From: Paenibacillus jilunlii | GTDB taxonomy: Bacteria > Bacillota > Bacilli > Paenibacillales > Paenibacillaceae | Direction of reading: 5' to 3' | DNA length: 64,000 nucleotides | Assembly: GCF_900102965.1 (NCBI RefSeq) | Contig: NZ_FNGM01000003.1 | Span: 1-64,000, forward strand | Shown: positions 1 through 64,000 of the stretch, in pieces | How positions within the stretch are numbered: the stretch's first letter is position 1 | Layout of the letters: the number at the start of each line of letters is the position of its first letter | Notes under the pieces: model-generated | The model's input: the letters and a program-made list of their open reading frames with translations, nothing else | What the model was told of the DNA's origin: nothing | The model's database searches: none | Made by a program: the position numbers and the translations under genes

Positions 1-32
1 CGAACGCTGTAAACTTCTTTTGTTCCATAAAA

Positions 33-91
33 ATGCTCCCCATACAGTAACAGGTTTTTATTATTTCACCTGTCTACTATATGGGGAGCAT
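33..91. repeat. Long hairpin at window start
   Basis: A perfect 12-bp inverted repeat, ATGCTCCCCATA (33-44) and TATGGGGAGCAT (80-91), encloses a second inner pair ACAGGT (50-55) and ACCTGT (68-73). It could be the 3' hairpin of a gene lying before the window, or the end of a small repeat element. There is no T-run directly after the stem, so a simple intrinsic terminator is doubtful. From 92 to 329 I see no gene, only one TTTTTCCACTT repeat arm at 124-136. Confidence 0.45.
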
Positions 92-329
92 ATCAAAATA
101 GGGTGCAAGGGCAACTAAATCACCCTTTTTCCACTTGGGGTTGCGGTAGGGTTTGTGGGGGCGTTCTCCAAACAACGCTAGATATGCAGAATATAAGAAG
201 TGTGGCAAGACCATCAGGTTAGATTCTTAAGTTCACTTTATACAGATGGAAATCCAAGACGGCATACTGTCCAGGGAAAGACGGCACAGTCGGTTTTTTA
301 TGGATAAATATGGAATAACTAATTTGCTT

Positions 330-369
330 TTGACCGCTGCAAAAGGCATAATATACTTACTTAAAGTAA
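330..369 (+). promoter_or_regulatory. Promoter and palindromic operator of OYE gene
   Basis: TTGACC (330-335), a 16-bp spacer and TATACT (352-357) form a good sigma-A promoter. The palindrome TTACTT-A-AAGTAA (357-369) overlaps the end of the -10 box and the expected transcription start. Palindromes of the ACTTAC/GTAAGT kind are typical of MarR/HxlR (DUF24) redox regulators, which often control flavin reductases. That the site is an operator of this class is inference. Confidence 0.5.
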
Positions 370-394
370 TTATATTGTGAAATGGAGGCTGTAT

Positions 395-1489
395 ATGAAC
401 ACCGATAAATTGTTTGCCCCTTTTCAGGCAGGAAGCCTGACCCTTGCCAACCGTATCGTGATGGCCCCTATGACCCGTGTGTATTCGCCCAATGGTGTTC
501 CGGGTGAGGATGTTGCTGCTTATTACCGCCGCCGGGCCGAAGGTGGAGTGGGATTGATTGTAACGGAAGGGACAGCAATCAATCATCCGTCAGCCGTCAG
601 CCACCAGAATATCCCGAATATCCACGGTGAAGCCTCTTTGAAGGGATGGGCAAAAGTGGTGGATGAGGTTCATGCTGCAGGGGGCAAAATCGTTCCCCAG
701 CTCTGGCATGTCGGCATGGCCCGTACTATTGGCGAGCTGCCGAATGTGGACGCGCTGCCGATCGGTCCTTCCGGGCTGAACCTGGCCGGTGAGAAGATTA
801 CGGAACCGATGACCAAGCAGGAAATCGGCGGGATTGTCTCTGCTTTTGCGCAGGCGGCCGCGGATGCGAAGGCTGTGGGCTTTGACGGCATTGAGCTGCA
901 CGGGGCGCATGGATATCTGATCGATCAATTTTTCTGGGAGAAAACCAACAAGCGCACCGATGAGTACGGCGGCGACTTGGAGGCACGGACAACGTTTGCC
1001 GTTGAGATCATCGACGCTTGCCGCCGTGCGGTAGGGCCGGATTTCCCGATTATTCTCCGTTTCTCGCAGTGGAAGGCCGGCGACTATGCGGCCAAGCTGG
1101 CGCAGACGCCGGATGAACTGGCCCGGTTCCTGACTCCGCTAAGCAATGCAGGTGTGGATATTTTCCACTGCTCCACGCGCCGTTTCTGGCTGCCGGAATT
1201 CGAAGGCTCCGAGCTGAATCTGGCCGGATGGACGAAGAAAATCACCGGCAAACCCACGATTACCGTGGGTTCGGTAGGGCTGAACAGTGAGTTCGGTTCC
1301 GCAGTAACAGAGCAAAATGAAGAAGACAATCTGGACCGGCTGATGGAGAAGCTGGAGAAGGCAGAGTTCGATCTTGTAGCTGTTGGCAGAGCACTCATTA
1401 GTGATCCAGCATGGCCAGCCAAGGTGCAGAGCGGCAGAAAAGACGAAATTATTGCGTTTACTCCCGAGTCGACGAGAACACTTAATTAA
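395..1489 (+). CDS. NADH:flavin oxidoreductase, Old Yellow Enzyme family
   Basis: A 364-residue FMN-dependent ene-reductase of the OYE family, likely cytoplasmic, reducing activated C=C bonds with NAD(P)H. Visible family features are the N-terminal barrel strand with PMTR near residues 25-28, QLWHVG near 102-107, and the substrate-binding HGAHGYLIDQFF near 169-180 with the paired histidines (H169, H172). The C-terminal VGRALISDP is the FMN phosphate-binding region. ATG 395 is chosen over GTG 377 because TGGAGG lies 7 bases before it. The gene stands alone between its own promoter and a terminator. The natural substrate cannot be read from sequence; OYE proteins in Bacillales commonly detoxify quinones, nitro compounds or enones. 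Confidence 0.9.
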   Translation: MNTDKLFAPFQAGSLTLANRIVMAPMTRVYSPNGVPGEDVAAYYRRRAEGGVGLIVTEGTAINHPSAVSHQNIPNIHGEASLKGWAKVVDEVHAAGGKIVPQLWHVGMARTIGELPNVDALPIGPSGLNLAGEKITEPMTKQEIGGIVSAFAQAAADAKAVGFDGIELHGAHGYLIDQFFWEKTNKRTDEYGGDLEARTTFAVEIIDACRRAVGPDFPIILRFSQWKAGDYAAKLAQTPDELARFLTPLSNAGVDIFHCSTRRFWLPEFEGSELNLAGWTKKITGKPTITVGSVGLNSEFGSAVTEQNEEDNLDRLMEKLEKAEFDLVAVGRALISDPAWPAKVQSGRKDEIIAFTPESTRTLN

Positions 1490-1508
1490 TAAGCATAGTT
1501 AGGTTTAC

Positions 1509-1557
1509 AGCATCCACTGCAATCGGTTTTTTTGGCCGTGCAGAGGATGCTTTTTAT
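1509..1557 (+). terminator. Terminator after OYE gene
   Basis: AGCATCCACTGCA (1509-1521) pairs with TGCAGAGGATGCT (1539-1551) with one mismatch, followed by TTTTT. Confidence 0.8.
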
Positions 1558-1593
1558 TATAAGGCGGGTAGAGAGTTCGGGAGCAGCAGCGGA

Positions 1594-1782
1594 GTAAAGT
1601 GGAATTAGTGAAATTCAATCAGCTCTGAAACGCTCAGCAGAAGGGATTAGTTGGAAATCGTAGAGTTATTTTAAGTGAATTCACCGTAAAGGGGACGAAT
1701 GGGGCTAATTAAGTCTACTTTTTCCAATTAGCATTTCTCAGGGGAGTGGAGGGGGAGGGATAAAAGGACTTTTTCCACTTGG
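1594..1782. repeat. Four-armed TTTTTCCACTT palindromic element, copy A
   Basis: This intergenic element has two forward arms (AAGTGGAA at 1597 and TTAGTTGGAAATC at 1647) and two reverse arms (CTTTTTCCAATTA at 1718-1730 and CTTTTTCCACTT at 1769-1780). Arm spacing is about 50 bp and the element is symmetric about its centre. The same design recurs at 20113-20340 and 55471-55654. The forward arms here are the most decayed. It lies just upstream of the miaB promoter. Origin and role are unknown. Confidence 0.6.
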
Positions 1783-1860
1783 GTGTACTTCGGGACCATA
1801 GAAGGCTGCAAGAAATGGGGAATTATATTTCAGCATATATGAGGGTCTGCTACCCACCGA

Positions 1861-1889
1861 TTACCGGAATGGATGATTTATGCTATAAT
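1861..1889 (+). promoter_or_regulatory. Promoter of miaB operon
   Basis: An extended -10, TGcTATAAT (1881-1889), lies 17 bp after a weak -35 TTACCG (1861-1866). It is about 70 bp upstream of the miaB start. Confidence 0.55.
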
Positions 1890-1958
1890 TTTTACTTGAG
1901 TATTACAAAATTAGCCTTGCATCTGCTGCAGAGCTTCATGAATAAAGGACGTGAAACC

Positions 1959-3566
1959 ATGACGACGGGGAATAACTCACCGGACTTAAAATCCGGCAAG
2001 GGTGGTTCGAAGGATTACTCCAAGTATTTTGATTTCTCTGATGCAAAAGTCATCAGTGAGGTAGAGGGCAAAACGACCTACCGGATCAAGGGCAGGACGG
2101 TTCAGATCAACTCCAATCCGGACTACAAGGAAGGCAAGCGCCGGGGCAAGCAGGATATAGAGGTTATTGATTTCGACAATGCGGAAACGAATAAGATTAT
2201 GGAAGAGTTCAGAGAGATCAACCGCCACAAGCAGCATTATTACTCGATTGCCACCTACGGCTGCCAGATGAATGAGCATGATACCGAGACCATGAAGGGG
2301 CTTCTGGAGCAGATGGGCTACCAGGGGACCGAGGACCGCAACATGGCGGATATTATTCTGCTGAACACCTGTGCCATCCGCGAGAATGCCGAAGACAAGG
2401 TGTTCGGGGAGCTTGGCCACCTCAAAAATCTGAAGCTGGAGAAGCCGGGCCTGTTGCTTGGGGTCTGCGGCTGCATGTCCCAGGAGGAAGGCGTGGTCAA
2501 CCGGATTATGTCCAAGCACGGCTTCGTGGATATGATCTTCGGCACCCACAATATTCACCGCCTGCCGCAGCTGGTCAAGGAAGCGTATTTCAGCAAAGAG
2601 CTGGTCGTGGAAGTCTGGTCCAAGGAAGGCGACATTATTGAGAACCTGCCGAAGAAACGGGAGGGGATGCGTGCCTGGGTGAACATCATGTACGGCTGCG
2701 ATAAGTTCTGCACGTACTGCATTGTGCCGTTCACACGGGGCAAGGAGCGCAGCCGCCGGCCTGAAGACGTCATTGCCGAGATGCGGGAGCTGGCCCGCCA
2801 GGGCTTCAAGGAGGTCACCCTGCTGGGGCAGAATGTAAATGCCTACGGCAAGGATTTTACGGATATTGACTATACATTTGGGGACCTGATGGACGATATG
2901 CGGAAGATCGATATTCCCCGTATCCGCTTCATGACCTCGCACCCCCGTGATTTTGATGATAGATTGATTGAAGTGCTCGGCAAAGGCGGCAACCTGACAG
3001 AGCATATCCACCTGCCGGTGCAGTCGGGAAGCACAGCCGTGCTGAAGAAAATGAGCCGTAAGTACAGCCGCGAGACGTATCTGGAGCTTGTCCGGAAGAT
3101 CAAGGCCAATGTCCCGGACGCCGTGCTGACTACCGATATTATTGTCGGGTTCCCTGGCGAAACCGAAGAGCAGTTCGAAGAGACATTGTCGCTGGTGCGC
3201 GAAGTGGGCTATGATATGGCATATACCTTCATTTATTCACCGCGCGAAGGGACGCCCGCAGCCTCGATGGAGGATAATGTGCCGCCAGAGGTGAAGAGTG
3301 AACGCCTGCAGCGCTTGAATGATCTGATTAAAGAGCAGAGCCGGGTAAGCAATGACCGGATGCTTGGCGAGATCGTCGAGGTGCTCGTGGAAGGCGAGAG
3401 CAAAAACAATTCAAATGTGCTGTCCGGCCGCAGCCGGGCCAACAAGCTGGTGCATTTTGAAGGGCCGAAGGAACTGATCGGTACCTTTGTGCAGGTTAGA
3501 ATTACGGATACGAAAACATGGTACATCAAGGGGGATTGCGTGGCGGAGGCCGTGTCAATTCTATAA
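1959..3566 (+). CDS. miaB: tRNA-2-methylthio-N6-dimethylallyladenosine synthase MiaB
   Basis: A radical-SAM methylthiotransferase that converts i6A37 to ms2i6A37 in tRNAs reading UNN codons. The 535-residue protein has the N-terminal UPF0004 domain with auxiliary-cluster cysteines near C102 ([11 protein letters not shown]), C138 and C172. The radical SAM motif CDKFCTYC is at C247, C251 and C254. A C-terminal TRAM domain covers roughly residues 465-532. ATG 1959 is preferred over upstream in-frame starts because AAAGGA lies 9 bases before it; it also gives a length close to the 509-residue B. subtilis YmcB. ricA follows after 24 bp, the same order as in B. subtilis. The basic 90-residue N-terminal extension is usual in the Bacillales proteins. 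Confidence 0.97.
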
Positions 3567-3590
3567 TCATAGAGGAATGGGGCGATAGCA

Positions 3591-4043
3591 GTGAGCCAGG
3601 AAGAACCGCGTCTGAACAATTACGGCATGCAGACCTACAATACCCGTGACCTGATTGTGCGGGAGGATATTATGGGCAAAGCCAAGGAGCTTGCTTCACT
3701 CATTTCCACCAGCGAGGAAGTGAAACACTTCCAGCAGGCTGAACTTAAGATACAGAATCATGAGCGGGTGCAGAGCCTCATTGCAGCCATCAAGAAGAAG
3801 CAGAAAGAGATTGTGGCGTTCGAAAGCTTCAAGAACAAGGAAATGGTCGCCAAAATCGAACGTGAAATTGAAGTGCTGCAGGATGAAATCGACGGGATAC
3901 CGGTCGTGAATGAGTTCCAGCAGAGTCAGAGCGATATCAACTATCTGCTGCAGCTGGTGATCTCTGTGATCCGGGACACCGTCTCCGAGAAAATCAATGT
4001 AGAAGCGGGTACGGAAGCTCCTCCTTCAACCTGTGGCGATTAA
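3591..4043 (+). CDS. ricA: RicA (YmcA) regulatory protein
   Basis: A 150-residue helical protein of the YlbF/YmcA family. In B. subtilis RicA, RicF (YlbF) and RicT (YaaT) form an Fe-S-containing complex that acts on RNase Y-dependent mRNA maturation and promotes competence, biofilm formation and sporulation. The sequence shows the family pattern of long amphipathic helices (residues 25-100) and the conserved segment IPVVNEFQQSQSDINYLLQLV. A single C-terminal cysteine (STCGD) fits the cluster-binding tail. The GTG start at 3591 follows GAGGAATGGGG; ATG 3630 is an alternative that would remove 13 residues. The neighbour miaB matches the B. subtilis order, but cotE does not follow here; the next gene is a Nudix gene. 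Confidence 0.9.
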   Translation: MSQEEPRLNNYGMQTYNTRDLIVREDIMGKAKELASLISTSEEVKHFQQAELKIQNHERVQSLIAAIKKKQKEIVAFESFKNKEMVAKIEREIEVLQDEIDGIPVVNEFQQSQSDINYLLQLVISVIRDTVSEKINVEAGTEAPPSTCGD

Positions 4044-4094
4044 ATCAAGGATGCAATCACTTATTAAATAAGCAGCGGCAAAGGATGATTCATT

Positions 4095-4865
4095 GTGAGC
4101 GAGAACGGAGAACAAACCTATAACGTCAAAAAATACCGCACACCGGATGGGGTTCCGGCCGATATAGTCATGTTTACGCTGACCAAACGCGAGCGGAAGA
4201 CCGTCACCAAGACACTTCCGCTGCGCGAACTGAAGGTGATGCTGGTCAAACGCAAAAAATGGCCGTGTGCCGGGATGTGGGCGCTGCCGGGGGGCTTTTG
4301 CCAGGAAGATGAATCCATCTACGATGCCGCAACCCGTGAGCTGAAGGAAGAAACAGGTGTGGACGGCGGTCATCTGGAATACCTCGGTGTCTACAGTACG
4401 CCCGGACGCGATCCGCGCGGGTGGATTATCAGCCATGCATTCTTTGCGCTGGTGGAGGAGTGGATGCTCGAACACAGACAAGCGTCCGATGATGCGGGTG
4501 AGGTGGGGCTGTTCACGCTGCAAGAAGCGCTTGAGGAGCTTGAGCTCGCTTTTGACCACCATGACATTATTACCGATGCCTACTTGCGGATTCAGCAGCA
4601 GATGCTGCAGACGACGATTGCCCGGCAGTTTCTGCCGCACCACTTCACGCTCAGCGAGCTGTATCAGGTGATCCAGACTGTCGTGCCTGAATTTAAGGAG
4701 CCTAATTTTATCCGCAAAATCACTTCAACCCGCAGCCGGCAGGGTATATTAAAAGAAGTACGTGATGAAGCCGGCAATCCGGTCAGCTCCAACCAGTACT
4801 CACAGCGTCCGGCACAGCTCTATATGTTCACGGATCATGAGCCATTGTTATCCATCTATACTTAG
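4095..4865 (+). CDS. Nudix hydrolase with C-terminal winged helix, NrtR-like
   Basis: A 256-residue protein with an N-terminal Nudix domain and a C-terminal helical/winged-helix region (about 165-250) of the kind seen in NrtR regulators and related ADP-ribose-binding proteins. The Nudix box GX5EX7REUXEEXGU is complete at residues 67-89 (G67, E73, R81, E82, E85, E86), so catalysis is possible. NrtR proteins sense ADP-ribose and repress NAD genes. The gene sits 12 bp upstream of pncA and 570 bp upstream of pncB, so control of, or house-cleaning for, NAD salvage is a reasonable inference. The GTG start at 4095 has AAAGGAT upstream. I saw no clear NrtR box before it. A plain ADP-ribose pyrophosphatase is the main alternative. 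Confidence 0.85.
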   Translation: MSENGEQTYNVKKYRTPDGVPADIVMFTLTKRERKTVTKTLPLRELKVMLVKRKKWPCAGMWALPGGFCQEDESIYDAATRELKEETGVDGGHLEYLGVYSTPGRDPRGWIISHAFFALVEEWMLEHRQASDDAGEVGLFTLQEALEELELAFDHHDIITDAYLRIQQQMLQTTIARQFLPHHFTLSELYQVIQTVVPEFKEPNFIRKITSTRSRQGILKEVRDEAGNPVSSNQYSQRPAQLYMFTDHEPLLSIYT

Positions 4866-4877
4866 GAGGTAACCGGA

Positions 4878-5420
4878 ATGAGAGCCTTGATCGTAATTGA
4901 CTTCACCAATGATTTTGTGGACGGCAGCCTGCCGGTGGGACAGCCCGGTATTGATATCGCACCACGGATCAGTGAACTGACACAGGCGTTCGTTGACAGC
5001 GGCGACTATGTTGTGATGGCGGTGGATCTGCATGAGGAGAATGATCCTTACCATCCGGAGGCCAAGCTGTTTCCGCCCCATAATCTGCGGGGCACTGCAG
5101 GCCGCGAGCTATACGGCAGCCTCAAAGACATTTACGAACAGAACCGTAAATCCATCTGTTGGATGGACAAAACGCGCTACAGTGCCTTCTGCGGCACAGA
5201 TCTGGAACTTAAGCTGCGTGAACGGGGCATTACTGAACTGCACCTGACCGGAGTCTGCACGGATATCTGTGTCCTGCATACGGCAGTGGATGCCTATAAC
5301 AAGGGCTTCAGCATTGTCGTTCACAAGGATGCCGTAGCCAGCTTCAATCCGGAAGGGCATCTCTGGGCGCTGGGACATTTCAGCGGAAGTCTCGGAGCGA
5401 CGGTAGTGAGAGAAGAATAG
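4878..5420 (+). CDS. pncA: Nicotinamidase, isochorismatase-like cysteine hydrolase
   Basis: A 180-residue enzyme expected to deamidate nicotinamide to nicotinate, the first step of NAD salvage. The catalytic triad is visible as D8 (VIDFTNDF), K98 (WMDKTRYSAF) and nucleophile C131 (GVCTDICVLHT). Likely metal ligands D50 and H52 lie in AVDLHEEND, with a further histidine in FPPHN. The start follows TAGGAGGT with ideal spacing. The gene is packed between the Nudix gene (12 bp) and pncB (15 bp), so the three probably form one transcription unit. Its length matches Gram-positive PncA proteins. The pncB neighbour makes nicotinamidase more likely than another isochorismatase-family reaction. Confidence 0.92.
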   Translation: MRALIVIDFTNDFVDGSLPVGQPGIDIAPRISELTQAFVDSGDYVVMAVDLHEENDPYHPEAKLFPPHNLRGTAGRELYGSLKDIYEQNRKSICWMDKTRYSAFCGTDLELKLRERGITELHLTGVCTDICVLHTAVDAYNKGFSIVVHKDAVASFNPEGHLWALGHFSGSLGATVVREE

Positions 5421-5435
5421 CTAGGAGATGAGGAT

Positions 5436-6908
5436 TTGAGGAGAGAACTTGCTCTACATACAGACAAATATCAGATCAATATGATGTACGCCCACTGGAT
5501 GAATGGAAGCCATAAGCGGAGAGCGGTGTTCGAAGCCTATTTCCGCAAGCTTCCGTTCGGCAACGGCTTTGCCGTATTCGCCGGGCTGGAGCGTATCACC
5601 CAATATATCTCTGAGCTGCGGTTTACAGAAGAGGATATCCGCTACCTGTCGGAGCAGGAAGAGAACTATGCGCCTGCTTTTCTGGAAGAACTGCTGCAGT
5701 TCCATTTCCAGGGCAGTATCTATTCCATGAAAGAGGGGGCGCTGGTTTTCCCGGATGAACCGCTGGTCCGGGTCGAGGGCACCATCATGGAGGCGCAGCT
5801 GGTGGAGACAGCAATCCTGAACTTCATGAACTACCAGACCCTGATCGCCACCAAGGCATCCCGGATTAAGCAGGTGGCTCCGAAGGATACGCTGCTTGAG
5901 TTCGGCACCCGGCGCGCGCAGGAAGCAGATGCGGCTGTCTGGGGCGCCCGCGCGGCTTATGTCGGCGGCTTTCATGCCACCTCGAACATGCTGGCCGGTA
6001 AGAAATTCGGCATTCCCACCAAGGGAACCCATGCCCATTCCTGGGTGCAGAGCTTTGCCAGCGAGCAGGAGGCCTTCGATGCGTATGCCAAGGTGATGCC
6101 GGATGGCGTTACCCTGCTGGTGGATACCTTCGATACTCTCCGCAGCGGTGTGCCGCATGCGATTAATACTGCGAAGAAGCTGGAAGCGGCGGGCAAGCGG
6201 ATGAACGGAATCCGGCTGGACAGCGGCGACTTGGCTTATTTATCCATTCAGGCGCGCAAAATGCTGGATGAGGCAGGTTTGGACTATGTGAAGATCGTAG
6301 CCTCCAATGATCTGGATGAAAATACAATCATGAACCTGAAGTCACAAGGAGCGGCAATTGACACATGGGGTGTGGGTACACAGCTCATCACTGCCTCAGA
6401 CCAGCCTTCCTTGGGCGGTGTGTACAAGCTTGTCGAAATAGAATCGCCTACCGGTGAAATGGTGCCGACAATCAAGATATCCTCCAACCCGGAGAAGGTA
6501 TCTACACCCGGCAAAAAGGAAGTCTTCCGGATCGTCGGTCCCAAAGGCAAGGCCTTGGCCGACTATATCAGCTTCCCTGATGAGCAGGAACCGCGCAGCG
6601 GCGCCCGTTTGAAGCTGTTCAATCCACTGCATCCGTATCTGCAGAAATATGTGGAGAAATACGAGGCGGTATCCATGCTGGAGCCGATTTTTGTGAACGG
6701 GTTCCAGGTCTACAAGCTGCCGGTTCTCGATGAAATCCGCCGTTATCATCAGGAGCAGATTGATTTGTTCTGGCCGGAGTATTTGCGCAAGCTGAATCCC
6801 GAAGTGTACCGTGTTAATCTGAGCGAGCTGGTTTGGACCCGGAAGCAGCAGCTGATTGCCGAGCATATGATGCCGGATCTGAACGATGAGCTGAACTCTG
6901 AAATCTAA
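5436..6908 (+). CDS. pncB: Nicotinate phosphoribosyltransferase
   Basis: A 490-residue enzyme that joins nicotinate and PRPP (with ATP) to give nicotinate mononucleotide, using the product of the preceding nicotinamidase. Length and layout match B. subtilis PncB (YueK). Family features include the N-terminal TDKYQINMMYAHW, the FGTRRAQEADAA segment, the histidine region FHATSNMLAGK...GTHAHSW, and the phosphate loop region LDSGDLAYLS near residues 255-265. The start is TTG at 5436 with TAGGAG 8 bases upstream, an unusual but well supported start. The gene ends 23 bp before a strong terminator, closing the NAD-salvage operon. Confidence 0.95.
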   Translation: MRRELALHTDKYQINMMYAHWMNGSHKRRAVFEAYFRKLPFGNGFAVFAGLERITQYISELRFTEEDIRYLSEQEENYAPAFLEELLQFHFQGSIYSMKEGALVFPDEPLVRVEGTIMEAQLVETAILNFMNYQTLIATKASRIKQVAPKDTLLEFGTRRAQEADAAVWGARAAYVGGFHATSNMLAGKKFGIPTKGTHAHSWVQSFASEQEAFDAYAKVMPDGVTLLVDTFDTLRSGVPHAINTAKKLEAAGKRMNGIRLDSGDLAYLSIQARKMLDEAGLDYVKIVASNDLDENTIMNLKSQGAAIDTWGVGTQLITASDQPSLGGVYKLVEIESPTGEMVPTIKISSNPEKVSTPGKKEVFRIVGPKGKALADYISFPDEQEPRSGARLKLFNPLHPYLQKYVEKYEAVSMLEPIFVNGFQVYKLPVLDEIRRYHQEQIDLFWPEYLRKLNPEVYRVNLSELVWTRKQQLIAEHMMPDLNDELNSEI

Positions 6909-6930
6909 TCTAAGCTAGCTGGGACATGAG

Positions 6931-6973
6931 GGCTGTCACTGTAGTAGAATTTCTATATAGGGACAGCCTTTTT
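6931..6973 (+). terminator. Terminator after pncB
   Basis: GGCTGTC (6931-6937) pairs with GACAGCC (6962-6968), followed by TTTTT. Confidence 0.8.
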
Positions 6974-7053
6974 GCAACGTAAACACACGGTTACCGGCAG
7001 CGCCGCTATCTATAGAATGAACCGGGAATTTCTCTCGTAGGACAATAAAGTTA

Positions 7054-7082
7054 TTGACACTGATAGATTGGAATAATATATT
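7054..7082 (+). promoter_or_regulatory. Promoter of GH8 gene
   Basis: TTGACA (7054-7059), a 17-bp spacer and TATATT (7077-7082) make a near-consensus sigma-A promoter. The untranslated leader is about 230 nt. Confidence 0.75.
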
Positions 7083-7135
7083 AATTATGTACTTATTTAC
7101 AATTTCATTGCCGTGAGGGACTATTTGTTTTTTTA

Positions 7136-7167
7136 CCACAAAAGTTAAAGCGCTTTAACTTTTGTGG
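7136..7167. promoter_or_regulatory. Perfect 32-bp palindrome, probable operator
   Basis: The left arm CCACAAAAGTTAAAGC (7136-7151) is mirrored exactly by 7152-7167. It begins about 54 bp after the -10 box. The centre TTAAAGCGCTTTAA, with CG at the dyad, resembles LacI-family operators of sugar regulons. As RNA it would fold into a 15- to 16-bp hairpin with almost no loop, so a role in transcript processing is an alternative. Confidence 0.6.
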
Positions 7168-7320
7168 GCCGTAAGCCGCCAAGCTGATGCTGCCGGGGAG
7201 GTGAGGAACCAGACTGCATTACCGATTATCCGAAATGTTACTAACAAGGGTATGCTTCCAAGGCGAGTTTTGCACAAAGCTTTTTGAAGCCGATGTCTAC
7301 AAAACTTTGAGGAGTGATTG

Positions 7321-8553
7321 ATGATGAAAAATCAAGGGAAGCGTATGTGGCACTGGAAATCTTTCGTATTGTTATGTCTGGCTATCTTTATCCTCCCTGC
7401 GGGCTCAGCTTTTGCAGCGGTGAACAAACCTTTTCCCCAGCATACCACGTATACCAGCGGGACGATCAAACCGAATAATGTGTCTCAAACGGCGATGGAC
7501 AATGCCGTGAAGACCAAATGGGATGCATGGAAAGCGGCATATCTCAAGCCTGCCGGCACCGGCAAATATTATGTCAAATATAACTCGGCCGGGGAAACGG
7601 TATCGGAAGCTCATGGCTATGGCATGCTGTTCACGGTGCTGATGGCCGGCTACGACAGCAACGCCCAGACGTATTACAACGGTTTATATAACTATTACAT
7701 TGCGCATCCCAGCTCCATTAACCCTTATCTAATGTCCTGGAAGCAAAACAGCAGCTTTCAGAACATTGAAGGCGAGGATTCCGCGACCGACGGAGACATG
7801 GACATCGCTTTCTCGCTCCTTCTGGCCGACAAACAATGGGGAAGCAGCGGTACGGTCAACTATCTGCAGGCAGCCAATAATATCATTAACGCCATTATGG
7901 ATAACGAAATTAACCAGAGCCAGTGGACGATCCGGCTCGGGGATTGGGCTAACAGCGGCGCGTATAATACGGCTACACGCCCTTCGGACTTCATGCTGAA
8001 TCATCTCAAAGCCTTCCAGGCGGCGACGGGAGATTCCCGCTGGCAGAACGTAACGGACAAAACCTACACCCTTATTAACAGCCTCTACAGCGGATACAGC
8101 TCCAGCACCGGACTGCTGCCTGACTTTGTCGTGTATTCGGGGGGCGTCTACAAACCGGCGGCAGCTAACTTCCTGGAAGACCCAAATGACGGAAATTACA
8201 ACTATAACTCCTGCCGGACGCCTTGGCGCATTACAACGGATTACCTGCTAACCGGAGATAACAGAGCCTTGAACCAGTTGAACCAGATGAACAGCTGGAT
8301 CCAATCGAAAGTCAACAGCGCTCCGGGCAGTATCAAGGACGGCTACAAGCTGAATGGCTCAACATTCGGAAGCTACAACAGCGGCGCTTTTTACGCTCCT
8401 TTTGGCGTCAGTGCAATGACTTCCGCATCCAATCAGGCTTGGCTGAATTCACTCTGGAGCCATACCTCCGGCAGTGCAGCGGAAGACTATTATGAAGACA
8501 GCATCAAGCTGTTCTCGATGATCGTAATGTCCGGTAACTGGTGGACTTACTAA
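7321..8553 (+). CDS. Secreted glycoside hydrolase family 8 (glucanase/chitosanase)
   Basis: A 410-residue secreted endo-acting polysaccharidase. Residues 1-32 form a Sec signal peptide: basic n-region, hydrophobic stretch SFVLLCLAIFILPAG, cleavage after AFA. The rest is one GH8 (alpha/alpha)6 domain. The GH8 proton donor is visible as E96 in SEAHGYGM, and the family segment DSATDGDMDIA (D157, D161) follows. GH8 includes lichenases, endo-1,4-glucanases and chitosanases; Bacillus and Paenibacillus members often cut chitosan and beta-glucan, and the substrate cannot be decided here. There is no carbohydrate-binding module. GAGGAG precedes ATG 7321. The gene is monocistronic, with its own promoter, operator-like palindrome and terminator. 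Bases 7240-7310 resemble the AAAACTT/AGTTTTG repeat found at 48654-48770. Confidence 0.92.
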   Translation: MMKNQGKRMWHWKSFVLLCLAIFILPAGSAFAAVNKPFPQHTTYTSGTIKPNNVSQTAMDNAVKTKWDAWKAAYLKPAGTGKYYVKYNSAGETVSEAHGYGMLFTVLMAGYDSNAQTYYNGLYNYYIAHPSSINPYLMSWKQNSSFQNIEGEDSATDGDMDIAFSLLLADKQWGSSGTVNYLQAANNIINAIMDNEINQSQWTIRLGDWANSGAYNTATRPSDFMLNHLKAFQAATGDSRWQNVTDKTYTLINSLYSGYSSSTGLLPDFVVYSGGVYKPAAANFLEDPNDGNYNYNSCRTPWRITTDYLLTGDNRALNQLNQMNSWIQSKVNSAPGSIKDGYKLNGSTFGSYNSGAFYAPFGVSAMTSASNQAWLNSLWSHTSGSAAEDYYEDSIKLFSMIVMSGNWWTY

Positions 8554-8582
8554 TTCGATGAAGAGTTGGCGATGAATCACAG

Positions 8583-8607
8583 GCCCATCCAGCGGATGGG
8601 CTTTTTT
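8583..8607 (+). terminator. Terminator after GH8 gene
   Basis: GCCCATCC (8583-8590), loop AGC, GGATGGGC (8594-8601), then TTTTTT. Confidence 0.92.
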
Positions 8608-8633
8608 GAAGTTGGGCGGACATGTTTCAAGCC

Positions 8634-8670
8634 TGTGATATTTATCATGTTTTATGTGACAAATTTAACA
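8634..8670. promoter_or_regulatory. Possible FNR/Crp-type sites
   Basis: TGTGA-TATTTA-TCATG (8634-8649) and TGTGA-CAAATT-TAACA (8655-8670) resemble the Fnr/Crp consensus TGTGA-N6-TCACA, the first more closely. They lie about 300 bp before the 2-oxoacid oxidoreductase operon, whose enzyme class works best without oxygen. No convincing core promoter was found beside them. The rest of 8608-8969 holds no gene I can support. Confidence 0.3.
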
Positions 8671-8969
8671 TCTTAATTTTTAATTTTATTGCTAAATTAA
8701 GGGTGACATTTGTTCCACCTTTGACTTGGGAAATTCCAGATCGACACACAATGTTCACTCTTTGTCGTTTTTATGGAAGATTATCTTCTATTAAAGTAAC
8801 GCAGCGCTGTCGCGTATAAAGAAATCGATTGAAATCCATAAATTATTGTGATTCCCCAAGCGTGGAAAATGCAAGATTTGTCACTTCGCGGCCTGCGAAA
8901 TCAAGTTACAATCGTTGAAAAAGTCATAAGGATGTTATTCTACTTGACACTTAGAAAGGGGATATGTCG

Positions 8970-9980
8970 GTGGTACAATTACCAATCGTTAACGATCTTG
9001 GATTTTTCGAGATTCGTCTGGAATCTATTGGAGGCTTGGGTGCGAACCTGGCGGGCAAGATGCTCGCGGAAGCGGGAGTGGTCGGTGCAGGGCTGAACGG
9101 TGTCAGTTTCTCGTCTTACGGCTCGGAGAAGAAGGGGTCTGCGGTTAAGGCGCATATCCGTTTCTGTGATCTGAACACGCATATCCGCGATACCTCGCCG
9201 GTAGAACGTCCCCATGTTGTGGGCGTGTTCCATGAAGCGTTGGCTAAGACAGTCAACGTGACCAGCGGTATCCTTGAGCACAGCACTGTGCTGGTGAATT
9301 CGGCCAAGTCGCCCGGGGAGCTGAAAGAGCTGCTGAAGATGAAGGCCGGAACCATTGCCGTGATCGATGCAACCAGCATTGCCCTGAAAGAGAAGAATCG
9401 TGTAAATATGGCGATGCTGGGCGCATTGTTCCGGCTCTGTCCATTTCTTGATACCGAAATCATGAAGGGCGTTATTGAGAAGTCCCTCGGCAAAAAATAT
9501 CCGCAGGCCGTCCAGTCGGCCATTTCGACGTTTGAGCGCGGCTATAATGAAGTGGAATTTATGCAGTTTGAGCTGGCTGCCGGTGACAGCATGCCTGAAT
9601 ATGTCCGTTCCGATATTGGCATTCTGGGTTATGAGACTCAGCCGATCGGCGGCTCGATTATTAATCCGGGCAGCACCTTCCTGAAGAATCTCAGCATTTC
9701 TCGCTCCGGTATGCTCCCGGCGTATGATAACGAAGCTTGCATTCACTGCGCCCAGTGCGATACTGTATGTCCGGATCAGTGCTTTGTATGGGAAGAACGG
9801 ATTGACCGCAAGGGCCGTTCGCAAATGTTCCTGACAGGCATCGATTATCAATATTGCAAGGGCTGCCTGAAATGTGTGGGCGCATGCCCAACCTCGGCGC
9901 TGTCAAGCCAGCGTGAGAAGGAAGGATATGCGGACAGCCACACGGTGCACCATCAATTTAATCTGGTAACCCAGGCTTAA
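8970..9980 (+). CDS. 2-oxoacid:acceptor oxidoreductase, gamma-delta (ferredoxin) subunit
   Basis: A 336-residue fusion of the gamma domain (about 1-185, starting ...FEIRLESIGGLGANLAGKML) with a delta-type 2[4Fe-4S] ferredoxin domain. The two cluster motifs are CIHCAQCDTVCPDQC and CKGCLKCVGACP near residues 255-310. It should pass electrons from the TPP-bound intermediate of the downstream alpha-beta subunit to ferredoxin or flavodoxin. ATG 8964 lies only 2 bases after AAAGGGG, so the in-frame GTG at 8970 (spacing 8) is the better start; the difference is two residues. The partner gene starts 26 bp downstream. The gamma-delta fusion paired with an alpha-beta fusion is a two-gene arrangement of the pyruvate/2-oxoacid:ferredoxin oxidoreductase family. 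Confidence 0.88.
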   Translation: MVQLPIVNDLGFFEIRLESIGGLGANLAGKMLAEAGVVGAGLNGVSFSSYGSEKKGSAVKAHIRFCDLNTHIRDTSPVERPHVVGVFHEALAKTVNVTSGILEHSTVLVNSAKSPGELKELLKMKAGTIAVIDATSIALKEKNRVNMAMLGALFRLCPFLDTEIMKGVIEKSLGKKYPQAVQSAISTFERGYNEVEFMQFELAAGDSMPEYVRSDIGILGYETQPIGGSIINPGSTFLKNLSISRSGMLPAYDNEACIHCAQCDTVCPDQCFVWEERIDRKGRSQMFLTGIDYQYCKGCLKCVGACPTSALSSQREKEGYADSHTVHHQFNLVTQA

Positions 9981-10006
9981 TATTCGGAAGAAAGGTGGAA
10001 TGAATA

Positions 10007-12313
10007 ATGGCTATCGATTATGAAAAAGAAGTAGGCTCTGCCAAAGTGGAGCAGAAATTCCTATATGAATCCGGCAACGAAATGGCTGCTTATGCCGCCC
10101 ATCAGATCAACTATCATGTGATGGGTTATTTCCCCATCTCGCCATCCACTGAGGTTGCCCAGTTCCTGGACACCATGAAAGCCAGCGGACAGCATGACAT
10201 CATGCTTGTTCCTTCGGATGGTGAGCATAGCTCCGCGGGAATCTGTTACGGCGCATCGACTGCGGGCGGACGTGTGTTCAACGCAACCAGCGCCCAGGGC
10301 TATATGTTCATGCTGGAGCAAATGCCTGTACAAGCAGGTACGCGTATGCCTATGGTCATGAACCTGATCTGCCGCTCGATCTCAGGTCCGCTCAACATAC
10401 ACGGCGACCACTCTGACTTATATTTTGCCCTGAATACCGGCTGGCCGATTCTGATGTGCCGGGACCCGCAGTCTGTCTACGACATGAACCTGATGGCCCT
10501 GAAGCTGGCTGAGCACGCGAAGGTCCGCCTTCCGGTCATGGTCGCTTCCGACGGCTACTTCACGTCCCACCAAAAACGCCGTGTCCAGGCTTTTGCCCAC
10601 CGTGAAGATGTTCATAAGTTCGTAGGCGAGCAGCCCCCTGCAGGCTTTACAGATACACTGGACCGCAATAATCCGGTAACCGTTGGCCCGTACATGAACG
10701 AACCTGATTATATCAATAACCGTTACCAGCAATCCGTTGCCATGTACAATGCCGGGGAAGTATTCGAAGAGATTGCCCAAGAGTTTGCCGAGCTGACCGG
10801 ACGCCACTATCCGATGATCGAGCAGTACCGGATGGAGGACGCCGATGTTGCCGTGTTCCTGATGAACTCCGCATCGGAGATCATCAAGGATGTGGTCGAC
10901 CAGCTCCGCCTGCAAGGAATCAAAGCCGGTGCCATCTCCCCGAACATGATCCGTCCATTCCCGCAGAAGCAAATTGCTGAAGCGCTGAAGAATGTGAAGG
11001 CTATTACGGTTGGGGACCGTGCGGATTCGGTCGGCGGACACGGCGGCAATATGGTCAACGAAATCAAGGCAGCGCTGTTCACATATGGCAATACCACTAC
11101 TAAGGTAATCAGCCGTATTTATGGCCTGGGCGGCAAAGACTTCTACGCCGAAGACGGACATCATTTCTTCCAATTGGCAATGGATGCTGTAGCTGCTGAC
11201 CGGGTGGACATTCCGTTTGATTACTACGGCCACAATCCGGGAACGCCGGAGAATGCGCCTAAGCGTCTGCTGAAGCCGATGGATTTTGAATCCCTCAAGA
11301 CAGGTCTCATCACCGTGAAGCAGAATGAAGAGACCGGCAAGCTTAGTGTGAAGGTTCCGCCCGTCCGCAGCCTGATGAAGAAACCGAGACGCTTGTCCCC
11401 GGGACATGGCGCATGTCCTGGCTGCGGTATTTTTTCCGGCCTGGAGCTCTTCTTCAAGGGTATCGAAGGGGATATTGTGGCCCTGTACCACACTGGCTGC
11501 GCGATGGTTACGACTACCGGCTACCCTTATTCGGCACATAAATCGACGTTCATCCATAACCTGTTCCAGAACGGTGCAGCTACGCTGTCCGGTGTCGTGG
11601 AAATGTTCTGGGAACGCAAACGCCGCGGTGAACTGGATGGACTTGGCCTGAAGGAAGACTTTACCTTTGTCATGGTTACTGGTGACGGCGGAATGGATAT
11701 TGGTATGGGCCCGGCCATCGGCGCAGCACTGCGCGGCCACAAGATGATTATTGTAGAGTACGACAACGAAGGATATATGAATACAGGGGCTCAGCAGTCA
11801 TACTCCACACCGCTCGGCCACCGTACTTCAACCTCAAGCATCGGCAAAACACAGCAGGGTAAGGTCACCCAGCATAAGGATACGGCGCAGATCATGGCCG
11901 CGACCAATATCCCTTACGTGTTCACCGGCTGTGAGGCTTATCCGCAGGATTTGCTCAAAAAGGCCGCCAAAGCCCAGTGGTATGCCCAAAATGAAGGACT
12001 GGTCTACGGCAAGATTCTCATTGCATGCCCGCTTAACTGGATGAGCGAAGACAAAGACGGTACGGATATTGTATCGCTGGCGGTAGAATCCTGTTTCTTC
12101 CCGCTGTATGAAGTAGAGCAGGGGACGACAACGATTACGTACAACCCTGAAGACAAGGACAAACGTGTAGAAGTTTCTGCATGGCTGAAAACGATGGGCA
12201 AAACCCGCCATCTGCTCAAGCCGGAGAACGAACCTGCACTGCGTGCTTTCGAAAGTGAAGTACAGCGCCGCTGGACCCGTCTCAAAGCCAAACACGAGCA
12301 TCCGGATTTGTAG
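10007..12313 (+). CDS. 2-oxoacid:acceptor oxidoreductase, alpha-beta fusion
   Basis: A 768-residue catalytic subunit. The N-terminal pyrimidine-binding alpha domain has YFPISPSTE near 42-50 and LICRSISGPLNIHGDHSD near 122-140. An alpha domain II/III region follows, and from about residue 465 comes the TPP-binding beta domain with the cluster region GHGACPGCG. The TPP motif GDGGMDIGMGPAIG...YDNEGYMNTG lies at about 558-590. The reaction is oxidative decarboxylation of a 2-oxoacid to acyl-CoA with reduction of ferredoxin. The exact substrate (pyruvate, 2-oxoglutarate or branched 2-oxoacids) is not readable from sequence. It is co-transcribed with the gamma-delta gene upstream and followed by a terminator. 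The RBS GAAAGGTGG is good. Confidence 0.9.
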   Translation: MAIDYEKEVGSAKVEQKFLYESGNEMAAYAAHQINYHVMGYFPISPSTEVAQFLDTMKASGQHDIMLVPSDGEHSSAGICYGASTAGGRVFNATSAQGYMFMLEQMPVQAGTRMPMVMNLICRSISGPLNIHGDHSDLYFALNTGWPILMCRDPQSVYDMNLMALKLAEHAKVRLPVMVASDGYFTSHQKRRVQAFAHREDVHKFVGEQPPAGFTDTLDRNNPVTVGPYMNEPDYINNRYQQSVAMYNAGEVFEEIAQEFAELTGRHYPMIEQYRMEDADVAVFLMNSASEIIKDVVDQLRLQGIKAGAISPNMIRPFPQKQIAEALKNVKAITVGDRADSVGGHGGNMVNEIKAALFTYGNTTTKVISRIYGLGGKDFYAEDGHHFFQLAMDAVAADRVDIPFDYYGHNPGTPENAPKRLLKPMDFESLKTGLITVKQNEETGKLSVKVPPVRSLMKKPRRLSPGHGACPGCGIFSGLELFFKGIEGDIVALYHTGCAMVTTTGYPYSAHKSTFIHNLFQNGAATLSGVVEMFWERKRRGELDGLGLKEDFTFVMVTGDGGMDIGMGPAIGAALRGHKMIIVEYDNEGYMNTGAQQSYSTPLGHRTSTSSIGKTQQGKVTQHKDTAQIMAATNIPYVFTGCEAYPQDLLKKAAKAQWYAQNEGLVYGKILIACPLNWMSEDKDGTDIVSLAVESCFFPLYEVEQGTTTITYNPEDKDKRVEVSAWLKTMGKTRHLLKPENEPALRAFESEVQRRWTRLKAKHEHPDL

Positions 12314-12348
12314 GACTTATAATATCTGCACTTATTTATAAATATGAT

Positions 12349-12380
12349 GCCTGGCAGGATTCACCTGCCGGGCTTATTTA
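12349..12380 (+). terminator. Terminator after 2-oxoacid oxidoreductase operon
   Basis: GCCTGGCAGG (12349-12358), loop ATTCA, CCTGCCGGGC (12364-12373), then TTATTTAT. Confidence 0.7.
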
Positions 12381-12403
12381 TATCCTCAGGGAATAAAAAA
12401 ACC

Positions 12404-12440
12404 ATTTATTAAAATGCTTTTATAAAGTAATATAATAAAT
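12404..12440 (+). promoter_or_regulatory. Promoter/operator of ROK operon
   Basis: The inverted repeat ATTTATTA (12404-12411) and TAATAAAT (12433-12440) spans a promoter whose -10 TATAAT is at 12431-12436. The -35 is weak. AT-rich inverted repeats of this type are typical ROK/XylR operators, so autoregulation is likely. Confidence 0.5.
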
Positions 12441-12453
12441 GAGGTGAGAGCAG

Positions 12454-13482
12454 ATGAAGAACATCGGAGGCAATGCTCTGGTGATCAAGGAAGTGAATAT
12501 CAACCTGGTGCGGCGCATCCTGAAGGAACGCAAACAGGCTACCAAACGGCAGATCGCCGAGGACACGGGACTCAGCGTTGTTACCGCCGGCTCGGTGCTT
12601 GAGGTGCTGGTCCGGCAGAATGAGGTGCTGGCGGCGGGGCAGATTTCATCCAGCGGGGGAAGACCTGCCCAGCAATACATATACAATGATGAGCATGCTT
12701 TGGCGCTGATCCTGTTCCCTTTTGAAGAGGGCGGGGGCATCTGTATCCACTGTACGGTGGTTACCCTATTTGGGCGCTGTCTGTATGAAGCTAACCGGCC
12801 TGTAGAGCAGGTGGATTTGGTCTGCTTCGAAGTCATTATTGATGAATTGCTTAACCGGTATCCTGCTATACAGGCGATCGGCTTCGGATTGCCCGGCGCA
12901 GAAGCGGGGGGGAGGCTGGTGTTATCTGATTATGAGGCCCTGCGCGGTATTCCTGTGGCGGAGCATTTCAGGGAACGCTGCCGGAAGCGGGTCATTATCG
13001 AAAATGATGTGAATGCGGCAGCGATTGGCTACTATAGCCGAACGGGGAGGGCAGCGGCGGCTTCGGCGGTGTATTTATATTTTCCTGACCGTTTTCCTCC
13101 AGGGGCCGGGATTATTATTAACGGCAAGCTTCATAGAGGGAGAAGCGGTTTTGCCGGTGAGGTAGCCAATATCCCTTTGGGTATTTCCTGGAGCGGCAGC
13201 GAGTGGCAGTCTTCACCAGCGGGGATGATGGAAGCAATCGCCAGACTGACGGCTACAGTCAGCAGCGTGCTGAACCCGGACGCTGTTGTGCTGTACGGCA
13301 GCTTTTTGCAAGTGGACCATCTTAGCGGCATTAAGGAGCAATGTGCGGGGCTGCTGCCGCCCGGTGCGGCTCCGCAGATTGTGCTAAGCACGGATTTTGC
13401 CGCGGATTATTTGGATGGCATGATTGTTTCAACGCTCGCAACCCTGGAAACGGGGCTGCAATTGACCAAATTTGAAGCATAG
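12454..13482 (+). CDS. ROK-family transcriptional regulator
   Basis: A 342-residue NagC/XylR-type regulator. Residues 10-65 form the winged helix-turn-helix (RRILKERKQATKRQIAEDTGLSV...). The ROK ATPase-fold domain follows, with IENDVNAAAIGYY and the glycine-rich sugar-binding segment GAGIIINGKLHRG-RSGFAGEV near 210-235. The usual C-terminal CxCGxxGC zinc motif is absent, so ligand binding may differ from zinc-type ROK proteins. It precedes an MFS carrier by 13 bp and a DUF1349 gene, so it probably controls uptake of the carrier's substrate, likely a sugar. GAGGTGAG lies upstream of ATG 12454. Confidence 0.88.
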   Translation: MKNIGGNALVIKEVNINLVRRILKERKQATKRQIAEDTGLSVVTAGSVLEVLVRQNEVLAAGQISSSGGRPAQQYIYNDEHALALILFPFEEGGGICIHCTVVTLFGRCLYEANRPVEQVDLVCFEVIIDELLNRYPAIQAIGFGLPGAEAGGRLVLSDYEALRGIPVAEHFRERCRKRVIIENDVNAAAIGYYSRTGRAAAASAVYLYFPDRFPPGAGIIINGKLHRGRSGFAGEVANIPLGISWSGSEWQSSPAGMMEAIARLTATVSSVLNPDAVVLYGSFLQVDHLSGIKEQCAGLLPPGAAPQIVLSTDFAADYLDGMIVSTLATLETGLQLTKFEA

Positions 13483-13495
13483 GTGGTAGACATTT

Positions 13496-14695
13496 ATGGC
13501 TACGGTTTTTCTGATTATTATTTATTTGGCTTTTATCAGCCTTGGGTTGCCGGATTCCATGATTGGAGCGGCCTGGCCGATGATGCGCCCTGATTTCGGG
13601 GCACCGGTGGATGCGGCGGGGCTGCTCTCCATGATTGTGGTTGCAGGTACAATCGTCTCCAGCCTGGCTAGCAGTGCGGTGCTGAATAAGCTGGGGACGG
13701 GGAAGGTTACTTTTATCAGCGTTGCCGTTACGGCAGTTGCTTTGCTGGGCTTTTCATATTCGCCTTCGATTCTCTGGCTGGCCGTGCTCAGCTTTCCGCT
13801 CGGACTCGGTGCAGGCTCTATTGATGCCGGGTTGAACAACTATGTGGCTACTCACTACAAAGCCCACCATATGAGCTGGCTTCACTGCTTCTGGGGGGTA
13901 GGCGCTATGCTGGGCCCGATAATTATGTCACGTTATATTGCTGCAGGTGAATCCTGGCGGCACGGTTTTTTGACAGTCAGTCTGATTCAGTTCGCTCTGG
14001 TTGTACTGTTGTTCATTGCGCTGCCGCTCTGGAAGCGGGCCGAACCTGCAGATCAGGCGCCGGACGGGCAAATTCAGCAGGAGATTATTTCGCCGCAGGT
14101 TCCGGGGACAGGGGTGCTGCGTATGAAGGGCGTGAAGCTGGCCTTGACTACCTTTCTTTTTTATTGCGGGGTAGAGGCAACGCTTGGGCTCTGGGGCAGC
14201 AGCTTTCTGGTCAATGTAAAAGAGCTGTCTGCGGCAACCGCTGCCGGCTGGGTATCGCTCTATTACGGGGGGATTACCTTAGGGCGATTTGTCACCGGTT
14301 TTGTCACCTTCCGTTTTAATAACCGCCAGCTGATCCGTACCGGCATATTAGTCTCTCTATTGGGGGCGCTGCTGCTGGTCCTGCCGCTGCCGGCTATATT
14401 CTCTTTATTCGGGTTTATTCTTGTAGGCCTTGGCTCTGCCCCCATCTTTCCGTGTATGCTGCATGAGACGCCCGCCCGCTTCGGCAAAGAGCATTCCCAG
14501 AAAATCATGGGCTATCAGATGGCTATGGCCTATACCGGAGGTGCTTTTCTGCCTCCTATGCTAGGATGGATTGCTGCGCGCAGCTCGTTTATGATTCTTC
14601 CGTATATGCTGGTGGGATATATAATTGTAATGCTGATAAGCTCTGAGAAAATTAACGCGGTAATGAAGAAGCGGAAAGAAGAGGTGTCCATGTGA
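13496..14695 (+). CDS. MFS transporter
   Basis: A 399-residue polytopic membrane protein with about 12 hydrophobic segments and the MFS-like loop around FLTVSLIQF and the central charged linker (residues 180-205). Overall it resembles the FucP/sugar-type branch (FISLGLPDSMIGAAWP at the start, SWLHCFWGVGAMLGP in TM4-5). It probably imports a carbohydrate, judged from the ROK regulator upstream and the DUF1349 protein downstream. AGGTGG precedes ATG 13496. It overlaps the next gene (TGATG at 14693-14697), so coupling is likely. The substrate is unknown. Confidence 0.85.
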   Translation: MATVFLIIIYLAFISLGLPDSMIGAAWPMMRPDFGAPVDAAGLLSMIVVAGTIVSSLASSAVLNKLGTGKVTFISVAVTAVALLGFSYSPSILWLAVLSFPLGLGAGSIDAGLNNYVATHYKAHHMSWLHCFWGVGAMLGPIIMSRYIAAGESWRHGFLTVSLIQFALVVLLFIALPLWKRAEPADQAPDGQIQQEIISPQVPGTGVLRMKGVKLALTTFLFYCGVEATLGLWGSSFLVNVKELSAATAAGWVSLYYGGITLGRFVTGFVTFRFNNRQLIRTGILVSLLGALLLVLPLPAIFSLFGFILVGLGSAPIFPCMLHETPARFGKEHSQKIMGYQMAMAYTGGAFLPPMLGWIAARSSFMILPYMLVGYIIVMLISSEKINAVMKKRKEEVSM

Positions 14696-15294
14696 TGAAA
14701 ACTGTGGATTGGCAAAGTGGAGTCTGGAGCAATGAGCCGGTCTCCGCAAAGGTTCGGGATGGAGCCTTCATTGTAGAAGCGGCGGAAGGCAGCGATTATT
14801 GGGAACAAACGATGTACGGCTTCCAGCATGACAACGGGCACGCACTGCTGGCATCCTGGGAGGACAGTGACGCAGTGGAGGTTAGCTTTTCGCTGCAGGG
14901 GTTCACAGAGCTGTATGACCAGGCGGGGATTATGCTGTGGCATAGCAGCACGGAATGGATCAAAGCCGGTATTGAGCTGAATGACGGTGTACCGCATATC
15001 GGTGCAGTGGTAACAGACGGATATTCCGACTGGTCGCTGTCACCTGTACCGGAATGGTCGGGCGGGGTGGTCACCATCCGGGCTTCCCGGTTGAATGATG
15101 CAGTGGTGATCAGAGCCAGAACGGAGAATCATCCATGGCGTACGATCCGGGTGGCGCGGTTTCCGTATGAGACAGGGAAAAAGGCAGGTCCGTTCGTCTG
15201 CGCACCTACCCGTGCCGGACTGCAGGTCACGTTCACACGCTGGGTAAATACGGCACCTGATAAGGACATCCATGTTGATCCTCCAATGGTCTGA
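14695..15294 (+). CDS. DUF1349 (concanavalin-like fold) protein
   Basis: A 199-residue soluble protein without signal peptide. It matches the DUF1349/YwpA-type jelly-roll family: an N-terminal segment with SDYWEQTMYGF, then YDQAGIMLW, EWIKAGIELNDG and a DWS-containing segment, and the C-terminal FVCAPTRAGLQVTF. The fold resembles concanavalin A-like lectin/glucanase domains, so sugar binding or hydrolysis is plausible but unproven. It starts at ATG 14695, overlapping the MFS stop, with GAGGTG 8 bases upstream. It is the last gene of the ROK-MFS operon. Confidence 0.8.
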   Translation: MKTVDWQSGVWSNEPVSAKVRDGAFIVEAAEGSDYWEQTMYGFQHDNGHALLASWEDSDAVEVSFSLQGFTELYDQAGIMLWHSSTEWIKAGIELNDGVPHIGAVVTDGYSDWSLSPVPEWSGGVVTIRASRLNDAVVIRARTENHPWRTIRVARFPYETGKKAGPFVCAPTRAGLQVTFTRWVNTAPDKDIHVDPPMV

Positions 15295-15420
15295 GCTTGT
15301 CCGGCGTATACATCCCTGACCTGGTCACCCGGCTGATCACAAAACCTTAGCCAGCTCAAGGATTGATCTTTGCGCCTTCCTTAGGTATATTTTTGTTAAT
15401 TTAGCCAAGCGGTTAACCGC

Positions 15421-15468
15421 AGGCCGGTATCAGCATCCGCAGGAAGGGAGCTGTTCCGGCCTTTTTTT
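15421..15468 (+). terminator. Terminator of ROK-MFS-DUF1349 operon
   Basis: AGGCCGG (15421-15427) pairs with CCGGCCT (15456-15462), followed by a run of T. Confidence 0.75.
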
Positions 15469-16285
15469 AAAATAAAGTCCAATTTCCTTTTTTTCGGGCG
15501 TGTTTTTCAGCACGTGAGAGCAGATAACGTGTGCAGAAGACAAGCAAGATACTGCCTGCCAGCAGGATAAGGAATGCCCGCCACCAGCCGGCGCCGATAT
15601 GGCCGTATAAGGCTCCGCGCACCAGAATCAGGCTGTAGGTGACCGGAAACAGCGCGGACAGCCCGGTCGCCCAGACCGGGAATACGGCAGGAGGAATGCG
15701 AACCCCGCCGAACAGCTCCATGGGTGTCTGGAATATGTAGTATAGAAACGAAGACTCCCGCGAGAACAGCGAAACTGCGCACAGCAGCGCGCCCCAGATG
15801 ACTGCCGCTGCCATAATCAGCAGCAGGGCAGGAATCAGGGCGGCCCAATTCACGGTAGAAGCATCAGAGACGAACAGGAAGGTCAGCAGCGAAAAGACTG
15901 CAAACATCCAGATTCCATGAAACAGTGAATATAGGGAACGTCCGTACAGAAAAGCCATTTTGGGCGCAGGTGTCAGAAAGACAGCTTCCACCGTGCCGCC
16001 CTTGCGTTCCAGCTCGAACAGCCAGGCCGCCTCGACTACTGTCCAGAACAGCTGAAATACCAGATAGCCGCTCAGCAGAAACAGAGGGATTCGCTCATCG
16101 GGAATGATCCGGGAGAGGACAGAGCCGGCTCCGCTGCGGTACGGCTTCATGGTGAAATAGGAGGTCAGGAAGCCGAGCGCGGGCCACAGCAGCAGAGAAA
16201 AGAAAACAAACTTGCCCCTGGAGCGGTTACGGTGCTGTTTGGAGAGCTCTGCTAAAGTGGTGGACCATAACCTTTCTATATTCAT
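15467..16285 (-). CDS. ABC-2 type transporter permease
   Basis: A 272-residue integral membrane protein with six predicted membrane segments of the ABC-2/DrrB type (FVFFSLLLWPALGFLTSY at the start; FPVTYSLILVRGALYG near the end). It is the third gene of a minus-strand exporter operon and overlaps the ATPase gene by ATGA at 16282-16285. The ATG at 16285 is preceded by GGAAGGAAGG. With the second permease (17322-18125) it probably forms a heterodimeric channel. The substrate is unknown; such systems export drugs, peptides or polysaccharide precursors. Confidence 0.85.
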   Translation of the reverse strand: MNIERLWSTTLAELSKQHRNRSRGKFVFFSLLLWPALGFLTSYFTMKPYRSGAGSVLSRIIPDERIPLFLLSGYLVFQLFWTVVEAAWLFELERKGGTVEAVFLTPAPKMAFLYGRSLYSLFHGIWMFAVFSLLTFLFVSDASTVNWAALIPALLLIMAAAVIWGALLCAVSLFSRESSFLYYIFQTPMELFGGVRIPPAVFPVWATGLSALFPVTYSLILVRGALYGHIGAGWWRAFLILLAGSILLVFCTRYLLSRAEKHARKKGNWTLF

Positions 16286-17307
16286 GATACCCTTCCTTCC
16301 GAGAGCAGAATAATCGCATCCTCCAGATTGGGCTTGTCGCAAGTGAAGCCGTTAATCCGAAGTCCGTATTGCATCGTCCAGGGAAGAAGCTCAGTAATCA
16401 GCATGTCGGCAGAAGTGGACCGCACAGAGATCCGGTAAGATTCTTCTGACCGGCTGGCGGAATTTCCATCACTGTCCTTGACACCGCCGATCAGCTCTGC
16501 AGGATGCCCCAGCTTGCCAAGGTGCTCCTGCAGCAGCGGCCGCAGTGCCTCATCCCATCCGCTAACCTGCAGATGGGCAGTCTGCAGCCCTGCAACCTGC
16601 CTGACGATCGCGTCAGGCTTGTCACACAGCAGCAGCCTGCCGCGGTTCAGCACGTAGACCCGGTCACACAGCTCTTCAACCTCCTGAAGATAATGGCTGG
16701 TCAGCAGGATGCCTTTCCCATGCTCTTTGGCGAGGCTGCGCACAGTGCTGCGAAGCTGTCTGGCAATCGGTGCATCCAGACCCAGTGTAGGTTCATCCAA
16801 AAATAAATACTCCGGATCATTGATCAGGCCGCGGGCAATTTGCAGGCGCTGCTTCATTCCTTTGGAATATTGCTCCACAGGCTGATCTGCCGCTGCCGTG
16901 AGTCCCACTTCAGCCAGCAGCAAGTCGCTCAGGCTGCGGATCTTTGCAGTATTCAGCCCGTAGAGCCGGCCGAAATACTGCAGATTTTCCCGGCCGGTGA
17001 GCCTCCAGTACAGCATGCGCTCGCCACCGGCAATCATGTTGACTTTTTGCTGCACAGAGCGGCGGTTGTCTGCCATGGGCATTCCGTCGATCTCAATGCT
17101 CCCTGAGGTGGGGTCAAGCAGAGTGGACAGCATGCGGATGGTTGTGGTTTTGCCGGCGCCGTTCAGGCCCAGCAGACCCACAATCTCACCTTTGGCGATG
17201 CTCAGTGTCAGGGATTGGACGGCGGTCACGGTCCGGGTCTCCGCACGGAAGAGTCCGAGCCTGTTTTTGGTTTCATATATTTTGGTCACTTCATTCATTT
17301 GGATCAT
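16282..17307 (-). CDS. ABC transporter ATP-binding protein, DrrA type
   Basis: A 341-residue ATPase with Walker A GLNGAGKTTT, signature YSKGMKQRL, Walker B YLFLDEPTLGLD and switch LLTSHYL. A C-terminal domain of about 100 residues is typical of DrrA/NodI-like subunits. It powers the two flanking ABC-2 permeases. Three ATGs compete at 17325, 17316 and 17307. AAAGGAAT lies 9 bases before 17307, whereas 17325 overlaps the upstream stop (ATGA) and could be used by coupled translation. Confidence 0.88.
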   Translation of the reverse strand: MIQMNEVTKIYETKNRLGLFRAETRTVTAVQSLTLSIAKGEIVGLLGLNGAGKTTTIRMLSTLLDPTSGSIEIDGMPMADNRRSVQQKVNMIAGGERMLYWRLTGRENLQYFGRLYGLNTAKIRSLSDLLLAEVGLTAAADQPVEQYSKGMKQRLQIARGLINDPEYLFLDEPTLGLDAPIARQLRSTVRSLAKEHGKGILLTSHYLQEVEELCDRVYVLNRGRLLLCDKPDAIVRQVAGLQTAHLQVSGWDEALRPLLQEHLGKLGHPAELIGGVKDSDGNSASRSEESYRISVRSTSADMLITELLPWTMQYGLRINGFTCDKPNLEDAIILLSEGRVS

Positions 17308-17321
17308 GTTTCTCATTCCTT

Positions 17322-18125
17322 TCATGCTTGATACTTCTCAAATAATCCCCGTTCTACCAGACGGTTGCTCCACATCCCCACAGCTATGTATACCAGACTA
17401 AGCAGAAGTGCCGGCAGTGTGTCACGCAGCGGGATCGCTTCACCCGTAAGGAGAGTTCTCCGCAGAAGCTGGAGGGAAGAGGTCAGCGGGAACACCCCGC
17501 CGGCCGCCTGCAGAAATCCGGGCAAATATTGCCGCGGGAACTGAAAGCCGCACAGCAGCGTGGTCACCGCGAACAATGTGTTTTGAACGATATAGGTATC
17601 CCGTGTATATAGCATGATGCTCCCCAGCACCAGAGCCATGGCATAACAGGAAAGTATAAAAAGCCCACCGCTTACCCCTACCGAAAGCAGATGTGGTGCA
17701 GAGAGACGCATTCCCGCTAAAATTCCGAATACGAGTACAGCAAGCAGCACCATTCCGCTGCGGTAAAACTGCTGAAGGGCCGTGCCCAGAAAATAGCCGT
17801 TCCGGCTGGAGGGGGAGAGCAGCAGCGCCTCCAGCGTGCCTTCACGCCATTCGGTAATAAGTGCTCTGGACACATTCATCATCATGCTGACGGAGAATAC
17901 ATTCAGTGCCCCGCCTATGATGGCGTAAGCCAGATAATTGCCGCTGCCGGCATAAAGTGCGAATCTGTCATCCAAATCCCCCTGGATAAGATAGACGTAG
18001 GAGAAATAGGAGACGAGGACCAGATACCCGCCTTCAATTATATGACCCAGGGTAAAAGCCCAGGGAAAGGCTCTGAGATTTGCTCTCTGGTTTCTGGCTG
18101 CTGTTGCAAAAACGGTGTGCCACAC
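17322..18125 (-). CDS. ABC-2 type transporter permease
   Basis: A 267-residue membrane protein with six hydrophobic segments. It has the ABC-2 motif region ALITEWREGTLEALLLSPSS, similar in position and composition to ERKGGTVEAVFLTPAP in its partner at 15467-16285. It is the first transport gene after the regulator (31-bp gap) and overlaps the ATPase gene. Together the three genes encode one exporter. Confidence 0.85.
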   Translation of the reverse strand: MWHTVFATAARNQRANLRAFPWAFTLGHIIEGGYLVLVSYFSYVYLIQGDLDDRFALYAGSGNYLAYAIIGGALNVFSVSMMMNVSRALITEWREGTLEALLLSPSSRNGYFLGTALQQFYRSGMVLLAVLVFGILAGMRLSAPHLLSVGVSGGLFILSCYAMALVLGSIMLYTRDTYIVQNTLFAVTTLLCGFQFPRQYLPGFLQAAGGVFPLTSSLQLLRRTLLTGEAIPLRDTLPALLLSLVYIAVGMWSNRLVERGLFEKYQA

Positions 18126-18156
18126 GGGCGGACAACTCCTTTATGATGATCGGGTC

Positions 18157-19197
18157 TTATTGTTCAAAGTACTGCCTCTGCATCACAATCAAGCTGTCGA
18201 AGGCCTCTTTCCGGCTGGTGTAAAATAAATAGTTCCCCTTGCGCTCGGCTCCTGCCAGCCCCGCTTCACTGAGCAGCTTCAGCTGCTTGGATACAGCAGC
18301 CTCCGAGATTCCCAGAAGGGGGGCGAGCTGCTTCGTGCAATGCGGGCCCTGCCAGAGCAGCCTGAGAATCCGCAGCCGTGTGGCATCGCCAAGGGCTTTG
18401 AACTGGCGAAGCAGATCCTCCGGCGGCGCTTCACTGCAGGGCAATCCGGGAATATCCACGGCAAGCGGCAGCACGAGGCTGTCTGCTGTCCAATCGATCA
18501 GCAGGTGAGGGAAGATGAAGGTGGAGGGAAGGACATACACATTCTGCAGATCTTCATAGGCAAAATAGTACGTCTCCGCCTTCTGTGCAGTAATCCTCCC
18601 TTCCGCAGCCCGAAGACGGGGATGAAGGGTATTCAGCGCTTTTTCCGCCGAACGGGAGAGGGCTTCTTGAAACTGGGCGGCAGCCGTGCTGATCCAAGGC
18701 ATCACATAGTCCCATTCCTTGCGGAAGTAATCCCGCTCATACGTCTCCAGAGTCTTGAGCAACAGGTTGCGGACAGATGCTGTATGCTGAAGCAGGTACT
18801 GGCTGGCTTCATCGGGTCCGCCACCCGGCTTGCGGCCGGTCCTGCTGTTACCTTGCTGCCATTCTAGTATGGTCCCCAGAGAAATTTTGTTGTTCAGCAG
18901 CAGATGAATGAATTCAGCGTCGGGCAATTCTTTTAGCAGGTTAATTCCACCGGTTACCGGCAGGGGTGTACCGCTGCGGCCGGGAAGCATTAATCCCATC
19001 CATTGATCCGATAATCGTCCCAAGGTGTCTATAGCTTCCAGCAGGTCGGGGGGCATTTGGCGCTTGATATCCTTAGCCCATTGCAGACGTTTCGGGTGAT
19101 GCTCCGGCTGGTATAGCACATGCAGGCTGCACAGCAGCTCGTGAAAGGGACTAACGACAGTTTTGACTTTGCGTTGCAATTGTTGGAGTGAGCTCAT
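18157..19197 (-). CDS. DUF5937-ArsR family transcriptional regulator
   Basis: A 346-residue regulator. The long N-terminal part (1-250) looks like the DUF5937 sensory region. The C-terminal 90 residues are an ArsR-type winged helix (FKALGDATRLRILRLLWQG...APLLGISEAAVSKQLKLLSEAGL). No metal-binding ELCVCD motif is present, so the signal is probably not a metal. It heads the ABC-2 operon, and inverted repeats lie between its promoter and start codon, so it probably represses itself and the exporter. AAAGGAAAGAG precedes the ATG. Confidence 0.85.
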   Translation of the reverse strand: MSSLQQLQRKVKTVVSPFHELLCSLHVLYQPEHHPKRLQWAKDIKRQMPPDLLEAIDTLGRLSDQWMGLMLPGRSGTPLPVTGGINLLKELPDAEFIHLLLNNKISLGTILEWQQGNSRTGRKPGGGPDEASQYLLQHTASVRNLLLKTLETYERDYFRKEWDYVMPWISTAAAQFQEALSRSAEKALNTLHPRLRAAEGRITAQKAETYYFAYEDLQNVYVLPSTFIFPHLLIDWTADSLVLPLAVDIPGLPCSEAPPEDLLRQFKALGDATRLRILRLLWQGPHCTKQLAPLLGISEAAVSKQLKLLSEAGLAGAERKGNYLFYTSRKEAFDSLIVMQRQYFEQ

Positions 19198-19210
19198 CTC
19201 TTTCCTTTCC

Positions 19211-19288
19211 GATTAACCATTCAGTTAATCAAAAACCACTTTCGCGAAAAGTGTTCAACAGTATAAGGACAACAGCCCAGAATGTCAA
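19211..19288 (-). promoter_or_regulatory. Promoter and two operators of ArsR-ABC operon
   Basis: On the minus strand, TTGACA (19288-19283), a 17-bp spacer and TATACT (19265-19260) form a strong promoter. At the expected start lies a near-palindrome around TTCGCGAA (19237-19253). Further downstream is GATTAAC-N6-GTTAATC (19211-19230), an ArsR-like inverted repeat just before the ribosome binding site. Confidence 0.65.
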
Positions 19289-19306
19289 TTAAATCTCTAA
19301 CTCTAG

Positions 19307-19363
19307 CAAAAAAGGCGAAAGAACCAAGTGCAGCTCACTGAGCACACCTGGTTCTTTCGCCTT
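19307..19363 (-). terminator. Terminator after moaB
   Basis: A 15-bp stem, AAGGCGAAAGAACCA (19312-19326) with its exact complement at 19349-19363, is followed on the minus strand by a T-run. It also insulates the divergent side of the ArsR promoter region. Confidence 0.85.
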
Positions 19364-19417
19364 AGATTGGGGTTTCTAATTGTGATCATAGATTGGCCTT
19401 CAAATCTGAGATAACAA

Positions 19418-19933
19418 TTATGTGCCCTTGTAGATCTCCCGCATAACATGCCTAAGCTCCGGGATAATCAGCCGCTCCATAGCAAGCTTGACCGCACCGG
19501 TAGAGCCGGGCATGGAGAAAACCGCCGTGCTGCCGATGGTGCCGGCAATCGCCCGGCTGAGAATCGCAGCGGAGCCAATATCCTCGGTGAAGCTGAGCAG
19601 CCGGAAGATTTCTCCGAAGCCGGGAAGTGTTTTGTCCAATAGAGAGGCTACCGCCTCATATGTGGTATCCCGGGGCGATATCCCCGTCCCGCCTGTCAGA
19701 AGCACGGCTTCGATGCCGGAATGGACCGAGCTTTTATAGACCAGCTCGCGGATATCTTCATAGTCGTCCTTGACAATTGTACTGCCGGCAACTACATATC
19801 CGGCTTCTTCAAGCATGGTTCGGATCAGCGCGCCCCCGGTGTCGGTTTCCGGTGTACGGGTGTCCGAAACCGTGATCACATAACAGGCCACACTCTGGGG
19901 CGCTTCGCGCCGGTGTTCATCTACGGATGACAA
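19418..19933 (-). CDS. moaB: Molybdopterin biosynthesis protein MoaB/MogA family
   Basis: A 171-residue MogA/MoaB-like protein that binds molybdopterin and probably adenylates it. The family motifs ITVSDTRTPETDTGG, LLTGGTGISPRDTTYEAV and FSMPGSTGAVKLAME are all present. The in-frame TTG at 19942 abuts the ribosome binding site, so the TTG at 19933 (9 bases after AAAAGGAG) is the likely start. No other molybdenum cofactor gene is nearby. The gene is monocistronic, with the repeat cluster 20113-20340 upstream and a strong terminator downstream. Confidence 0.88.
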   Translation of the reverse strand: MSSVDEHRREAPQSVACYVITVSDTRTPETDTGGALIRTMLEEAGYVVAGSTIVKDDYEDIRELVYKSSVHSGIEAVLLTGGTGISPRDTTYEAVASLLDKTLPGFGEIFRLLSFTEDIGSAAILSRAIAGTIGSTAVFSMPGSTGAVKLAMERLIIPELRHVMREIYKGT

Positions 19934-20112
19934 GCGGACCAACTCCTTTTTGCATCAATGTATTTCTCATGATAGGGGATGGCTGGCGCAAAGACAAGCC
20001 GGGAGAGCAGAGGGAAGGCTAACTGTGCATCTCAAAATATAATTTATATGCTTCGCGCTCTAAATTATCCTTCTATTTCCCGCTGGTGCGCGAATTCAGC
20101 CGGATTCGATTG

Positions 20113-20340
20113 CCTTTTTCCAACTGGTGCTTGCGAAAAAGCAGGTGAGCAGTACTAGTTGGAAAAAGGGAACTTATTTCTCCCACAAATCAACAATTGT
20201 AAGAATGAAGTGGAAAAAGGAAACTTAATTAGGCGATATTACTCCGTTAGGAGCAAAACCGGCAGAATTAGTTAACCTTTTTCCACTTAGCCAGTGGGGA
20301 ACAGATGGTGCCCGAGCCATTAGTTAATCTTTTTCCACTT
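20113..20340. repeat. Four-armed TTTTTCCACTT palindromic element, copy B
   Basis: The largest copy has arms at 20113-20125 (reverse), 20157-20169 and 20208-20220 (forward, A-G-T-[T/G]-G-G-A5-G-G), and 20276-20288 and 20328-20340 (reverse). The pair 20208/20276 is an exact 13-bp inverted repeat extended by AAACTTAATTA against TTAGTTAA, giving a hairpin of about 24 bp with mismatches. Arm spacing is about 50 bp. The element occupies most of the 570-bp gap between divergently transcribed moaB and the G3E GTPase gene. No gene is seen there. Confidence 0.65.
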
Positions 20341-20503
20341 GAAATTTTCGAGGAATACCAAAGGTCTTCCAGGCAACGCTAAACTGAAATCTATTCAGAC
20401 AAGGATGGCGTAGCCGTTTCTACTTGTCCGGTGCCTTGCACCGCAAAGGTACTTGTAGTACACTCGCTACCATAACGGAATTTTGTGCAGGGAGAGATGA
20501 AAC

Positions 20504-21526
20504 ATGGAACAGGCTATGCCGGTTTATATATTGTCAGGATTTCTTGGAAGCGGCAAAACCACCTTGCTGCAGCGCCTTTTGGATCACTGGAAAGCTCAAG
20601 GGCTAAAGCCGGCGGTCGTCATGAATGAGCTGGGAGAAGTGAATCTGGACGGGCTGCTGGTCGGGCAGTCGGTGCCAATGGCCGAAATGCTCGGGGGCTG
20701 CATCTGCTGCTCGATCCGCGGTGATCTCAGCACAGAGCTGGCTACGCTGATTAAAAAAGAGTCGCCCGATGTTGTCGTCATTGAGGCCACCGGAGCCGCT
20801 AATCCGCTGGAGATTGTCGATGCGGTAACAGAAATCTCATTGTATCAGCTGGTGGAGCTGAAAGGTCTGATCACGGTCGTGGATGCCGCACATCTTATTG
20901 AGCTGTACCGGTCCCAGCAGGGATCGACCTACCGGCTGATGCAGGAGCAGATCCGCTGCGCATCGGTGCTGATCCTGAACAAAACCGACCGCGTAACTCC
21001 ACAGGAAGCGGAAGAGATTACCGTGATCCTGCGCAAGTGGAATGCCTATGCGGAAATCCTGCCTGCGGTGCGTTGTGACTTGGAGCCGGAAGCGCTGCTT
21101 GAAGGGATGGGGGGCATTCATGCCGAAGCCTGCTTCCAGGCAGACGAAGAGATGCAGGCCGCACATGCCGGCGAAGCCAGTGAAGCGGGGGCTGAGGTGC
21201 ATGGTTCCCATGATCATGTAATGGCCTATACCCACTACTTCACACGTCCTGTGAACAGTGAGGAATTTGAACAGTTTGTGAAGGAGCTGCCAAGGGATGT
21301 ATACCGCGCGAAGGGGATTGTCACGTTCAGCGATACCTCCAGCCGCTTTCTCTTCCAGTACGCCTACAGAGAGGCGGATTTCATGAAAATCACCCCCCAG
21401 GGCGATGTGCCGGATGTGGCGGTTTTTATCGGAGAGCACTTTTCTTCCCGTGAGCTGCGGACCCGGCTTCTCCAACTGGAGAAGCGTATTCTGGCCAGAC
21501 CGGCTGTTGTAAAACGAAGTTTGTAG
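20504..21526 (+). CDS. G3E family GTPase (CobW/ZagA-like metallochaperone)
   Basis: A 340-residue P-loop GTPase of the COG0523 group. It has Walker A GFLGSGKTT (12-20), the metal-binding CxCC motif GGCICCSI near 64-70, EATGAANP, the GTP-specificity motif NKTD, and a His-rich loop HGSHDHVMAYTHYF before the C-terminal CobW_C domain. COG0523 proteins deliver zinc or other metals to client enzymes; B. subtilis ZagA activates FolE. No Zur box is evident upstream, so zinc control is not supported by what I can see. The neighbour is a copper-binding-type protein. Confidence 0.88.
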   Translation: MEQAMPVYILSGFLGSGKTTLLQRLLDHWKAQGLKPAVVMNELGEVNLDGLLVGQSVPMAEMLGGCICCSIRGDLSTELATLIKKESPDVVVIEATGAANPLEIVDAVTEISLYQLVELKGLITVVDAAHLIELYRSQQGSTYRLMQEQIRCASVLILNKTDRVTPQEAEEITVILRKWNAYAEILPAVRCDLEPEALLEGMGGIHAEACFQADEEMQAAHAGEASEAGAEVHGSHDHVMAYTHYFTRPVNSEEFEQFVKELPRDVYRAKGIVTFSDTSSRFLFQYAYREADFMKITPQGDVPDVAVFIGEHFSSRELRTRLLQLEKRILARPAVVKRSL

Positions 21527-21618
21527 CAGTGCTCCCCGCCCGAGGGGAGTGGTTCGTTCCTTTTCTTGCAGGTTAATACATAGGCATACCCTATAAAAAT
21601 TGCAGGAGGTTAAAGGCT

Positions 21619-21966
21619 ATGACCCGAATTCAATATCAGGAGTGCATCGACGCTTGTATCCAAACTATGAACGCCTGTAACTATAGCTACGTCTCAAGCC
21701 TGAAACAATATGATCTTGCGTCGCTTCGAGAAAGTATCAGACTGGACCGGGAATGTGCGGATATTTGCTCCTTCGCTGTACAGGCCATGACCCGTCAAAG
21801 TCCGTTCGTTGCAGAAATTCTCCGCCTGTGCGCAGAAATCTGCGAACGCTGTGCCGATGAGAGCAGCAAACACATACACACACATTGCCAGGAATGCATT
21901 AACGCCTGCCGTGCCGCAGCGAGAGCCTGCCGTTTGATCAGCGATACGGTAGAAGTATACGCTTAA
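21619..21966 (+). CDS. Four-helix-bundle copper-binding protein (DUF326/Csp-like)
   Basis: A 115-residue cysteine-rich protein resembling the DUF326/YhjQ and Csp copper-storage family. About a dozen Cys residues repeat in helical spacing (QECIDACIQTMNAC, DRECADICSF, RLCAEICERCADE, CQECINACRAAARAC). Csp proteins store Cu(I) through Cys residues lining a four-helix bundle. There is no signal peptide, so it is probably cytosolic. GGAGG lies before ATG 21619 and a terminator follows, so it is probably monocistronic. Confidence 0.85.
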   Translation: MTRIQYQECIDACIQTMNACNYSYVSSLKQYDLASLRESIRLDRECADICSFAVQAMTRQSPFVAEILRLCAEICERCADESSKHIHTHCQECINACRAAARACRLISDTVEVYA

Positions 21967-22011
21967 TTTGTTACCCAACCCTTTTATATATTGCAAAAAA
22001 GCATGATTCCA

Positions 22012-22057
22012 AAACCAGAGGCTCCGGCAGTTTATACTGCTGGCATCTGGTTTTTTT
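22012..22057 (+). terminator. Terminator after copper-binding gene
   Basis: AAACCAGA (22012-22019) and TCTGGTTT (22046-22053) enclose a second short stem GCAG/CTGC and are followed by T. Confidence 0.85.
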
Positions 22058-22160
22058 GCTTTATTAGCTTTAATAGCATTCAATCTGTTCATCTGAAAAG
22101 GAAATTGGAGCCGCCCCGGCGAATTAAGTGAAGGAAGAACGTTAAGGGGATGATAAAGGA

Positions 22161-23129
22161 ATGACCCTTGCAGGTATCAGTACGCAGAGGCGCGCTGAGG
22201 GTAATGCTTCACCACTTATTGAGCTTACCCGTGCCACGAAATTTTATGGCCGCCGTCCTGTGCTGAGCGAAGTATCCTTGCTTGTGGAATCCGGAACGGC
22301 TACGGCTCTGATCGGAAGGAACGGTTCCGGCAAAAGCACACTGCTCTCCATCCTTGCCGGATTGACGAAAATTTCGTCGGGCACACTGGTGCGGTATGAG
22401 CGCAGGCTAACCGTAGGATATGCCCCCGAAGCTTTTCCGGGGCTGAAATTGCCGGCCGAGCAATATTTGCTCTGCATGGGCAAGCTCGCAGGCCTTACAT
22501 CTGCTGCAGCAGAAGCCAGAGTGACAGAATTGCTGGAGGTTTTTCACCTGGAAGAGTTCCGCAGGCAGAGTATGGCCGGATTCTCCAAAGGAATGCTGCA
22601 AAAAGTGAATTTGATTCAAAGTCTGCTTACACAGCCGCAGCTGCTGCTGCTGGACGAGCCGATGTCAGGTCTGGATCTTCCTGCCCAGCATACAGTGATT
22701 AGGCTGCTGCAGGAGTTGAAACGCAGGGGGACCGCGCTGGTGTTCTCCATACATGAGCCAGAGACAGTAGAAGCCTTGGCAGACAACGTCCATGTGCTGC
22801 AGGCCGGCAGAACCGTCAAGATTATTTATGGCCAAGAAAATATGCGGGTTGCACCCGCTGCTTACATAGTTTGTAATAACATTCCAGAGCAATGTAAAGA
22901 GGACATTTTGGCGATGCCCGGGATTATTTTCATACATAATGAACCGGAGGGTGCTTCCGGGGACGATTTAAAAGTGACTATAGAGGCTGCAGCGGCAGAT
23001 AGCTATCTTCTCCGGGTGCTCACGGCAGGGGGATCAGTAGTATCTGTAGAGCCCTGTGGCGGTTTGAGTACAGGTGGCCTGGAGCAATGGATGGACCCCA
23101 AGCCAGCCAAAGGGGGAGCTGCGGAATGA
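22161..23129 (+). CDS. ABC transporter ATP-binding protein
   Basis: A 322-residue ATPase with Walker A GRNGSGKSTL, a Q-loop region in which YAPEAF replaces the usual Q, signature FSKGMLQKV, Walker B LLLLDEPMSGLD and H-loop SIHEPET. It matches single-domain ABC-2 ATPases with an extra C-terminal region (about 225-320). It overlaps the permease gene by 4 bp (ATGA). Probable role: energising a small two-component exporter of unknown substrate. Confidence 0.85.
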   Translation: MTLAGISTQRRAEGNASPLIELTRATKFYGRRPVLSEVSLLVESGTATALIGRNGSGKSTLLSILAGLTKISSGTLVRYERRLTVGYAPEAFPGLKLPAEQYLLCMGKLAGLTSAAAEARVTELLEVFHLEEFRRQSMAGFSKGMLQKVNLIQSLLTQPQLLLLDEPMSGLDLPAQHTVIRLLQELKRRGTALVFSIHEPETVEALADNVHVLQAGRTVKIIYGQENMRVAPAAYIVCNNIPEQCKEDILAMPGIIFIHNEPEGASGDDLKVTIEAAAADSYLLRVLTAGGSVVSVEPCGGLSTGGLEQWMDPKPAKGGAAE

Positions 23130-23836
23130 GGGCGCTTATGGTTTATCTGCTTCGCAGCTATACGGCTTCCCAGCGGTACTTCGGGCCTGTTGCCGGTACA
23201 ATTATTGCGGTACTGATCCTTTATTCTTATACCCCTAATCCTGTGATGAACAGCTACGCAGCCACTGCCATTATTCTTTTTGCCGGTTCTGCCTGGATGG
23301 GGCTAAGCTTCTTGAATCACGAGCATCCGGTACAGCGGCAGGTAACGATAGTTCAGGCAAAGAGCAAGTGGAGATATAACCTGGGTACATTGCTTACTTT
23401 GGTTCTGTTTATAATGCTGCTTGACCTGCTAATTGTAATCTATCCGGTGCTTACCGGACATTTTGATGAACCGGCAGGTCTATACAGAATGACACTCGCC
23501 TTCGCCGGCCATTTCCTGCTGGGTCTGTTAGGTATGGCTGTCTCTCTATACCTTCAGGCTTCCTGGGTACCCAAAACCAGCTACGCTGCCGGTCTTTTGC
23601 TTACGGTTCTTATAATCTCCATAGGTGCGAACAAAATGAGCGCACTCATCCCAGGTCCATTTGTACATCTCCTGCTTCCTCCGGCAGCTCCGGTGATGGA
23701 TGTCCTGATGAATGCCGATAGCTTGCCCTTGATGCGGGTAATGGGGGCCTTCCTGCATGCACTGGTCTATATAATGCTGTTAACCGGATTTTATTTATAC
23801 CGCTCCAGCCGGATGGATGACCGCAAAAGCTTGTGA
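23126..23836 (+). CDS. ABC-2-like membrane permease
   Basis: A 236-residue hydrophobic protein with six likely membrane segments (GPVAGTIIAVLILYSY, YAATAIILFAGSAWMG, LLTLVLFIMLLDLLIVIY and others). I do not recognise a closer family. The ATG at 23126 overlaps the ATPase stop, so the two products very probably form one transporter. An extended in-frame ORF to 23087 lies inside the ATPase gene and is not needed. Confidence 0.8.
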   Translation: MRALMVYLLRSYTASQRYFGPVAGTIIAVLILYSYTPNPVMNSYAATAIILFAGSAWMGLSFLNHEHPVQRQVTIVQAKSKWRYNLGTLLTLVLFIMLLDLLIVIYPVLTGHFDEPAGLYRMTLAFAGHFLLGLLGMAVSLYLQASWVPKTSYAAGLLLTVLIISIGANKMSALIPGPFVHLLLPPAAPVMDVLMNADSLPLMRVMGAFLHALVYIMLLTGFYLYRSSRMDDRKSL

Positions 23837-23876
23837 GGAGACTAATTCATAGATAGAAGGAGGAACGGGAGGAACG

Positions 23877-24341
23877 ATGAAGGATACACAAGTACCGGAG
23901 AGTGAACAATCCAAGGAGCTATTTGCTTATTTCGGCCTGGCCGTCTATTACTGCCAGGCATTGGAGCAGCAGTTGACCAACCTGCTGCTGCTTACGAAGC
24001 TGTCTCAGGGGGAAACGCCAACAGAAGCGGATCTTGCGGAACTGTATCAGCGCAAGCTGAGCAATTCACTCGGCCAGCTCATCAAAGAAATCCAGCATCA
24101 CTTCCCTTTTTCGGAAGAGGAAACCAACCAGCTGCAGGCCGTATGGAAGCAGCGTAATCATATTGTACATGATTATTTCAAGGAACGGATTCAGGAAACC
24201 TTCACGCCGGCCGGCAGAGCACATATGATCCGTGAACTGAAGCGGTTCAAGAATAAAGCCCGCAGGCTAGAGATTAAGCTCCAGGGCTACTGTACCGAGC
24301 TGTACAGCAAATTGGGACTTGAAGAAGAGAATTTGATCTGA
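23877..24341 (+). CDS. HEPN-like alpha-helical protein
   Basis: A 154-residue all-helical protein of unknown function. It carries the pattern WKQRNHIVHDYF near residues 97-108, an R-x4-H arrangement like the RNase signature of HEPN domains. The segment FGLAVYYCQALEQQLTNLLLL near the N terminus fits the first HEPN helix. The HEPN assignment is by motif only. There is no adjacent nucleotidyltransferase or obvious antitoxin, so a toxin role is not supported by context. It starts after GGAGGAACG and ends 30 bp before a strong terminator. Confidence 0.6.
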   Translation: MKDTQVPESEQSKELFAYFGLAVYYCQALEQQLTNLLLLTKLSQGETPTEADLAELYQRKLSNSLGQLIKEIQHHFPFSEEETNQLQAVWKQRNHIVHDYFKERIQETFTPAGRAHMIRELKRFKNKARRLEIKLQGYCTELYSKLGLEEENLI

Positions 24342-24371
24342 GCCGATCCCTATTTACGCCCTTCCACTGAT

Positions 24372-24409
24372 AAAAGGCAGCCCCGAAAATCTTTTCGGGG
24401 CTGCCTTTT
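24372..24409. terminator. Strong bidirectional-looking terminator
   Basis: An 18-bp perfect stem: AAAAGGCAGCCCCGAAAA (24372-24389) and its complement (24392-24409) with a 2-base loop and T-rich tail. Confidence 0.92.
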
Positions 24410-24574
24410 ATTTGCTGTTTGTTGCTATCCCCTCAATCGTTTCATCGAACAACGCCTGGCAACTCATCTTATTAAGTGGGAGTCGGCGCTATATCGCAGA
24501 ACATTCGCCGAAATGGTAGACTTGCTGTGTAAACCAATCCGATATACCTTAACTTCCAGAACTGCGGGGTTATG

Positions 24575-24591
24575 TTCATATTGAGTTCATA
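24575..24591 (+). promoter_or_regulatory. Direct repeat TTCATA-N5-TTCATA before response regulator
   Basis: TTCATA at 24575-24580 and 24586-24591 repeats with an 11-bp period, the geometry bound by OmpR/PhoB-family response regulators. A role in autoregulation of the following two-component operon is inference. A looser pair of TTCAT occurs at 26748-26758 before the hydrolase gene. The stretch 24410-24574 shows no gene. Confidence 0.45.
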
Positions 24592-24636
24592 CAGTTGCCG
24601 TAAAATGTGGCGGCATAGGCCGAAAGGGGGAAGCAG

Positions 24637-25317
24637 ATGCCCAAAGTGCTGGTTGTAGACGATGATGCAAATATCCGCGAACTGGTGCGGCTCTACCTCG
24701 AAGATGAAGGGATTGAAGTCGTACAGAAGGGAAACGGCGCCGAAGCGCTGGAATACACCGAGAACCAACCGCCGGATCTGGTTGTCCTGGATATCATGAT
24801 GCCGGGAATGGACGGTTGGGCCTTATGTGCCAGGCTCCGCGAGCTTGGAGACATGCCGGTGCTCATGATTACCGCGAAAGGCGAGCCGGCGGACCGCATC
24901 AAAGGCTTCAAGCTGGGTACCGATGATTATCTCGTTAAGCCGTTCGACCCGATGGAGCTTGCGCTTCGGGTCAAGGCGCTGTTGAAACGTTACCGGATCG
25001 CCTATTCCCAAACGGTACGCCTTGGCGATCTGCGGTTGGACCGCAAAAGCTACCACGTGGTGAACAAGGACGGTCTAGAGCTCACCCTGCCCATGAAAGA
25101 ATTTGAACTGCTCTACAAGCTCGGGAGTTATCCGGGGCAGTTGTTCACCCGGAATCATCTGATCGCGGAGATTTGGGGCATCGATTACGAAGGAGATGAG
25201 CGGACCGTGGACGTACACATTAAGCGGCTCCGGGAGCGCTTCGCCGGACACGATTCGGATTTCCGCATTGTAACGCTGCGCGGTCTCGGCTACCGTCTGG
25301 AGGTGTACCGGGATTAA
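24637..25317 (+). CDS. OmpR-family response regulator
   Basis: A 226-residue regulator. The receiver domain has acidic residues in VVDDDAN, phospho-acceptor D in DLVVLDIMMPG (near D52), T/S in MLMITAKGE and K in DYLVKPFDP. The OmpR-type winged helix follows (MKEFELLYKLGSYPGQLFTRNHL...GDERTVDVHIKRLRERF...TLRGLGYRLE). GGGGGAAG precedes the ATG. The cognate histidine kinase gene overlaps its stop codon. Confidence 0.93.
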   Translation: MPKVLVVDDDANIRELVRLYLEDEGIEVVQKGNGAEALEYTENQPPDLVVLDIMMPGMDGWALCARLRELGDMPVLMITAKGEPADRIKGFKLGTDDYLVKPFDPMELALRVKALLKRYRIAYSQTVRLGDLRLDRKSYHVVNKDGLELTLPMKEFELLYKLGSYPGQLFTRNHLIAEIWGIDYEGDERTVDVHIKRLRERFAGHDSDFRIVTLRGLGYRLEVYRD

Positions 25318-26665
25318 ATCGCTGTATACCCGCATCGTTCTCACCTTCATCGGTGTCATTGTTGCCAGTCTCATCATCGCTTCTATCGCGTCTGCGCTCC
25401 TGTTCCGTGAACCGTTTGCCCACACGTTGGAGAACAGCTTGCTGTCGAACGGCAAGCAGATCATTCAGACCTACCGTTCGTCCGCTGGAACGGAATTGAT
25501 TCCTTTCATGAACAACGTTTCCAGCATATCCATTTATACGGTTCAACTGTTCGACGCCTCCGGCAATCCGCTGCTGGAAGACAGGTCAGAGCCTGTCGTT
25601 CCCGGCGCGGAACGGGTTCGTCACGTGCTGTCCGGCGGCGTGACCAGGAACATCGAGCACGAAGGCCGGTATCCGATGGTCGGACTTCCATTCCCGGTTG
25701 ACGGTCAGTCGTATGCCTTATTCGTCATGCTGAAGAGCAACGAATTGTGGCTGCAGTCGAGCAAAGAAGTCAACACGGAGCTGTTCACCGTCTTCCTGAT
25801 CGGAAGTTTCCTCGTACTAGCTGCTGCCCGGTCAATTGTGAAGCCGCTTCTTCGGCTGAGAGATGCGGCCGGGCAAATGGCTCAAGGGCATTTTGACATG
25901 CAGCTCCGGACGAACCGCAAGGATGAGATCGGACAGCTAAACACGAGCTTTAACGAGATGGCGCAGGAGCTTGCCAAGCTGGACCGGATGAGGCGGGAAT
26001 TCGTGGCGAATGTATCGCATGAGATCCAGTCGCCGCTGACGTCCATCTCCGGCTTCGCCAAGGCGTTGAAGCAGAAACGGATGAGCGAGGAAAGCCGGAT
26101 GCATTATCTGACAATTATTGAGGAAGAAAGTGAGAGGTTGTCCAGGATCAGCCAAAACCTGCTGCGGCTTTCTTCCTTACAGCACGATCGCCATCCCGTA
26201 CAACCGGCGGCTTTCCGGCTTGACGAACAGCTCCGCAAGGTCGTCATCGCGCTCGAGCCGCAATGGTCCGGTAAAGGGATCACCGTCGAATTGGACCTGG
26301 AGCCGGTAACCGTCCATGCAGACGAGGATCAACTCAGCCAGGTATGGACGAATCTGCTGGGCAACAGCATTAAATTCACTCCTGTCCGCGGAAGGGTTTG
26401 CATCCGCGTCTATGCCGGCGGCCGGTTGGCGGTCGTCCGCATAACGGACAACGGCATCGGAATACCGGAGGATCAGCGGACGGATATTTTCAAGCCGTTT
26501 CACAAAGTGGACAAAGCCCGCGACCGCTCCGTCAGCGGAAACGGACTGGGTTTGTCCATCGTCAAACTTATTGTGGAGCTGCATGAAGGGGAAATCCGGG
26601 CGGATGAAGAGCCCGGCGGAGGTTCGGTTTTCACGGTGAAGCTGCCGCTCAGGAAGGGCCAATAA
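25313..26665 (+). CDS. Sensor histidine kinase, probable ATT start
   Basis: A membrane histidine kinase partner of the preceding regulator. The frame is open from 25274 but has no ATG, GTG or TTG until TTG 25427; a start there would delete the first membrane helix (IVLTFIGVIVASLIIA). The codon ATT at 25313 lies 8 bases after GGAGGT (25299-25304) and overlaps the regulator's TAA, giving 450 residues. From this start: TM1 about 6-28, an extracytoplasmic sensor, and TM2 near 160-180. These are followed by HAMP, the H-box ANVSHEIQSPLTSI, N-box NLLGNSIKFTP, DNGIGIPE and SGNGLGLSI. ATT initiation is rare, so a start further upstream by sequence error or re-initiation is the alternative. Confidence 0.85.
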   Translation: MKSLYTRIVLTFIGVIVASLIIASIASALLFREPFAHTLENSLLSNGKQIIQTYRSSAGTELIPFMNNVSSISIYTVQLFDASGNPLLEDRSEPVVPGAERVRHVLSGGVTRNIEHEGRYPMVGLPFPVDGQSYALFVMLKSNELWLQSSKEVNTELFTVFLIGSFLVLAAARSIVKPLLRLRDAAGQMAQGHFDMQLRTNRKDEIGQLNTSFNEMAQELAKLDRMRREFVANVSHEIQSPLTSISGFAKALKQKRMSEESRMHYLTIIEEESERLSRISQNLLRLSSLQHDRHPVQPAAFRLDEQLRKVVIALEPQWSGKGITVELDLEPVTVHADEDQLSQVWTNLLGNSIKFTPVRGRVCIRVYAGGRLAVVRITDNGIGIPEDQRTDIFKPFHKVDKARDRSVSGNGLGLSIVKLIVELHEGEIRADEEPGGGSVFTVKLPLRKGQ

Positions 26666-26700
26666 CAACCGTATAGCTGCTTATGTTATCTGATTTAATC

Positions 26701-26737
26701 ACAATCGGAGGCCCGCCGGCCTCCGATTGTTTTTTTG
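26701..26737 (+). terminator. Terminator after two-component operon
   Basis: ACAATCGGAGGCC (26701-26713), loop CGCC, an exact complement (26718-26730), then seven T. Confidence 0.95.
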
Positions 26738-26929
26738 TAACGTTCCGTTCATCTTCATTTCAAATAAGACGGGTATAGTGTCTCTGGATGAATGAATAGG
26801 AGAGAGCTTGCATGATTCAGCTAACCGGTTCCTCCACCCCTGGCCATAGTCTACGTGCATCGCGGCTGGACCGGGGTCATTCGGAGAGTAAGCAGGAGAA
26901 ACATTACTTTTACAGTGGGAGGAAAGATT

Positions 26930-27967
26930 ATGCGTTTATCTATTCGAAGTTGGGTAAAGCGTGTGACCATCACCGGCTCTATCCTTGCAATCTCTCTAGT
27001 CTCGATCGGCTGCTTTTATGAACAGGCGGCCCGCAGCCGGGCTATTAAGGATTTCCCGGCGCCCGGAAAGCTTGTGGACATAGGCGGCCGCCAGATCCAT
27101 CTGAATTGCCAGGGTCGCGGCACACCGCTTGTCGTGCTTGAAGCCGGTGCAGATACAAGCGGCTCTGCACTATGGCAACCCGTCCAGGAACAGGTCGCCC
27201 GGTTCACGCGGGTTTGCTCCTATGACCGGGCCGGCATTATGTGGAGCGATCCGGCCAAGGGTCAGCGGAACAGTCACGCGATTGCCGAAGATCTTCACAA
27301 AGTCCTGCGTGCTGCAAATGAACAACCGCCATATATTTTAGCCGGTGCGTCCATGGGTGGCCCGTACGTCATGACGTTCACCAAATACTACAGAAAAGAG
27401 GTCGCCGGGATGGTTCTGGTCGACGCCTCGCACCCTGACCAGACCGCGCGTCTCGCCCAGGCCACCGGTGAGCCGGCGAGCAATCCGATTCCAATGGCTT
27501 TTCGCGCCCTCGCCGCAGTAGCGTGGACCGGTTTGCCGAGGCTAGTGCTGCCCGATGCTGAGGTTCCGGAGTTGCCGTCCCAGACGGCTAAGGCCATCAC
27601 GGCTTATCAGCCGACATCGCTTGCAGCCGCCTTCGCGGAGGCAGCCGTATTCGAAGATTCGCTGCGTGAGGCCGGCACGTTCCGCACCCTCGGTCATCTG
27701 CCCCTCGCCGTGCTCTCCAGGGGAAAGCCTTGGAGCGCTTTCAGCGAAGCCGAACGGGCCGCAGGCGGCCTCACGCGCGAACAGTTCAATCGCGCAGAAG
27801 CAGCTTGGGCTAACATGCAAGCCGAGGAAGCCGGTTGGTCCTCCAACAGCACGCACCAAGTCCTCGCGGACTCCAGCCACGTTATGCAGCTGGAGCGCCC
27901 GGACGCGGTCATTGCTGCGATCAGGGACGTTGTTGTAAGGGCAACGCGCGCAAATGCAACTCCCTAG
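26930..27967 (+). CDS. Alpha/beta hydrolase, membrane-anchored or secreted
   Basis: A 345-residue alpha/beta hydrolase. The nucleophile elbow is GASMGG near residue 142, preceded by the DIGGRQIHLNCQGRG strand, with an oxyanion region VVLEAGADTSG and a late acid/His region (SSHVMQLERPD). Residues 8-27 are hydrophobic (ITGSILAISLVSIGC) and end with a Cys that makes a weak lipobox, so it may be a lipoprotein or membrane-anchored. ATG 26930 is chosen because GGGAGGAAAG precedes it. It follows the two-component operon but has its own upstream region after a terminator. The substrate is unknown. Confidence 0.82.
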   Translation: MRLSIRSWVKRVTITGSILAISLVSIGCFYEQAARSRAIKDFPAPGKLVDIGGRQIHLNCQGRGTPLVVLEAGADTSGSALWQPVQEQVARFTRVCSYDRAGIMWSDPAKGQRNSHAIAEDLHKVLRAANEQPPYILAGASMGGPYVMTFTKYYRKEVAGMVLVDASHPDQTARLAQATGEPASNPIPMAFRALAAVAWTGLPRLVLPDAEVPELPSQTAKAITAYQPTSLAAAFAEAAVFEDSLREAGTFRTLGHLPLAVLSRGKPWSAFSEAERAAGGLTREQFNRAEAAWANMQAEEAGWSSNSTHQVLADSSHVMQLERPDAVIAAIRDVVVRATRANATP

Positions 27968-28057
27968 AGGCAGCAGCGGCCGGGATCAGTCAGTCTGCCG
28001 TAGAGCTTGGTAAATACACTTGAGATAATTGATAGAATTGTAATTCATAGATTTTTG

Positions 28058-29314
28058 TTAAGGTTGAAGGCGGGCTTCCAGTCCTTGAAGCCCATTGCTC
28101 TCTGCAACTCCGGGAGCGAACCTAACGGTCGATGCCCGCGTACACTTCGCGAGCGAACCAAGAGCTGCTGCAAGCGCGGGGATCATCTTCGCGCTTAATT
28201 CCGTGTCCGGCTCCCACCACCAACGGAGAATATTCAGTACTCCGTTCTTCTTATCCATTACCGGTTCAAACCGGGCGATGAAACGGTCTCCGAAGAGCAG
28301 CGGCAGCACATAATAGCCGTACTCCCGTTCAGCAACCGGCTTATAGACCTCCCAGCGGTAGGTGAAGCCGAATAATTGCCGGATCAGCTCCCTGTCCCAG
28401 AGCAGATTGTCGAGCGGGGCCAGTGCAGCTGCGAACTCAGCACCTGTTTCTGCTCCGTCTGCATCAGCGCTATCCCCGCGCAGCAGGATCTTTTCCAACC
28501 CGGGGGCATCTGCTGTGCGCATAAAGAGCGGGAGCTTTACCCCTTCAACACGAACCTCACGGAGTAAGCCGTTTAGCAGCAGACGCTCAATTGCGGCGGT
28601 CCGCTCCTTGCTCTTCAGACCTGCGATGCCAAGCCATCCGTCTCCGGATTTGTTCCACTGCAGGCCGATGCTGCCGATTCTCCGCAGCACATACCAGTCG
28701 AAGTGCTGTTCAGGCGTCACATTAGGGTCCTCAGCCTCAAGCAGTTGCTCAGGCAGCAGCTTTGCACTGAAATCATAATAGCGGCGTGTATGGACCCTAT
28801 GATGTACAGAGAGCTCGCCCCAAAAGTACATACTCTCCATGGCTGCACGGGATAAGCGTGCCGGGGCCCAGGCCCAATCAATCTTGTCTGTGCTCTCCAG
28901 ATCCAGCGAAGAGAGGGGACCCCGACGGGTCAGTTCTTCCCGGACATGATGCACCATGGCTCCGAGTGCCTCGTTCCCTTGATAGCGTTCTGCCGCCATC
29001 GCTCTGCGCCGCTGAAAGTACGGCCAGTCCTCCGTGCAGTAGATCGACATATTCTTGTCCCAGCCATCGATCAGCAGCCTGTCCTTGTAGAGCAGCTCCG
29101 AGGCCAGCTCCGGGACGAAGCCCGGAATCCGCGCCTGCAGCACAAGCTCATGATTATGCCCGGCAATGCTGAGCGGATCATATTGTATGCAGCCCACATG
29201 GCGGACGAAGTCGTAAATGGCTGCTTTGCCAGGGGGCAGGCCTCCGGATATGAGCCGTTGATGCTGAAGCAGGAAAAGCCGGGCTTGCCGCTTGCTGAGA
29301 GAATAAGTGGTCAC
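28058..29314 (-). CDS. YcaQ-like winged-helix DNA glycosylase family protein
   Basis: A 418-residue protein of the HTH_42/YcaQ (AlkZ/AlkX) family, whose E. coli member unhooks DNA interstrand crosslinks. The N-terminal LSKRQARLFLLQHQRL and the active-site type motif CIQYDPL (QxD) near residues 45-50 are visible. The family's later segments (GWDKNMSIYCTEDWPYF; WRYEVYKP-like RWEVYKPVAEREYGYYVLPLLFGDRFIARFEP) are also present. GTG 29314 is preferred over GTG 29323 because GGGGTGG then lies 5 bases upstream; this is uncertain by three residues. The gene faces the alpha/beta hydrolase convergently and is not in an operon with it. Confidence 0.8.
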   Translation of the reverse strand: MTTYSLSKRQARLFLLQHQRLISGGLPPGKAAIYDFVRHVGCIQYDPLSIAGHNHELVLQARIPGFVPELASELLYKDRLLIDGWDKNMSIYCTEDWPYFQRRRAMAAERYQGNEALGAMVHHVREELTRRGPLSSLDLESTDKIDWAWAPARLSRAAMESMYFWGELSVHHRVHTRRYYDFSAKLLPEQLLEAEDPNVTPEQHFDWYVLRRIGSIGLQWNKSGDGWLGIAGLKSKERTAAIERLLLNGLLREVRVEGVKLPLFMRTADAPGLEKILLRGDSADADGAETGAEFAAALAPLDNLLWDRELIRQLFGFTYRWEVYKPVAEREYGYYVLPLLFGDRFIARFEPVMDKKNGVLNILRWWWEPDTELSAKMIPALAAALGSLAKCTRASTVRFAPGVAESNGLQGLEARLQP

Positions 29315-29379
29315 GCATTCCACCCCGATCTAATGATTTATTTCCATTATACGGAACAAATGTTCCCAGCACAAGCAAG

Positions 29380-29418
29380 TAAAAACCCCTGATGCCATTT
29401 TTTACAGCATCAGGGGTT
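29380..29418 (-). terminator. Terminator after bmrD-like gene
   Basis: AACCCCTGATGC (29384-29395) and its complement (29407-29418) are followed on the minus strand by TTTTT, so this ends the ABC operon. Confidence 0.85.
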
Positions 29419-29534
29419 AATTCAGCTTCCGGTAATCTCCCGCACATTCCCGGACCTGCCGGGGCGGCTTCCTTAGCTTACAGAAAGATCTTCACGGGTG
29501 AAAATCAGGATGCGAACGGGTTAGCAGTGTTACA

Positions 29535-31622
29535 TTATACTTGTTTGACCGATGGCTGCAAGACTCCGGACAGCTGAACCGCTCCAGGAGCCGGAAGCTC
29601 AGAGCCGCCGCCTGCTCCAGCGCCAAGCTGCAGCTGATACATGCGGAAGTATCTTCCGCCGAGGGCCATCAGCTCATCATGGCTGCCGCGTTCCACAATC
29701 TCTCCGTGGTGCAGCACCAGGATCTGGTCGGCACTGCGGATGGTGGAGAGGCGGTGGGCGATGATGAAGGTGGTGCGGCCCTTCTTGAGCACCTCCAGCG
29801 CATCCTGAATCAGGCTCTCCGTTTCGGTGTCGATATTGGAGGTGGCTTCATCCAATATCAGAATCGCCGGATCAAAGGACAACGCTCTGGCAAAGGAAAT
29901 CAATTGGCGCTGTCCAGCCGACAGCGTGCTGCCCTTCTCCACAACAGGCTCATCAAAGCCATGGGGGAGATGGGCGAGCAGCTTGTCGGCGCCAACCTCG
30001 CGCAGCGCCCGCTCCACGCGTTCACGGGAGATCCGCTCGTCTCCCAGGCTTACATTGGAAGCGATAGTGCCCGTGAAGAGGTAAGGGTCCTGCAGGACGA
30101 TGCCCATGTGGCTGCGCAGCCACTGCTTCGGTATGCCTTTGACCTCCTGGCCGTCAATCGTGATGGTTCCGCGCTGCGGATCGTAGAAGCGGAACAGCAG
30201 ATTGATGATCGAGCTTTTGCCGGAGCCGGTATGGCCGACGAGGGCAACGGTCTCGCCAGGGCGCGCTTCGAAGGAGATGCCCTTCAGGACGAAGTCTTTT
30301 TTATAAGCAAAAGAGACATCCTTGAATACTACATTCCCCTTGTAACGCGGCATGGTTCCATCGGTAACCGGTTCGCCCGGTTCATCCATCAGTGTAAACA
30401 CCCGTCCTGCTGAAACCATGGAGCTGTCGAGGTTAGCAAGCTGGTTGACCATTCCCGTAATCGGCTGGAACATCCGTCCCAGCACATCAACGAACGCATA
30501 CAGCACACCCAGTGACACAAAGGTGGAGCCGCCCAGACTGCCAAAGCCGAAATACCACAGCACCAGTACAAAAGAAAGGCTGCGCAGCGAGTTCACCAGA
30601 TTGTGGGACGTGAAGGCGTTCAAATTCAGCATTTTGTTCTGATATTTCAAATAATCATCGTTGAGTTTCTCGAACTCTTCCGTACTCTGCTTCTGGCGGC
30701 GGAAAATACGGATGATCGACATCCCCTGAATCGATTCATTGATAATCGCATTGATCTCACTGAGACGCGAGCGGATAATCGTGTTGTATTTGGTGGCAAT
30801 TTTGCGGTACAGCACGATCCAGACAATCACAATCGGCACGATGAACAGACTGACCAGGCCGAGCCGGATATCCAGCAGGAACAGGGCGACGTAGACGCCT
30901 GCGATATTGATAATGCCTGTGCTGAAATTGGACAATACGGCGATGAACAGATCTTTTACCGCTTCCGTATCATTCGTCACCCGGGACACTACCTTGCCCG
31001 CAGGCAAATTGTCAAAAAAGTATACCGGCAGCCGCTGGATATGCGCGTACACATCGGTCCGCAGCTTGCGGATGACCTGATTGGCCGAGGATTGCAGCCA
31101 ATAGGTTTTGCCGAACTCGGCAAAGATCGAGATGACCAGGAATAAAGCGTACAAGCCTACAAGCTCGTAGATTCCGGGAAGCTCCGGTTTATAAAAGGAA
31201 AACAGCTCATCCGCCGACAGCTTCACCGCCGGGTAGACGGCTTCGGTGTCTCCGCGCTGGATATGCAGCTGTCCATCACGGAAGCTCCGCTCCCCATCGG
31301 GCTGGGCCACAGGCATATTGATGAAATAAAAGCTTCTTCCGGCCTGAAGCAGGCGGATCTCCTGGCCTTTGGCTTCATCCGGTGCAAAGCGGTCACCGCG
31401 TTTGTAATAGGTATTCTTATACTCAGCTGCTTCCTCGGAGGAGGAGGTTTGAAAGTATGGTTTTTCGATGGCCAGCATGTGATTGTCGATCATGCTCTTG
31501 GCGATAAAAGGGCCTGCAAGCTCGGCCGCCACTCCGATGGTAAGCAGCAAAAGGGCTGCGATAAACGTCTTTTTGGCAGTTAAAGCATACTGCAGCAGGC
31601 GTTTGCCTGTACTCTGTGTCAA
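29535..31622 (-). CDS. ABC multidrug exporter half-transporter, YheH/BmrD-like
   Basis: A 695-residue type IV ABC exporter (membrane domain plus ATPase). About 100 extra residues between TM1 and TM2 (roughly 45-145) are characteristic of YheH/BmrD. The ATPase has Walker A GHTGSGKSSI, Walker B ILILDEATSNID with the catalytic Glu, but the signature reads LSAGQRQ instead of LSGGQ. The partner gene at 31732-33480 carries the complementary change, so the two fit an asymmetric heterodimer with one degenerate ATP site. TTG 31622 is the better start; GTG 31631 overlaps the AGGAGG site. The C-terminal 30 residues are Gly/Pro-rich. Known BmrCD exports several drugs. Confidence 0.9.
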   Translation of the reverse strand: MTQSTGKRLLQYALTAKKTFIAALLLLTIGVAAELAGPFIAKSMIDNHMLAIEKPYFQTSSSEEAAEYKNTYYKRGDRFAPDEAKGQEIRLLQAGRSFYFINMPVAQPDGERSFRDGQLHIQRGDTEAVYPAVKLSADELFSFYKPELPGIYELVGLYALFLVISIFAEFGKTYWLQSSANQVIRKLRTDVYAHIQRLPVYFFDNLPAGKVVSRVTNDTEAVKDLFIAVLSNFSTGIINIAGVYVALFLLDIRLGLVSLFIVPIVIVWIVLYRKIATKYNTIIRSRLSEINAIINESIQGMSIIRIFRRQKQSTEEFEKLNDDYLKYQNKMLNLNAFTSHNLVNSLRSLSFVLVLWYFGFGSLGGSTFVSLGVLYAFVDVLGRMFQPITGMVNQLANLDSSMVSAGRVFTLMDEPGEPVTDGTMPRYKGNVVFKDVSFAYKKDFVLKGISFEARPGETVALVGHTGSGKSSIINLLFRFYDPQRGTITIDGQEVKGIPKQWLRSHMGIVLQDPYLFTGTIASNVSLGDERISRERVERALREVGADKLLAHLPHGFDEPVVEKGSTLSAGQRQLISFARALSFDPAILILDEATSNIDTETESLIQDALEVLKKGRTTFIIAHRLSTIRSADQILVLHHGEIVERGSHDELMALGGRYFRMYQLQLGAGAGGGSELPAPGAVQLSGVLQPSVKQV

Positions 31623-31731
31623 CGGTGACACCTCCTGAAAATGTTGTATGCATAACTTCTGGGGCCACTTCGTACCGGACCGGTATCGTTGGGCATAAGT
31701 TACACGTAATGGTTAAGATAGATGAATAAGA

Positions 31732-33480
31732 TTATTCGTTGGTCAGGTTGTTCTCCACCTGCTGGCGGTCGAACTGTTCACGGTACCAGCCGTTCATGTC
31801 CAGCAGCTCCTGATGGGTGCCGCGTTCGGTAATTTTCCCGTTATCCAGCACAACAATCAGGTCGGCATGCTCAATAGCGGATAGGCGGTGGGTGGAGATT
31901 AATGTTGTTTTGCCTGCCCGTTCCTCACGGATATTCTCAATAATTCTGGCTTCGGTCCGTGCGTCAACGGCGGAAAGGGCATCATCCAGAATCAGAATAT
32001 CGGGATTGGCAATGAAAGCTCTCGAGATGGAGACACGCTGCTTCTGTCCCCCGGAAAGGGAGACGCCGCGTTCACCCACCAGGGTATCCAAACCGTCGGA
32101 CAGGGTGCCGAGATCGTTCTGGAATGCCGCAGCTGTGATTGCATTCATAATCCGCTCATCGCTGGCGCCATGGTGGCCGAACTGGATATTTTCGCGCACA
32201 GATTTGGAGAACAGGATCTGTTCCTGCGGCACATAGCCCATCCAGCTGTGAAGCTGGTCAAGTGCAATCTTGTCAATCGGAACATCCGAGATCAGGATTT
32301 CGCCCTGTCCGGTCGGATATTCGTGCAGGAGCTGCTTAAGCAGTGTAGATTTACCGCTGCCGGTGCGGCCGACCACGCCGAGAGTCTGGCCCTGGGTGAG
32401 CGTGAAGCTGACCCCGGTAAGGTTATCTATCGTTGAGGTCGGATAACGGAATGTGACATCCTTCAGCTCGATGGAGGTCGGCTGCGCCACTGGTACCGGC
32501 AGAGCCGCATCCTGCACATCAGGCTTCGAGTTCAGCGTTTCATCAATCCGCTCCAGTGAAGCGCCGCCGCGCTGCATAATGTTGATCAGCTCGCCGATGG
32601 CGAACATCGGCCAGACGATCATCCCAAGATACATATTGAAGGAGACCAGGTCGCCCAGAGTAATCTGATTGCGGAAGACCAGATAAATACCGAATGTTAG
32701 AGCAATGATATAGCTGAGTCCCACACAGAGCCGGATGGTTGGCTCGAAGAACGAATCGACCTTGGCTACGGCCATGTTCTTGCGGTACACATCATCCGTA
32801 ATCTCCCCAAAACGCTTTTCATCAAGGCGTTCCTGCACATAGGCACGGATGACACGAATCCCCGATACCGATTCCAGCACCTGATCGTTCATATCACCGA
32901 AGGCATCCTGTGCCAGACTATAGCGGTCATGAATGGCTTTGCCGTAGAAGATCATTGCGATTGCGATGAGAGGCAGCGGGAGGACGGCGGCAAGCGTCAG
33001 CTTCCAGCTGACCAGGAAACCCATGGCCAGCAGCACTACTGTAAGAAAAATTGTCGAATCGACAAGGGTAAGCATCCCGAAACCCACGGTTGCGGAGACA
33101 GCCCGGATATCGTTGGTGGCACGGGCCATCAAGTCACCGGTCCGGTTGCGTTCAAAGAACGAAGGGGTCATGGTCATCAGATGATTCATGAAGCGGGAGC
33201 GCAGCAGACGCTCTACCAGGTTGGACCCTCCGAACAGCTTGTGCATCCATATGTAGGTGATCCAATAGATTATCAGCAGCATGAGCACAATTAAGCCGAT
33301 ATACTTCATAAGCGAGCCTGCGGTTATTGAACCGCTGACAATGTCATCAATGGCATTGCCCAGCAGACGGGGAGGCAGAAGCTCAAGTACCCCTGCGACA
33401 ATCAGTAAAATAAGTCCAATAGCATAGCGTTTCTTTTCGCGGCGGAAAAACCAGCCGAGATTGCGGAGAACGGAGAACAA
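31732..33480 (-). CDS. ABC multidrug exporter half-transporter, YheI/BmrC-like
   Basis: A 582-residue ABC exporter half matching YheI/BmrC in length. It has six membrane helices, Walker A GRTGSGKSTL, signature LSGGQKQRV and Walker B ILILDDALSAVD, where Asp replaces the catalytic Glu, the hallmark of the degenerate half. The TTG start at 33480 lies 7 bases after AAAGGAAGGG. It precedes the bmrD-like gene by 109 bp. Upstream sit a 30-codon ORF and a terminator hairpin, as in the B. subtilis bmrBCD operon, where ribosome stalling on the leader peptide relieves attenuation. Confidence 0.92.
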   Translation of the reverse strand: MFSVLRNLGWFFRREKKRYAIGLILLIVAGVLELLPPRLLGNAIDDIVSGSITAGSLMKYIGLIVLMLLIIYWITYIWMHKLFGGSNLVERLLRSRFMNHLMTMTPSFFERNRTGDLMARATNDIRAVSATVGFGMLTLVDSTIFLTVVLLAMGFLVSWKLTLAAVLPLPLIAIAMIFYGKAIHDRYSLAQDAFGDMNDQVLESVSGIRVIRAYVQERLDEKRFGEITDDVYRKNMAVAKVDSFFEPTIRLCVGLSYIIALTFGIYLVFRNQITLGDLVSFNMYLGMIVWPMFAIGELINIMQRGGASLERIDETLNSKPDVQDAALPVPVAQPTSIELKDVTFRYPTSTIDNLTGVSFTLTQGQTLGVVGRTGSGKSTLLKQLLHEYPTGQGEILISDVPIDKIALDQLHSWMGYVPQEQILFSKSVRENIQFGHHGASDERIMNAITAAAFQNDLGTLSDGLDTLVGERGVSLSGGQKQRVSISRAFIANPDILILDDALSAVDARTEARIIENIREERAGKTTLISTHRLSAIEHADLIVVLDNGKITERGTHQELLDMNGWYREQFDRQQVENNLTNE

Positions 33481-33576
33481 GGGAAATCCCTTCCTTTCGT
33501 GTTGAAATGTTGTCGGCTTGTCGGTAAATCATTTTGACGGTTAGATTAATGAAAGTGTTAATTAATACCAGCATGC

Positions 33577-33666
33577 AAAAAGGCATACCATCCGGTAACG
33601 GATGATATGCCTGTAATTAACATCAGCTATCATGTCCACGGTGCTGTATTGCAGCACAGAGACATG
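33577..33666 (-). promoter_or_regulatory. Attenuator upstream of bmrCD-like operon
   Basis: Two successive hairpins lie on the minus strand between the leader ORF and the exporter genes. Hairpin 1 is CATGTC (33666-33661)...GACATG (33636-33631) enclosing GTGCTG/CAGCAC. Hairpin 2 is AGGCATATCATCCG (33612-33599), loop TTAC, CGGATGGTATGCCT (33594-33581), then TTTTT, a clear intrinsic terminator placed about 100 bp before the coding region. A terminator before, not after, a gene implies conditional read-through. Confidence 0.8.
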
Positions 33667-33719
33667 GGGGAGAGTTGCCTGGCCTGAGTTCAAAACGGTA
33701 CGCGTAACACGCTAGAGTC

Positions 33720-33812
33720 TCAGGAGGTTTCCACTGCCGGGGCTGCTTCGGTATTCTGTTGTGTATTGCTGCCGACAATGGTTAGGAAATATACAGGTAC
33801 AAGGTTAAACAC
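33720..33812 (-). CDS. Leader peptide of bmrCD-like operon (30 aa)
   Basis: A short ORF starting GTG at 33812 with AAAGGGG 8 bases upstream and ending TGA at 33720. The peptide begins MFNLVPVYFLTIVGSNT and ends AVETS; it is hydrophobic first, then polar. Position, size and the downstream terminator match a regulatory leader like bmrB of B. subtilis, although I cannot claim sequence similarity to BmrB. It is about 55 nt before the first hairpin. Stalling of a drug-bound ribosome here would favour read-through into the exporter genes. In-frame starts at 33821 and 33830 exist but lack a ribosome binding site. Confidence 0.7.
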   Translation of the reverse strand: MFNLVPVYFLTIVGSNTQQNTEAAPAVETS

Positions 33813-33871
33813 CGCGCTCACCCCTTTCATTAATTTTGGTAATAACTTGAAGACGCTTCGTTATGTTCCGA

Positions 33872-33900
33872 GTTTATCACCCGGCCTAAAGAATTGTCAA
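33872..33900 (-). promoter_or_regulatory. Promoter of leader-bmrCD-like operon
   Basis: TTGACA (33900-33895) is a perfect -35. About 16-17 bp downstream, GATAAA/ATAAAC provides an imperfect -10. It is placed 60 bp before the leader ORF. Confidence 0.6.
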
Positions 33901-34011
33901 ATGTAATTTTGGATAGACTGCGAATCAGCCGTTGAATGAGTTCGACCTAAATCATTTGGAATATTGCCATAATTTCAGTATGATTAGACCATACGGGAGG
34001 TGCTTAAAAAG

Positions 34012-34329
34012 ATGAAGATGTTAATCAGCAATGAGGCCGCCGCCTGGTTCAAGCGGGAACTTTCGCTGCAGGACGGGGCATATATCCGTTTATTTCCCCG
34101 CTACAGCTCAGGAGGGGGACTGCATCCGGGCTTCTCGCTGGGGATTGCGAATGAGCCCCCTGGCCGTCCTTCTGTGCAGACGGAGCAGGAGGGAATTGTT
34201 TTTTATATGGAGGAGCAGGATCTTTGGTATATGGAGGGTTATAGCCTGTCCATCGTGTATTCGGAAGCCGAGGATGATATTGAGTATGTCTATGAGCCTG
34301 AGGCGGCCGCAGGGGTTCTACAGGAATAA
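34012..34329 (+). CDS. HesB/YneR-like protein
   Basis: A 105-residue protein of the HesB-like (IscA-related) fold, close in size and pattern to B. subtilis YneR (MLISNEAAAWFKREL, GAYIRLFPRY, HPGFSLGIA, FYMEEQDLWYMEGYSLSI). The three cluster-binding cysteines of true IscA are absent, so Fe-S assembly is unlikely and the function is unknown. ATG 34012 is preferred; the GTG at 34000 overlaps the GGGAGG ribosome binding site. It is monocistronic with a shared terminator downstream. Confidence 0.8.
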   Translation: MKMLISNEAAAWFKRELSLQDGAYIRLFPRYSSGGGLHPGFSLGIANEPPGRPSVQTEQEGIVFYMEEQDLWYMEGYSLSIVYSEAEDDIEYVYEPEAAAGVLQE

Positions 34330-34408
34330 AGCTGTGTTCTTACATGCTGTTTCAGCGAGAAATATAAGGAACATTTATTGCGTAAAGCATACAAATTCCT
34401 ATATTTAC

Positions 34409-34439
34409 AAAAAGCCCTTGCCACAAGGCAGGGCTTTTT
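34409..34439. terminator. Bidirectional terminator
   Basis: AAAAAGCCC (34409-34417) pairs with GGGCTTTTT (34431-34439), with TGCC/GGCA inside. It serves the HesB-like gene (+) and the hypothetical gene at 34474 (-). Confidence 0.85.
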
Positions 34440-34473
34440 GTATGGCGCTCCCGCGTGATGAACTGCAGAAGCA

Positions 34474-34989
34474 TTAGTGCGAGCTGCGGAAGGTTTCTTC
34501 CTCCATCGCGAAGTCAAAATCATCAATATCATACACCTGGACAGGGACACCGCCTTCAATGATGCGCTGGATCAGCTCGAACTGATCGGTCAGAATCGGC
34601 ACCTTCTCCCGCTGGGAGGTCAGCAGCAGCTCCGTTTCGATGGGATCGAATGCTTCTCCATACGTTGCATTATCAACACTGTTGATGATGGTGATCTGTG
34701 CGTGGCTGCCCAGCAGAATGCCTGAGCTTTTGGCCCAGGGGATGTTCAGGCAGCGGTTGATTTTCTTGGAATTCAGCGGCTCCTCGAAGTACGCTATAAG
34801 TTCACGGATTTTGAGCTTCACATGCTGGTCATCCTCTGCATGGCTCATCAGAGGCTCATCGCTGTCCCGCAGTTCGTATAATTCCATCACGGTAGTGTAA
34901 GGCACTATATATTCTACGGGGCTCCGCGGAACGAGAAGCTGGCCGTAAATCGCCATCATGACGGCTTCGGTCACAAATTGTCTGGACAT
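34474..34989 (-). CDS. Conserved-looking hypothetical protein (171 aa)
   Basis: I do not recognise the family. The 171-residue product is acidic, has no signal peptide or membrane helix, and contains alternating helix/strand segments (VTEAVMMAIYGQLLVPRSP, a central HAQITIINSVDNAT, and a C-terminal acidic VQVYDIDDFDFAMEEE). GGAGGATAAC lies directly before the ATG at 34989, so expression is well supported. It is transcribed divergently from the ABC exporter gene at 35208, with about 220 bp between them. Confidence 0.7.
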   Translation of the reverse strand: MSRQFVTEAVMMAIYGQLLVPRSPVEYIVPYTTVMELYELRDSDEPLMSHAEDDQHVKLKIRELIAYFEEPLNSKKINRCLNIPWAKSSGILLGSHAQITIINSVDNATYGEAFDPIETELLLTSQREKVPILTDQFELIQRIIEGGVPVQVYDIDDFDFAMEEETFRSSH

Positions 34990-35207
34990 CGTTATCCTCC
35001 TGAATTTCGGGTACTGCTATTGTACTGGAACGCCTGCAAACTTTATATTGTTGGTAGTCAGCAGCGTATTTATCGGCAGTATGGTGATATATAACGCACT
35101 TGTAGAGCAGAACGCTTACCTGTGGACTTAAAATTATAAAAACACTGTGGAGCGCAAATGTCAACAGTACCCAATCAACACGGTAAAGAGAAAGGATATC
35201 ACATACT

Positions 35208-36956
35208 GTGAAGCAATGGAAATCTTATTATACTTTTGTACGGCCTTATATGAAATGGATTGTGCTTACTCTGTTCATTGGCATGATCAAATTCAGCATT
35301 CCGCTGACGCTGCCGCTCATCCTGAAGTATGTGGTCGATGACCTGCTGAACAATCAAGCGCTCACTGTTGCAGCACGGGTATCGAAGCTGATGACGGTGC
35401 TCGGCGGCTCCCTTGTGCTGTTCGTAATCATCAGGGGCCCTGTGGAGTATTACCGCCAGTATTTTGCCCAATTGATTACCAGCAAAGTGCTGTTTGACAT
35501 GCGCAACAGGCTGTATGGTCATCTGCAGCGGCTCTCACTCCGCTATTATCAGAATACCAAGGTCGGTGAAGCGATCTCCAGATTTATCAATGACGTCGAA
35601 CAGAGCAAAAACCTCGTAGAAGTCGGGATGATGAACGTCTGGCTGGATATGTTCACATTGGTGTTCGCCCTGGCCTTTATGTTCTATCTGAATCCGGTGC
35701 TGGCCCTCGTGTCCATTGCTGTTCTGCCGCTGTACGGCATTGCGGTGAATACTCTTTATAAGCGGCTCAAACTGCTGACCAAAGACCGTTCCCAGGCCCT
35801 GGCCGCGATCCAAGGGTATTTGCATGAGCGGATACAGGGAATTGCGATCATCCGCAGCTTCACGATGGAGCGGGTGGACAAGAAGCAGTTCAAGGACATC
35901 AACGGCAGATTTCTGGAAAAAGCGATGGCCCAGACGCGCTGGAACGCTTTTACGTTCGCCATCATCAATACGCTGACGGACATTGCGCCGCTCTTGGTCA
36001 TCGGGTATGGGGGATATCAGGTCATTCACGGAAATTTGTCGCTGGGAACCTTTGTGGCCTTTTTCGGCTACCTGGACCGGATGTATGCACCGCTCCGGCG
36101 GCTGATCAATTCCTCGACGGTGCTGACCCAGGCTTCCGCTTCGCTGGAACGGGTGATGGAACTCCTGGACGAGCCGTATGATATCACCGATGAGCCTGGT
36201 GCAAAGCCGCTGGTGGCTCCGGCTGGAGCCATAGAGTTTCAGAAGGTGTGGTTCAAATACAACGATGAAAATGACTGGGTACTCAAAAATATCTCGCTCA
36301 GCATTGAGCCGGGACAGACAGTGGCTTTTGTCGGGATGAGCGGGGGAGGGAAGTCCTCACTGATCAGCCTCATCCCGCGTTTCTATGATATTAACGAAGG
36401 CAGCCTGCGCATGGACGGTCATGACGTCAGGACCCTGACGCAGGAGAGTCTGCGGCGGGCCGTTGGGATGGTGCTGCAGGACAACTTCCTGTTCAGCGGC
36501 TCGGTGCGGGACAATATTCTGTTCGGCAATCCTGAAGCGGGGGAACCGGAGATTATCGCAGCAGCCCGGGCGGCGAATGCCCATGATTTCATCATGCAGC
36601 TGCCGGACGGGTATGACACCGAGGTCGGCGAACGGGGAGTGAAGCTGTCGGGAGGACAGAAGCAGCGTGTCGCCATCGCCCGGGTCTTCCTGAAGGACCC
36701 CAAGGTGCTCATTCTCGACGAAGCCACCTCAGCGCTCGATCTGGAATCAGAGCACCTGATTCAGCAGGCCTTGCAATCTCTGGCTTCGGAGCGCACCACA
36801 TTAATCGTGGCCCACAGGCTGTCGACAATTACTCATGCGGACCAGATCGTCGTACTGGAGCACGGGGAGATAACCGAGCGTGGAACCCATGAGGAGCTTA
36901 TGGCTCTGGAGGGCAGTTATGCCCGGCTGTTCAATGTGCAGCGGCTGGATGCCTGA
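35208..36956 (+). CDS. ABC exporter, fused membrane and ATPase domains
   Basis: A 582-residue half-transporter of the MsbA/LmrA/YfiB-YknU group. It has six membrane helices in residues 15-300 and an ATPase domain with Walker A GMSGGGKSSL, signature LSGGQKQRV, Walker B VLILDEATSALD and H-loop IVAHRLST. All catalytic residues are intact, so a homodimer is possible. It starts with GTG after GAAAGGATA. It has no partner half-transporter next to it, unlike the operon at 29535-33480. The substrate is unknown; lipids or drugs are typical. Confidence 0.9.
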   Translation: MKQWKSYYTFVRPYMKWIVLTLFIGMIKFSIPLTLPLILKYVVDDLLNNQALTVAARVSKLMTVLGGSLVLFVIIRGPVEYYRQYFAQLITSKVLFDMRNRLYGHLQRLSLRYYQNTKVGEAISRFINDVEQSKNLVEVGMMNVWLDMFTLVFALAFMFYLNPVLALVSIAVLPLYGIAVNTLYKRLKLLTKDRSQALAAIQGYLHERIQGIAIIRSFTMERVDKKQFKDINGRFLEKAMAQTRWNAFTFAIINTLTDIAPLLVIGYGGYQVIHGNLSLGTFVAFFGYLDRMYAPLRRLINSSTVLTQASASLERVMELLDEPYDITDEPGAKPLVAPAGAIEFQKVWFKYNDENDWVLKNISLSIEPGQTVAFVGMSGGGKSSLISLIPRFYDINEGSLRMDGHDVRTLTQESLRRAVGMVLQDNFLFSGSVRDNILFGNPEAGEPEIIAAARAANAHDFIMQLPDGYDTEVGERGVKLSGGQKQRVAIARVFLKDPKVLILDEATSALDLESEHLIQQALQSLASERTTLIVAHRLSTITHADQIVVLEHGEITERGTHEELMALEGSYARLFNVQRLDA

Positions 36957-37014
36957 CGTTGTGTAGTGCACGGGTTATTTATTCTGTTCCAATTTGATCT
37001 TCTCAGCAAGGATA

Positions 37015-37049
37015 TTGCATTTCAGCATTGGTTACAGTATACTGTAACC
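37015..37049 (+). promoter_or_regulatory. Promoter with perfect 20-bp palindrome
   Basis: TTGCAT (37015-37020), 17 bp, TATACT (37038-37043). The palindrome GGTTACAGTA/TACTGTAACC (37030-37049) straddles the -10 box. It lies about 60 bp before the MerR-family gene and is probably its own operator. Confidence 0.65.
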
Positions 37050-37105
37050 GATACATTTATGTGTAACTTGCGGTGAAAACTCAAATCTAACAGGAGATGG
37101 ACCTG

Positions 37106-37525
37106 ATGAATGTATATACAGGCAAGCAACTAGCTGATATCCTCCAGCAGGAGGATGCAGACATGAATTTGCGAACCGTCCGGTATTATACGCAGATAGG
37201 CATGCTGCCGCCTCTGGAGCTAGTGGGGAATAAAAGAGTATATACCGACAGGCATTTGGAATGTCTGCGGGCTATCCTGACCTTATCCAAAAGCGGTAAG
37301 AGCCTGGCTGATATACAAGTGAAGCTGGCAGCACTCTCCCCTGAGGAAATTGCCAGCCTTGGCGCACGGCTCAGGTTCTACCAGCCGCAGCACATTCTGC
37401 AGCACGAGACGCTGGTAATAAATGACGATGTGATGCTCACGGTAAGCCCGCAGATCACGCCGGAACAGAGGTCAGAGATGATTGAGGCGGTCACCCGGCT
37501 GCTGAGAGGAGAGAAGGAGCTATGA
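37106..37525 (+). CDS. MerR-family transcriptional regulator
   Basis: A 139-residue regulator with an N-terminal MerR winged helix (VYTGKQLADILQQEDADMNLRTVRYYTQIGMLPP...YTDRHLECLRAILTLSKSGKSLADI). A short C-terminal region without conserved cysteines follows, so it is not a metal- or mercury-sensing type. ATG 37106 is chosen because CAGGAG is 9 bases upstream; ATG 37097 is too close. The gene overlaps the next by ATGA. Its promoter carries a perfect palindrome over the -10, consistent with autoregulation. Confidence 0.82.
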   Translation: MNVYTGKQLADILQQEDADMNLRTVRYYTQIGMLPPLELVGNKRVYTDRHLECLRAILTLSKSGKSLADIQVKLAALSPEEIASLGARLRFYQPQHILQHETLVINDDVMLTVSPQITPEQRSEMIEAVTRLLRGEKEL

Positions 37526-38073
37526 TTAGAGAACCATTTCAGGTGGAATTCCGCTTCGCCAAGTCCTACCTTGAGCACGAGGAAGGAATCAATCATCTGT
37601 GGATCAGGCTCCCGCCGCTTATTGGTATGAAGCGTGCTGCAGTCGGGATGCAGCTTCCCGTGGGGATTTATTGGACTGAAGATGCGGGAGCATACCCTAT
37701 GGATGCAGACGGTCAGATTAGACTTGAGCCCTCAAATTCGCCAAGCGAGCTATTGCTGGAGATTTATACGCTGCAGCCGATTAGCCCCGGACTGACAGAA
37801 CTTATCTTTACTGTGTCATGTATAGAGGGGAGTGGCGAGGAATGGGCCCATTCATTTGCTGTGCCGCTGATGATCGTCGACGAAGAAGAGGCGGAGCCGC
37901 CCGTTATGGATCATGAAATCGTCAGAAAAGTCAAGGGACGGCAATGGCATAACTCTCAGCATCCAGTTGATCAGGGGAACAGAGAACCGCTTGACTGCAC
38001 TCCGCGAAAGCAAATCCGGTACGATCCCCATTACCGGTCGGAGCTGGAGAAGCAGTACAGCATCGAGGGATAA
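37522..38073 (+). CDS. Hypothetical protein coupled to MerR regulator (183 aa)
   Basis: I do not recognise a family. The 183-residue product has an N-terminal half that looks like beta strands (FQVEFRFAKSYLEHEEGINHLWIRLPPLIG; LLLEIYTLQPISPGLTELIFTVS) and a charged, Pro-containing C-terminal tail with basic residues. No membrane segment or signal is seen. Translation is coupled to the MerR gene through the ATGA overlap and a GAGAAGGAG site, so the two probably act together, perhaps as regulator and effector. A bidirectional terminator follows. Confidence 0.7.
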   Translation: MIREPFQVEFRFAKSYLEHEEGINHLWIRLPPLIGMKRAAVGMQLPVGIYWTEDAGAYPMDADGQIRLEPSNSPSELLLEIYTLQPISPGLTELIFTVSCIEGSGEEWAHSFAVPLMIVDEEEAEPPVMDHEIVRKVKGRQWHNSQHPVDQGNREPLDCTPRKQIRYDPHYRSELEKQYSIEG

Positions 38074-38094
38074 TCATTAGATTGTACACAGATT

Positions 38095-38138
38095 AAAAGG
38101 CTGCCTGGCGCTTTTTGGAAGCGTCCAGGCAGCCTTTT
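38095..38138. terminator. Bidirectional terminator
   Basis: AAAAGGCTGCCTGG (38095-38108) and CCAGGCAGCCTTTT (38125-38138) with a shorter GCGCTTT/AAGCGT-like inner part. It serves genes on both sides. Confidence 0.88.
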
Positions 38139-38155
38139 ATAGTCAGCAGCAACCT

Positions 38156-38599
38156 TTATCCTCTGCCGATCAGCAGAGATAGAATCCCGGCGGCGATCAG
38201 CGGCCCGACCGGAACCCCCTTGAATAAAGCGACACCCAGTACGGTGCCGATCAGCAGCCCGGCGACAACGGTGGGCTGGCTGCCCATCAGCAGAGCGCCC
38301 CGGCCCCCGAGATAGGCGACCAGCATGCCGATGCCGATCGCTGCGAGCGACTTCCAGTGCAGGAAGGAATGCCAGATGGTGTCCAGTGATATTTTTCCGC
38401 TGGCCAGAGGTGTCATTACGCCGATGGTCAAGATAATGATTCCGGCTGTCAGGCCGTACTTTTCCAGCCAGGGAAATGTCTGATGAAGTCCAAGCACACG
38501 CAGCAGCAGCAGTACGACCATTGCTATCGTGATCGGTGAATTTTTGCTGATGATGCCCAGTGCCGCAAAACCGAGCAGCAGTAAAGAGGTAATATCCAT
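38156..38599 (-). CDS. DUF441 family membrane protein
   Basis: A 147-residue, very hydrophobic protein with four to five membrane segments ([68 protein letters not shown]). The pattern and length match the DUF441/YtwI family of unknown function. The ATG at 38599 is used; GGAGTG lies 10 bases upstream, and the upstream ORF extension lacks support. It sits 79 bp downstream of ypdA on the same strand. Confidence 0.85.
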
Positions 38600-38677
38600 G
38601 GAGGCGGTACACTCCTTTTCTAAGATACACAATGCTTATAATATGGACCGGACACGGAGTTTATGAGACCCTGGATG

Positions 38678-39664
38678 CTAGTCGTCCAGACGCTTGGAAT
38701 TAATGTGGTCCGCGATCAGCTTGCCGTGTCCGCGTCCGGTTTCGATGAAAACCTCATTGGCGTTGCGCCCGGAGGCAATGACACCTGCGATATAAAGTCC
38801 GGGCACATTGCTCTCCATGGTGGCGGGATTGAAAGCCGGCTTCTCTTGAGTCTCATCCATGCTTACTCCGGCAGAGGACAGCAGCGTTCGGCTCGGTCTG
38901 AATCCTGTTAACGCCAGTACAAAATCGTTGTCCAGCTCCTTAACCTCGCCGTTCCGCCCTGTGATATGCACCGAGCCCGGTGTGATTTCAGTTACTCGTG
39001 ACTCCAGATGCAGAACAATCTTGTCCTTCACCACCATACTCTCGAAGATCGGACGCACCCAAGGCTTGATGTTCTCCGAAATACTGGCCCCCCGGTATAC
39101 CATATCCACTTCGGCACCGACCCTGAGCAGCTCCAGAGCCGCATCGACAGCGGAATTGCTGCCCCCGATGACGGTAACCTTCATCCCTGTGTACGGATGG
39201 GCTTCCCCAAAATAATGGGAGACCTTGGGAAGCTCCTCTCCCGGAATGCCGATCAGATTCGGCTGATCGAAATAGCCGGTGGAAATAATTACGTTGGCTG
39301 CCGCGCGGGTATAAGTTTCCCCGCGTTTATTGCGGGTATGTACAGCAAAGGTCCCATCCTCCAGCGGCTCCACAGAGAGGGCTTCCTCGTAAGCGGCAAT
39401 GTCCAGCCCATGCTGCTCCGCAGCTCGGCGGTAGTAGACCAATGCTTCATGGCGGAAAGGCTTGTCGTTCGGTGAAGTGAAGGGCACATCCCCGATTTCC
39501 AGCAGCGCGGTTGTGCTGAAAAACTGCATGTTGGTCGGATAGAGATAAATGGAATGGACAATAAAATTCTTTTCGATGATCAGGCTGGACAACCCGCGGC
39601 GCTGGCATTCAATGGCCGCAGATAGTCCGCAAGGGCCTGCCCCGATAATGATGACATCCTTCAT
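38678..39664 (-). CDS. ypdA: YpdA family bacillithiol disulfide reductase
   Basis: A 328-residue FAD/NADPH pyridine nucleotide oxidoreductase matching YpdA (Bdr), which reduces bacillithiol disulfide in Firmicutes. FAD-binding GAGPCGLSAAIE starts at residue 8 with the active-site-type Cys in GPCG. The NADPH-binding motif GGSNSAVDAALELLRVGAEVDMVYRG is near 167-192, and the C-terminal FAD segment GLYIAGVIASGRNANEVFIETGRGHG follows. No CxxC motif is present, as expected for YpdA rather than thioredoxin reductase. It is divergent from the ArsR-type gene at 39856. Confidence 0.9.
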   Translation of the reverse strand: MKDVIIIGAGPCGLSAAIECQRRGLSSLIIEKNFIVHSIYLYPTNMQFFSTTALLEIGDVPFTSPNDKPFRHEALVYYRRAAEQHGLDIAAYEEALSVEPLEDGTFAVHTRNKRGETYTRAAANVIISTGYFDQPNLIGIPGEELPKVSHYFGEAHPYTGMKVTVIGGSNSAVDAALELLRVGAEVDMVYRGASISENIKPWVRPIFESMVVKDKIVLHLESRVTEITPGSVHITGRNGEVKELDNDFVLALTGFRPSRTLLSSAGVSMDETQEKPAFNPATMESNVPGLYIAGVIASGRNANEVFIETGRGHGKLIADHINSKRLDD

Positions 39665-39763
39665 AAAACGATGAACCTCCCGGAGAATAAGTTGCGTTTA
39701 CTATAAAGCGTACCCTAAATATTAAATTTTCGCCATTCTTCCCGGCAATTCCGGTGAATTTGC

Positions 39764-39807
39764 TTGCTCCGGTTCATTGGATGGTATATAATTAGATATA
39801 TATCTAA
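39764..39807 (+). promoter_or_regulatory. Promoter and operator of ArsR-type gene
   Basis: TTGCTC (39764-39769), 17 bp, TATAAT (39787-39792). The perfect palindrome TTAGATAT/ATATCTAA (39792-39807) overlaps the -10 and start site, a typical ArsR-family operator position. Confidence 0.65.
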
Positions 39808-39855
39808 ATTATTGATTTTATAAAATTTGCCTGTATTTATAGGAGAGTGACCCTA

Positions 39856-40452
39856 TTGCAGCTTGAGAAAATTGTCAATTACCACAAAGCCTTGTCCGAC
39901 CCTACGCGTCTGCGGATTCTGCTCCTGCTGTCCAAGGGGGAAGTTCACGGGCAGGCCCTGGCCGAGAAGCTGAATCTGTCGCAGCCTACGGTTACCCATC
40001 ATGCCGCCAAGCTGCGGGAAGCTGCGCTCATCAAAGAGCGGAGGGACAAGAACACGGTTTATTTTGCGCTGAACCCCGAGTTTATCCAGGCGGGATCAGA
40101 GGCTTCGCTGAAATTTATTTTTGCCAAGGGGGTGGAAGAGTTGGAGGAAGTGTCTCCAGACGCAAGGTTGAAGGAATCCGTGCTGCGCAATTTCTTCGCC
40201 AAAGACGGCCGTTTGCGGCAGATTCCCTCACAATACAAGAAGAAGCTGATCGCTTTGCAATACATGATCGAGAAGCTGGAACCGGGTGTTGTCTACACGG
40301 AAAAAGAAATCAACGATTTCATCAAGCCGTTTCATGAGGATTATGCTACCATCCGCCGTGAATTCATTATGCATCAGTTCATGTACCGCGAGAAGGATCA
40401 CTATGAGCTGAATCCGCCGGAGTTGTGGACGCATTGGGAAAATGTCAAATAA
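39856..40452 (+). CDS. ArsR-type regulator with C-terminal DUF2087 domain
   Basis: A 198-residue regulator. Residues 1-80 are an ArsR winged helix (YHKALSDPTRLRILLLLSKGEVHGQALAEKLNLSQPTVTHHAAKLREAAL). The C-terminal 90 residues resemble DUF2087 (LRNFFAKDGRLRQIPSQYKKKLIALQYM...YTEKEINDFIKPFHEDYATIRREFI). The metal-binding cysteines of classic ArsR/SmtB are absent. TTG 39856 is favoured, with AGGAG 10 bases upstream; GTG 39847 lies one base after it. The palindrome over its promoter suggests autorepression. Target genes are not obvious; ypdA is divergent and shares the intergenic region. Confidence 0.83.
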   Translation: MQLEKIVNYHKALSDPTRLRILLLLSKGEVHGQALAEKLNLSQPTVTHHAAKLREAALIKERRDKNTVYFALNPEFIQAGSEASLKFIFAKGVEELEEVSPDARLKESVLRNFFAKDGRLRQIPSQYKKKLIALQYMIEKLEPGVVYTEKEINDFIKPFHEDYATIRREFIMHQFMYREKDHYELNPPELWTHWENVK

Positions 40453-40573
40453 TGATCTAAAATTTGGGTATTTTCTGTGACAAAAGGCTGGCAAGCTGAT
40501 TAATTGTCTGAATAACGAATAAAATGGAATTGTAAGCGTTATCTGACATATACTTCGAAAGGAGACTTTCAGT

Positions 40574-41032
40574 ATGATATTCAAGCGCGCCAAAAAGAAT
40601 ACGCCAACTGTCCCGCTCACTGTTACCCTGCCGCAGATCAAACAGGCTGTAAGGCAATTTGAAGAAGATATGCCCGCTCCCATCAACCGCACAGCCCTGA
40701 TTATGGAGGATAAAAGCATTGACTTAAGCCGGCTCAAACGTTACTTAGGCGGAGTACCTGAGCAAAAGTTCTATATGTCACGCGAAACCTTTGAGATTTT
40801 TGAGGAGTCCGACAAGCTCGTGCCTTATTATCTCGACCTGGTTCAATCGGCTGTCGATAACTACATCAGCGATACCGGCAAGCTTCCGCTTGTTGAGGAT
40901 GCCTGGCTGCCCGAGGTTCATTACCGGCTGCTGGCTACGGAACGGTATTTGAAGGAAACACCGCCTTTTCCATTGTATATTACCGAGGAAGAAATGATGC
41001 TTACGCACAGGCCGGAGCATTTTGAGTCTTGA
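40574..41032 (+). CDS. DUF3939-like hypothetical protein
   Basis: A 152-residue soluble protein, probably of the DUF3939 group known from Bacillales (IKQAVRQFEEDMPAPINRTALIMEDKSIDLSRLKRYLGGVPEQKFYMSRETFEIFEE). The assignment is from memory of the family pattern and is moderate. The function is unknown. GAAAGGAG precedes the ATG. There is no signal peptide and no cysteine. Confidence 0.65.
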   Translation: MIFKRAKKNTPTVPLTVTLPQIKQAVRQFEEDMPAPINRTALIMEDKSIDLSRLKRYLGGVPEQKFYMSRETFEIFEESDKLVPYYLDLVQSAVDNYISDTGKLPLVEDAWLPEVHYRLLATERYLKETPPFPLYITEEEMMLTHRPEHFES

Positions 41033-41169
41033 TTTCTGAATACGCAGACTGTTCAGCTGGAGGTGCCAGACCTCTTTTGCGGAATGGTCTTTTCTTTGCG
41101 CGTTCCCCCATAGTACAATGGATTTCTGACTGGCTGAGAACGAAATTCAAGGAATAAGGGGAACTTGGA

Positions 41170-41841
41170 ATGAAAGAAGTACAAGCTTTGCTGTTTGATC
41201 TGGATAACACATTAATGGACCGCGACCACACTTTCCGCAGCTTCACCAGGAAGTTCGTACAGGATTTTCTCGGGCACATGGACCCGGAAGAGGCGGAGCG
41301 CACTGTGGAAGATATCATCGTCAGAGATGCGGACGGATACCGTAACAAGGATGGCTTTTTTGCCGAGCTCAGCGAGGTGCTGCCCTGGAAGAAGAAAGTA
41401 ACTGCTGCGGATATCCGGGCATATTATGACAGAACGTATATCACCCATGGAGCGCTTATGAAGCATGCCGTAGAGATGCTGGAATACTGCCGGGAGCGCG
41501 GCTACACGCTTGGGCTGGTCACGAACGGCCAGAAGGATATTCAGGATGGCAAAATCGATCTGCTTAAGCTACGGGATTACTTCAAGGCCATCGTCATCTC
41601 CGGGGAGGCCGGGATCAGCAAGCCAAATCCGGAGATTTACCGTCTTGCCCTTGAGCGTCTGGAGACAACTGCAGAGAAAACATTATTCATCGGGGATCAT
41701 CCGGTGAATGATATCTGGGGTGCAGCCAAGGCAGGGATGGAGACGATATGGCTGAAGCGCAACCATCCGTGGGATGAGAAGCTGGATGCACATCCGTGGA
41801 AAACCATTCATGAGCTGGATGAGCTGAAGTCTATATTATAG
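41170..41841 (+). CDS. HAD family hydrolase (YjjG/YfnB-like phosphatase)
   Basis: A 223-residue haloacid dehalogenase-type phosphatase with all four motifs: I FDLDNTLMD (nucleophile D10 region), II VTNGQ, III K in GISKPNPEIY, IV FIGDHPVNDIWGAAKAG. The helical cap between motifs I and II is type C1. Close relatives act as nucleotide or sugar-phosphate phosphatases; the substrate is not predictable here. An AAGGGGAA site lies before the ATG. It ends just 18 bp before the promoter of the leader-rsgA unit. Confidence 0.9.
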   Translation: MKEVQALLFDLDNTLMDRDHTFRSFTRKFVQDFLGHMDPEEAERTVEDIIVRDADGYRNKDGFFAELSEVLPWKKKVTAADIRAYYDRTYITHGALMKHAVEMLEYCRERGYTLGLVTNGQKDIQDGKIDLLKLRDYFKAIVISGEAGISKPNPEIYRLALERLETTAEKTLFIGDHPVNDIWGAAKAGMETIWLKRNHPWDEKLDAHPWKTIHELDELKSIL

Positions 41842-41859
41842 ACGGATGAGATTTGCAGG

Positions 41860-41889
41860 TTGACAAAATAATGCAGCTCCGTTTATCAT
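41860..41889 (+). promoter_or_regulatory. Promoter of leader-rsgA unit
   Basis: TTGACA (41860-41865), 18 bp, TATCAT (41884-41889). It is a strong promoter giving a leader transcript of about 455 nt before rsgA. Confidence 0.7.
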
Positions 41890-41923
41890 TACACCATATT
41901 AGTTCGGAAGGAGACGATGTTAT

Positions 41924-42004
41924 ATGTCAGTTTATACGGTTATTTCGTTATCGTTGAATACTGCTTGTGATACGTGTCTTCCGGGAACAGCGGCTGCAGT
42001 GTAA
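41924..42004 (+). CDS. Putative leader peptide upstream of rsgA paralogue (26 aa)
   Basis: A short ORF begins at ATG 41924, 10 bases after AAGGAG (41908-41913), and ends TAA at 42002-42004. The peptide starts MSVYTVISLSLNTACDTC and ends GTAAAV. It lies about 30 nt after the expected transcription start and 40 bp before an intrinsic terminator. CTGCA (41995) and TGCAG (42009) form a small hairpin around its stop codon. This is the layout of a ribosome-mediated attenuator. An overlapping 17-codon ORF from ATG 41917 has only 3 bases after the same site and is less likely. Confidence 0.6.
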   Translation: MSVYTVISLSLNTACDTCLPGTAAAV

Positions 42005-42025
42005 GAATTGCAGCTTAGCGGGCCA

Positions 42026-42081
42026 GCTCTATGATGCCTTTTAGAGCCGCCGGGAACCGTATCGGTTCCGGCGGCTTTTTT
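42026..42081 (+). promoter_or_regulatory. Antiterminator/terminator pair T1
   Basis: GCTCTA (42026-42031) pairs with TAGAGC (42042-42047). The latter overlaps the 5' arm of the terminator AGCCGCCGGGAACCG (42045-42059), which otherwise pairs with CGGTTCCGGCGGCT (42063-42076) and is followed by TTTTTT. The two structures exclude each other, as expected of an attenuator. Confidence 0.65.
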
Positions 42082-42258
42082 GCGTGTGCATATAGCACTA
42101 AGGTATGGCTTACCTGTGCACGCACGGAAATTATTGGCCCGTCCCCCGATGGGGGAGTCCGTACTTTTCGTATATGCTTTTGCAAGCTGATCTTCTGCCC
42201 GCGGCAGAAGACTAGCTATGCAGGAGATGCCGCCGGAATGGATTTCCGGCGGCTTTTT
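42082..42258 (+). promoter_or_regulatory. Structured leader and second terminator T2 before rsgA
   Basis: Successive hairpins: TGCGTGTGCA (42081-42090) with TGTGCACGCA (42115-42124); ACGGA/TCCGT enclosing CCCCC-GAT-GGGGG (42123-42162); and a long stem TCTTCTGCC-CGC-GGCAGAAGA extended by AGCT/AGCT and TGCA/TGCA (42182-42221). The terminator T2 follows, GCCGCCGGAA (42229-42238) with TTCCGGCGGC (42244-42253) and TTTTT. The T2 stem closely repeats T1. A 36-codon ORF (42105-42215) ends within the long stem but has no usable ribosome binding site. Confidence 0.6.
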
Positions 42259-42352
42259 GTGTTCCGGGAAATGCATGAAGCAGGATCAGGTTCAGAATCA
42301 GACAGGTTGTAATGCGGAAATTTCAAAAAGTTAAATCATTCAGGAGGCAATA

Positions 42353-43441
42353 ATGACAATAGAACAATATGGCTGGAATAAGAATTGGCAAAGCAAGTGG
42401 AACGAAAGGCTTATAGGGAATGAAGGGAAGGAATATGTCCCGGGAAGAATCGTGGGCGACTTTGGCAGCAAGTACCGGGTCATGGCGGAGAATGGGGAGA
42501 CATGGGGGGAATTGGCCGGCAAACTCAGACATTCATTGACAGGCTCCGGAGAATACCCGGCCGTCGGGGACTGGGTGGTTCTGGCGATGCAGGATGGCGG
42601 GGAGCATGCCGTCATTCACGGTGTCCTGCCCCGGCACAGCGTGATTTCACGAAAGGTTGCAGGAAATACACTGGAGGAACAGATCGTTGCCTCCAATGTA
42701 GACACTTTGTTTCTGGTTAGTGCCCTAAATGATGATTTTAATGTCCGGCGGATGGAGCGATACCTGATCATGGCGTGGAACAGCGGGGCGAACCCGGTGA
42801 TTCTGTTAACCAAATCCGACTTATGCCCGGATGCAGAGCGTAAAATTGCCGAAATGGAGCGGGTGGCACCCGGTGTAGCCATCCATGCGGTCAGCGCTCT
42901 CCAAGGCGACGGGCGGGATGAGCTGCTGCCGTATATCAGCGAAGGGCAGACCGTGGCCCTTACCGGTTCCTCGGGCTGCGGCAAATCGACGATGGTCAAT
43001 TGGCTCAGCGGCCGGAATCTTCAGCTTACCCAGGATGTAAGAGAGGATGACAGCCGGGGAAGGCACACGACAACCCACCGGGAACTGTTTGTTCTGCCGG
43101 ATGGCGGCATCATTGTGGACACTCCGGGAATGCGCGAGCTGCAGTTATGGGAAGATGAAGGCGGACTTGATCTTGCTTTTGGCGACATCACCAGGCTGGC
43201 AGCCGAATGCCGTTTCGGGGATTGCAGGCATGAACATGAAGAAGGCTGCGCTGTACTTGAGGCTGTGGCCAGCGGAGAGCTGGAGGAGAAACGGCTCTTG
43301 AACTACCGGAAAACCCAGCGGGAACTAAAGTATCAGAGCAGCAAAGAGGTGAAGCAAAAGCGGAAAACTGCTGCTGCGACAAAGGCCGGGAGCTCCCGCA
43401 CCCGGAACTCAAGCTGGCGGTATGAGCTGGACGAATACTGA
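42353..43441 (+). CDS. rsgA: Ribosome small subunit-dependent GTPase A (RsgA paralogue)
   Basis: A 362-residue circularly permuted GTPase that acts in late 30S subunit maturation. An N-terminal OB fold (about 30-100) is followed by permuted G motifs: LLTKSDL (G4), SALQGDG (G5), P-loop GSSGCGKST (G1) near 207-215, GRHTTTHREL (G2) and DTPGMREL (G3). The zinc region CRFGDCRHEHEEGC and a basic C-terminal tail (KQKRKTAAATKAGSSR) follow. It stands outside the usual prpC-prkC-rpe neighbourhood of the main rsgA, so I read it as a second copy; the rest of the genome is not visible. CAGGAGG precedes the ATG. Its long leader suggests expression coupled to ribosome state. Confidence 0.9.
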   Translation: MTIEQYGWNKNWQSKWNERLIGNEGKEYVPGRIVGDFGSKYRVMAENGETWGELAGKLRHSLTGSGEYPAVGDWVVLAMQDGGEHAVIHGVLPRHSVISRKVAGNTLEEQIVASNVDTLFLVSALNDDFNVRRMERYLIMAWNSGANPVILLTKSDLCPDAERKIAEMERVAPGVAIHAVSALQGDGRDELLPYISEGQTVALTGSSGCGKSTMVNWLSGRNLQLTQDVREDDSRGRHTTTHRELFVLPDGGIIVDTPGMRELQLWEDEGGLDLAFGDITRLAAECRFGDCRHEHEEGCAVLEAVASGELEEKRLLNYRKTQRELKYQSSKEVKQKRKTAAATKAGSSRTRNSSWRYELDEY

Positions 43442-43452
43442 GGAAATACAAA

Positions 43453-43499
43453 GGGGCACCCTGCAGTCTATAATGGCTGCAGGGTGTCCCTTATCTTTT
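43453..43499 (+). terminator. Terminator after rsgA
   Basis: GGGGCACCCTGCAG (43453-43466) pairs with CTGCAGGGTGTCCC (43477-43490), then TTATCTTTT. Confidence 0.82.
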
Positions 43500-43547
43500 G
43501 TCCGGCGAAGCTTCTTGAAGAAGCACGCTGCCAAACTATATATAAAT

Positions 43548-43617
43548 AAAAGTCCGGCTGATGTAAAAAGGAGAAGTCTGTAAAAAGTGCGGATGTCTAA
43601 ATAAGAGCCGGACTTTT
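43548..43617 (-). terminator. Terminator after azoR
   Basis: AAAAGTCCGGCT (43548-43559) and AGCCGGACTTTT (43606-43617) form a 12-bp stem with a long 46-base loop. On the minus strand it continues into TTTTATTTATA. Confidence 0.65.
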
Positions 43618-43632
43618 AACGCTACTGGCCAT

Positions 43633-44259
43633 TTAGAACGAAGCAGCGGCAGTTTTAGCCAGTTCCAGGCCTTTGGCGATAATGTCTGCAGATTGCTGCG
43701 GATTCTGGTTGTGCCCTTCGATAATAACCTGAGTCGTTTCTTTGAAGCCCCAGAAGCCCAAGATGCCTGACACAAAGTTAACAGCCATTTCTGCACTGGC
43801 AGCTGGACCTTCGGAGTAAACGCCGCCTCTGGCATTCAGAATCGCTGCTTTTTTGTCAGTTATCAGTCCAACCGGACCTTCAGCAGTGTACTTAAATGTA
43901 ACACCAGCTTGGCTCAAGTAATCGATGTAAGTATGCAGCACAGCAGGAACGGTCATGTTCCACAGCGGGAAGGCAAAAACTACTTTGTCAGCGGCCAGGA
44001 ATTGATCCACATATTTCTTCACAGTAGCAGCGCCTGCAGCTTCTTCTGGAGTAGCTTCATACCCTTGAGCGGCTTTGTAGATCCCTGTAATCAGGGTGTT
44101 GTCATAGTAAGGAAGCTGTTCAGCGAACAAATCAAGTTCAGTGATTTGATCTTGAGGATGAGTTTCCTTGTAGCTTGCCAGGAAGGTGTTGTAAAGTTGA
44201 ACACTCACTGCTTGATCTGCCGGACGGTTGTTTGCCTTAATAAAGAGTACTTTTGACAT
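43633..44259 (-). CDS. azoR: FMN-dependent NADH:quinone reductase/azoreductase
   Basis: A 208-residue flavodoxin-fold AzoR protein. The FMN-binding segment follows VLFIKANNRP; FPLWNMTVPAVLHTYIDYLSQAGVTFKYT and the GGVYSEGPA loop near 145 are family hallmarks. It reduces quinones and azo compounds with NADH by two-electron transfer, protecting against electrophile stress. The strong site AAGGAG lies before the ATG and a dyad overlaps its promoter. In B. subtilis azoR1 is repressed by the DUF24 regulator YodB; no such gene is adjacent here. Confidence 0.92.
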   Translation of the reverse strand: MSKVLFIKANNRPADQAVSVQLYNTFLASYKETHPQDQITELDLFAEQLPYYDNTLITGIYKAAQGYEATPEEAAGAATVKKYVDQFLAADKVVFAFPLWNMTVPAVLHTYIDYLSQAGVTFKYTAEGPVGLITDKKAAILNARGGVYSEGPAASAEMAVNFVSGILGFWGFKETTQVIIEGHNQNPQQSADIIAKGLELAKTAAASF

Positions 44260-44293
44260 TATGATTTCTCCTTAAGTATCTAATATTTATTAA

Positions 44294-44330
44294 CTATATT
44301 TAATATAGCATTTAAATATTTGTTTGTAAA
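44294..44330 (-). promoter_or_regulatory. azoR promoter and operator
   Basis: On the minus strand, TTTACA (44330-44325), 17 bp, TATATT (44307-44302). The dyad CTATATT-T-AATATAG (44294-44308) covers the -10 box and suits a HxlR/DUF24 or MarR repressor. The rest of 44331-44569 has no recognisable gene. Confidence 0.6.
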
Positions 44331-44569
44331 TATCCGCCGGATAAAAAAATTATTTCTTTGCACAGCTACCACATCTCAGGGCAGACGGCAGCTTTTTTAC
44401 TGTGATAGATCAAGATGTAGTACCGCAGGTTTCGCACGGTTTTTTTTGTGTTTTTAGCCCTGGTTTAAGGGCTCTGGGACCCGGTTATATAGGTGTTACA
44501 AGGAATAAGGAAAGGATTTCCTCTCCATTCCGGCTGTAACAGAATCCAACAATAAAAGGAGCGAGTGAC

Positions 44570-44710
44570 ATGTCCATTGACCGGTTCATCATTAAAAAAT
44601 TGGACAGCTGTCAGGAAGAGCATACCCGGCGAAATCTGGTGAAGCTGTTCAAGCTGCGGATTCAAAAGGCGGAAAAGCAAGAGAACAAATACCCTGAGCG
44701 AATCAGCTGA
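44570..44710 (+). CDS. Small charged protein (46 aa)
   Basis: A short ORF beginning ATG 44570 with AAAAGGAG 7 bases upstream and ending TGA 44710. The product starts MSIDRFIIKKLDSCQEEHT and is rich in Lys, Arg and Glu; most of it should be one amphipathic helix. I do not recognise it. The excellent ribosome binding site and helical charge pattern favour a real small protein. Alternatives are a Spo0E/Sda-like regulator, for which the residues do not match, or a chance ORF. Confidence 0.5.
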   Translation: MSIDRFIIKKLDSCQEEHTRRNLVKLFKLRIQKAEKQENKYPERIS

Positions 44711-44810
44711 CCAACCAGTTAGTCATGTGGGCATTCGGCAATATATATAATGGAGCATTATCCTTATGTAAGGGAGATGCTCTTTTTCTGTGCAAAAAAA
44801 TACCCCTCTA

Positions 44811-45050
44811 TTAATAGAGGGATAACGCCAATGAATCATTTTCACTGTAACTGTGCAATATAGCTTCAGAGCCTTTAATTTCGATACTGATCAGAGAATT
44901 CAAACATTTCTGCAGGGCGCTTTTGCCCTTTTGAATTTTAAGTTCCAGCGTGCTGTTTAGCAATCGAAGTACCTTTTGAGTGGGCTGTTTATTTTCTGTA
45001 GTGAAGTACACAGGTACAATCTTGTTCTGAAATGTGATGAGCATTCTCAT
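44811..45050 (-). CDS. Hypothetical protein (79 aa)
   Basis: A 79-residue product starting at ATG 45050, 6 bases after GAGGTG; the GTG at 45059 is part of that site. It begins MRMLITFQNKIVPVYF and has a basic middle (LELKIQKGKSALQKC). The family is not recognised. The stop codon lies inside a terminator, CCCCTCTA/TAGAGGG (44804-44820), followed on the minus strand by ATTTTTTT, which supports a true gene end here. The divergent gene at 45188 shares the 137-bp upstream region. Confidence 0.6.
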   Translation of the reverse strand: MRMLITFQNKIVPVYFTTENKQPTQKVLRLLNSTLELKIQKGKSALQKCLNSLISIEIKGSEAILHSYSENDSLALSLY

Positions 45051-45187
45051 TGAAATCACCTCGCTACAAGTATTTCATGTTATAGATCATACCTTTACTT
45101 TCTTAATTTTACCTTAAAATTAGCTTATGATAACATAAAGATTACAAGTTTTATAGCTTGAAGCCTTTCCGGGAAGGAAACCTTGAT

Positions 45188-45856
45188 GTGAATAACAATG
45201 ATATGATACATTTAGCGCATTTTCTGTTCCCTGAAACATCAGGTAATCAAGAAGTTGAAGGAGTGCTGCAAAAGGCAGCCTCTGCGGACAGGATCTGCAG
45301 GTTGAAATTCAGCGAAGGGGAATATACGCAGGATTTATGTCTGCAGGTATTTAAGGATACAGTACTGTTATCCCACCTGAAAGATACGGATGTCTTCAAC
45401 CGTGAACTGAAGACTCCGGAAGAGATCAAGCGTGCGTCCTTTTATCTGCTGAATTGCTTTCAGCTTACATACAGCTCCCCTTCGGATTCACCTGCATTGC
45501 TGATGTCCAGACGCAAGTATGAAGAGCTCCAGGAGCAAACGGACGCTTATACTTTGTACTTGTTGACTGAACGGCTGACAGCTGAGACGGGAGATGTGGT
45601 AAATTCCCCGCAGCTGGCCAATGTGATGAAGTGCCCGACTGCAGAGGGAGAGCTTAAGCTCTGTTCATTGCATGAGGGTACCTGGTCTTTTCAGCGCGCC
45701 TCGTATATGGAGAATAGTTCCGGAGGCTGGCTGGTGCGCGTCAGCGGCGAGGCAGCGGAAGACTGGATGATTGCGGTGCCGCTGACAAGACCTCAGCTGT
45801 GCTCCATATTTTATAGATGGCTGCTGCAGCGCTCAGAGGCGTCTAATCCAGAATAA
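45188..45856 (+). CDS. Hypothetical protein (222 aa)
   Basis: I do not recognise a family. A 222-residue soluble protein starting at GTG 45188, 8 bases after GGAAGGAAA. The upstream in-frame ATG 45158 has no ribosome binding site. The middle part alternates helices (TPEEIKRASFYLLNCFQLTY; RKYEELQEQTDAYTLYLLTERL). The last 70 residues look like a beta-rich domain (GWLVRVSGEAAEDWMIAVPL). No signal peptide or membrane segment is seen. It is followed on the opposite strand by the MFS pseudogene. Confidence 0.65.
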   Translation: MNNNDMIHLAHFLFPETSGNQEVEGVLQKAASADRICRLKFSEGEYTQDLCLQVFKDTVLLSHLKDTDVFNRELKTPEEIKRASFYLLNCFQLTYSSPSDSPALLMSRRKYEELQEQTDAYTLYLLTERLTAETGDVVNSPQLANVMKCPTAEGELKLCSLHEGTWSFQRASYMENSSGGWLVRVSGEAAEDWMIAVPLTRPQLCSIFYRWLLQRSEASNPE

Positions 45857-45937
45857 CTGTTGAAAATAGAGTGGAGCAAGAAAGGTCATTACGATTATCT
45901 TCATTCCTCAGCTTGCGACGTGGAATCACCGGTTTTC

Positions 45938-47137
45938 TTACAAGTATTGTATTCGAACGAAAATACATAAAAACGCCAGAAAAGCAAAAAGGATGCCCCC
46001 AAAAACGATATCGTATATACCGGGACCAGCTAAGATCCAGCCTCCGAAGGCGGTCCCCAGTGTGACCCCCATATTTGAAAAAGAGACATACAGGGTGTTT
46101 GAAAATTCAGGGGCTTCAGGAGACTCGGAAGTAAGCCATACTTGACTGACAATCAGTCCACTGGTATGAGCAGCTCCCCATAAAATAATAATGACACCAA
46201 TCAAGAGAATAGAAGGATGGGTGACCTGCAGGAGCAGATAGGACAACCCCAAAACGATAGGATAAAAGAGGACGGTTCTTTTCAATCTAGCAGATAACAG
46301 TTTCCCGGCGTACCAGTTGCCTAATACTCCACTGGCTCCAAACATAACAAGCAAAATACTGATCGTAGCTCCAGTCAAGTTAAAACGCTGGGTCATGTAT
46401 TCTGAAAAGTAGCTGTATACGGAAAACATAGAAGCGAAGATCAAGCTGGCGGCTCCAATGTTTAACCATAAGGAAGGTTTTCGCAATTTGCCAAGCTGGC
46501 TGCGGAACGAAAGCGTATTTTTGGGTAATGTATCAGGGACCATCAGGGCGATTCCTAGACAAGCAGCGCTGCTAACAATGGCGCTAAAAATAAATGAACT
46601 GCTTAAGGACGACTGTGAAGCGATATAAGAGGTAAGAGGAATCCCTAATACCATGCCAATACTGACCCCCAAGAACACCTTGGCACTAGCCTTTGCAGCA
46701 GTTTCTTTCCCGGAAAGAGAAGCAGCCGCTGAAAAAGCGAGCGAAAAATATACCGGATGGAAAAAGGCAGGAACCACACGAAATAGTAAAAGAAGTTGGA
46801 AGCTTGGTGCAGCAGCAGAGGCTAAATTGGATAAAGCGAATAAGGCCATAATGCCAATCATGACTTATCTTTGATTAATTTTGGAGAACAACAGGGTCAT
46901 CCATGGTCCGAAGAGCGCAATGATGGATGCGAAGGATCTAACCAGCATTCCTGCGACTGTAGCGGAGATCTTATATTTGTCCATAATCATGGGTAAAATG
47001 CCCACTACCCCTAACTCCGTATTGATAATGCCAAATATGCCGAGCGTGATAAAAAAGAGAGGATACTTGAGCCTCAAATTGTTCACTACAATATAAATAT
47101 CTATATATCTAGATATGATAAACGGATGTATAGACAA
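45938..47137 (-). pseudogene. MFS transporter interrupted by in-frame stop
   Basis: Two ORFs in the same frame, 47137-46865 and 46861-45938, together cover a full MFS (DHA1, YtbD-like) carrier. The first part has the start of the fold (LGIFGIINTELGVVGILPMIMDKY), the second the remaining helices (MALFALSNLASAAAPSFQLLLLFR... to VRIQYL). They are separated only by TAA at 46867-46865 between INQR and VMIGIM, so one base change (for example AAA to TAA) explains the break. Read-through or restart at ATG 46861 might give a partial protein. The likely start is GTG near 47086. The adjacent ArsR-type gene is intact. Confidence 0.8.
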
Positions 47138-47157
47138 CTCCCTAAAGATCGAGTTGT

Positions 47158-47469
47158 CTATAGCTGAGTTTTAACATATTCAGCGAAAGCTTTGATTTTC
47201 TCTTCATCTCTGCGATAGTAAGTCCATTGTCCAAAGCGTTTTGATTCCAGAAGTCCTACATTTTTCATCAGTGTTAAATAACTGGAGATGACGGATTGGG
47301 CAAGACCTGCTTTTTCCTGTATGCTTCCTACACATATTCCTCCTCTAAAATCAGAGTCGGGTGGCAAAAAAATTTGAGGACCAAAATTCTCGTCAGGTTC
47401 TTTAAGCCATTCCAAAATCTGGGCACGGACTTCATTGGACAGCGCCTTGAATATTAGATTAGTATTCAT
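47158..47469 (-). CDS. ArsR-family transcriptional regulator, leaderless
   Basis: A 103-residue winged-helix regulator of the ArsR type (IFKALSNEVRAQILEWLKEPDENF...GSIQEKAGLAQSVISSYLTLMKNVGLLESKRFGQWTYYRR). A Cys in GGICVGSI could be redox-sensitive. No ribosome binding site precedes the ATG; the -10 box ends 6 bases before it, so the mRNA probably starts at the ATG itself. It precedes the broken MFS gene by about 20-70 bp on the same strand. ATATCTATATATCTAGATAT-like dyads near 47093-47118 may be its operator over the carrier gene. Confidence 0.82.
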   Translation of the reverse strand: MNTNLIFKALSNEVRAQILEWLKEPDENFGPQIFLPPDSDFRGGICVGSIQEKAGLAQSVISSYLTLMKNVGLLESKRFGQWTYYRRDEEKIKAFAEYVKTQL

Positions 47470-47475
47470 AAGATC

Positions 47476-47503
47476 ATTATATCTAATTATCTCGATTTAT
47501 CAA
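47476..47503 (-). promoter_or_regulatory. Promoter giving a leaderless mRNA
   Basis: TTGATA (47503-47498), 16 bp, TATAAT (47481-47476). The ATG at 47469 starts exactly where transcription should begin. Confidence 0.6.
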
Positions 47504-47627
47504 TATTTAATCTTCCGAAGGGCAAAATTATTGTCCAAACGCGCACTTCATGTCAGTTAACCAATCTATAGACAGGAGCATATGCTTTAAGCAAGGGCGA
47601 AGACCCGTTAAGAAAGGAGAATGAAGG

Positions 47628-48635
47628 ATGAAGCTCAGGAAAAAAATCTCACTGCCGCTCATGATCCTCACCCTGTCTTTGTCTGTCCTTGCTGGCTGTG
47701 GCAGTGACTCGGCTGGGGTGAAGGTGAAGATCGGTGAAGTTACCCGTTCGGTCTTTTATGCGCCTGAATATGTGGCATTATCCCAGAATTTTTTCAAGGA
47801 TGAGGGGCTGGAGGTAGAACTGCAGACGATTCCAGGCGGGGACAAAACAATGACGGCCCTGCTCTCCGGGGCCATTGATGTAGCGCTTGTTGGATCGGAA
47901 ACATCGATTTACGTGTACCAGCAGGGAGCTGATGATCCTGTAATCAATTTCGCCCAGCTGACCCAGCGTGACGGGACATTCCTGTTCGCGAGGGAGGCGG
48001 ATGCGAATTTCAACTGGGACAAATTGAAGGGGAGTACCTTCCTTGGGCAAAGAAAGGGGGGGATGCCGCAGATGGCCGGCGCTTTTACGCTGCTGCAGAA
48101 AGGCATCGATGCCGGAAAGGATCTTACGCTGATTCAGAATATTGATTTCGCCAACATTGCCGGTGCTTTTGCCTCCGGGACGGGGGATTATGTACAGCTC
48201 TTTGAACCCACAGCCTCCATCTTTGAGCGTGAACAGCGCGGCAGAGTTGTAGCGTCATTTGGAGTGGAAAGCGGCTATCTGCCTTATACAGTCTTTATGT
48301 CCAAACAGAGCTATATCAGCAAAAACGGGGATACGGTACAGAAATTCACCAATGCCGTCCGGCGCGCCCAGGTTTGGGTGAAGGAGCATAGCCCGGAGGA
48401 GATTGCCGATGCAATCCTGCCTTATTTTGAGAATACCGACCGGGATATTGTGATCTCCTCGGTTAAGCGCTACAAAGAGCAGGACACCTATGCAGTAAAT
48501 CCGGTCATCGACGGCAAAGAATGGAACAATCTGCTGGATGTGATGGATAACGCCGGTGAATTAAAGGAACGTATTCCGGAAGCTAAAATCGTCGACAACA
48601 GCTTTGCCGAGAAAGCAGAAGCCGGCGTGAAATGA
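47628..48635 (+). CDS. ABC transporter substrate-binding lipoprotein (SsuA/NMT1-like)
   Basis: A 335-residue exported lipoprotein. The signal peptide ends in lipobox VLAGC (Cys near residue 24). The mature part is an NMT1/SsuA-type binding domain (FYAPEYVALSQNFFKDEGLEVEL, GDKTMTALLSGAIDVALVG, FIGQRKGG-like FLGQRKGGMPQMAG). It precedes the ATPase (48816) and permease (49592) genes of one importer. Such systems carry alkanesulfonates, thiamin precursors or riboflavin-like molecules. No TPP or FMN riboswitch was seen upstream, so the ligand stays open. GAAAGGAG lies before the ATG. Confidence 0.88.
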   Translation: MKLRKKISLPLMILTLSLSVLAGCGSDSAGVKVKIGEVTRSVFYAPEYVALSQNFFKDEGLEVELQTIPGGDKTMTALLSGAIDVALVGSETSIYVYQQGADDPVINFAQLTQRDGTFLFAREADANFNWDKLKGSTFLGQRKGGMPQMAGAFTLLQKGIDAGKDLTLIQNIDFANIAGAFASGTGDYVQLFEPTASIFEREQRGRVVASFGVESGYLPYTVFMSKQSYISKNGDTVQKFTNAVRRAQVWVKEHSPEEIADAILPYFENTDRDIVISSVKRYKEQDTYAVNPVIDGKEWNNLLDVMDNAGELKERIPEAKIVDNSFAEKAEAGVK

Positions 48636-48653
48636 GCCGATACCTGTTGTAGA

Positions 48654-48770
48654 GCAGAAGCTTACAAAACTTAAGCGAAGCTTCCGAAGTGAGTTTTGTA
48701 CGAAGCGATTCACCGAAGCAGAAGCTTACAAAACTTAAGCGGATGCTTCCGAAGCAAGTTTTATTGCGAA
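48654..48770. repeat. Two tandem copies of 64-bp AAAACTT/AGTTTTG repeat
   Basis: GCAGAAGCTTACAAAACT begins at 48654 and again at 48718. Each unit contains TACAAAACT...AGTTTTGTA (48663-48671 with 48692-48700 in the first unit) and a small CTTCCGAAG dyad. The repeats lie between the binding-protein and ATPase genes of one operon. A related, rearranged copy occurs at 7240-7310 before the GH8 gene; in both places the repeat runs into the ribosome binding site. No gene is seen in 48636-48815. Confidence 0.65.
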
Positions 48771-48815
48771 GAGAAACAAGAAGTTATGCTCCATAAAACT
48801 TTTAGGAGGGGCGAT

Positions 48816-49595
48816 ATGCTTCCCATTGTGCAGCTAAAGGAAGTGACGCATGCCTATCTGGGGGACCGCGAGGCGTCGCTTGCCATCGAGAATTTCAGCC
48901 TCTATGTGGAAGCCGGAGAGTTCGTCAGTCTGGTCGGCCCCAGCGGCTGTGGCAAAACCACACTCCTGTCGATCATCGCCGGACTTTTGCAGCCCTCGCG
49001 CGGAGAGGTGTTCGTGAGCGGACACATGGTCAGCGGCCCTTCGCCTGAGGTGGGCTATATGCTGCAGCAGGATTATCTTTTTCCGTGGCGGACGATTCTG
49101 GACAATGCCCTGCTCGGACTGGAGCTCACTGGCCGTCTGAACGAAAACTCGCGGCAGCAAACAATCGGGCTGCTGGGTGAGATGGGGCTGGGCGGCAAAG
49201 AGCATGCCTACCCGGCCCAGTTGTCCGGGGGTATGCGCCAGAGGGTGGCACTGGTGCGGACACTATCCACTGATCCGGGCCTGCTGCTGCTGGATGAGCC
49301 TTTCTCTGCGCTGGATTACCAAATCAAACTTCAGCTTGAGGATCTGGTGTCCGAAACGCTGCGCAGACGCGGCACAACGGCTATTCTTGTGACCCATGAT
49401 CTGTCCGAGGCTATTGCTGTCAGCAACCGGGTGATTTTACTGCAGCCGAATCCCGGAAAGATCCGCAAAATATTTACCGTGCCCGAAGCGATCCGGAGCA
49501 CACCTCCGCTATACGCGCGGGACCTGCCGGGGTTTGCAGAGCTTTTTCATGAAGTATGGAAGGAAATGGAGCTGGCAGGGAGGGATGAGTTGTGA
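48816..49595 (+). CDS. ABC transporter ATP-binding protein (SsuB/TauB-like)
   Basis: A 259-residue ATPase with Walker A GPSGCGKTTL, Q-loop MLQQDYLFPW, signature LSGGMRQRV, Walker B LLLLDEPFSALD and H-loop VTHDLSEA. The LFPWRT segment after the Q-loop is typical of the nitrate/sulfonate/taurine group. TTTAGGAGGGG precedes ATG 48816. It overlaps the permease gene by 4 bp. It energises uptake with the lipoprotein upstream. Confidence 0.92.
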   Translation: MLPIVQLKEVTHAYLGDREASLAIENFSLYVEAGEFVSLVGPSGCGKTTLLSIIAGLLQPSRGEVFVSGHMVSGPSPEVGYMLQQDYLFPWRTILDNALLGLELTGRLNENSRQQTIGLLGEMGLGGKEHAYPAQLSGGMRQRVALVRTLSTDPGLLLLDEPFSALDYQIKLQLEDLVSETLRRRGTTAILVTHDLSEAIAVSNRVILLQPNPGKIRKIFTVPEAIRSTPPLYARDLPGFAELFHEVWKEMELAGRDEL

Positions 49596-50428
49596 AGCCG
49601 GTTGAACAAATTGAAATCGCAGCCTCCCGTGCGCTGTGGCTGGAAGAGAAGCAGGAAGAACACCAGAAGAAAAAGCGGAGCTGGCACCACCGGGTGATGG
49701 CTGTCCGCGGCAGTTTGCTGGTACTGTTCTTTGCACTCTGGGAGGCCGGAGCCCGGCTGGGGTGGATCGATAAGCTGCTGTTCAGCTATCCCACCAAGGT
49801 CTTCGGGCAAATTTGGGGCGATATGGCCAGCGGCAGTCTGTGGCCGCATCTGGGCATGACGGTTGGCGAAACGGTTGTGGGTTTTCTGCTCGGGACGCTG
49901 CTTGGGACACTTCTTGCCATTGTCATCTGGTGGTCGCCTTTTTTGTCTGCAGTGCTTGATCCGTACATGGTCGTCTTCAATAGTATGCCGAAGGTGGCGC
50001 TGGGCCCGATTTTTATTGTGATGTTCGGTGCGGGCTTTACGGCGATTGTGGTGACGACGCTGTCTATCACGGTAATTATAACCACCCTGGTAGTGTACAA
50101 CAGCTTTTGCAGTGTTGATCCGAATTTGGTGAAGGTGGCAAGGTCGTTCGGAGCTTCAAGGGTGCAGGTATTCAACAAAGTAATTCTGCCTTCTTCTTTT
50201 CCCACTGTCGTTTCCACACTGAAGGTCAATGTAGGCATGTCATGGGTGGGTGTGATTGTAGGCGAATTTTTGGTGGCTAAAACGGGGCTTGGATATCTGA
50301 TCATTTACGGCTTTCAGGTGTTCAACTTCACACTGGTGATGTCCAGCTTGCTGATTATTGCGGCTGTGGCTACAGCCATGTATCAGCTGGTAGTTTATGT
50401 GGAAAAGCTGATTTTGTCGCGGCGGTGA
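49592..50428 (+). CDS. ABC transporter permease (SsuC/TauC-like)
   Basis: A 278-residue membrane protein with six helices of the BPD_transp_1 type. The EAA-like cytoplasmic loop reads ARSFGASRVQVFNKVILPSSFPTVVSTLK, and the C-terminal MSWVGVIVGEFLVAKTGLGYLI is diagnostic of SsuC/TauC/ThiX permeases. It starts with GTG overlapping the ATPase stop. It completes the three-gene importer with 47628-48635 and 48816-49595. Confidence 0.92.
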   Translation: MKPVEQIEIAASRALWLEEKQEEHQKKKRSWHHRVMAVRGSLLVLFFALWEAGARLGWIDKLLFSYPTKVFGQIWGDMASGSLWPHLGMTVGETVVGFLLGTLLGTLLAIVIWWSPFLSAVLDPYMVVFNSMPKVALGPIFIVMFGAGFTAIVVTTLSITVIITTLVVYNSFCSVDPNLVKVARSFGASRVQVFNKVILPSSFPTVVSTLKVNVGMSWVGVIVGEFLVAKTGLGYLIIYGFQVFNFTLVMSSLLIIAAVATAMYQLVVYVEKLILSRR

Positions 50429-50591
50429 GAATTATGTCATATTGTGCCGCCCCGCAAAATCTTGTACCATGTCTATATCTTTACCTGAAAAGTTATAGCC
50501 AACATTGTAAGCCGGTGTTTCCGGTTGACGTTTCGGATGAAGCTCAATCAGGGGAGACTGGACTTATCAAGCTCGCAAGGAGAGGTATTAC

Positions 50592-51587
50592 ATGGGATTT
50601 CGAATTATCAAAACAGCGGCTGCGACTCTGTTGTCGATCCTGCTGGCAGCCGCTGTGGGCATTCCCAACGCGCAAAGTGCGGGTCTGCTCGCGATTCTGG
50701 GGGTGGAAACCACACGAAAAAGGAGTCTGCGCACCATCACGGCGCGTTTCCTGGCCTCCCTTGTGGGACTCTTTTTCGGCTGTATTTTGTTTTTCTTCCT
50801 TGGATTTCATTATTGGGTGCTGGGGCTGTATGTGCTGGTCGGATTCCCAATGATCGTAAAATCAGGCTATAAGGAAGGAATCGTGACCAGTTCCGTTATT
50901 GTTTTCCGGGTTTTTGGACAAGCCGAGCTGTCTGTACATGTTCTGCTGCAGCAGATAGAGCTGTTGTTCGTAGGCCTGGGATCGGCCGGACTGGTCAATC
51001 TGATCTATATGCCGCAGACCGGCGGCGTTATTGCTGGAATCCGTAAAGAAGTGGACGGTTATTTTTCGGTGATATTTACGCAAATGGCGCGTACGCTGCG
51101 TGATCCCGGGTATCTCTGGGACGGCAAGGAACTGATTGGCGCAGGTGAGGCGGTCCAGCGGGGACTTACGGCAGCCTCCAGGGAAATGGAGAACCATGTC
51201 ATTCATCCGGATGAGGCATGGAATGTGTATTTTTACATGCGCAAGGAACAGCTGGAATCGATCCAGAATATGATGCAGCTCCTCTCGCAGGTCTACCGTC
51301 AGCTCCCTCACGGGGACATGGTTGCGGATTTGTTCGATCAGCTGAGCAATGATGTGCTGGCTGAGGAATATACCGGCCGGACTGAAAAACTGCTTGATGG
51401 GCTGGAAAAGGAATTTCAGGGGATGGAGCTGCCGGAAACCCGCGAGGAATTCGAGGTCCGTTCAGCTATTTTACAGCTATGCCGCGAGCTATCGTTATAT
51501 CTCAACATAGCCAAGAGGTATAAGATGCCGGTCGATATCAAACCGGTAAAACGGCCTGTGCCGGCAAAAGGAAACTCCCGTGTCTAG
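50592..51587 (+). CDS. Aromatic acid exporter family protein (ArAE/DUF939)
   Basis: A 331-residue protein with four N-terminal membrane helices (residues 1-140) and a long cytoplasmic helical domain. It matches the ArAE_1 family (B. subtilis YqjA-like): MGFRIIKTAAATLLSILLAAAVGIPNAQSAGLLAILGVETTRKRSLRT is the characteristic opening, and the tail region AILQLCRELSLYLNIAKRY fits the ArAE C-terminal domain. It may export aromatic acids or act in envelope homeostasis. GCAAGGAGAGG precedes the ATG. The 163 bp after the importer hold no gene I can support. Confidence 0.85.
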   Translation: MGFRIIKTAAATLLSILLAAAVGIPNAQSAGLLAILGVETTRKRSLRTITARFLASLVGLFFGCILFFFLGFHYWVLGLYVLVGFPMIVKSGYKEGIVTSSVIVFRVFGQAELSVHVLLQQIELLFVGLGSAGLVNLIYMPQTGGVIAGIRKEVDGYFSVIFTQMARTLRDPGYLWDGKELIGAGEAVQRGLTAASREMENHVIHPDEAWNVYFYMRKEQLESIQNMMQLLSQVYRQLPHGDMVADLFDQLSNDVLAEEYTGRTEKLLDGLEKEFQGMELPETREEFEVRSAILQLCRELSLYLNIAKRYKMPVDIKPVKRPVPAKGNSRV

Positions 51588-51817
51588 AAAGAATTTTAGG
51601 GTACGAAGGCAAGAAGGAAGAATTAGGTATTCATCTTTTGGTGTGAAATTACGATAAGAGTTATATGAACAAAATGTGAGTGTTTGTTTTGTGCTGCATT
51701 CATATAGGCTTAAGAAAACCAGGATATACTATATTATCATAATGAATGGATCGGCACATATTCCAATTACAGCAGCTAATTCACGGGGTGTGAATTCTGC
51801 ACTGGCAGGTGACGAAG

Positions 51818-52840
51818 GTGAACAACAGCAACGAACAATATATCGGCAAACAGCTGGTAGACAACCTCTTTAATCACAACGGCGTATTTGTACTGCCCGC
51901 AATGACGCTTCTCAGCTCGGAGCATGTCCGGTTAATCACCCAGCACCGGATTATCCTTCAGCCCCATGATGTCATTCAATTGGACAGCGAAGCATTCTAT
52001 CAACTGGCCGTGGATGATTGTACGGCAGCTATGGAGAATATTTTTGATCAGCTGCGTTATACCAAGAGCAAGCGGCTGCCGATGCTTGAGCTCAAAAATG
52101 AAGTTATTCCTTTTATCCAACAAGTAAGCGAGAAGAATGACTTCTTCGGAATCCTGGCTGCACTGCAGACCAAAGATGATTATACATACAGGCATAACGT
52201 TGCTGTAGGCATATTATCAACACTTCTGGGCAAGTGGCTTAAGCTGGACCCGGAGGAGCTGGGCATGCTGACCATTGCTGCGACCCTTCATGATATCGGG
52301 AAAATTATGATTCCGGCCGAAATTTTAACCAAGCCTGGGCCGCTAACGGATGAGGAATTTGATATCATGAAAAAACACACGACACATGGCTACGAGCTGG
52401 TCAGAGATACACCGGGCACGACGCATATGCAGGCGCTAGTTGCGCTGCAGCATCATGAAAGAATGGACGGGAGCGGTTATCCGTTCGGAGTAATGGGACA
52501 CCGGATTACGGACTTCAGCAAAATAGTAGCGGTTACGGATATTTTTCATGCGATGACTTCAGACCGGTTCTACAGCGAGGCGGCACCGCTCTATGAAGTT
52601 CTGACGCAGATGGAGGACTACTCCTTCGGGAAGCTTGATCCTTATATTTGCGGTGTTTTTATTAGAAAGCTTATGCAGTCAATGATAGGCAACGAGGTGC
52701 TGTTAACAGACGGACGGATGGGCAAAATCATCATGATTCTGGCGCATGATCCGCTTCGTCCTTTGGTGAACATCGGGGAGGACTTCATCGATCTCAGCAA
52801 GAACAGACATCTTGGGATTGTGCGTGTAATCCCGCAATAG
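51818..52840 (+). CDS. HD-GYP domain protein, putative cyclic-di-GMP phosphodiesterase
   Basis: A 340-residue cytoplasmic protein. An N-terminal region of about 110 residues without a recognised sensor domain is followed by an HD-GYP domain: HNVAVG, the HD pair in LHDIGKIMIPAEIL, HH in LQHHERMDGSGYP (GYP loop), and VTDIFHAMTSDR. These residues suit a bi- or trinuclear metal site for hydrolysis of cyclic-di-GMP. GTG 51818 has AGGT 7 bases upstream; GTG 51809 overlaps that site. It is monocistronic with a terminator. Confidence 0.88.
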   Translation: MNNSNEQYIGKQLVDNLFNHNGVFVLPAMTLLSSEHVRLITQHRIILQPHDVIQLDSEAFYQLAVDDCTAAMENIFDQLRYTKSKRLPMLELKNEVIPFIQQVSEKNDFFGILAALQTKDDYTYRHNVAVGILSTLLGKWLKLDPEELGMLTIAATLHDIGKIMIPAEILTKPGPLTDEEFDIMKKHTTHGYELVRDTPGTTHMQALVALQHHERMDGSGYPFGVMGHRITDFSKIVAVTDIFHAMTSDRFYSEAAPLYEVLTQMEDYSFGKLDPYICGVFIRKLMQSMIGNEVLLTDGRMGKIIMILAHDPLRPLVNIGEDFIDLSKNRHLGIVRVIPQ

Positions 52841-52857
52841 CCCGGAACAGCAGCAGC

Positions 52858-52888
52858 CCCTGTAGAGGATCTACAGGGTTTTTTTTTG
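52858..52888 (+). terminator. Terminator after HD-GYP gene
   Basis: CCCTGTAGA (52858-52866), loop GGA, TCTACAGGG (52870-52878), then about ten T. Confidence 0.95.
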
Positions 52889-53023
52889 CGACAGGATGAA
52901 CTGATCTATTCATATCCGGGGAAATTTCACAATAAAATGAACTATGACTCTTGTTAAAAAGCTCCTCTGAGGGCTTACCCAAATTTATTTCTACTCTAAC
53001 AATCAACAAATGCCCAGAACGTG

Positions 53024-53031
53024 CATACACT
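53024..53031 (+). promoter_or_regulatory. Possible sporulation sigma -10 box before cotE
   Basis: CATACACT matches the -10 of mother-cell sigma factors (SigE CATACA-T; SigK CATA---T). It is 35 bp before cotE, which is SigE/SigK-controlled in B. subtilis. The -35 is not clear. Confidence 0.45.
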
Positions 53032-53065
53032 TGATAGTGAATGATTGTATGGAGGAGGTTCAAAG

Positions 53066-53623
53066 ATGTCATTAAGCCATAAACGTCAAACAAGGGAGAT
53101 CATTACGAAGGCAATTTGCGGCAAAGGTCGTAAGTTCTCTACAGCAACCCATACCGTGACTCCGCCACACCATCCGACGAGTATTCTGGGGGCTTGGATT
53201 ATTAACCACCAGTACGAAGCGGTTGCCGCGGGGAACGGAATCGAAGTAATCGGTACTTACGATGTAAACATCTGGTACTCGTACGACAAAAACAAGCAGA
53301 CTGAGGTAGCCAAGGAAACGGTCTCCTATGTGGAGCTCATTCCGCTGTCGTACCTGGACCCGAGACACCGTGCAGCCACGGTAGAGGTCTCTGCGGAGGC
53401 AACGCAGGAACCTAACTGTGTGGAAGCAGGCGTCTCTCCGGGCGGCGGCAGTGTGACGCTTCGGGTAGAACGGGAATTCGAGGCGGAATTGGTGGCTGAG
53501 ACCAAGGTCCGCGTGTATGTCACTGATCAAAGCGACGATCCGGAAGACAAGGATTATGACTTTGATGGCGAAAGCTTCGATTATGATGATCTCGACCCTG
53601 ACGCCCTGGATGATGAGCTGTAG
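53066..53623 (+). CDS. cotE: Outer spore coat morphogenetic protein CotE
   Basis: A 185-residue protein that in B. subtilis is required for outer coat assembly around the forespore. The match is clear: REIITKAICGKGRKFS, HPTSILGAWIINHQYEA, GTYDVNIWYSYDKNKQTEVAKETVSYV, QEPNCVEAGVSPGG and VEREFEAELVAETKVRVYV parallel B. subtilis CotE in order. The acidic C-terminal tail (DPEDKDYDFDGESFDYDDLDPDALDDEL region) is also conserved in kind. GGAGGAGG precedes ATG 53066. A SigE/K-like -10 lies upstream. The downstream neighbour is an amidoligase-like gene rather than mutS directly. Confidence 0.96.
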   Translation: MSLSHKRQTREIITKAICGKGRKFSTATHTVTPPHHPTSILGAWIINHQYEAVAAGNGIEVIGTYDVNIWYSYDKNKQTEVAKETVSYVELIPLSYLDPRHRAATVEVSAEATQEPNCVEAGVSPGGGSVTLRVEREFEAELVAETKVRVYVTDQSDDPEDKDYDFDGESFDYDDLDPDALDDEL

Positions 53624-53695
53624 GAAGAGAATCGCCGCCGCCAACTGATATCGGGTGGGTTTTAATCCATTATATGTAGTGGGGGCGGCGGCGAA

Positions 53696-53718
53696 GAGGG
53701 CGAATGCCCTCCTTTTTT
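53696..53718 (+). terminator. Terminator after cotE
   Basis: GAGGGC (53696-53701), loop GAAT, GCCCTC (53706-53711), then C and a long T-rich run. Confidence 0.75.
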
Positions 53719-53809
53719 ATTTTTTTTTATTTTTCGCCAGAGGGGCAGCGGGACAATGAAAAGGACGGTGCTGCCCTGCCCGCGGCAGAATCCAGGAGGA
53801 GAAGGAGTT

Positions 53810-55243
53810 ATGAATGAGGGGCTTCCTACATACCTGCTATGGTCTGATGCCCAGCGGGAAGACAGGCTTCGGCGCAACGGATTGGAAACTTTGCTGGCGC
53901 CGGCAGAAGGTTCGGGACCGGGGAAGGGGATAACCGGATTGTCTGTGGCGGCCCGTTCGTACAAGCAGTATTACCGGGTCCGTGTATTTAACCTGGAGGT
54001 GCTGGAAATCCGGCCGCTCGGAACGGGGGCGGCGATGAAGCCGGCCGCTTTGCCTCCTGTCATCCGGGCGGGTGTGGCGCGGGGAAATGCAGCGGATGAG
54101 GGAACTGCCTTGGCGGATATCGCCTTGCACGATCCAGAGTGGATGCCAAGACTCTTTGGCGAAGGGGGAGCCGCAGGGGAGCATAGCCGGTCCGCTACCC
54201 CGGCATCTTCCGGCCGCCAGCGCGGAGCGGCGGGGAAAATACGCGATACAGCGGTACGGGCGCTGTACACCCTTGGTCTGGACAGCGGCGAGGTGCTGCT
54301 GAAGACCCTGGGCGGCCGCCGCTACAGGGTCGACAAGGTCACGCCGCTTCGGGCAGGCTCCGGCGGGGTACTGCCGGAGCCATACCGCGCGGCCTCGCTG
54401 GCGCTGGCCCGCTCCCTGGCTCTGGAGCCGCCCGGCCGTCCCGGGCTGCTGATGGGCATGGACCCGGAGTTCCTCCTGCTCCGGGAATCCACAGGCCGCG
54501 CCGTGCCGGCGTCGCGGTACCTGCCCATGGACGGCGTCGCGGGCTGCGACGCCGGGCCTCCGGGAACGCGCGGCGCGTTCCCGGTCGCCGAGCTGCGCCC
54601 TGCGCCGCGCGGGGAACCGCGCGCGCTGCTGGCGCAGCTGATGTCCGCCGCGCGCACGGCGGACCGGCTCATCCCGGACCGCTCGCTGCGCTGGCGGGCG
54701 GGAGGCATGCCGCTGCCGGGCTGGGCCCTCGGCGGCCATCTGCATTTCAGCGGCGTGACGCTGTGCGCGCCGCTTCTGCGCGCGCTCGACAACTATCTCG
54801 CGCTGCCGCTGCTGCTGCTGGAGGACGCCTGTGCGGCAGCACGGCGTCCGAGGTACGGGGTGCTCGGCGATTTCCGGCTTCAGCCGCATGGCGGCTTTGA
54901 ATACCGGACCCTGCCGAGCTTCCTGGTGTCCCCGGTCATCGCTAAAGGGGTAGTCTTCCTGGCTCACCTGATTGTGAGCCGCTATGAAGACCTAACCCTG
55001 CGCCCGCTCGACCGGGAAGACCTGCATGCCGCCTACTACAGCGGCGACAAACCCCCGCTGCGCGCCGCGTTCCCTCCGCTTGCGGCGCAGCTCCGCGCGC
55101 TGCCTGGCTATGCGCAGGCAGCGCGTTATATCGAGCCGTTGTTCAGCTGTATTGCCGCTGAACAGACCTGGGATGAGTCCCGCGACATCCGCGGGCTGTG
55201 GTGCGGCAAATTGCGCACCAGTGAGCGGGATATGGCGAAATAA
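53810..55243 (+). CDS. Putative amidoligase (phiEco32-like COOH-NH2 ligase type 2)
   Basis: A 477-residue protein. The C-terminal two thirds match the phiEco32-type amidoligase family of the ATP-grasp/glutamine synthetase-like COOH-NH2 ligases. Visible are MGMDPEFLLL, CDAGP, VAELRPAPRGEP, GGHLHFSG, LDNYLALPLLLLED and GGFEYRTLPSFLVSP, with Glu/His residues suited to Mg-ATP binding. Such enzymes join amino and carboxyl groups of peptides. Its place directly after cotE suggests cross-linking or modification of spore coat proteins (inference). ATG 53810 follows AGGAGGAGAAGGAG. Coding GC is far above its neighbours, especially 54400-54800, where codon choice is strongly G/C-ending. Confidence 0.8.
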   Translation: MNEGLPTYLLWSDAQREDRLRRNGLETLLAPAEGSGPGKGITGLSVAARSYKQYYRVRVFNLEVLEIRPLGTGAAMKPAALPPVIRAGVARGNAADEGTALADIALHDPEWMPRLFGEGGAAGEHSRSATPASSGRQRGAAGKIRDTAVRALYTLGLDSGEVLLKTLGGRRYRVDKVTPLRAGSGGVLPEPYRAASLALARSLALEPPGRPGLLMGMDPEFLLLRESTGRAVPASRYLPMDGVAGCDAGPPGTRGAFPVAELRPAPRGEPRALLAQLMSAARTADRLIPDRSLRWRAGGMPLPGWALGGHLHFSGVTLCAPLLRALDNYLALPLLLLEDACAAARRPRYGVLGDFRLQPHGGFEYRTLPSFLVSPVIAKGVVFLAHLIVSRYEDLTLRPLDREDLHAAYYSGDKPPLRAAFPPLAAQLRALPGYAQAARYIEPLFSCIAAEQTWDESRDIRGLWCGKLRTSERDMAK

Positions 55244-55273
55244 GGCGCCCCGGCGCCCTGGGTGCGGAGGGAT

Positions 55274-56156
55274 CAAAGGTATTTTTACCTTTGATTGCGC
55301 CCCCATACCCCGGGACCAGTTGAATCAAAGGTATTTTACCTTTGATTGGTGCCCCAACACCCCGGCGCAGTCAAATCAAAGGTATTTTACCTTTGAATGG
55401 TGCCCCAATGGTAGTGTCAAGAAGGTTGTGTAAAGAGAATAGTTACTTCCCGACACTTCGTTTGCTGGTTAGGTGGAAAAAGTATCACTAATTTGTCTGA
55501 GTATCAAGCAACCCGGGCAGCTAAGTGGAAAAAGGTACACTAATTCAGCCCACTTCGCTCCATATAAGGGAATATTACCGAATTAAGTGCCCTTTTTCCA
55601 CTTAAACCTCACGATTGTTTATTTCTGAGGATATTAAGCTCCCTTTTTCCACTTGGCCATCCCCATTGCCGAAACCAAAGGTATTTTTACCTTTGAATGC
55701 GCCCCAACGCCCCGGGTCAGTCAAATCAAAGGTACTTTTACCTTTGAATGCGCCCCAACTCCCCGGCGCAGCCAAATCAAAGGTATTTTTACCTTTGATT
55801 ACGCCCCAACGCCCCGGCGCAGCCAAATCAAAGGTATTTTTACCTTTGAATGTGCTCTAACACCCCGGCGCAGCCAATTCAAAGGTATTTTTACCTTTGA
55901 TTAGTGCCCCAACGCCCCGGCGCAGCCAAATCAAAGGTATTTTTACCTTTGATTACGCCCCAACGCCCCGGCGCAGCCAAATCAAAGGTATTTTTACCTT
56001 TGAATGTGCTCCAACACCCCGGCGCAGCCAATTCAAAGGTATTTTTACCTTTGATTAGTGCCCCAACGCCCCGGGTCAGTCAAACCAAAGGTATTTTTAC
56101 CTTTGAATGTGCCCCAACGCCCCGGCGCAGCCAAATCAAAGGTATTTTTACCTTTG
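55274..56156. repeat. Array of 13 hairpins with 51-bp period
   Basis: CAAAGGTA-TTT-TACCTTTG-type palindromes start at 55274, 55326, 55377, then 55676, 55727, 55778, 55829, 55880, 55932, 55983, 56034, 56086 and 56137. Periods are 51 or 52 bp within each block. The spacer is GC-rich (around GCCCCAACGCCCCGGCGCAGCC). Units 55778-55931 and 55932-56085 are near-identical three-unit blocks, showing segmental duplication. The array lies between convergent genes (amidoligase and GNAT). Frames shift between units, so it is not coding. A TTTTTCCACTT element (55471-55654) splits it. Confidence 0.9.
55471..55654. repeat. Four-armed TTTTTCCACTT palindromic element, copy C
   Basis: Arms: AGGTGGAAAAAG at 55471, AAGTGGAAAAAGG at 55523-55535, CCTTTTTCCACTT at 55591-55603 and 55642-55654. 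The inner pair is an exact 13-bp inverted repeat extended by TACACTAATTC against GAATTAAGTGC. It is inserted between the third and fourth hairpins of the 51-bp array, suggesting it is, or was, mobile. Confidence 0.7.
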
Positions 56157-56253
56157 ACGCGCCTCTTCCAAACTATGGTAAGGGTTGAGGATACTCGTCA
56201 TAGGATGCCATTTGAAAACAGCCCCATTTTTTACAACCAGATTTTACCGGAAA

Positions 56254-57051
56254 TCATACATAGAGCATCGTCCAGAACCCGATATCCTGATATCCAAGCT
56301 TGCGGTAGATCAGGGCGGCCTGCGGATCGTTGTAGAAGAGGCAGGGAGTTCTGCCTTCATGCAGCATATCGGCACTTAGACGGGCAACCAGCCGGCTGGC
56401 TAATCCCTGCCCTCTGAATGCAGGGTGAGTGGCAACGGCTACGACCATAGCCGACATCGAGCTTTCTGCTGCAGTAGAGGCTGTAGCGATCACTTTTCCA
56501 TCCTGTTCCATAAAGTAGGTCCGGCCCGTGCCGGTCTCCAGTGTTTTCCGCAGGCTGCTGCGCGAATCCTCCGGGTTGTTGTCGAACTCCTCAATCTGGT
56601 CGGTGAGCAAACAGATGGCATCCACATCGTCTGTGGTTGCTTGGCGGATGGCATGTGCGGATGCTGCGGTTGTGTTCAGTGTGCTGTTCAGCTTCCGCAG
56701 CTCGGCGAACCGCATTTGCTTTTCCTTGCGGATGTTCAAATGTTCCGCCACGGCCTGAACTGTTTCTGCTGAACCGGATACCATCTCAAATTTCGGGCCC
56801 GCCTGCATCAGCTCCGCGAATCCCGCCGCATCAAAAGGTCCGTCGGCGTAAGGAAGAAAGTTTCCATAAAAGCGCAGCAATACAGCAATTAACTGGCCAT
56901 CCTCCTCACGGAAGTCGCCCCACAGTTCCATAAATTCCTGTTCAAACCCAAAATTCTCCACATCTCCGATGATAAACAAATTCAATGCGGGGTCCTTGCT
57001 AACCAGCGTCATGAGCGGCCCAAGGTCCGCATCCCCAAGCTTCCGGATCAT
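56254..57051 (-). CDS. GNAT family N-acetyltransferase
   Basis: A 265-residue protein with two acetyltransferase-like halves; the C-terminal half carries the acetyl-CoA site (ATHPAFRGQGLASRLVARLSADML, then LFYNDPQAALIYRKLGYQDIGFW). The N-terminal half (IRKLGDADLGPLMTLVSKDPALNLFIIGDVENFG) matches GNAT proteins of the YkkB/DUF4081-like type. The substrate is unknown. CAAGGGGGAG precedes the ATG. It is convergent with the amidoligase gene across the hairpin array. Confidence 0.85.
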   Translation of the reverse strand: MIRKLGDADLGPLMTLVSKDPALNLFIIGDVENFGFEQEFMELWGDFREEDGQLIAVLLRFYGNFLPYADGPFDAAGFAELMQAGPKFEMVSGSAETVQAVAEHLNIRKEKQMRFAELRKLNSTLNTTAASAHAIRQATTDDVDAICLLTDQIEEFDNNPEDSRSSLRKTLETGTGRTYFMEQDGKVIATASTAAESSMSAMVVAVATHPAFRGQGLASRLVARLSADMLHEGRTPCLFYNDPQAALIYRKLGYQDIGFWTMLYV

Positions 57052-57320
57052 TTTATCTCCCCCTTGTTTTTGCTGAATCCATCCTAGTTCAGCTAAACTT
57101 TAAAATTGCACCGGCTCTGACCAGTCCGCTGTACTGCGCGATATGCTTACAGCAATTCAGCACAGCACGTCCCAGCAGAAGCCAGAATATGAAGTCTGGC
57201 GGCTCGCAGTTCTTCATTATGGCTGCAGCTTATCCGAGCCTGGACGGCCAATATGCCGATTAAGCCTGTTACGAAAATCCCTACTGCATCCTACTGCCAT
57301 GATTTTATACACTATATTGA

Positions 57321-57562
57321 TTGAACTTGTGATTTTTCTTTTTCAGGGTGGGTCGTGACTACAAGGAAAGTTTGGACCTTCTGCCGCAGCTTATCTGCAG
57401 ATTTCTTGTTTTATACCGCCGTTGGCGGTGAAAATCCGCAGACTGCCGATGCTTTCGATGCGAGCTTTCCTGCCGATGTCTTTCAGATGGACGCTAACGC
57501 TCCGTAAGTATCCAAACTTCCTCTCCGCACATCTCCCCTTTTTATGAATTTCTCATGTTCAA
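57321..57562. mobile_element. MITE-like repeat, copy 1
   Basis: A non-coding element of about 240 bp. Its ends are TTGAACTT (57321-57328) and GTTCAA (57557-57562), an imperfect terminal inverted repeat. The inner part has AAGTTTGGA...TCCAAACTT as a second dyad. Its core (57352-57507) is almost repeated at 57605-57757. No transposase is encoded. Small ORFs within 57052-57360 look like chance frames. Confidence 0.6.
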
Positions 57563-57574
57563 CTTAAATGGATA

Positions 57575-57820
57575 GGTTAGATTTGTGATTTCTATTTAGG
57601 GTTTAGTCGTGACTACAGAGAAAGTTTGGACCTTCAGCCGCTGCCTATCTGCAGCTTTCTTGTTTATACCGCCGTTCGCGGTGAAAATCCGCAGACTGCT
57701 GATGCTTTTGATGCGGGCTTTCCTGCCGATGTCTTTCAGACGGACGCATTCGCTCCTACAGCTCCAAATTTCTCTTCCGCCACTTTTCCCTGTTAGTATA
57801 TTTTCAAGTTCAATGTATAT
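57575..57820. mobile_element. MITE-like repeat, copy 2
   Basis: A direct repeat of copy 1 with the core CGTGACTACA...AAAGTTTGGACCTTC through CGGTGAAAATCCGCAGACTGC to GACGCATTCGCTCC. Right end CAAGTTCAATG is near 57805-57815. A 97-residue ORF crosses it but has no ribosome binding site. From 57821 to 58051 I see only the mutS upstream region. Confidence 0.6.
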
Positions 57821-58051
57821 AGAAGGATGGGGAGTCTACATCTGCTTGTCAATTCTGGAAGTTAGCTTACTTAGCATACATAGTGATTTTACTGCATCCT
57901 GAATCAAAAGCACATCTTTTTAACCCTTGCTGCCCTAGGCTTGCATTGATTTGACATGGTTTTCCAGCCTGTCTTTCATTAGGGCATTTCCGGTATCAGC
58001 AAGGCAGCCTTGTGAAGAGCACTCCCGGGGTAACTTTGCCGGTCCACTTTC

Positions 58052-58060
58052 TGCTATAAT
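58052..58060 (+). promoter_or_regulatory. Extended -10 promoter of mutS
   Basis: TGcTATAAT (58052-58060), 35 bp before the mutS start. No good -35 is present. Confidence 0.5.
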
Positions 58061-58094
58061 AGAGAACAGTATGAAGTAGGCATGGAGGTTAACG

Positions 58095-60935
58095 ATGGCA
58101 AATTATACGCCGATGATTCAGCAATATCTGAAAGTAAAGGAAGGAGCCAAGGATGCTTTCCTTTTCTTCCGTCTGGGCGATTTTTATGAAATGTTTTTTG
58201 AGGATGCGATTCTTGCGTCCAAGGAGCTTGAGATTACATTAACCGGCCGCGAGGGTGGAGGCGAAGAGCGCATTCCCATGTGTGGTGTGCCTTACCATGC
58301 CGCCGAGGGGTACATACAGCGCCTGATTGAAAAAGGCTACAAGGTCGCCATCTGCGAGCAGCTGGATGATCCGGCAGTAACGAAGGGGATGGTCCGGCGC
58401 GACATTGTCCGCGTAGTGACACCGGGAACGGTGATGGACGGGAAGATCATTGCCGATAAAAACAACAATTATCTCGTCTGTGTGACTGAAGAGGACGGGA
58501 TGATGGCGCTCGCTGCCTGTGATTTGACCACAGGTGAGCTGTATGTCACTTCTGTGCTATCGGGTGCCGAATGGCTGAGGGATGAAATCGGCATTTATGA
58601 GCCGGCTGAGATTATCGGGGATGCGGCGCTGCTGGACATGCTGCGGAGTGAAGCATCGCTGCTCGCAAAGCCGGTTGTCTATACTCCGTGGGAGAAGCGC
58701 GAAGAAGAACTGGCCCGCCGCCAGTTCGGTGAAGCCGCCTGGGTGCGTCTGGAAAAAGAGCGCGGCCAGTGCCTGGCGCTGCTGATCTCCTATCTGAGCG
58801 AAACCCAGCGGCGCTCCCTGGGTCAGCTGAGCCAGATTTCGCCGTATGAACCGGGGAACTATATGATTCTGGACCCGTTCACCCGGCGCAATCTGGAGCT
58901 GACCGAAACCGTGCGCGAGCGTTCCAAAAAAGGCTCTCTCCTCTGGCTGCTGGACCGTACCGAAACATCGATGGGCGGCCGTCTGCTGCGCCGCAGAATC
59001 GACAAGCCGCTTCTGCAGCGTGCTCCGATTGAACGGAGGCTGGAGGCAGTCGACTATTTGTACAACCAGTTTATCGTGCGGGAGGACCTGCGCGGAGCGC
59101 TCAAAGAGATCTACGATCTGGAGCGGCTGGTTGGACGGATCGCCTTTGGCAGCGCCAACGGTCGTGACATGAATGCACTGAAGCTGTCGCTCGCCCAGAT
59201 TCCGGCGCTGAAGGACATGTGTATGGCCTCCGGCTCGGCGACGCTGCGGGAGATTGGCGCCAGTATGGATGTATGCGCCGAGCTGCGCGAGGATATCGAC
59301 CGGGCGATCGTTGAAGAAGCTCCGGTATCGGTACGGGATGGCGGAATTATCCGGGCAGGCTACCATGAACGTCTGGATGAGCTGAGGGAGGCGAGCAGCA
59401 GCGGCAAACGCTGGATTGCCGAGCTGGAGGCCAAGGAGCGGCAGGCCACGGGGATCAAATCCCTGAAGATCGGTTATAACAAAATTTTCGGCTATTATAT
59501 TGAAATCACCCGTTCCAATCTTTCTTCCCTGCCGGAAGGAAGATATGAGCGCAAGCAGACGCTGGCGAACGCCGAGCGTTTCGTTACCCCTGAGCTGAAA
59601 GAGAAAGAAGCCTTGATCCTGGAAGCACAGGACAAGATGACCGATCTGGAATACAGCCTTTTTATCGAGCTGCGCGACCGGATCAGTGCGCAGATTCCCC
59701 GTCTTCAGGCATTGGCCGAAAAGGTAGCCGAGATCGATGTGTACCAGTGCCTGGCGGCGGTCAGCGCGGAACACCGGTTTGTGAAGCCCAAGCTGACGGA
59801 CGGCTATGATCTGCGGCTTACGGGCGGGCGCCATCCGGTAGTGGAGGCGGTGCTGAAGGATGCGGCTTTTATTGCCAACGGCAGCACGCTCAGCAAGGAA
59901 GAAGGCAATATTCTCCTGATCACCGGCCCGAACATGGCTGGCAAAAGCACTTATATGCGCCAGGTTGCCCTCATCTGCATATTGGCCCAGATTGGCTGCT
60001 TTGTTCCGGCAGGCAGTGCGGAGGTTCCGCTGATCGACCGCATCTTTACGCGGATCGGAGCGGCGGATGATCTGATCGGCGGACAGAGCACCTTTATGGT
60101 GGAGATGGCGGATATCCAGGTCATGACCGAAAAAGCAACGGCGCGCAGCCTGATCATCATCGACGAGCTGGGCCGGGGCACTTCAACAAGCGAAGGGATG
60201 GCGATTGCCCAGGCGGTGATCGAATATGTCCATGACACCATCGCCTGCAAGGCATTGGTATCGACGCATTTTCATGAGCTGGCCCATCTGGAGCAGAGTC
60301 TCCGGGGGCTGCGCAACTACTCAATGGCCGTACAGGAAAGCGGCGACAAAGTCAACTTCCTGCGCAAGCTTGTGCCGGGAGCGGCAGACAGCAGCTACGG
60401 GATATATTGCGCCCGTCTGGCAGGCCTTCCCGAAGGCATTATTGACCGGGCGTATGGACTGCTTCAGAGTATTGAGCAGGCTGCCCCTCCGGGAACGGTA
60501 TCGCTCCATTATGGCTCAGGTTATACTGAACATACCGGGCAGGGTATTCAGGAGAATCAGGCATTGGCTGTGCCGCCGAATTCCGAAGAAGACCCGGACG
60601 CCGGAGGCCAAGCCTATGCTTCTTCACGCAGCGGTTCAGTATATTCAGACGGCGGTTCGTCCGATGCTCCCTTGGCGGCTGCCCGGTTAGAAACGGCCGT
60701 TTCGCTTGCCTCATCCGCAGCGGAGGAGGACAATGAGGTTGTCCAGCTCTCCATTTTTGGGGAGGAAGAGCCGCGCAGGAACCGCAAGGGCGGGGCAGCC
60801 GCTCCGGCAGTCAAGGAGAATCCGCTGGTTAAAGAGCTGATCTCCGCTGTTCAGAGCGCAGACCTCATGAACATGACGCCGCTGCAGGCGATGGGTTTGC
60901 TGAACGAGTTGAAGATGAAGGCGAAGGAGCTTTAG
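58095..60935 (+). CDS. mutS: DNA mismatch repair protein MutS
   Basis: A 946-residue mismatch-recognition ATPase. The N-terminal mismatch-binding domain has the FYEMF motif (GDFYEMFFEDA). Connector, lever and clamp domains follow, then the ATPase with Walker A GPNMAGKSTYMRQ near 612 and Walker B SLIIIDELGRGTSTSEGMA. The family is usually 850-870 residues; the excess is a low-complexity linker at about 805-905 (Gly, Ser, Ala, acidic) before the C-terminal segment NPLVKELISAVQSADLMNMTPLQAMGLLNELK. Bacillus MutS uses this tail region for beta-clamp contact and tetramerisation. TGGAGG precedes the ATG. mutL follows after 467 bp. Confidence 0.97.
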   Translation: MANYTPMIQQYLKVKEGAKDAFLFFRLGDFYEMFFEDAILASKELEITLTGREGGGEERIPMCGVPYHAAEGYIQRLIEKGYKVAICEQLDDPAVTKGMVRRDIVRVVTPGTVMDGKIIADKNNNYLVCVTEEDGMMALAACDLTTGELYVTSVLSGAEWLRDEIGIYEPAEIIGDAALLDMLRSEASLLAKPVVYTPWEKREEELARRQFGEAAWVRLEKERGQCLALLISYLSETQRRSLGQLSQISPYEPGNYMILDPFTRRNLELTETVRERSKKGSLLWLLDRTETSMGGRLLRRRIDKPLLQRAPIERRLEAVDYLYNQFIVREDLRGALKEIYDLERLVGRIAFGSANGRDMNALKLSLAQIPALKDMCMASGSATLREIGASMDVCAELREDIDRAIVEEAPVSVRDGGIIRAGYHERLDELREASSSGKRWIAELEAKERQATGIKSLKIGYNKIFGYYIEITRSNLSSLPEGRYERKQTLANAERFVTPELKEKEALILEAQDKMTDLEYSLFIELRDRISAQIPRLQALAEKVAEIDVYQCLAAVSAEHRFVKPKLTDGYDLRLTGGRHPVVEAVLKDAAFIANGSTLSKEEGNILLITGPNMAGKSTYMRQVALICILAQIGCFVPAGSAEVPLIDRIFTRIGAADDLIGGQSTFMVEMADIQVMTEKATARSLIIIDELGRGTSTSEGMAIAQAVIEYVHDTIACKALVSTHFHELAHLEQSLRGLRNYSMAVQESGDKVNFLRKLVPGAADSSYGIYCARLAGLPEGIIDRAYGLLQSIEQAAPPGTVSLHYGSGYTEHTGQGIQENQALAVPPNSEEDPDAGGQAYASSRSGSVYSDGGSSDAPLAAARLETAVSLASSAAEEDNEVVQLSIFGEEEPRRNRKGGAAAPAVKENPLVKELISAVQSADLMNMTPLQAMGLLNELKMKAKEL

Positions 60936-61402
60936 GAGCGCCTGCTGAGCCTTTCCGGTTACATCTTTTTATGATTGCAGGCTTTTTATCATCACCGGTG
61001 TATGGAATTTGTCCAGGTAGGACAACTTTCATGCGGGAGTTAAGGATTTTTCCTTTGGGTTTCCATTAATGGTCCCCTTAATGGTTGCTCTTAATTGTTT
61101 TAATGATTCCCCTTTGGTTTACAGTCCAGGGATTACTTTCCATTACGCTGAGATCCTAACTGTATTTCATACAACTAAAAGGTGCTTTTTTTGCGCTGGG
61201 ACCCGTTTAGCTGCAATCTGTGCAGTTAATTAGAAAGTAATTGTGTAAAAAAAGGTTTTTCGCCAATTTTAACTGCATCGAGTACATTTTTAACTGAAAA
61301 TATCAGTTTGTGCCTCCTTTTAATTGCTGAAAATGCATTTATCGGGTATCGCTGGGTGATATAAAAAGATCTATAACAGCTTAATCGCGAGGTGAAATAA
61401 AC
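60936..61402. other. Long mutS-mutL intergenic region, no gene seen
   Basis: This 467-bp AT-rich stretch holds no supported ORF. It contains degenerate TTAATGGT repeats (61066-61110) and a possible weak hairpin after mutS (60970-61000). In B. subtilis mutS and mutL are nearly adjacent, so mutL may have its own promoter here; none stands out. Confidence 0.6.
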
Positions 61403-63505
61403 ATGGCCAAAATTCATGTGCTTGACGAGCATATTGCCAACCAGATTGCAGCGGGGGAAGTGGTGGAGCGGCCCGCCTCGGTCGTTAAGGAGCTTGTGGA
61501 GAACGCCATCGACGCCGGAAGCACCCGCATTGAAGTGTCTGTGGAGGAAGGCGGGCTGCAAAGCATCCGGGTGAAGGACAACGGCTCGGGTATTGATCCC
61601 GAGGATTGCGAGACGGCTTTTTACCGTCATGCGACGAGCAAAATCCTGAACGGCAGGGATTTGTTTCAAATCACCTCCCTCGGATTTCGCGGGGAAGCCC
61701 TGCCCAGTATCGCTTCCGTGTCGAAGCTGTCCCTGCTTACTTCAAGCAATGAGGACGGCAAGGGCAGGGCTCTGGACATCGAAGGCGGCAAGCTGATCCG
61801 CAATGAGGACGAGCCCTCCGGCAAGGGCAGTGATCTTGCGGTAAGGGAATTATTTTACAATACTCCGGCAAGGCTGAAATATATGAAAAGCGTACAAACG
61901 GAGCTGGGGCATATTTCCGACACTATGTACCGCGTGGCGCTGGCGCACCCGTCCATCTCCTTTACGCTGCATCATAACGGCAATCAGCTGCTGCATACGC
62001 TGGGCAACGGGGACCTGCTGCAGGTCATTGCCGCCGTGTACGGCACCTCTGCCGCCAAGGCGATGCTGCCGCTTGCTGCGGAAGACCCGGATTACCGGAT
62101 TTCCGGCTATGTCAGCCGCCCGGAGTGGACCCGTTCGAACCGCAATGCGGTCACTACGATTGTCGGCGGGCGCTACATCCGCAGCAACGGGCTGAATGCG
62201 GCGATTATGCGGGCTTATCATACGCTGCTGCCGATCAACCGCTACCCGCTGCTGGTTCTGCAGCTGGAGATGCACCCGTCCCTTGTCGACGTCAATGTTC
62301 ATCCGGCGAAGCTGGAGGTCCGCTTCAGCAAGGAGGCAGAGCTGTACGCTTTCGTTGAGCAGGAAATCCGCAAGGTTCTGCTGGGGCAGAGCCTTATTCC
62401 CCGGCCAAGCAAAGAAATCATTGGCGCCAAGGGCAGCAGCTCCTTTATCCAGGAGCAGTTTGCTTTTCCGAAGGGCGCGGTTCCGCCTCCGCCCCAGGAA
62501 GAGGCCTTGGGCCGGAGCGCCGCAGAGCCCGGCTATCCGCGGACCGGGCCTGCTCCAACGCCCGGTGGTGCTGTGCCTGTGAGCGGAGCGGGCGGCAGCG
62601 GGCCGCTCCGTTCCCCAGGGCCGCTCAGCAGCCTGCCGCTGCAGCCCCTGGAAGGGGTCCGCAGCGGCGGCAATGACGCCCCGCTGCCTGGCGCAGCCGC
62701 AGGCGGGGCTGCGCCGTACAGCAGCAGCCCCGGCCTGGATTCCCAGTCGCGGGAGCGGGCGGCTGCATACAGCGGCAGCGCTCCGCAGGCCGCTGCACAG
62801 CGGCGGGAAGGGGCGGGCAGCGAGAGCTACCGCCAATACCCGCCGGTGAATTCCGCAAGGGGGCAGCAGCCCTCAGCGGAGGAGCTGTATGCTCCTCCCG
62901 GCACCGGGGATGCCGGGCTGCCGCAGTTTCCAGAGCTGAACTATATCGGCCAGCATCACGGAACGTATATTATTGCCCAGAATGACAGCGGGCTGTATCT
63001 GATTGACCAGCATGCGGCGCATGAACGGGTGAATTACGAGTACTATTATGAGAAATTCGGGCGTCCCGAGGACGCTTCGCAGGAGCTGCTGCTGCCGATT
63101 ACACTGGAGTTCACGCCGTCGGAGAGCAAACAGCTCAGCGAGCGGCTGCATTGGTTCCAGCAGGCCGGGGTGTATCTTGAGCACTTTGGGGGGCAGACCT
63201 TCCTGGTCCGTTCCCTGCCGTACTGGTTCCCGGAAGGGGACGAGAAGGCCGTCATTGAGGAGATGGCGGAATGGGTGTTGAGCGAACGGTCGATTGATCT
63301 TGCGAAGCTGCGCGAGAAATCATCGATTCTCTGCTCCTGCAAGGCTTCGATCAAGGCTAACCAGAAGCTGACGGAGCATGAAGTGGAGTCGCTGCTCTCA
63401 CGGCTCGCAGCCTGCCGCCAGCCGTATACCTGCCCGCATGGACGGCCGATTGTAGTATCCTTTTCCGCGTATGATTTGGAGAAGCTGTTCAAGCGGGTAA
63501 TGTAA
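61403..63505 (+). CDS. mutL: DNA mismatch repair endonuclease MutL
   Basis: A 700-residue protein. The N-terminal GHKL ATPase shows ELVENAIDAG, DNGSGI and TSLGFRGEALPSI (residues 30-105). Residues about 345-510 form a Pro/Gly/Ser/Ala-rich linker of very high GC. The C-terminal domain carries the endonuclease motif DQHAAHERVNYE near 534-545, plus SILCSCKASIKAN and CPHGRP, the zinc-site motifs of nicking MutL proteins. The organism therefore probably uses the strand-nicking, MutH-independent pathway. B. subtilis MutL is 627 residues; the linker explains the difference. AGGTGAAAT precedes the ATG. Confidence 0.97.
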   Translation: MAKIHVLDEHIANQIAAGEVVERPASVVKELVENAIDAGSTRIEVSVEEGGLQSIRVKDNGSGIDPEDCETAFYRHATSKILNGRDLFQITSLGFRGEALPSIASVSKLSLLTSSNEDGKGRALDIEGGKLIRNEDEPSGKGSDLAVRELFYNTPARLKYMKSVQTELGHISDTMYRVALAHPSISFTLHHNGNQLLHTLGNGDLLQVIAAVYGTSAAKAMLPLAAEDPDYRISGYVSRPEWTRSNRNAVTTIVGGRYIRSNGLNAAIMRAYHTLLPINRYPLLVLQLEMHPSLVDVNVHPAKLEVRFSKEAELYAFVEQEIRKVLLGQSLIPRPSKEIIGAKGSSSFIQEQFAFPKGAVPPPPQEEALGRSAAEPGYPRTGPAPTPGGAVPVSGAGGSGPLRSPGPLSSLPLQPLEGVRSGGNDAPLPGAAAGGAAPYSSSPGLDSQSRERAAAYSGSAPQAAAQRREGAGSESYRQYPPVNSARGQQPSAEELYAPPGTGDAGLPQFPELNYIGQHHGTYIIAQNDSGLYLIDQHAAHERVNYEYYYEKFGRPEDASQELLLPITLEFTPSESKQLSERLHWFQQAGVYLEHFGGQTFLVRSLPYWFPEGDEKAVIEEMAEWVLSERSIDLAKLREKSSILCSCKASIKANQKLTEHEVESLLSRLAACRQPYTCPHGRPIVVSFSAYDLEKLFKRVM

Positions 63506-63521
63506 TTGAAAATTGTGAAAT

Positions 63522-63664
63522 ATATAAGCTGAACTTTTGATTGACCCTATCGGCATTGGCCGTGTCTGCGGTGCATGTTTGGACTTCAGGCTGCTATCGT
63601 CTCCAGTTCCAAACTTCACCTGCGCCGCTTCTGCCTTTTTGTAGTTCTTAAGTTCAGCTTATAT
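63522..63664. mobile_element. MITE-like element with perfect 15-bp terminal inverted repeats
   Basis: ATATAAGCTGAACTT (63522-63536) and AAGTTCAGCTTATAT (63650-63664) are exact inverted repeats bounding 143 bp. An inner GTTTGGA/TCCAAAC dyad matches that of copies 1 and 2 at 57321-57820, of which this looks like a shorter, better-kept relative. It fills the gap between mutL and the next gene. Confidence 0.7.
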
Positions 63665-63689
63665 TGTAGTGAGCAGGAACGGAGGCAAC

Positions 63690-64000
63690 ATGATTATTAC
63701 AACGGGCTTTGACCCGATCCCGGCAATCGAAATGCGGGCTAAAAGCCTTGCAGAACGAACCGGTACAATGTATGCGCCAAGAGGCAAATTATCCATGTCC
63801 AAGATGGTGGAACGATACAGAGACGGAGAGATCCTGGTCGTGCTGCAGGATGCAGTGCGGCTGATTACACCGGGCATGCCGCCGATGGAATTTCACCCCA
63901 GCATGGGTTTTGTCCGCGCCAAGCGGATTCTCCGCGGGGAGCCGGACCCGATGCTGGAGGCCGCCCGGATGGTTCCAGGCGACAGTGTGCTGGACTGCAC
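63690..64000 (+). CDS. Class I SAM-dependent methyltransferase (partial, cut by window end)
   Basis: The reading frame starts at ATG 63690 after GGAGG and runs open to the window end (103 codons). The visible part begins MIITTGFDPIPAIEMRAKS and reaches a Rossmann motif I start, GDSVLDCT, near residue 96. This fits the class I methyltransferase (DUF548/YpiP-like) gene that often follows mutL and precedes miaA-hfq in Paenibacillaceae; that order is recalled knowledge, not seen here. The C-terminal part is missing. Confidence 0.75.
   Translation, partial: MIITTGFDPIPAIEMRAKSLAERTGTMYAPRGKLSMSKMVERYRDGEILVVLQDAVRLITPGMPPMEFHPSMGFVRAKRILRGEPDPMLEAARMVPGDSVLDC

Follow-up and report, generated by a model that had tools for sequence, protein, structure and literature searches.

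In Paenibacillus jilunlii, a 493-base interval (41860-42352 of the window, the whole 64,000-nucleotide stretch that was analysed) separates a HAD hydrolase gene from a second rsgA, which we designated rsgA2. The interval holds, in order, a promoter, a 26-codon ORF, a hairpin over the ORF stop codon, a terminator (T1), a structured middle and a second terminator (T2), followed by rsgA2. All of these elements, including a ribosome binding site for the ORF, had been predicted and were located. The locus raises the question of what a short ORF and two terminators do in front of a gene for a ribosome-assembly GTPase paralogue.

The rsgA2 leader and its distribution

The features of the locus are listed below. 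Segments are numbered from the Shine-Dalgarno region of the ORF (1) and the core (2) to the arms of T1 (3 and 4) and of T2 (5 and 6). Group A denotes the 57 core-bearing leaders found before rsgA2, of which 56 are distinct.

41860-41889, + strand: promoter; -35 TTGACA, 18-base spacer, -10 TATCAT, 11 of 12 consensus matches
41905-41916, + strand: segment 1, Shine-Dalgarno region of the leader ORF, CGGAAGGAGACG, complementary to the core (protector 1:2)
41924-42004, + strand: 26-codon leader ORF, MSVYTVISLSLNTACDTCLPGTAAAV; an in-frame ORF through the core in relatives
41969-41995, + strand: segment 2, the core, GATACGTGTCTTCCGGGAACAGCGGCT, 5' side of the antiterminator
41993-42014, + strand: H2, hairpin covering the ORF stop codon, with pairing in 265 of 335 cells
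42026-42047, + strand: H3, a stem separating H2 from T1; paired in 297 of 328 cells, without any counted double change
42046-42063, + strand: segment 3, the T1 5' arm with its loop, which make up the 3' side of the antiterminator
42046-42081, + strand: terminator T1 with U tract; hairpin of -23.5 kcal/mol
42064-42075, + strand: segment 4, the T1 3' arm, GGTTCCGGCGGC, which would act as antiterminator of T2
42082-42228, + strand: variable middle, which contains local stems and measures about 50 to 165 bases in relatives
42229-42258, + strand: terminator T2 with U tract; all 56 distinct group-A leaders have it
42229-42238, + strand: segment 5, 5' arm of T2
42244-42253, + strand: segment 6, 3' arm of T2
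42342-42347, + strand: Shine-Dalgarno sequence of rsgA2, AGGAGG
42353-43441, + strand: rsgA2, RsgA/CpgA-type GTPase paralogue of 362 amino acids; PF03193, E 8e-52
43451-43492, + strand: terminator-like hairpin after rsgA2

A consensus scan of positions 41000-44000 returned three promoter-like sites against 2.4 expected from shuffles and two terminator-like sites against 2.9, neither above chance; T1 itself was missed, probably owing to its bulged G. As the bare counts are at chance, the case is carried by strength, arrangement and conservation. By script, a TTGAC box was found in 55 of the 56 distinct group-A leaders and not in L022 within the stretch searched. The T2 count combines 50 leaders recognized by script with six by eye, and a second script gave 55 of 56. 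The leader ORF is preceded by a Shine-Dalgarno-like box, GGAAGGAG, and in L019-L021 the H3 pairing GCTC/GAGC is replaced, by eye, with GCGC/GCGC. Folding of the leader (41895-42352) was 6.9 standard deviations better than that of dinucleotide shuffles (z -6.9), with none of 100 shuffles as good. No Rfam family reached its gathering score in the 64 kb window, the best sub-threshold match of the leader having an E value of 0.2, and a known Rfam leader, riboswitch or T-box was rejected on this basis. Just after T2, positions 42259-42270 read GTGTTCCGGGAA; many group-A leaders have GTGTTCCCGGAA, the exact complement of the core sequence TTCCGGGAAC.

The downstream gene had been read as a paralogue of a ribosome-assembly GTPase, and this reading was confirmed. 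RsgA2 matched PF03193 (176 bits) and TIGR00157 (155 bits, cut-off 100), while two other RsgA profile models scored it below their cut-offs. We take TKSD, GSSGCGKST, DTPG and CRFGDCRHEHEEGC to be the permuted G motifs and the C-terminal zinc-binding Cys-His motif. Circularly permuted G motifs and a zinc-binding motif, read in the sequence and by alignment to 6h4d, place the protein in the RsgA type, and its twelve best relatives of solved structure are all named RsgA, EngC or YjeQ. Judged from sequence, rsgA2 is not the housekeeping copy; the same genome has another RsgA at 34% identity (contig C32, L250), which, as we name its neighbours from their translations, presumably follows a PP2C-like and a PASTA-kinase-like gene and precedes a ribulose-phosphate-epimerase-like gene. 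The hairpin after rsgA2 suggests that the gene is probably transcribed alone. Among those listed, 23 of the 24 named loci found with the RsgA2 protein belong to Paenibacillus and one to Bacillus sp.; the nearest named relative is that of P. helianthi (90%), a ranking from which near-identical records may be left out. In one relative (G033, L003) the match to rsgA2 is split between two frames, which meet around codon 52; a frameshift or sequencing error is the apparent cause, and the leader is intact.

By blastn, the leader ORF and T1 were recovered in 22 of 36 other genomes of the genus and in none of 23 genomes from other families of the order, and the loci compared share the order HAD hydrolase, leader, rsgA2. 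A 22-base form of the core, GATACGTGTCTTCCGGGAACAG, allowed up to three mismatches, was present in 58 of 100 same-genus genomes (the genome itself included in this and the next count) and lay upstream of rsgA2 in 57; the only match in G018 lies elsewhere. Conservation upstream of orthologues, set beforehand as a check, was thereby borne out. Of the 57 group-A leaders, 56 keep an ORF that crosses the core in frame; L065 has lost the frame. A conserved ATG usually stands 12 or 15 codons before the core. rsgA2 itself, at 49% identity or more, was found in 92 of the 100 genomes, and rsgA-like matches at E 1e-60 in 98 of 118 genomes of the family, some of them a third paralogue.

These data bear on whether the short ORF and its terminators form a small-peptide or small-RNA gene of their own, with rsgA2 served by a separate promoter. 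The ORF and T1 could indeed stand alone as a transcript. Against this, the 41000-44000 scan found no + strand promoter-like site between T2 and rsgA2, and the core was found away from rsgA2 only seven times in the 100 genomes, each with three mismatches (a reversed-pattern control gave six matches). A blastn search of 60 genomes found one other place only, a 40-base T1-like match in G026 (L029), and we regard a separate gene as extremely improbable.

The 42 of 100 genomes without the group-A core were at first candidates for leaderless genes, an idea rejected because the upstream DNA of some shows the same layout. A non-A set was drawn from the upstream DNA of 87 rsgA2 loci, 34 from the same genus and 53 from other genera of the family. 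By script, two terminators lay within 330 bases in 124 of 143 leaders (55 of 56 in group A and 69 of 87 others); the 19 without such a pair include L183 and L191, each with a single terminator, and L053, L055 and L116, which show a second hairpin by eye. Many non-A leaders keep the layout in other letters. Their common plan has a Shine-Dalgarno sequence AAGGAG(A/G)C, a core that contains GGTCTC and mostly lies 25-60 bases into the ORF, a T1 5' arm holding GGAGACC or the like, and a T2 that echoes the T1 3' arm. The best partner of the T1 5' arm contained GTCT or TCTC in 54 of 59 non-A leaders. Some relatives have one terminator or none.

Three other arrangements were seen beside these. Four leaders of genus g24 (L183, L188, L191 and L198) have one strong terminator before rsgA2, GCCGGGGAGA..TCTCCCCGGC, possibly a simpler form of the switch. 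In L121, L122 and L123 (family f7 of the same order), an rsgA2-like gene follows a short ORF, MVN(V/L).., with one hairpin close to the gene start and, by eye, no tandem terminators; this hairpin may act on translation. Before the third RsgA paralogue, which is 41-45% identical, stands a separate leader, much alike in L126, L128 and L130 and altered in L129: a short ORF (MATTYMVVWS or kin) followed by two T-tailed hairpins whose stems are unlike. A 16-mer from this leader recurs exactly, about 280-290 bases ahead of the aligned region, at third-paralogue matches in G003, G004, G014, G083, G087, G088, G093 and others among the matches listed; a loose scan with two mismatches returned mostly chance matches, and only exact ones were used.

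Ribosome position and the antiterminator of T1

Successive segments of the leader alternate in complementarity. One set of pairings, OFF, comprises 1:2, 3:4 and 5:6, and the other, ON, comprises 2:3 and 4:5. Across group A, the protector 1:2 (CGGAAG/CTTCCG) was paired in 329 of 336 cells, and the parts of antiterminator 2:3 were paired in 326 of 335 (GATACG/CGTATC), 224 of 224 (TTCC/GGAA) and 129 of 160 cells (GCG/CGC); the inner stem of T1 was broken in 21 of 336. Because the letters hardly change, there is little covariation inside group A, and H2 alone shows double changes at several positions, four of its six base pairs having at least one case in which both sides changed. The apical loop of T1 is nearly fixed, though loops need not be, as expected if the loop pairs with the core. 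By sequence, core and T1 offer a mutually exclusive antiterminator and terminator, more weakly so without curation.

The conditional, translation-coupled attenuator of the original prediction keeps its two terminators and an antiterminator stem overlapping T1. That antiterminator proved longer than described, joining the core at 41969-41995 to the T1 5' arm and loop, and its competitor, the protector formed by the core and the ORF Shine-Dalgarno region, is new to the description.

The influence of a ribosome was modelled by folding the leader up to the T1 loop, with the T1 3' arm absent and a 30-base ribosome footprint barred from pairing; the model uses a fixed footprint and an assumed transcription start and ignores coupling, pausing and RNA polymerase speed. 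In 56 group-A leaders, the mean number of expected pairs between core and T1 5' arm was 1.06 without a ribosome and 10.0 with codon 3 in the P site, then 6.8 at codon 5, 4.3 at codon 7, 1.9 at codon 9 and 0.20 at the stop codon. Mean Shine-Dalgarno:core pairs ran the other way, from 13.4 without a ribosome to 1.3 at codon 3, 4.2 at codon 5, 9.4 at codon 7, 12.0 at codon 9 and 13.1 at the stop (the start codons of L017 and L018 were misplaced by nine bases in this set). At codon 3 the antiterminator had fewer than five pairs in six of the 56 leaders (L006, L011, L023, L086, L105 and L108), and L020 formed it without a ribosome. A finer scan of 21 leaders, which has the correct L017 start, placed the peak at codons 1-3 (8.9, 9.0 and 10.5 pairs) with a lesser peak at codon 11 (6.6). 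With shuffled cores, codon 3 gave 2.0 pairs, and 5.7% reached 8.

Among the non-A leaders, 71 of 87 had a T1 by rule, and 62 of those yielded an ORF. These 62 had 5.05 pairs without a ribosome, 10.7 at codon 1 and 2.0 at the stop; the ribosome-linked rise exceeded three pairs in 46 and there was no clear effect in 16, which is partly explained by wrong ORF picks (e.g. L176 and L187) that make this a lower-quality test. In these folding models, ribosome position decides the structure, and 2:3 forms mainly with a ribosome on the first codons. A feedback loop that restores ribosome supply, as had been proposed, is not what the folding gives: the leader is OFF without ribosomes and ON only with one on the first codons, which argues against a simple homeostatic loop.

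The fit between segments was also compared with that in cross-leader permutations, whose counts ignore relatedness and are thus not strict probabilities. In the curated tests, nine leaders whose automatic last two hairpins seemed misassigned or unlike were left out by eye (L138, L182, L184, L188, L197, L198, L199, L201 and L202), as was L176 in later tests; picks were corrected for L059, L159 and L173, and L023, L088 and L096 were removed from the permutation for a wrong T1. Several of the removed rows, including L201 and L202, counted against 4:5. The uncurated repeat used automatic terminator picks with nothing dropped or corrected, and its result was weaker.

Choosing the core as the best partner of the T1 5' arm biases a test of core against T1 5' arm, a bias removed by testing the unselected leader. 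The unselected leader against the T1 5' arm gave 52, 0 and 3 of 4000 permutations at n = 17, 32 and 47 (uncurated, 829, 182 and 8 at n = 21, 30 and 46). A control of further-upstream DNA against the T1 5' arm drifted the same way, with z -0.6, -1.5 and -1.8 and counts of 1040, 259 and 145 of 4000 at n = 15, 28 and 35. No permutation signal was seen for the leader against the T2 5', T1 3' or T2 3' arm. The Shine-Dalgarno region against the core in 17 dissimilar leaders gave z -2.4 and 32 of 4000.

Position and peptide are alternative routes by which a ribosome on the ORF could be read. As in erm and amino-acid operon leaders, the ORF might carry starvation-sensing codons or the code for a specific arrest peptide, a reading we consider quite unlikely. 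By eye, group A has Thr, Ser or Ala at codon 2 and Val at codon 3, with L061 as the one exception, and DTCLPG is nearly fixed. Small residues at such codons recall the context rule of chloramphenicol and linezolid; such second codons are common. The peptide of L023 ends in RLR, a motif named for macrolide leaders in the cited part of the hflXr account (PMC6310831), yet this is one of 56 group-A peptides, with the motif at its very end, and no shared arrest motif emerged. Runs of one amino acid are absent, and L065 has lost the frame altogether. Moreover, the pairing of the core persists in other clades, in which its frame, or the peptide read from it, is a different one (VS..DG, RSPLTAG, TVSLAG). 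With leader peptides that vary from clade to clade and a core that is not always read in the same frame, ribosome position rather than the peptide seems to matter.

Likeness of T1 and T2 and a possible relay

The stem of T2 had been noted as nearly repeating that of T1, and the two proved to be near copies. The T1 3' arm and the T2 5' arm pair at -26.7 kcal/mol. For neighbouring terminator-like hairpins, taken two by two along each strand of the window (27 and 29 pairs), the averages were -9.3 and -8.2 kcal/mol, and the T1/T2 pair was the only one of the 56 at or below -18 kcal/mol. The likeness is beyond chance, and it is probably functional, in that the T1 3' arm can seize the T2 5' arm. The exact stem pattern CCGCCGGA..TCCGGCGG occurs at three places in the 7.03 Mb genome, T2 here being one of them. 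Nine bases of the T1 3' arm, TCCGGCGGC, are identical in 52 of 54 group-A leaders; the T2 5' arm, GCCGCCGGA, is identical in 44 of 54, and eight more differ at the first base.

Folding of 55 leaders was consistent with such a transfer before T2 is complete. With the T1 5' arm withdrawn and the T2 3' arm not yet made, the T1 3' arm held the T2 5' arm by 11.4 expected pairs, against 4.4 with the T1 5' arm free; even then it took the T2 5' arm (at least eight pairs) in 20 of the 55. Once the T2 3' arm was made, equilibrium pairs of 4:5 versus T2 were 5.0 versus 6.1 in ON and 5.5 versus 5.4 in OFF. This equilibrium hardly separates ON from OFF, and the relay, if real, must be kinetic.

The same equilibrium result would also suit an attenuator without a relay, in which a stalled ribosome switches T1 alone, T2 is an independent backstop or leaky, and the likeness arose by duplication or conversion. 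In favour of this reading, T1 and T2 share much of their stem in many clades. The permutations, however, separate the relay pairing from its reciprocal. For 4:5, 17 dissimilar leaders gave z -5.4 and 0 of 4000 (own pairing energy -14.6 versus -11.3 permuted), and uncurated counts were 117, 49 and 0 of 4000 at n = 21, 30 and 46. The reciprocal, T1 5' arm against T2 3' arm, gave z -1.65 and 235 of 4000 at n = 17, and uncurated counts of 940, 1000 and 44 at the same three sizes; with closer relatives admitted it too was significant (z -3.2 and 3 of 4000 at n = 32; z -4.9 at n = 47), which speaks for an attenuator without a relay. Thus 4:5 was leader-specific where the reciprocal was not, at n = 10 and 17 and, uncurated, at n = 21 and 30, and it was the stronger of the two in 51 of 55 group-A and 49 of 69 non-A leaders. 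In L151-L154 the T1 3' arm GGTATCCTGCGGG matches the T2 5' arm and loop, CCGCGGATACAA: its GTATCC has one mismatch with GGAGAC of the T1 5' arm and none with GGATAC, which spans the T2 stem and loop. L116, with GGTATCCTGCGGG in the T1 3' arm and GCCGCAGATACC on the T2 side, is a further telling single case. Furthermore, a T2 that nothing relieves would keep rsgA2 off. These comparisons make an attenuator without a relay unlikely. Both 2:3 and 4:5 keep their fit as sequences change, more than the reciprocal does, an outcome weaker without curation.

Two additional pairings were tried and rejected. A seventh segment after T2, GTTCCCGGAA, as partner of the T2 3' arm gave z 0.6 and 2886 of 4000 at n = 17; the core fitted this stretch with closer relatives only (z -1.1 at n = 17, -3.2 at n = 32). 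Re-use of the core at the T2 5' arm was unsupported (z -0.9, 802 of 4000 at n = 17).

A protein rather than a ribosome might read the leader. RsgA proteins bind 30S, and under autogenous control RsgA2, or another protein, would bind T1 or the middle stems and set termination. A protein reader has been proposed for the rimP leader (PMC2965389), and CpgA is called ribosome-associated (PMC12445079) in the cited parts of those accounts. The letters of T1, however, change between clades with pairing kept, and the middle is variable and short in some leaders, which leaves a protein reader very improbable.

Proposed mechanism and relation to known leaders

Taken together, the leader is quite probably a ribosome-stalling transcription attenuator with the logic of vmlR and hflXr, in which two terminators are worked by one relay. 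Conservation, complementarity, the dependence of 2:3 on ribosome position and the leader-specific fit of 2:3 and 4:5 were observed computationally; that polymerase stops at T1 and T2, that ribosomes stall and that 4:5 forms in time are steps we infer from the models. With no ribosome on the ORF, the core would pair with the ORF Shine-Dalgarno (1:2), T1 would form (3:4) and polymerase would stop; the few polymerases passing T1 would meet T2 (5:6). A ribosome reaching the stop codon would cover the core or let the protector re-form, and T1 would form again. A ribosome held on the first few codons would hide the Shine-Dalgarno sequence and free the core, which would take the T1 5' arm and loop (2:3). 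The T1 3' arm, left unpaired, would then take the T2 5' arm (4:5), T2 would fail and rsgA2 would be transcribed.

The signal would be a ribosome drug that acts early (pleuromutilin, lincosamide, phenicol or oxazolidinone) or another block of initiation or early elongation, under which RsgA2 would help the 30S pool cope. Early-acting antibiotics seem the likeliest inducers; as leader peptides differ between clades, no single drug can be named. In the cited part of a study of Bacillus subtilis (PMC12445079), loss of CpgA brought a modest rise in sensitivity to chloramphenicol and linezolid, which E. coli RsgA complemented; raising an RsgA under such drugs would make sense.

Ribosome-stalling attenuators with an anti-antiterminator (vmlR, hflXr, bmrBCD) and two-terminator leaders (the rimP leader, Bc1) are already known, and the comparisons that follow draw on parts of the cited accounts. 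One of the closest systems is the vmlR leader of B. subtilis (PMC9226507), which has an anti-antiterminator, an antiterminator and an intrinsic terminator. There, a ribosome held on the uORF frees the antiterminator, lincomycin and retapamulin are expected to stall at initiation, and induction also reshapes a later hairpin; unlike the rsgA2 leader, it has a three-codon uORF, one terminator plus a Shine-Dalgarno hairpin, and an ABC-F gene. The Listeria hflXr (lmo0762) leader rli80 (PMC6310831) likewise combines a short ORF, anti-antiterminator, antiterminator and terminator before a paralogue of a ribosome-associated GTPase, but it has an RLR arrest motif, one terminator and an HflX-family gene. 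Ribosome-mediated transcription attenuation also governs bmrBCD (PMC4191407), induced by lincomycin among others; its terminator lies inside the ORF, its gene product is an ABC transporter and the role of its anti-antiterminator is described as unclear. In E. coli, five or more classes of antibiotic act through a single uORF, toiL of topAI (PMC12121999), apparently by way of different stall positions; the target of that system is translation and Rho.

Tandem terminators have other precedents. The rimP leader of some Gammaproteobacteria (PMC2965389) is a tandem-terminator attenuator before a 30S maturation gene, and the cited part of its description contains neither a leader ORF nor an inter-terminator relay. 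The Bc1 c-di-GMP riboswitch (PMC11218506) has two terminators 28 bp apart in one leader; it differs in using a ligand aptamer, and no complementarity between its terminators was seen in the part cited. The original remark that no described leader of this GTPase was known agrees with the matches listed in open-access literature, among which we found neither an rsgA leader nor a relay between two terminators. A term search of the main text of a structured-RNA survey of 26 genomes (PMC8632094) returned neither rsgA nor Paenibacillus in the part covered.

The fullest form of the proposal is that one ribosome-controlled event disarms two terminators, the T1 3' arm being the antiterminator of T2; that this design has been kept across the Paenibacillus family by whole-helix covariation; and that it makes an RsgA paralogue an inducible factor for ribosome protection or recovery against early-acting inhibitors. 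We hold this combined reading tentatively, as possible and slightly short of probable. The relay design is directly testable, and a conserved architecture with changing letters provides a natural data set for the evolution of attenuators. Such a two-terminator relay should leak less than one terminator, with no need of a second sensor. If the proposal is true, an RsgA paralogue would join HflXr and ABC-F proteins among the ribosome factors governed by ribosome-stalling attenuators, which would point to a role for RsgA2 in resistance or recovery.
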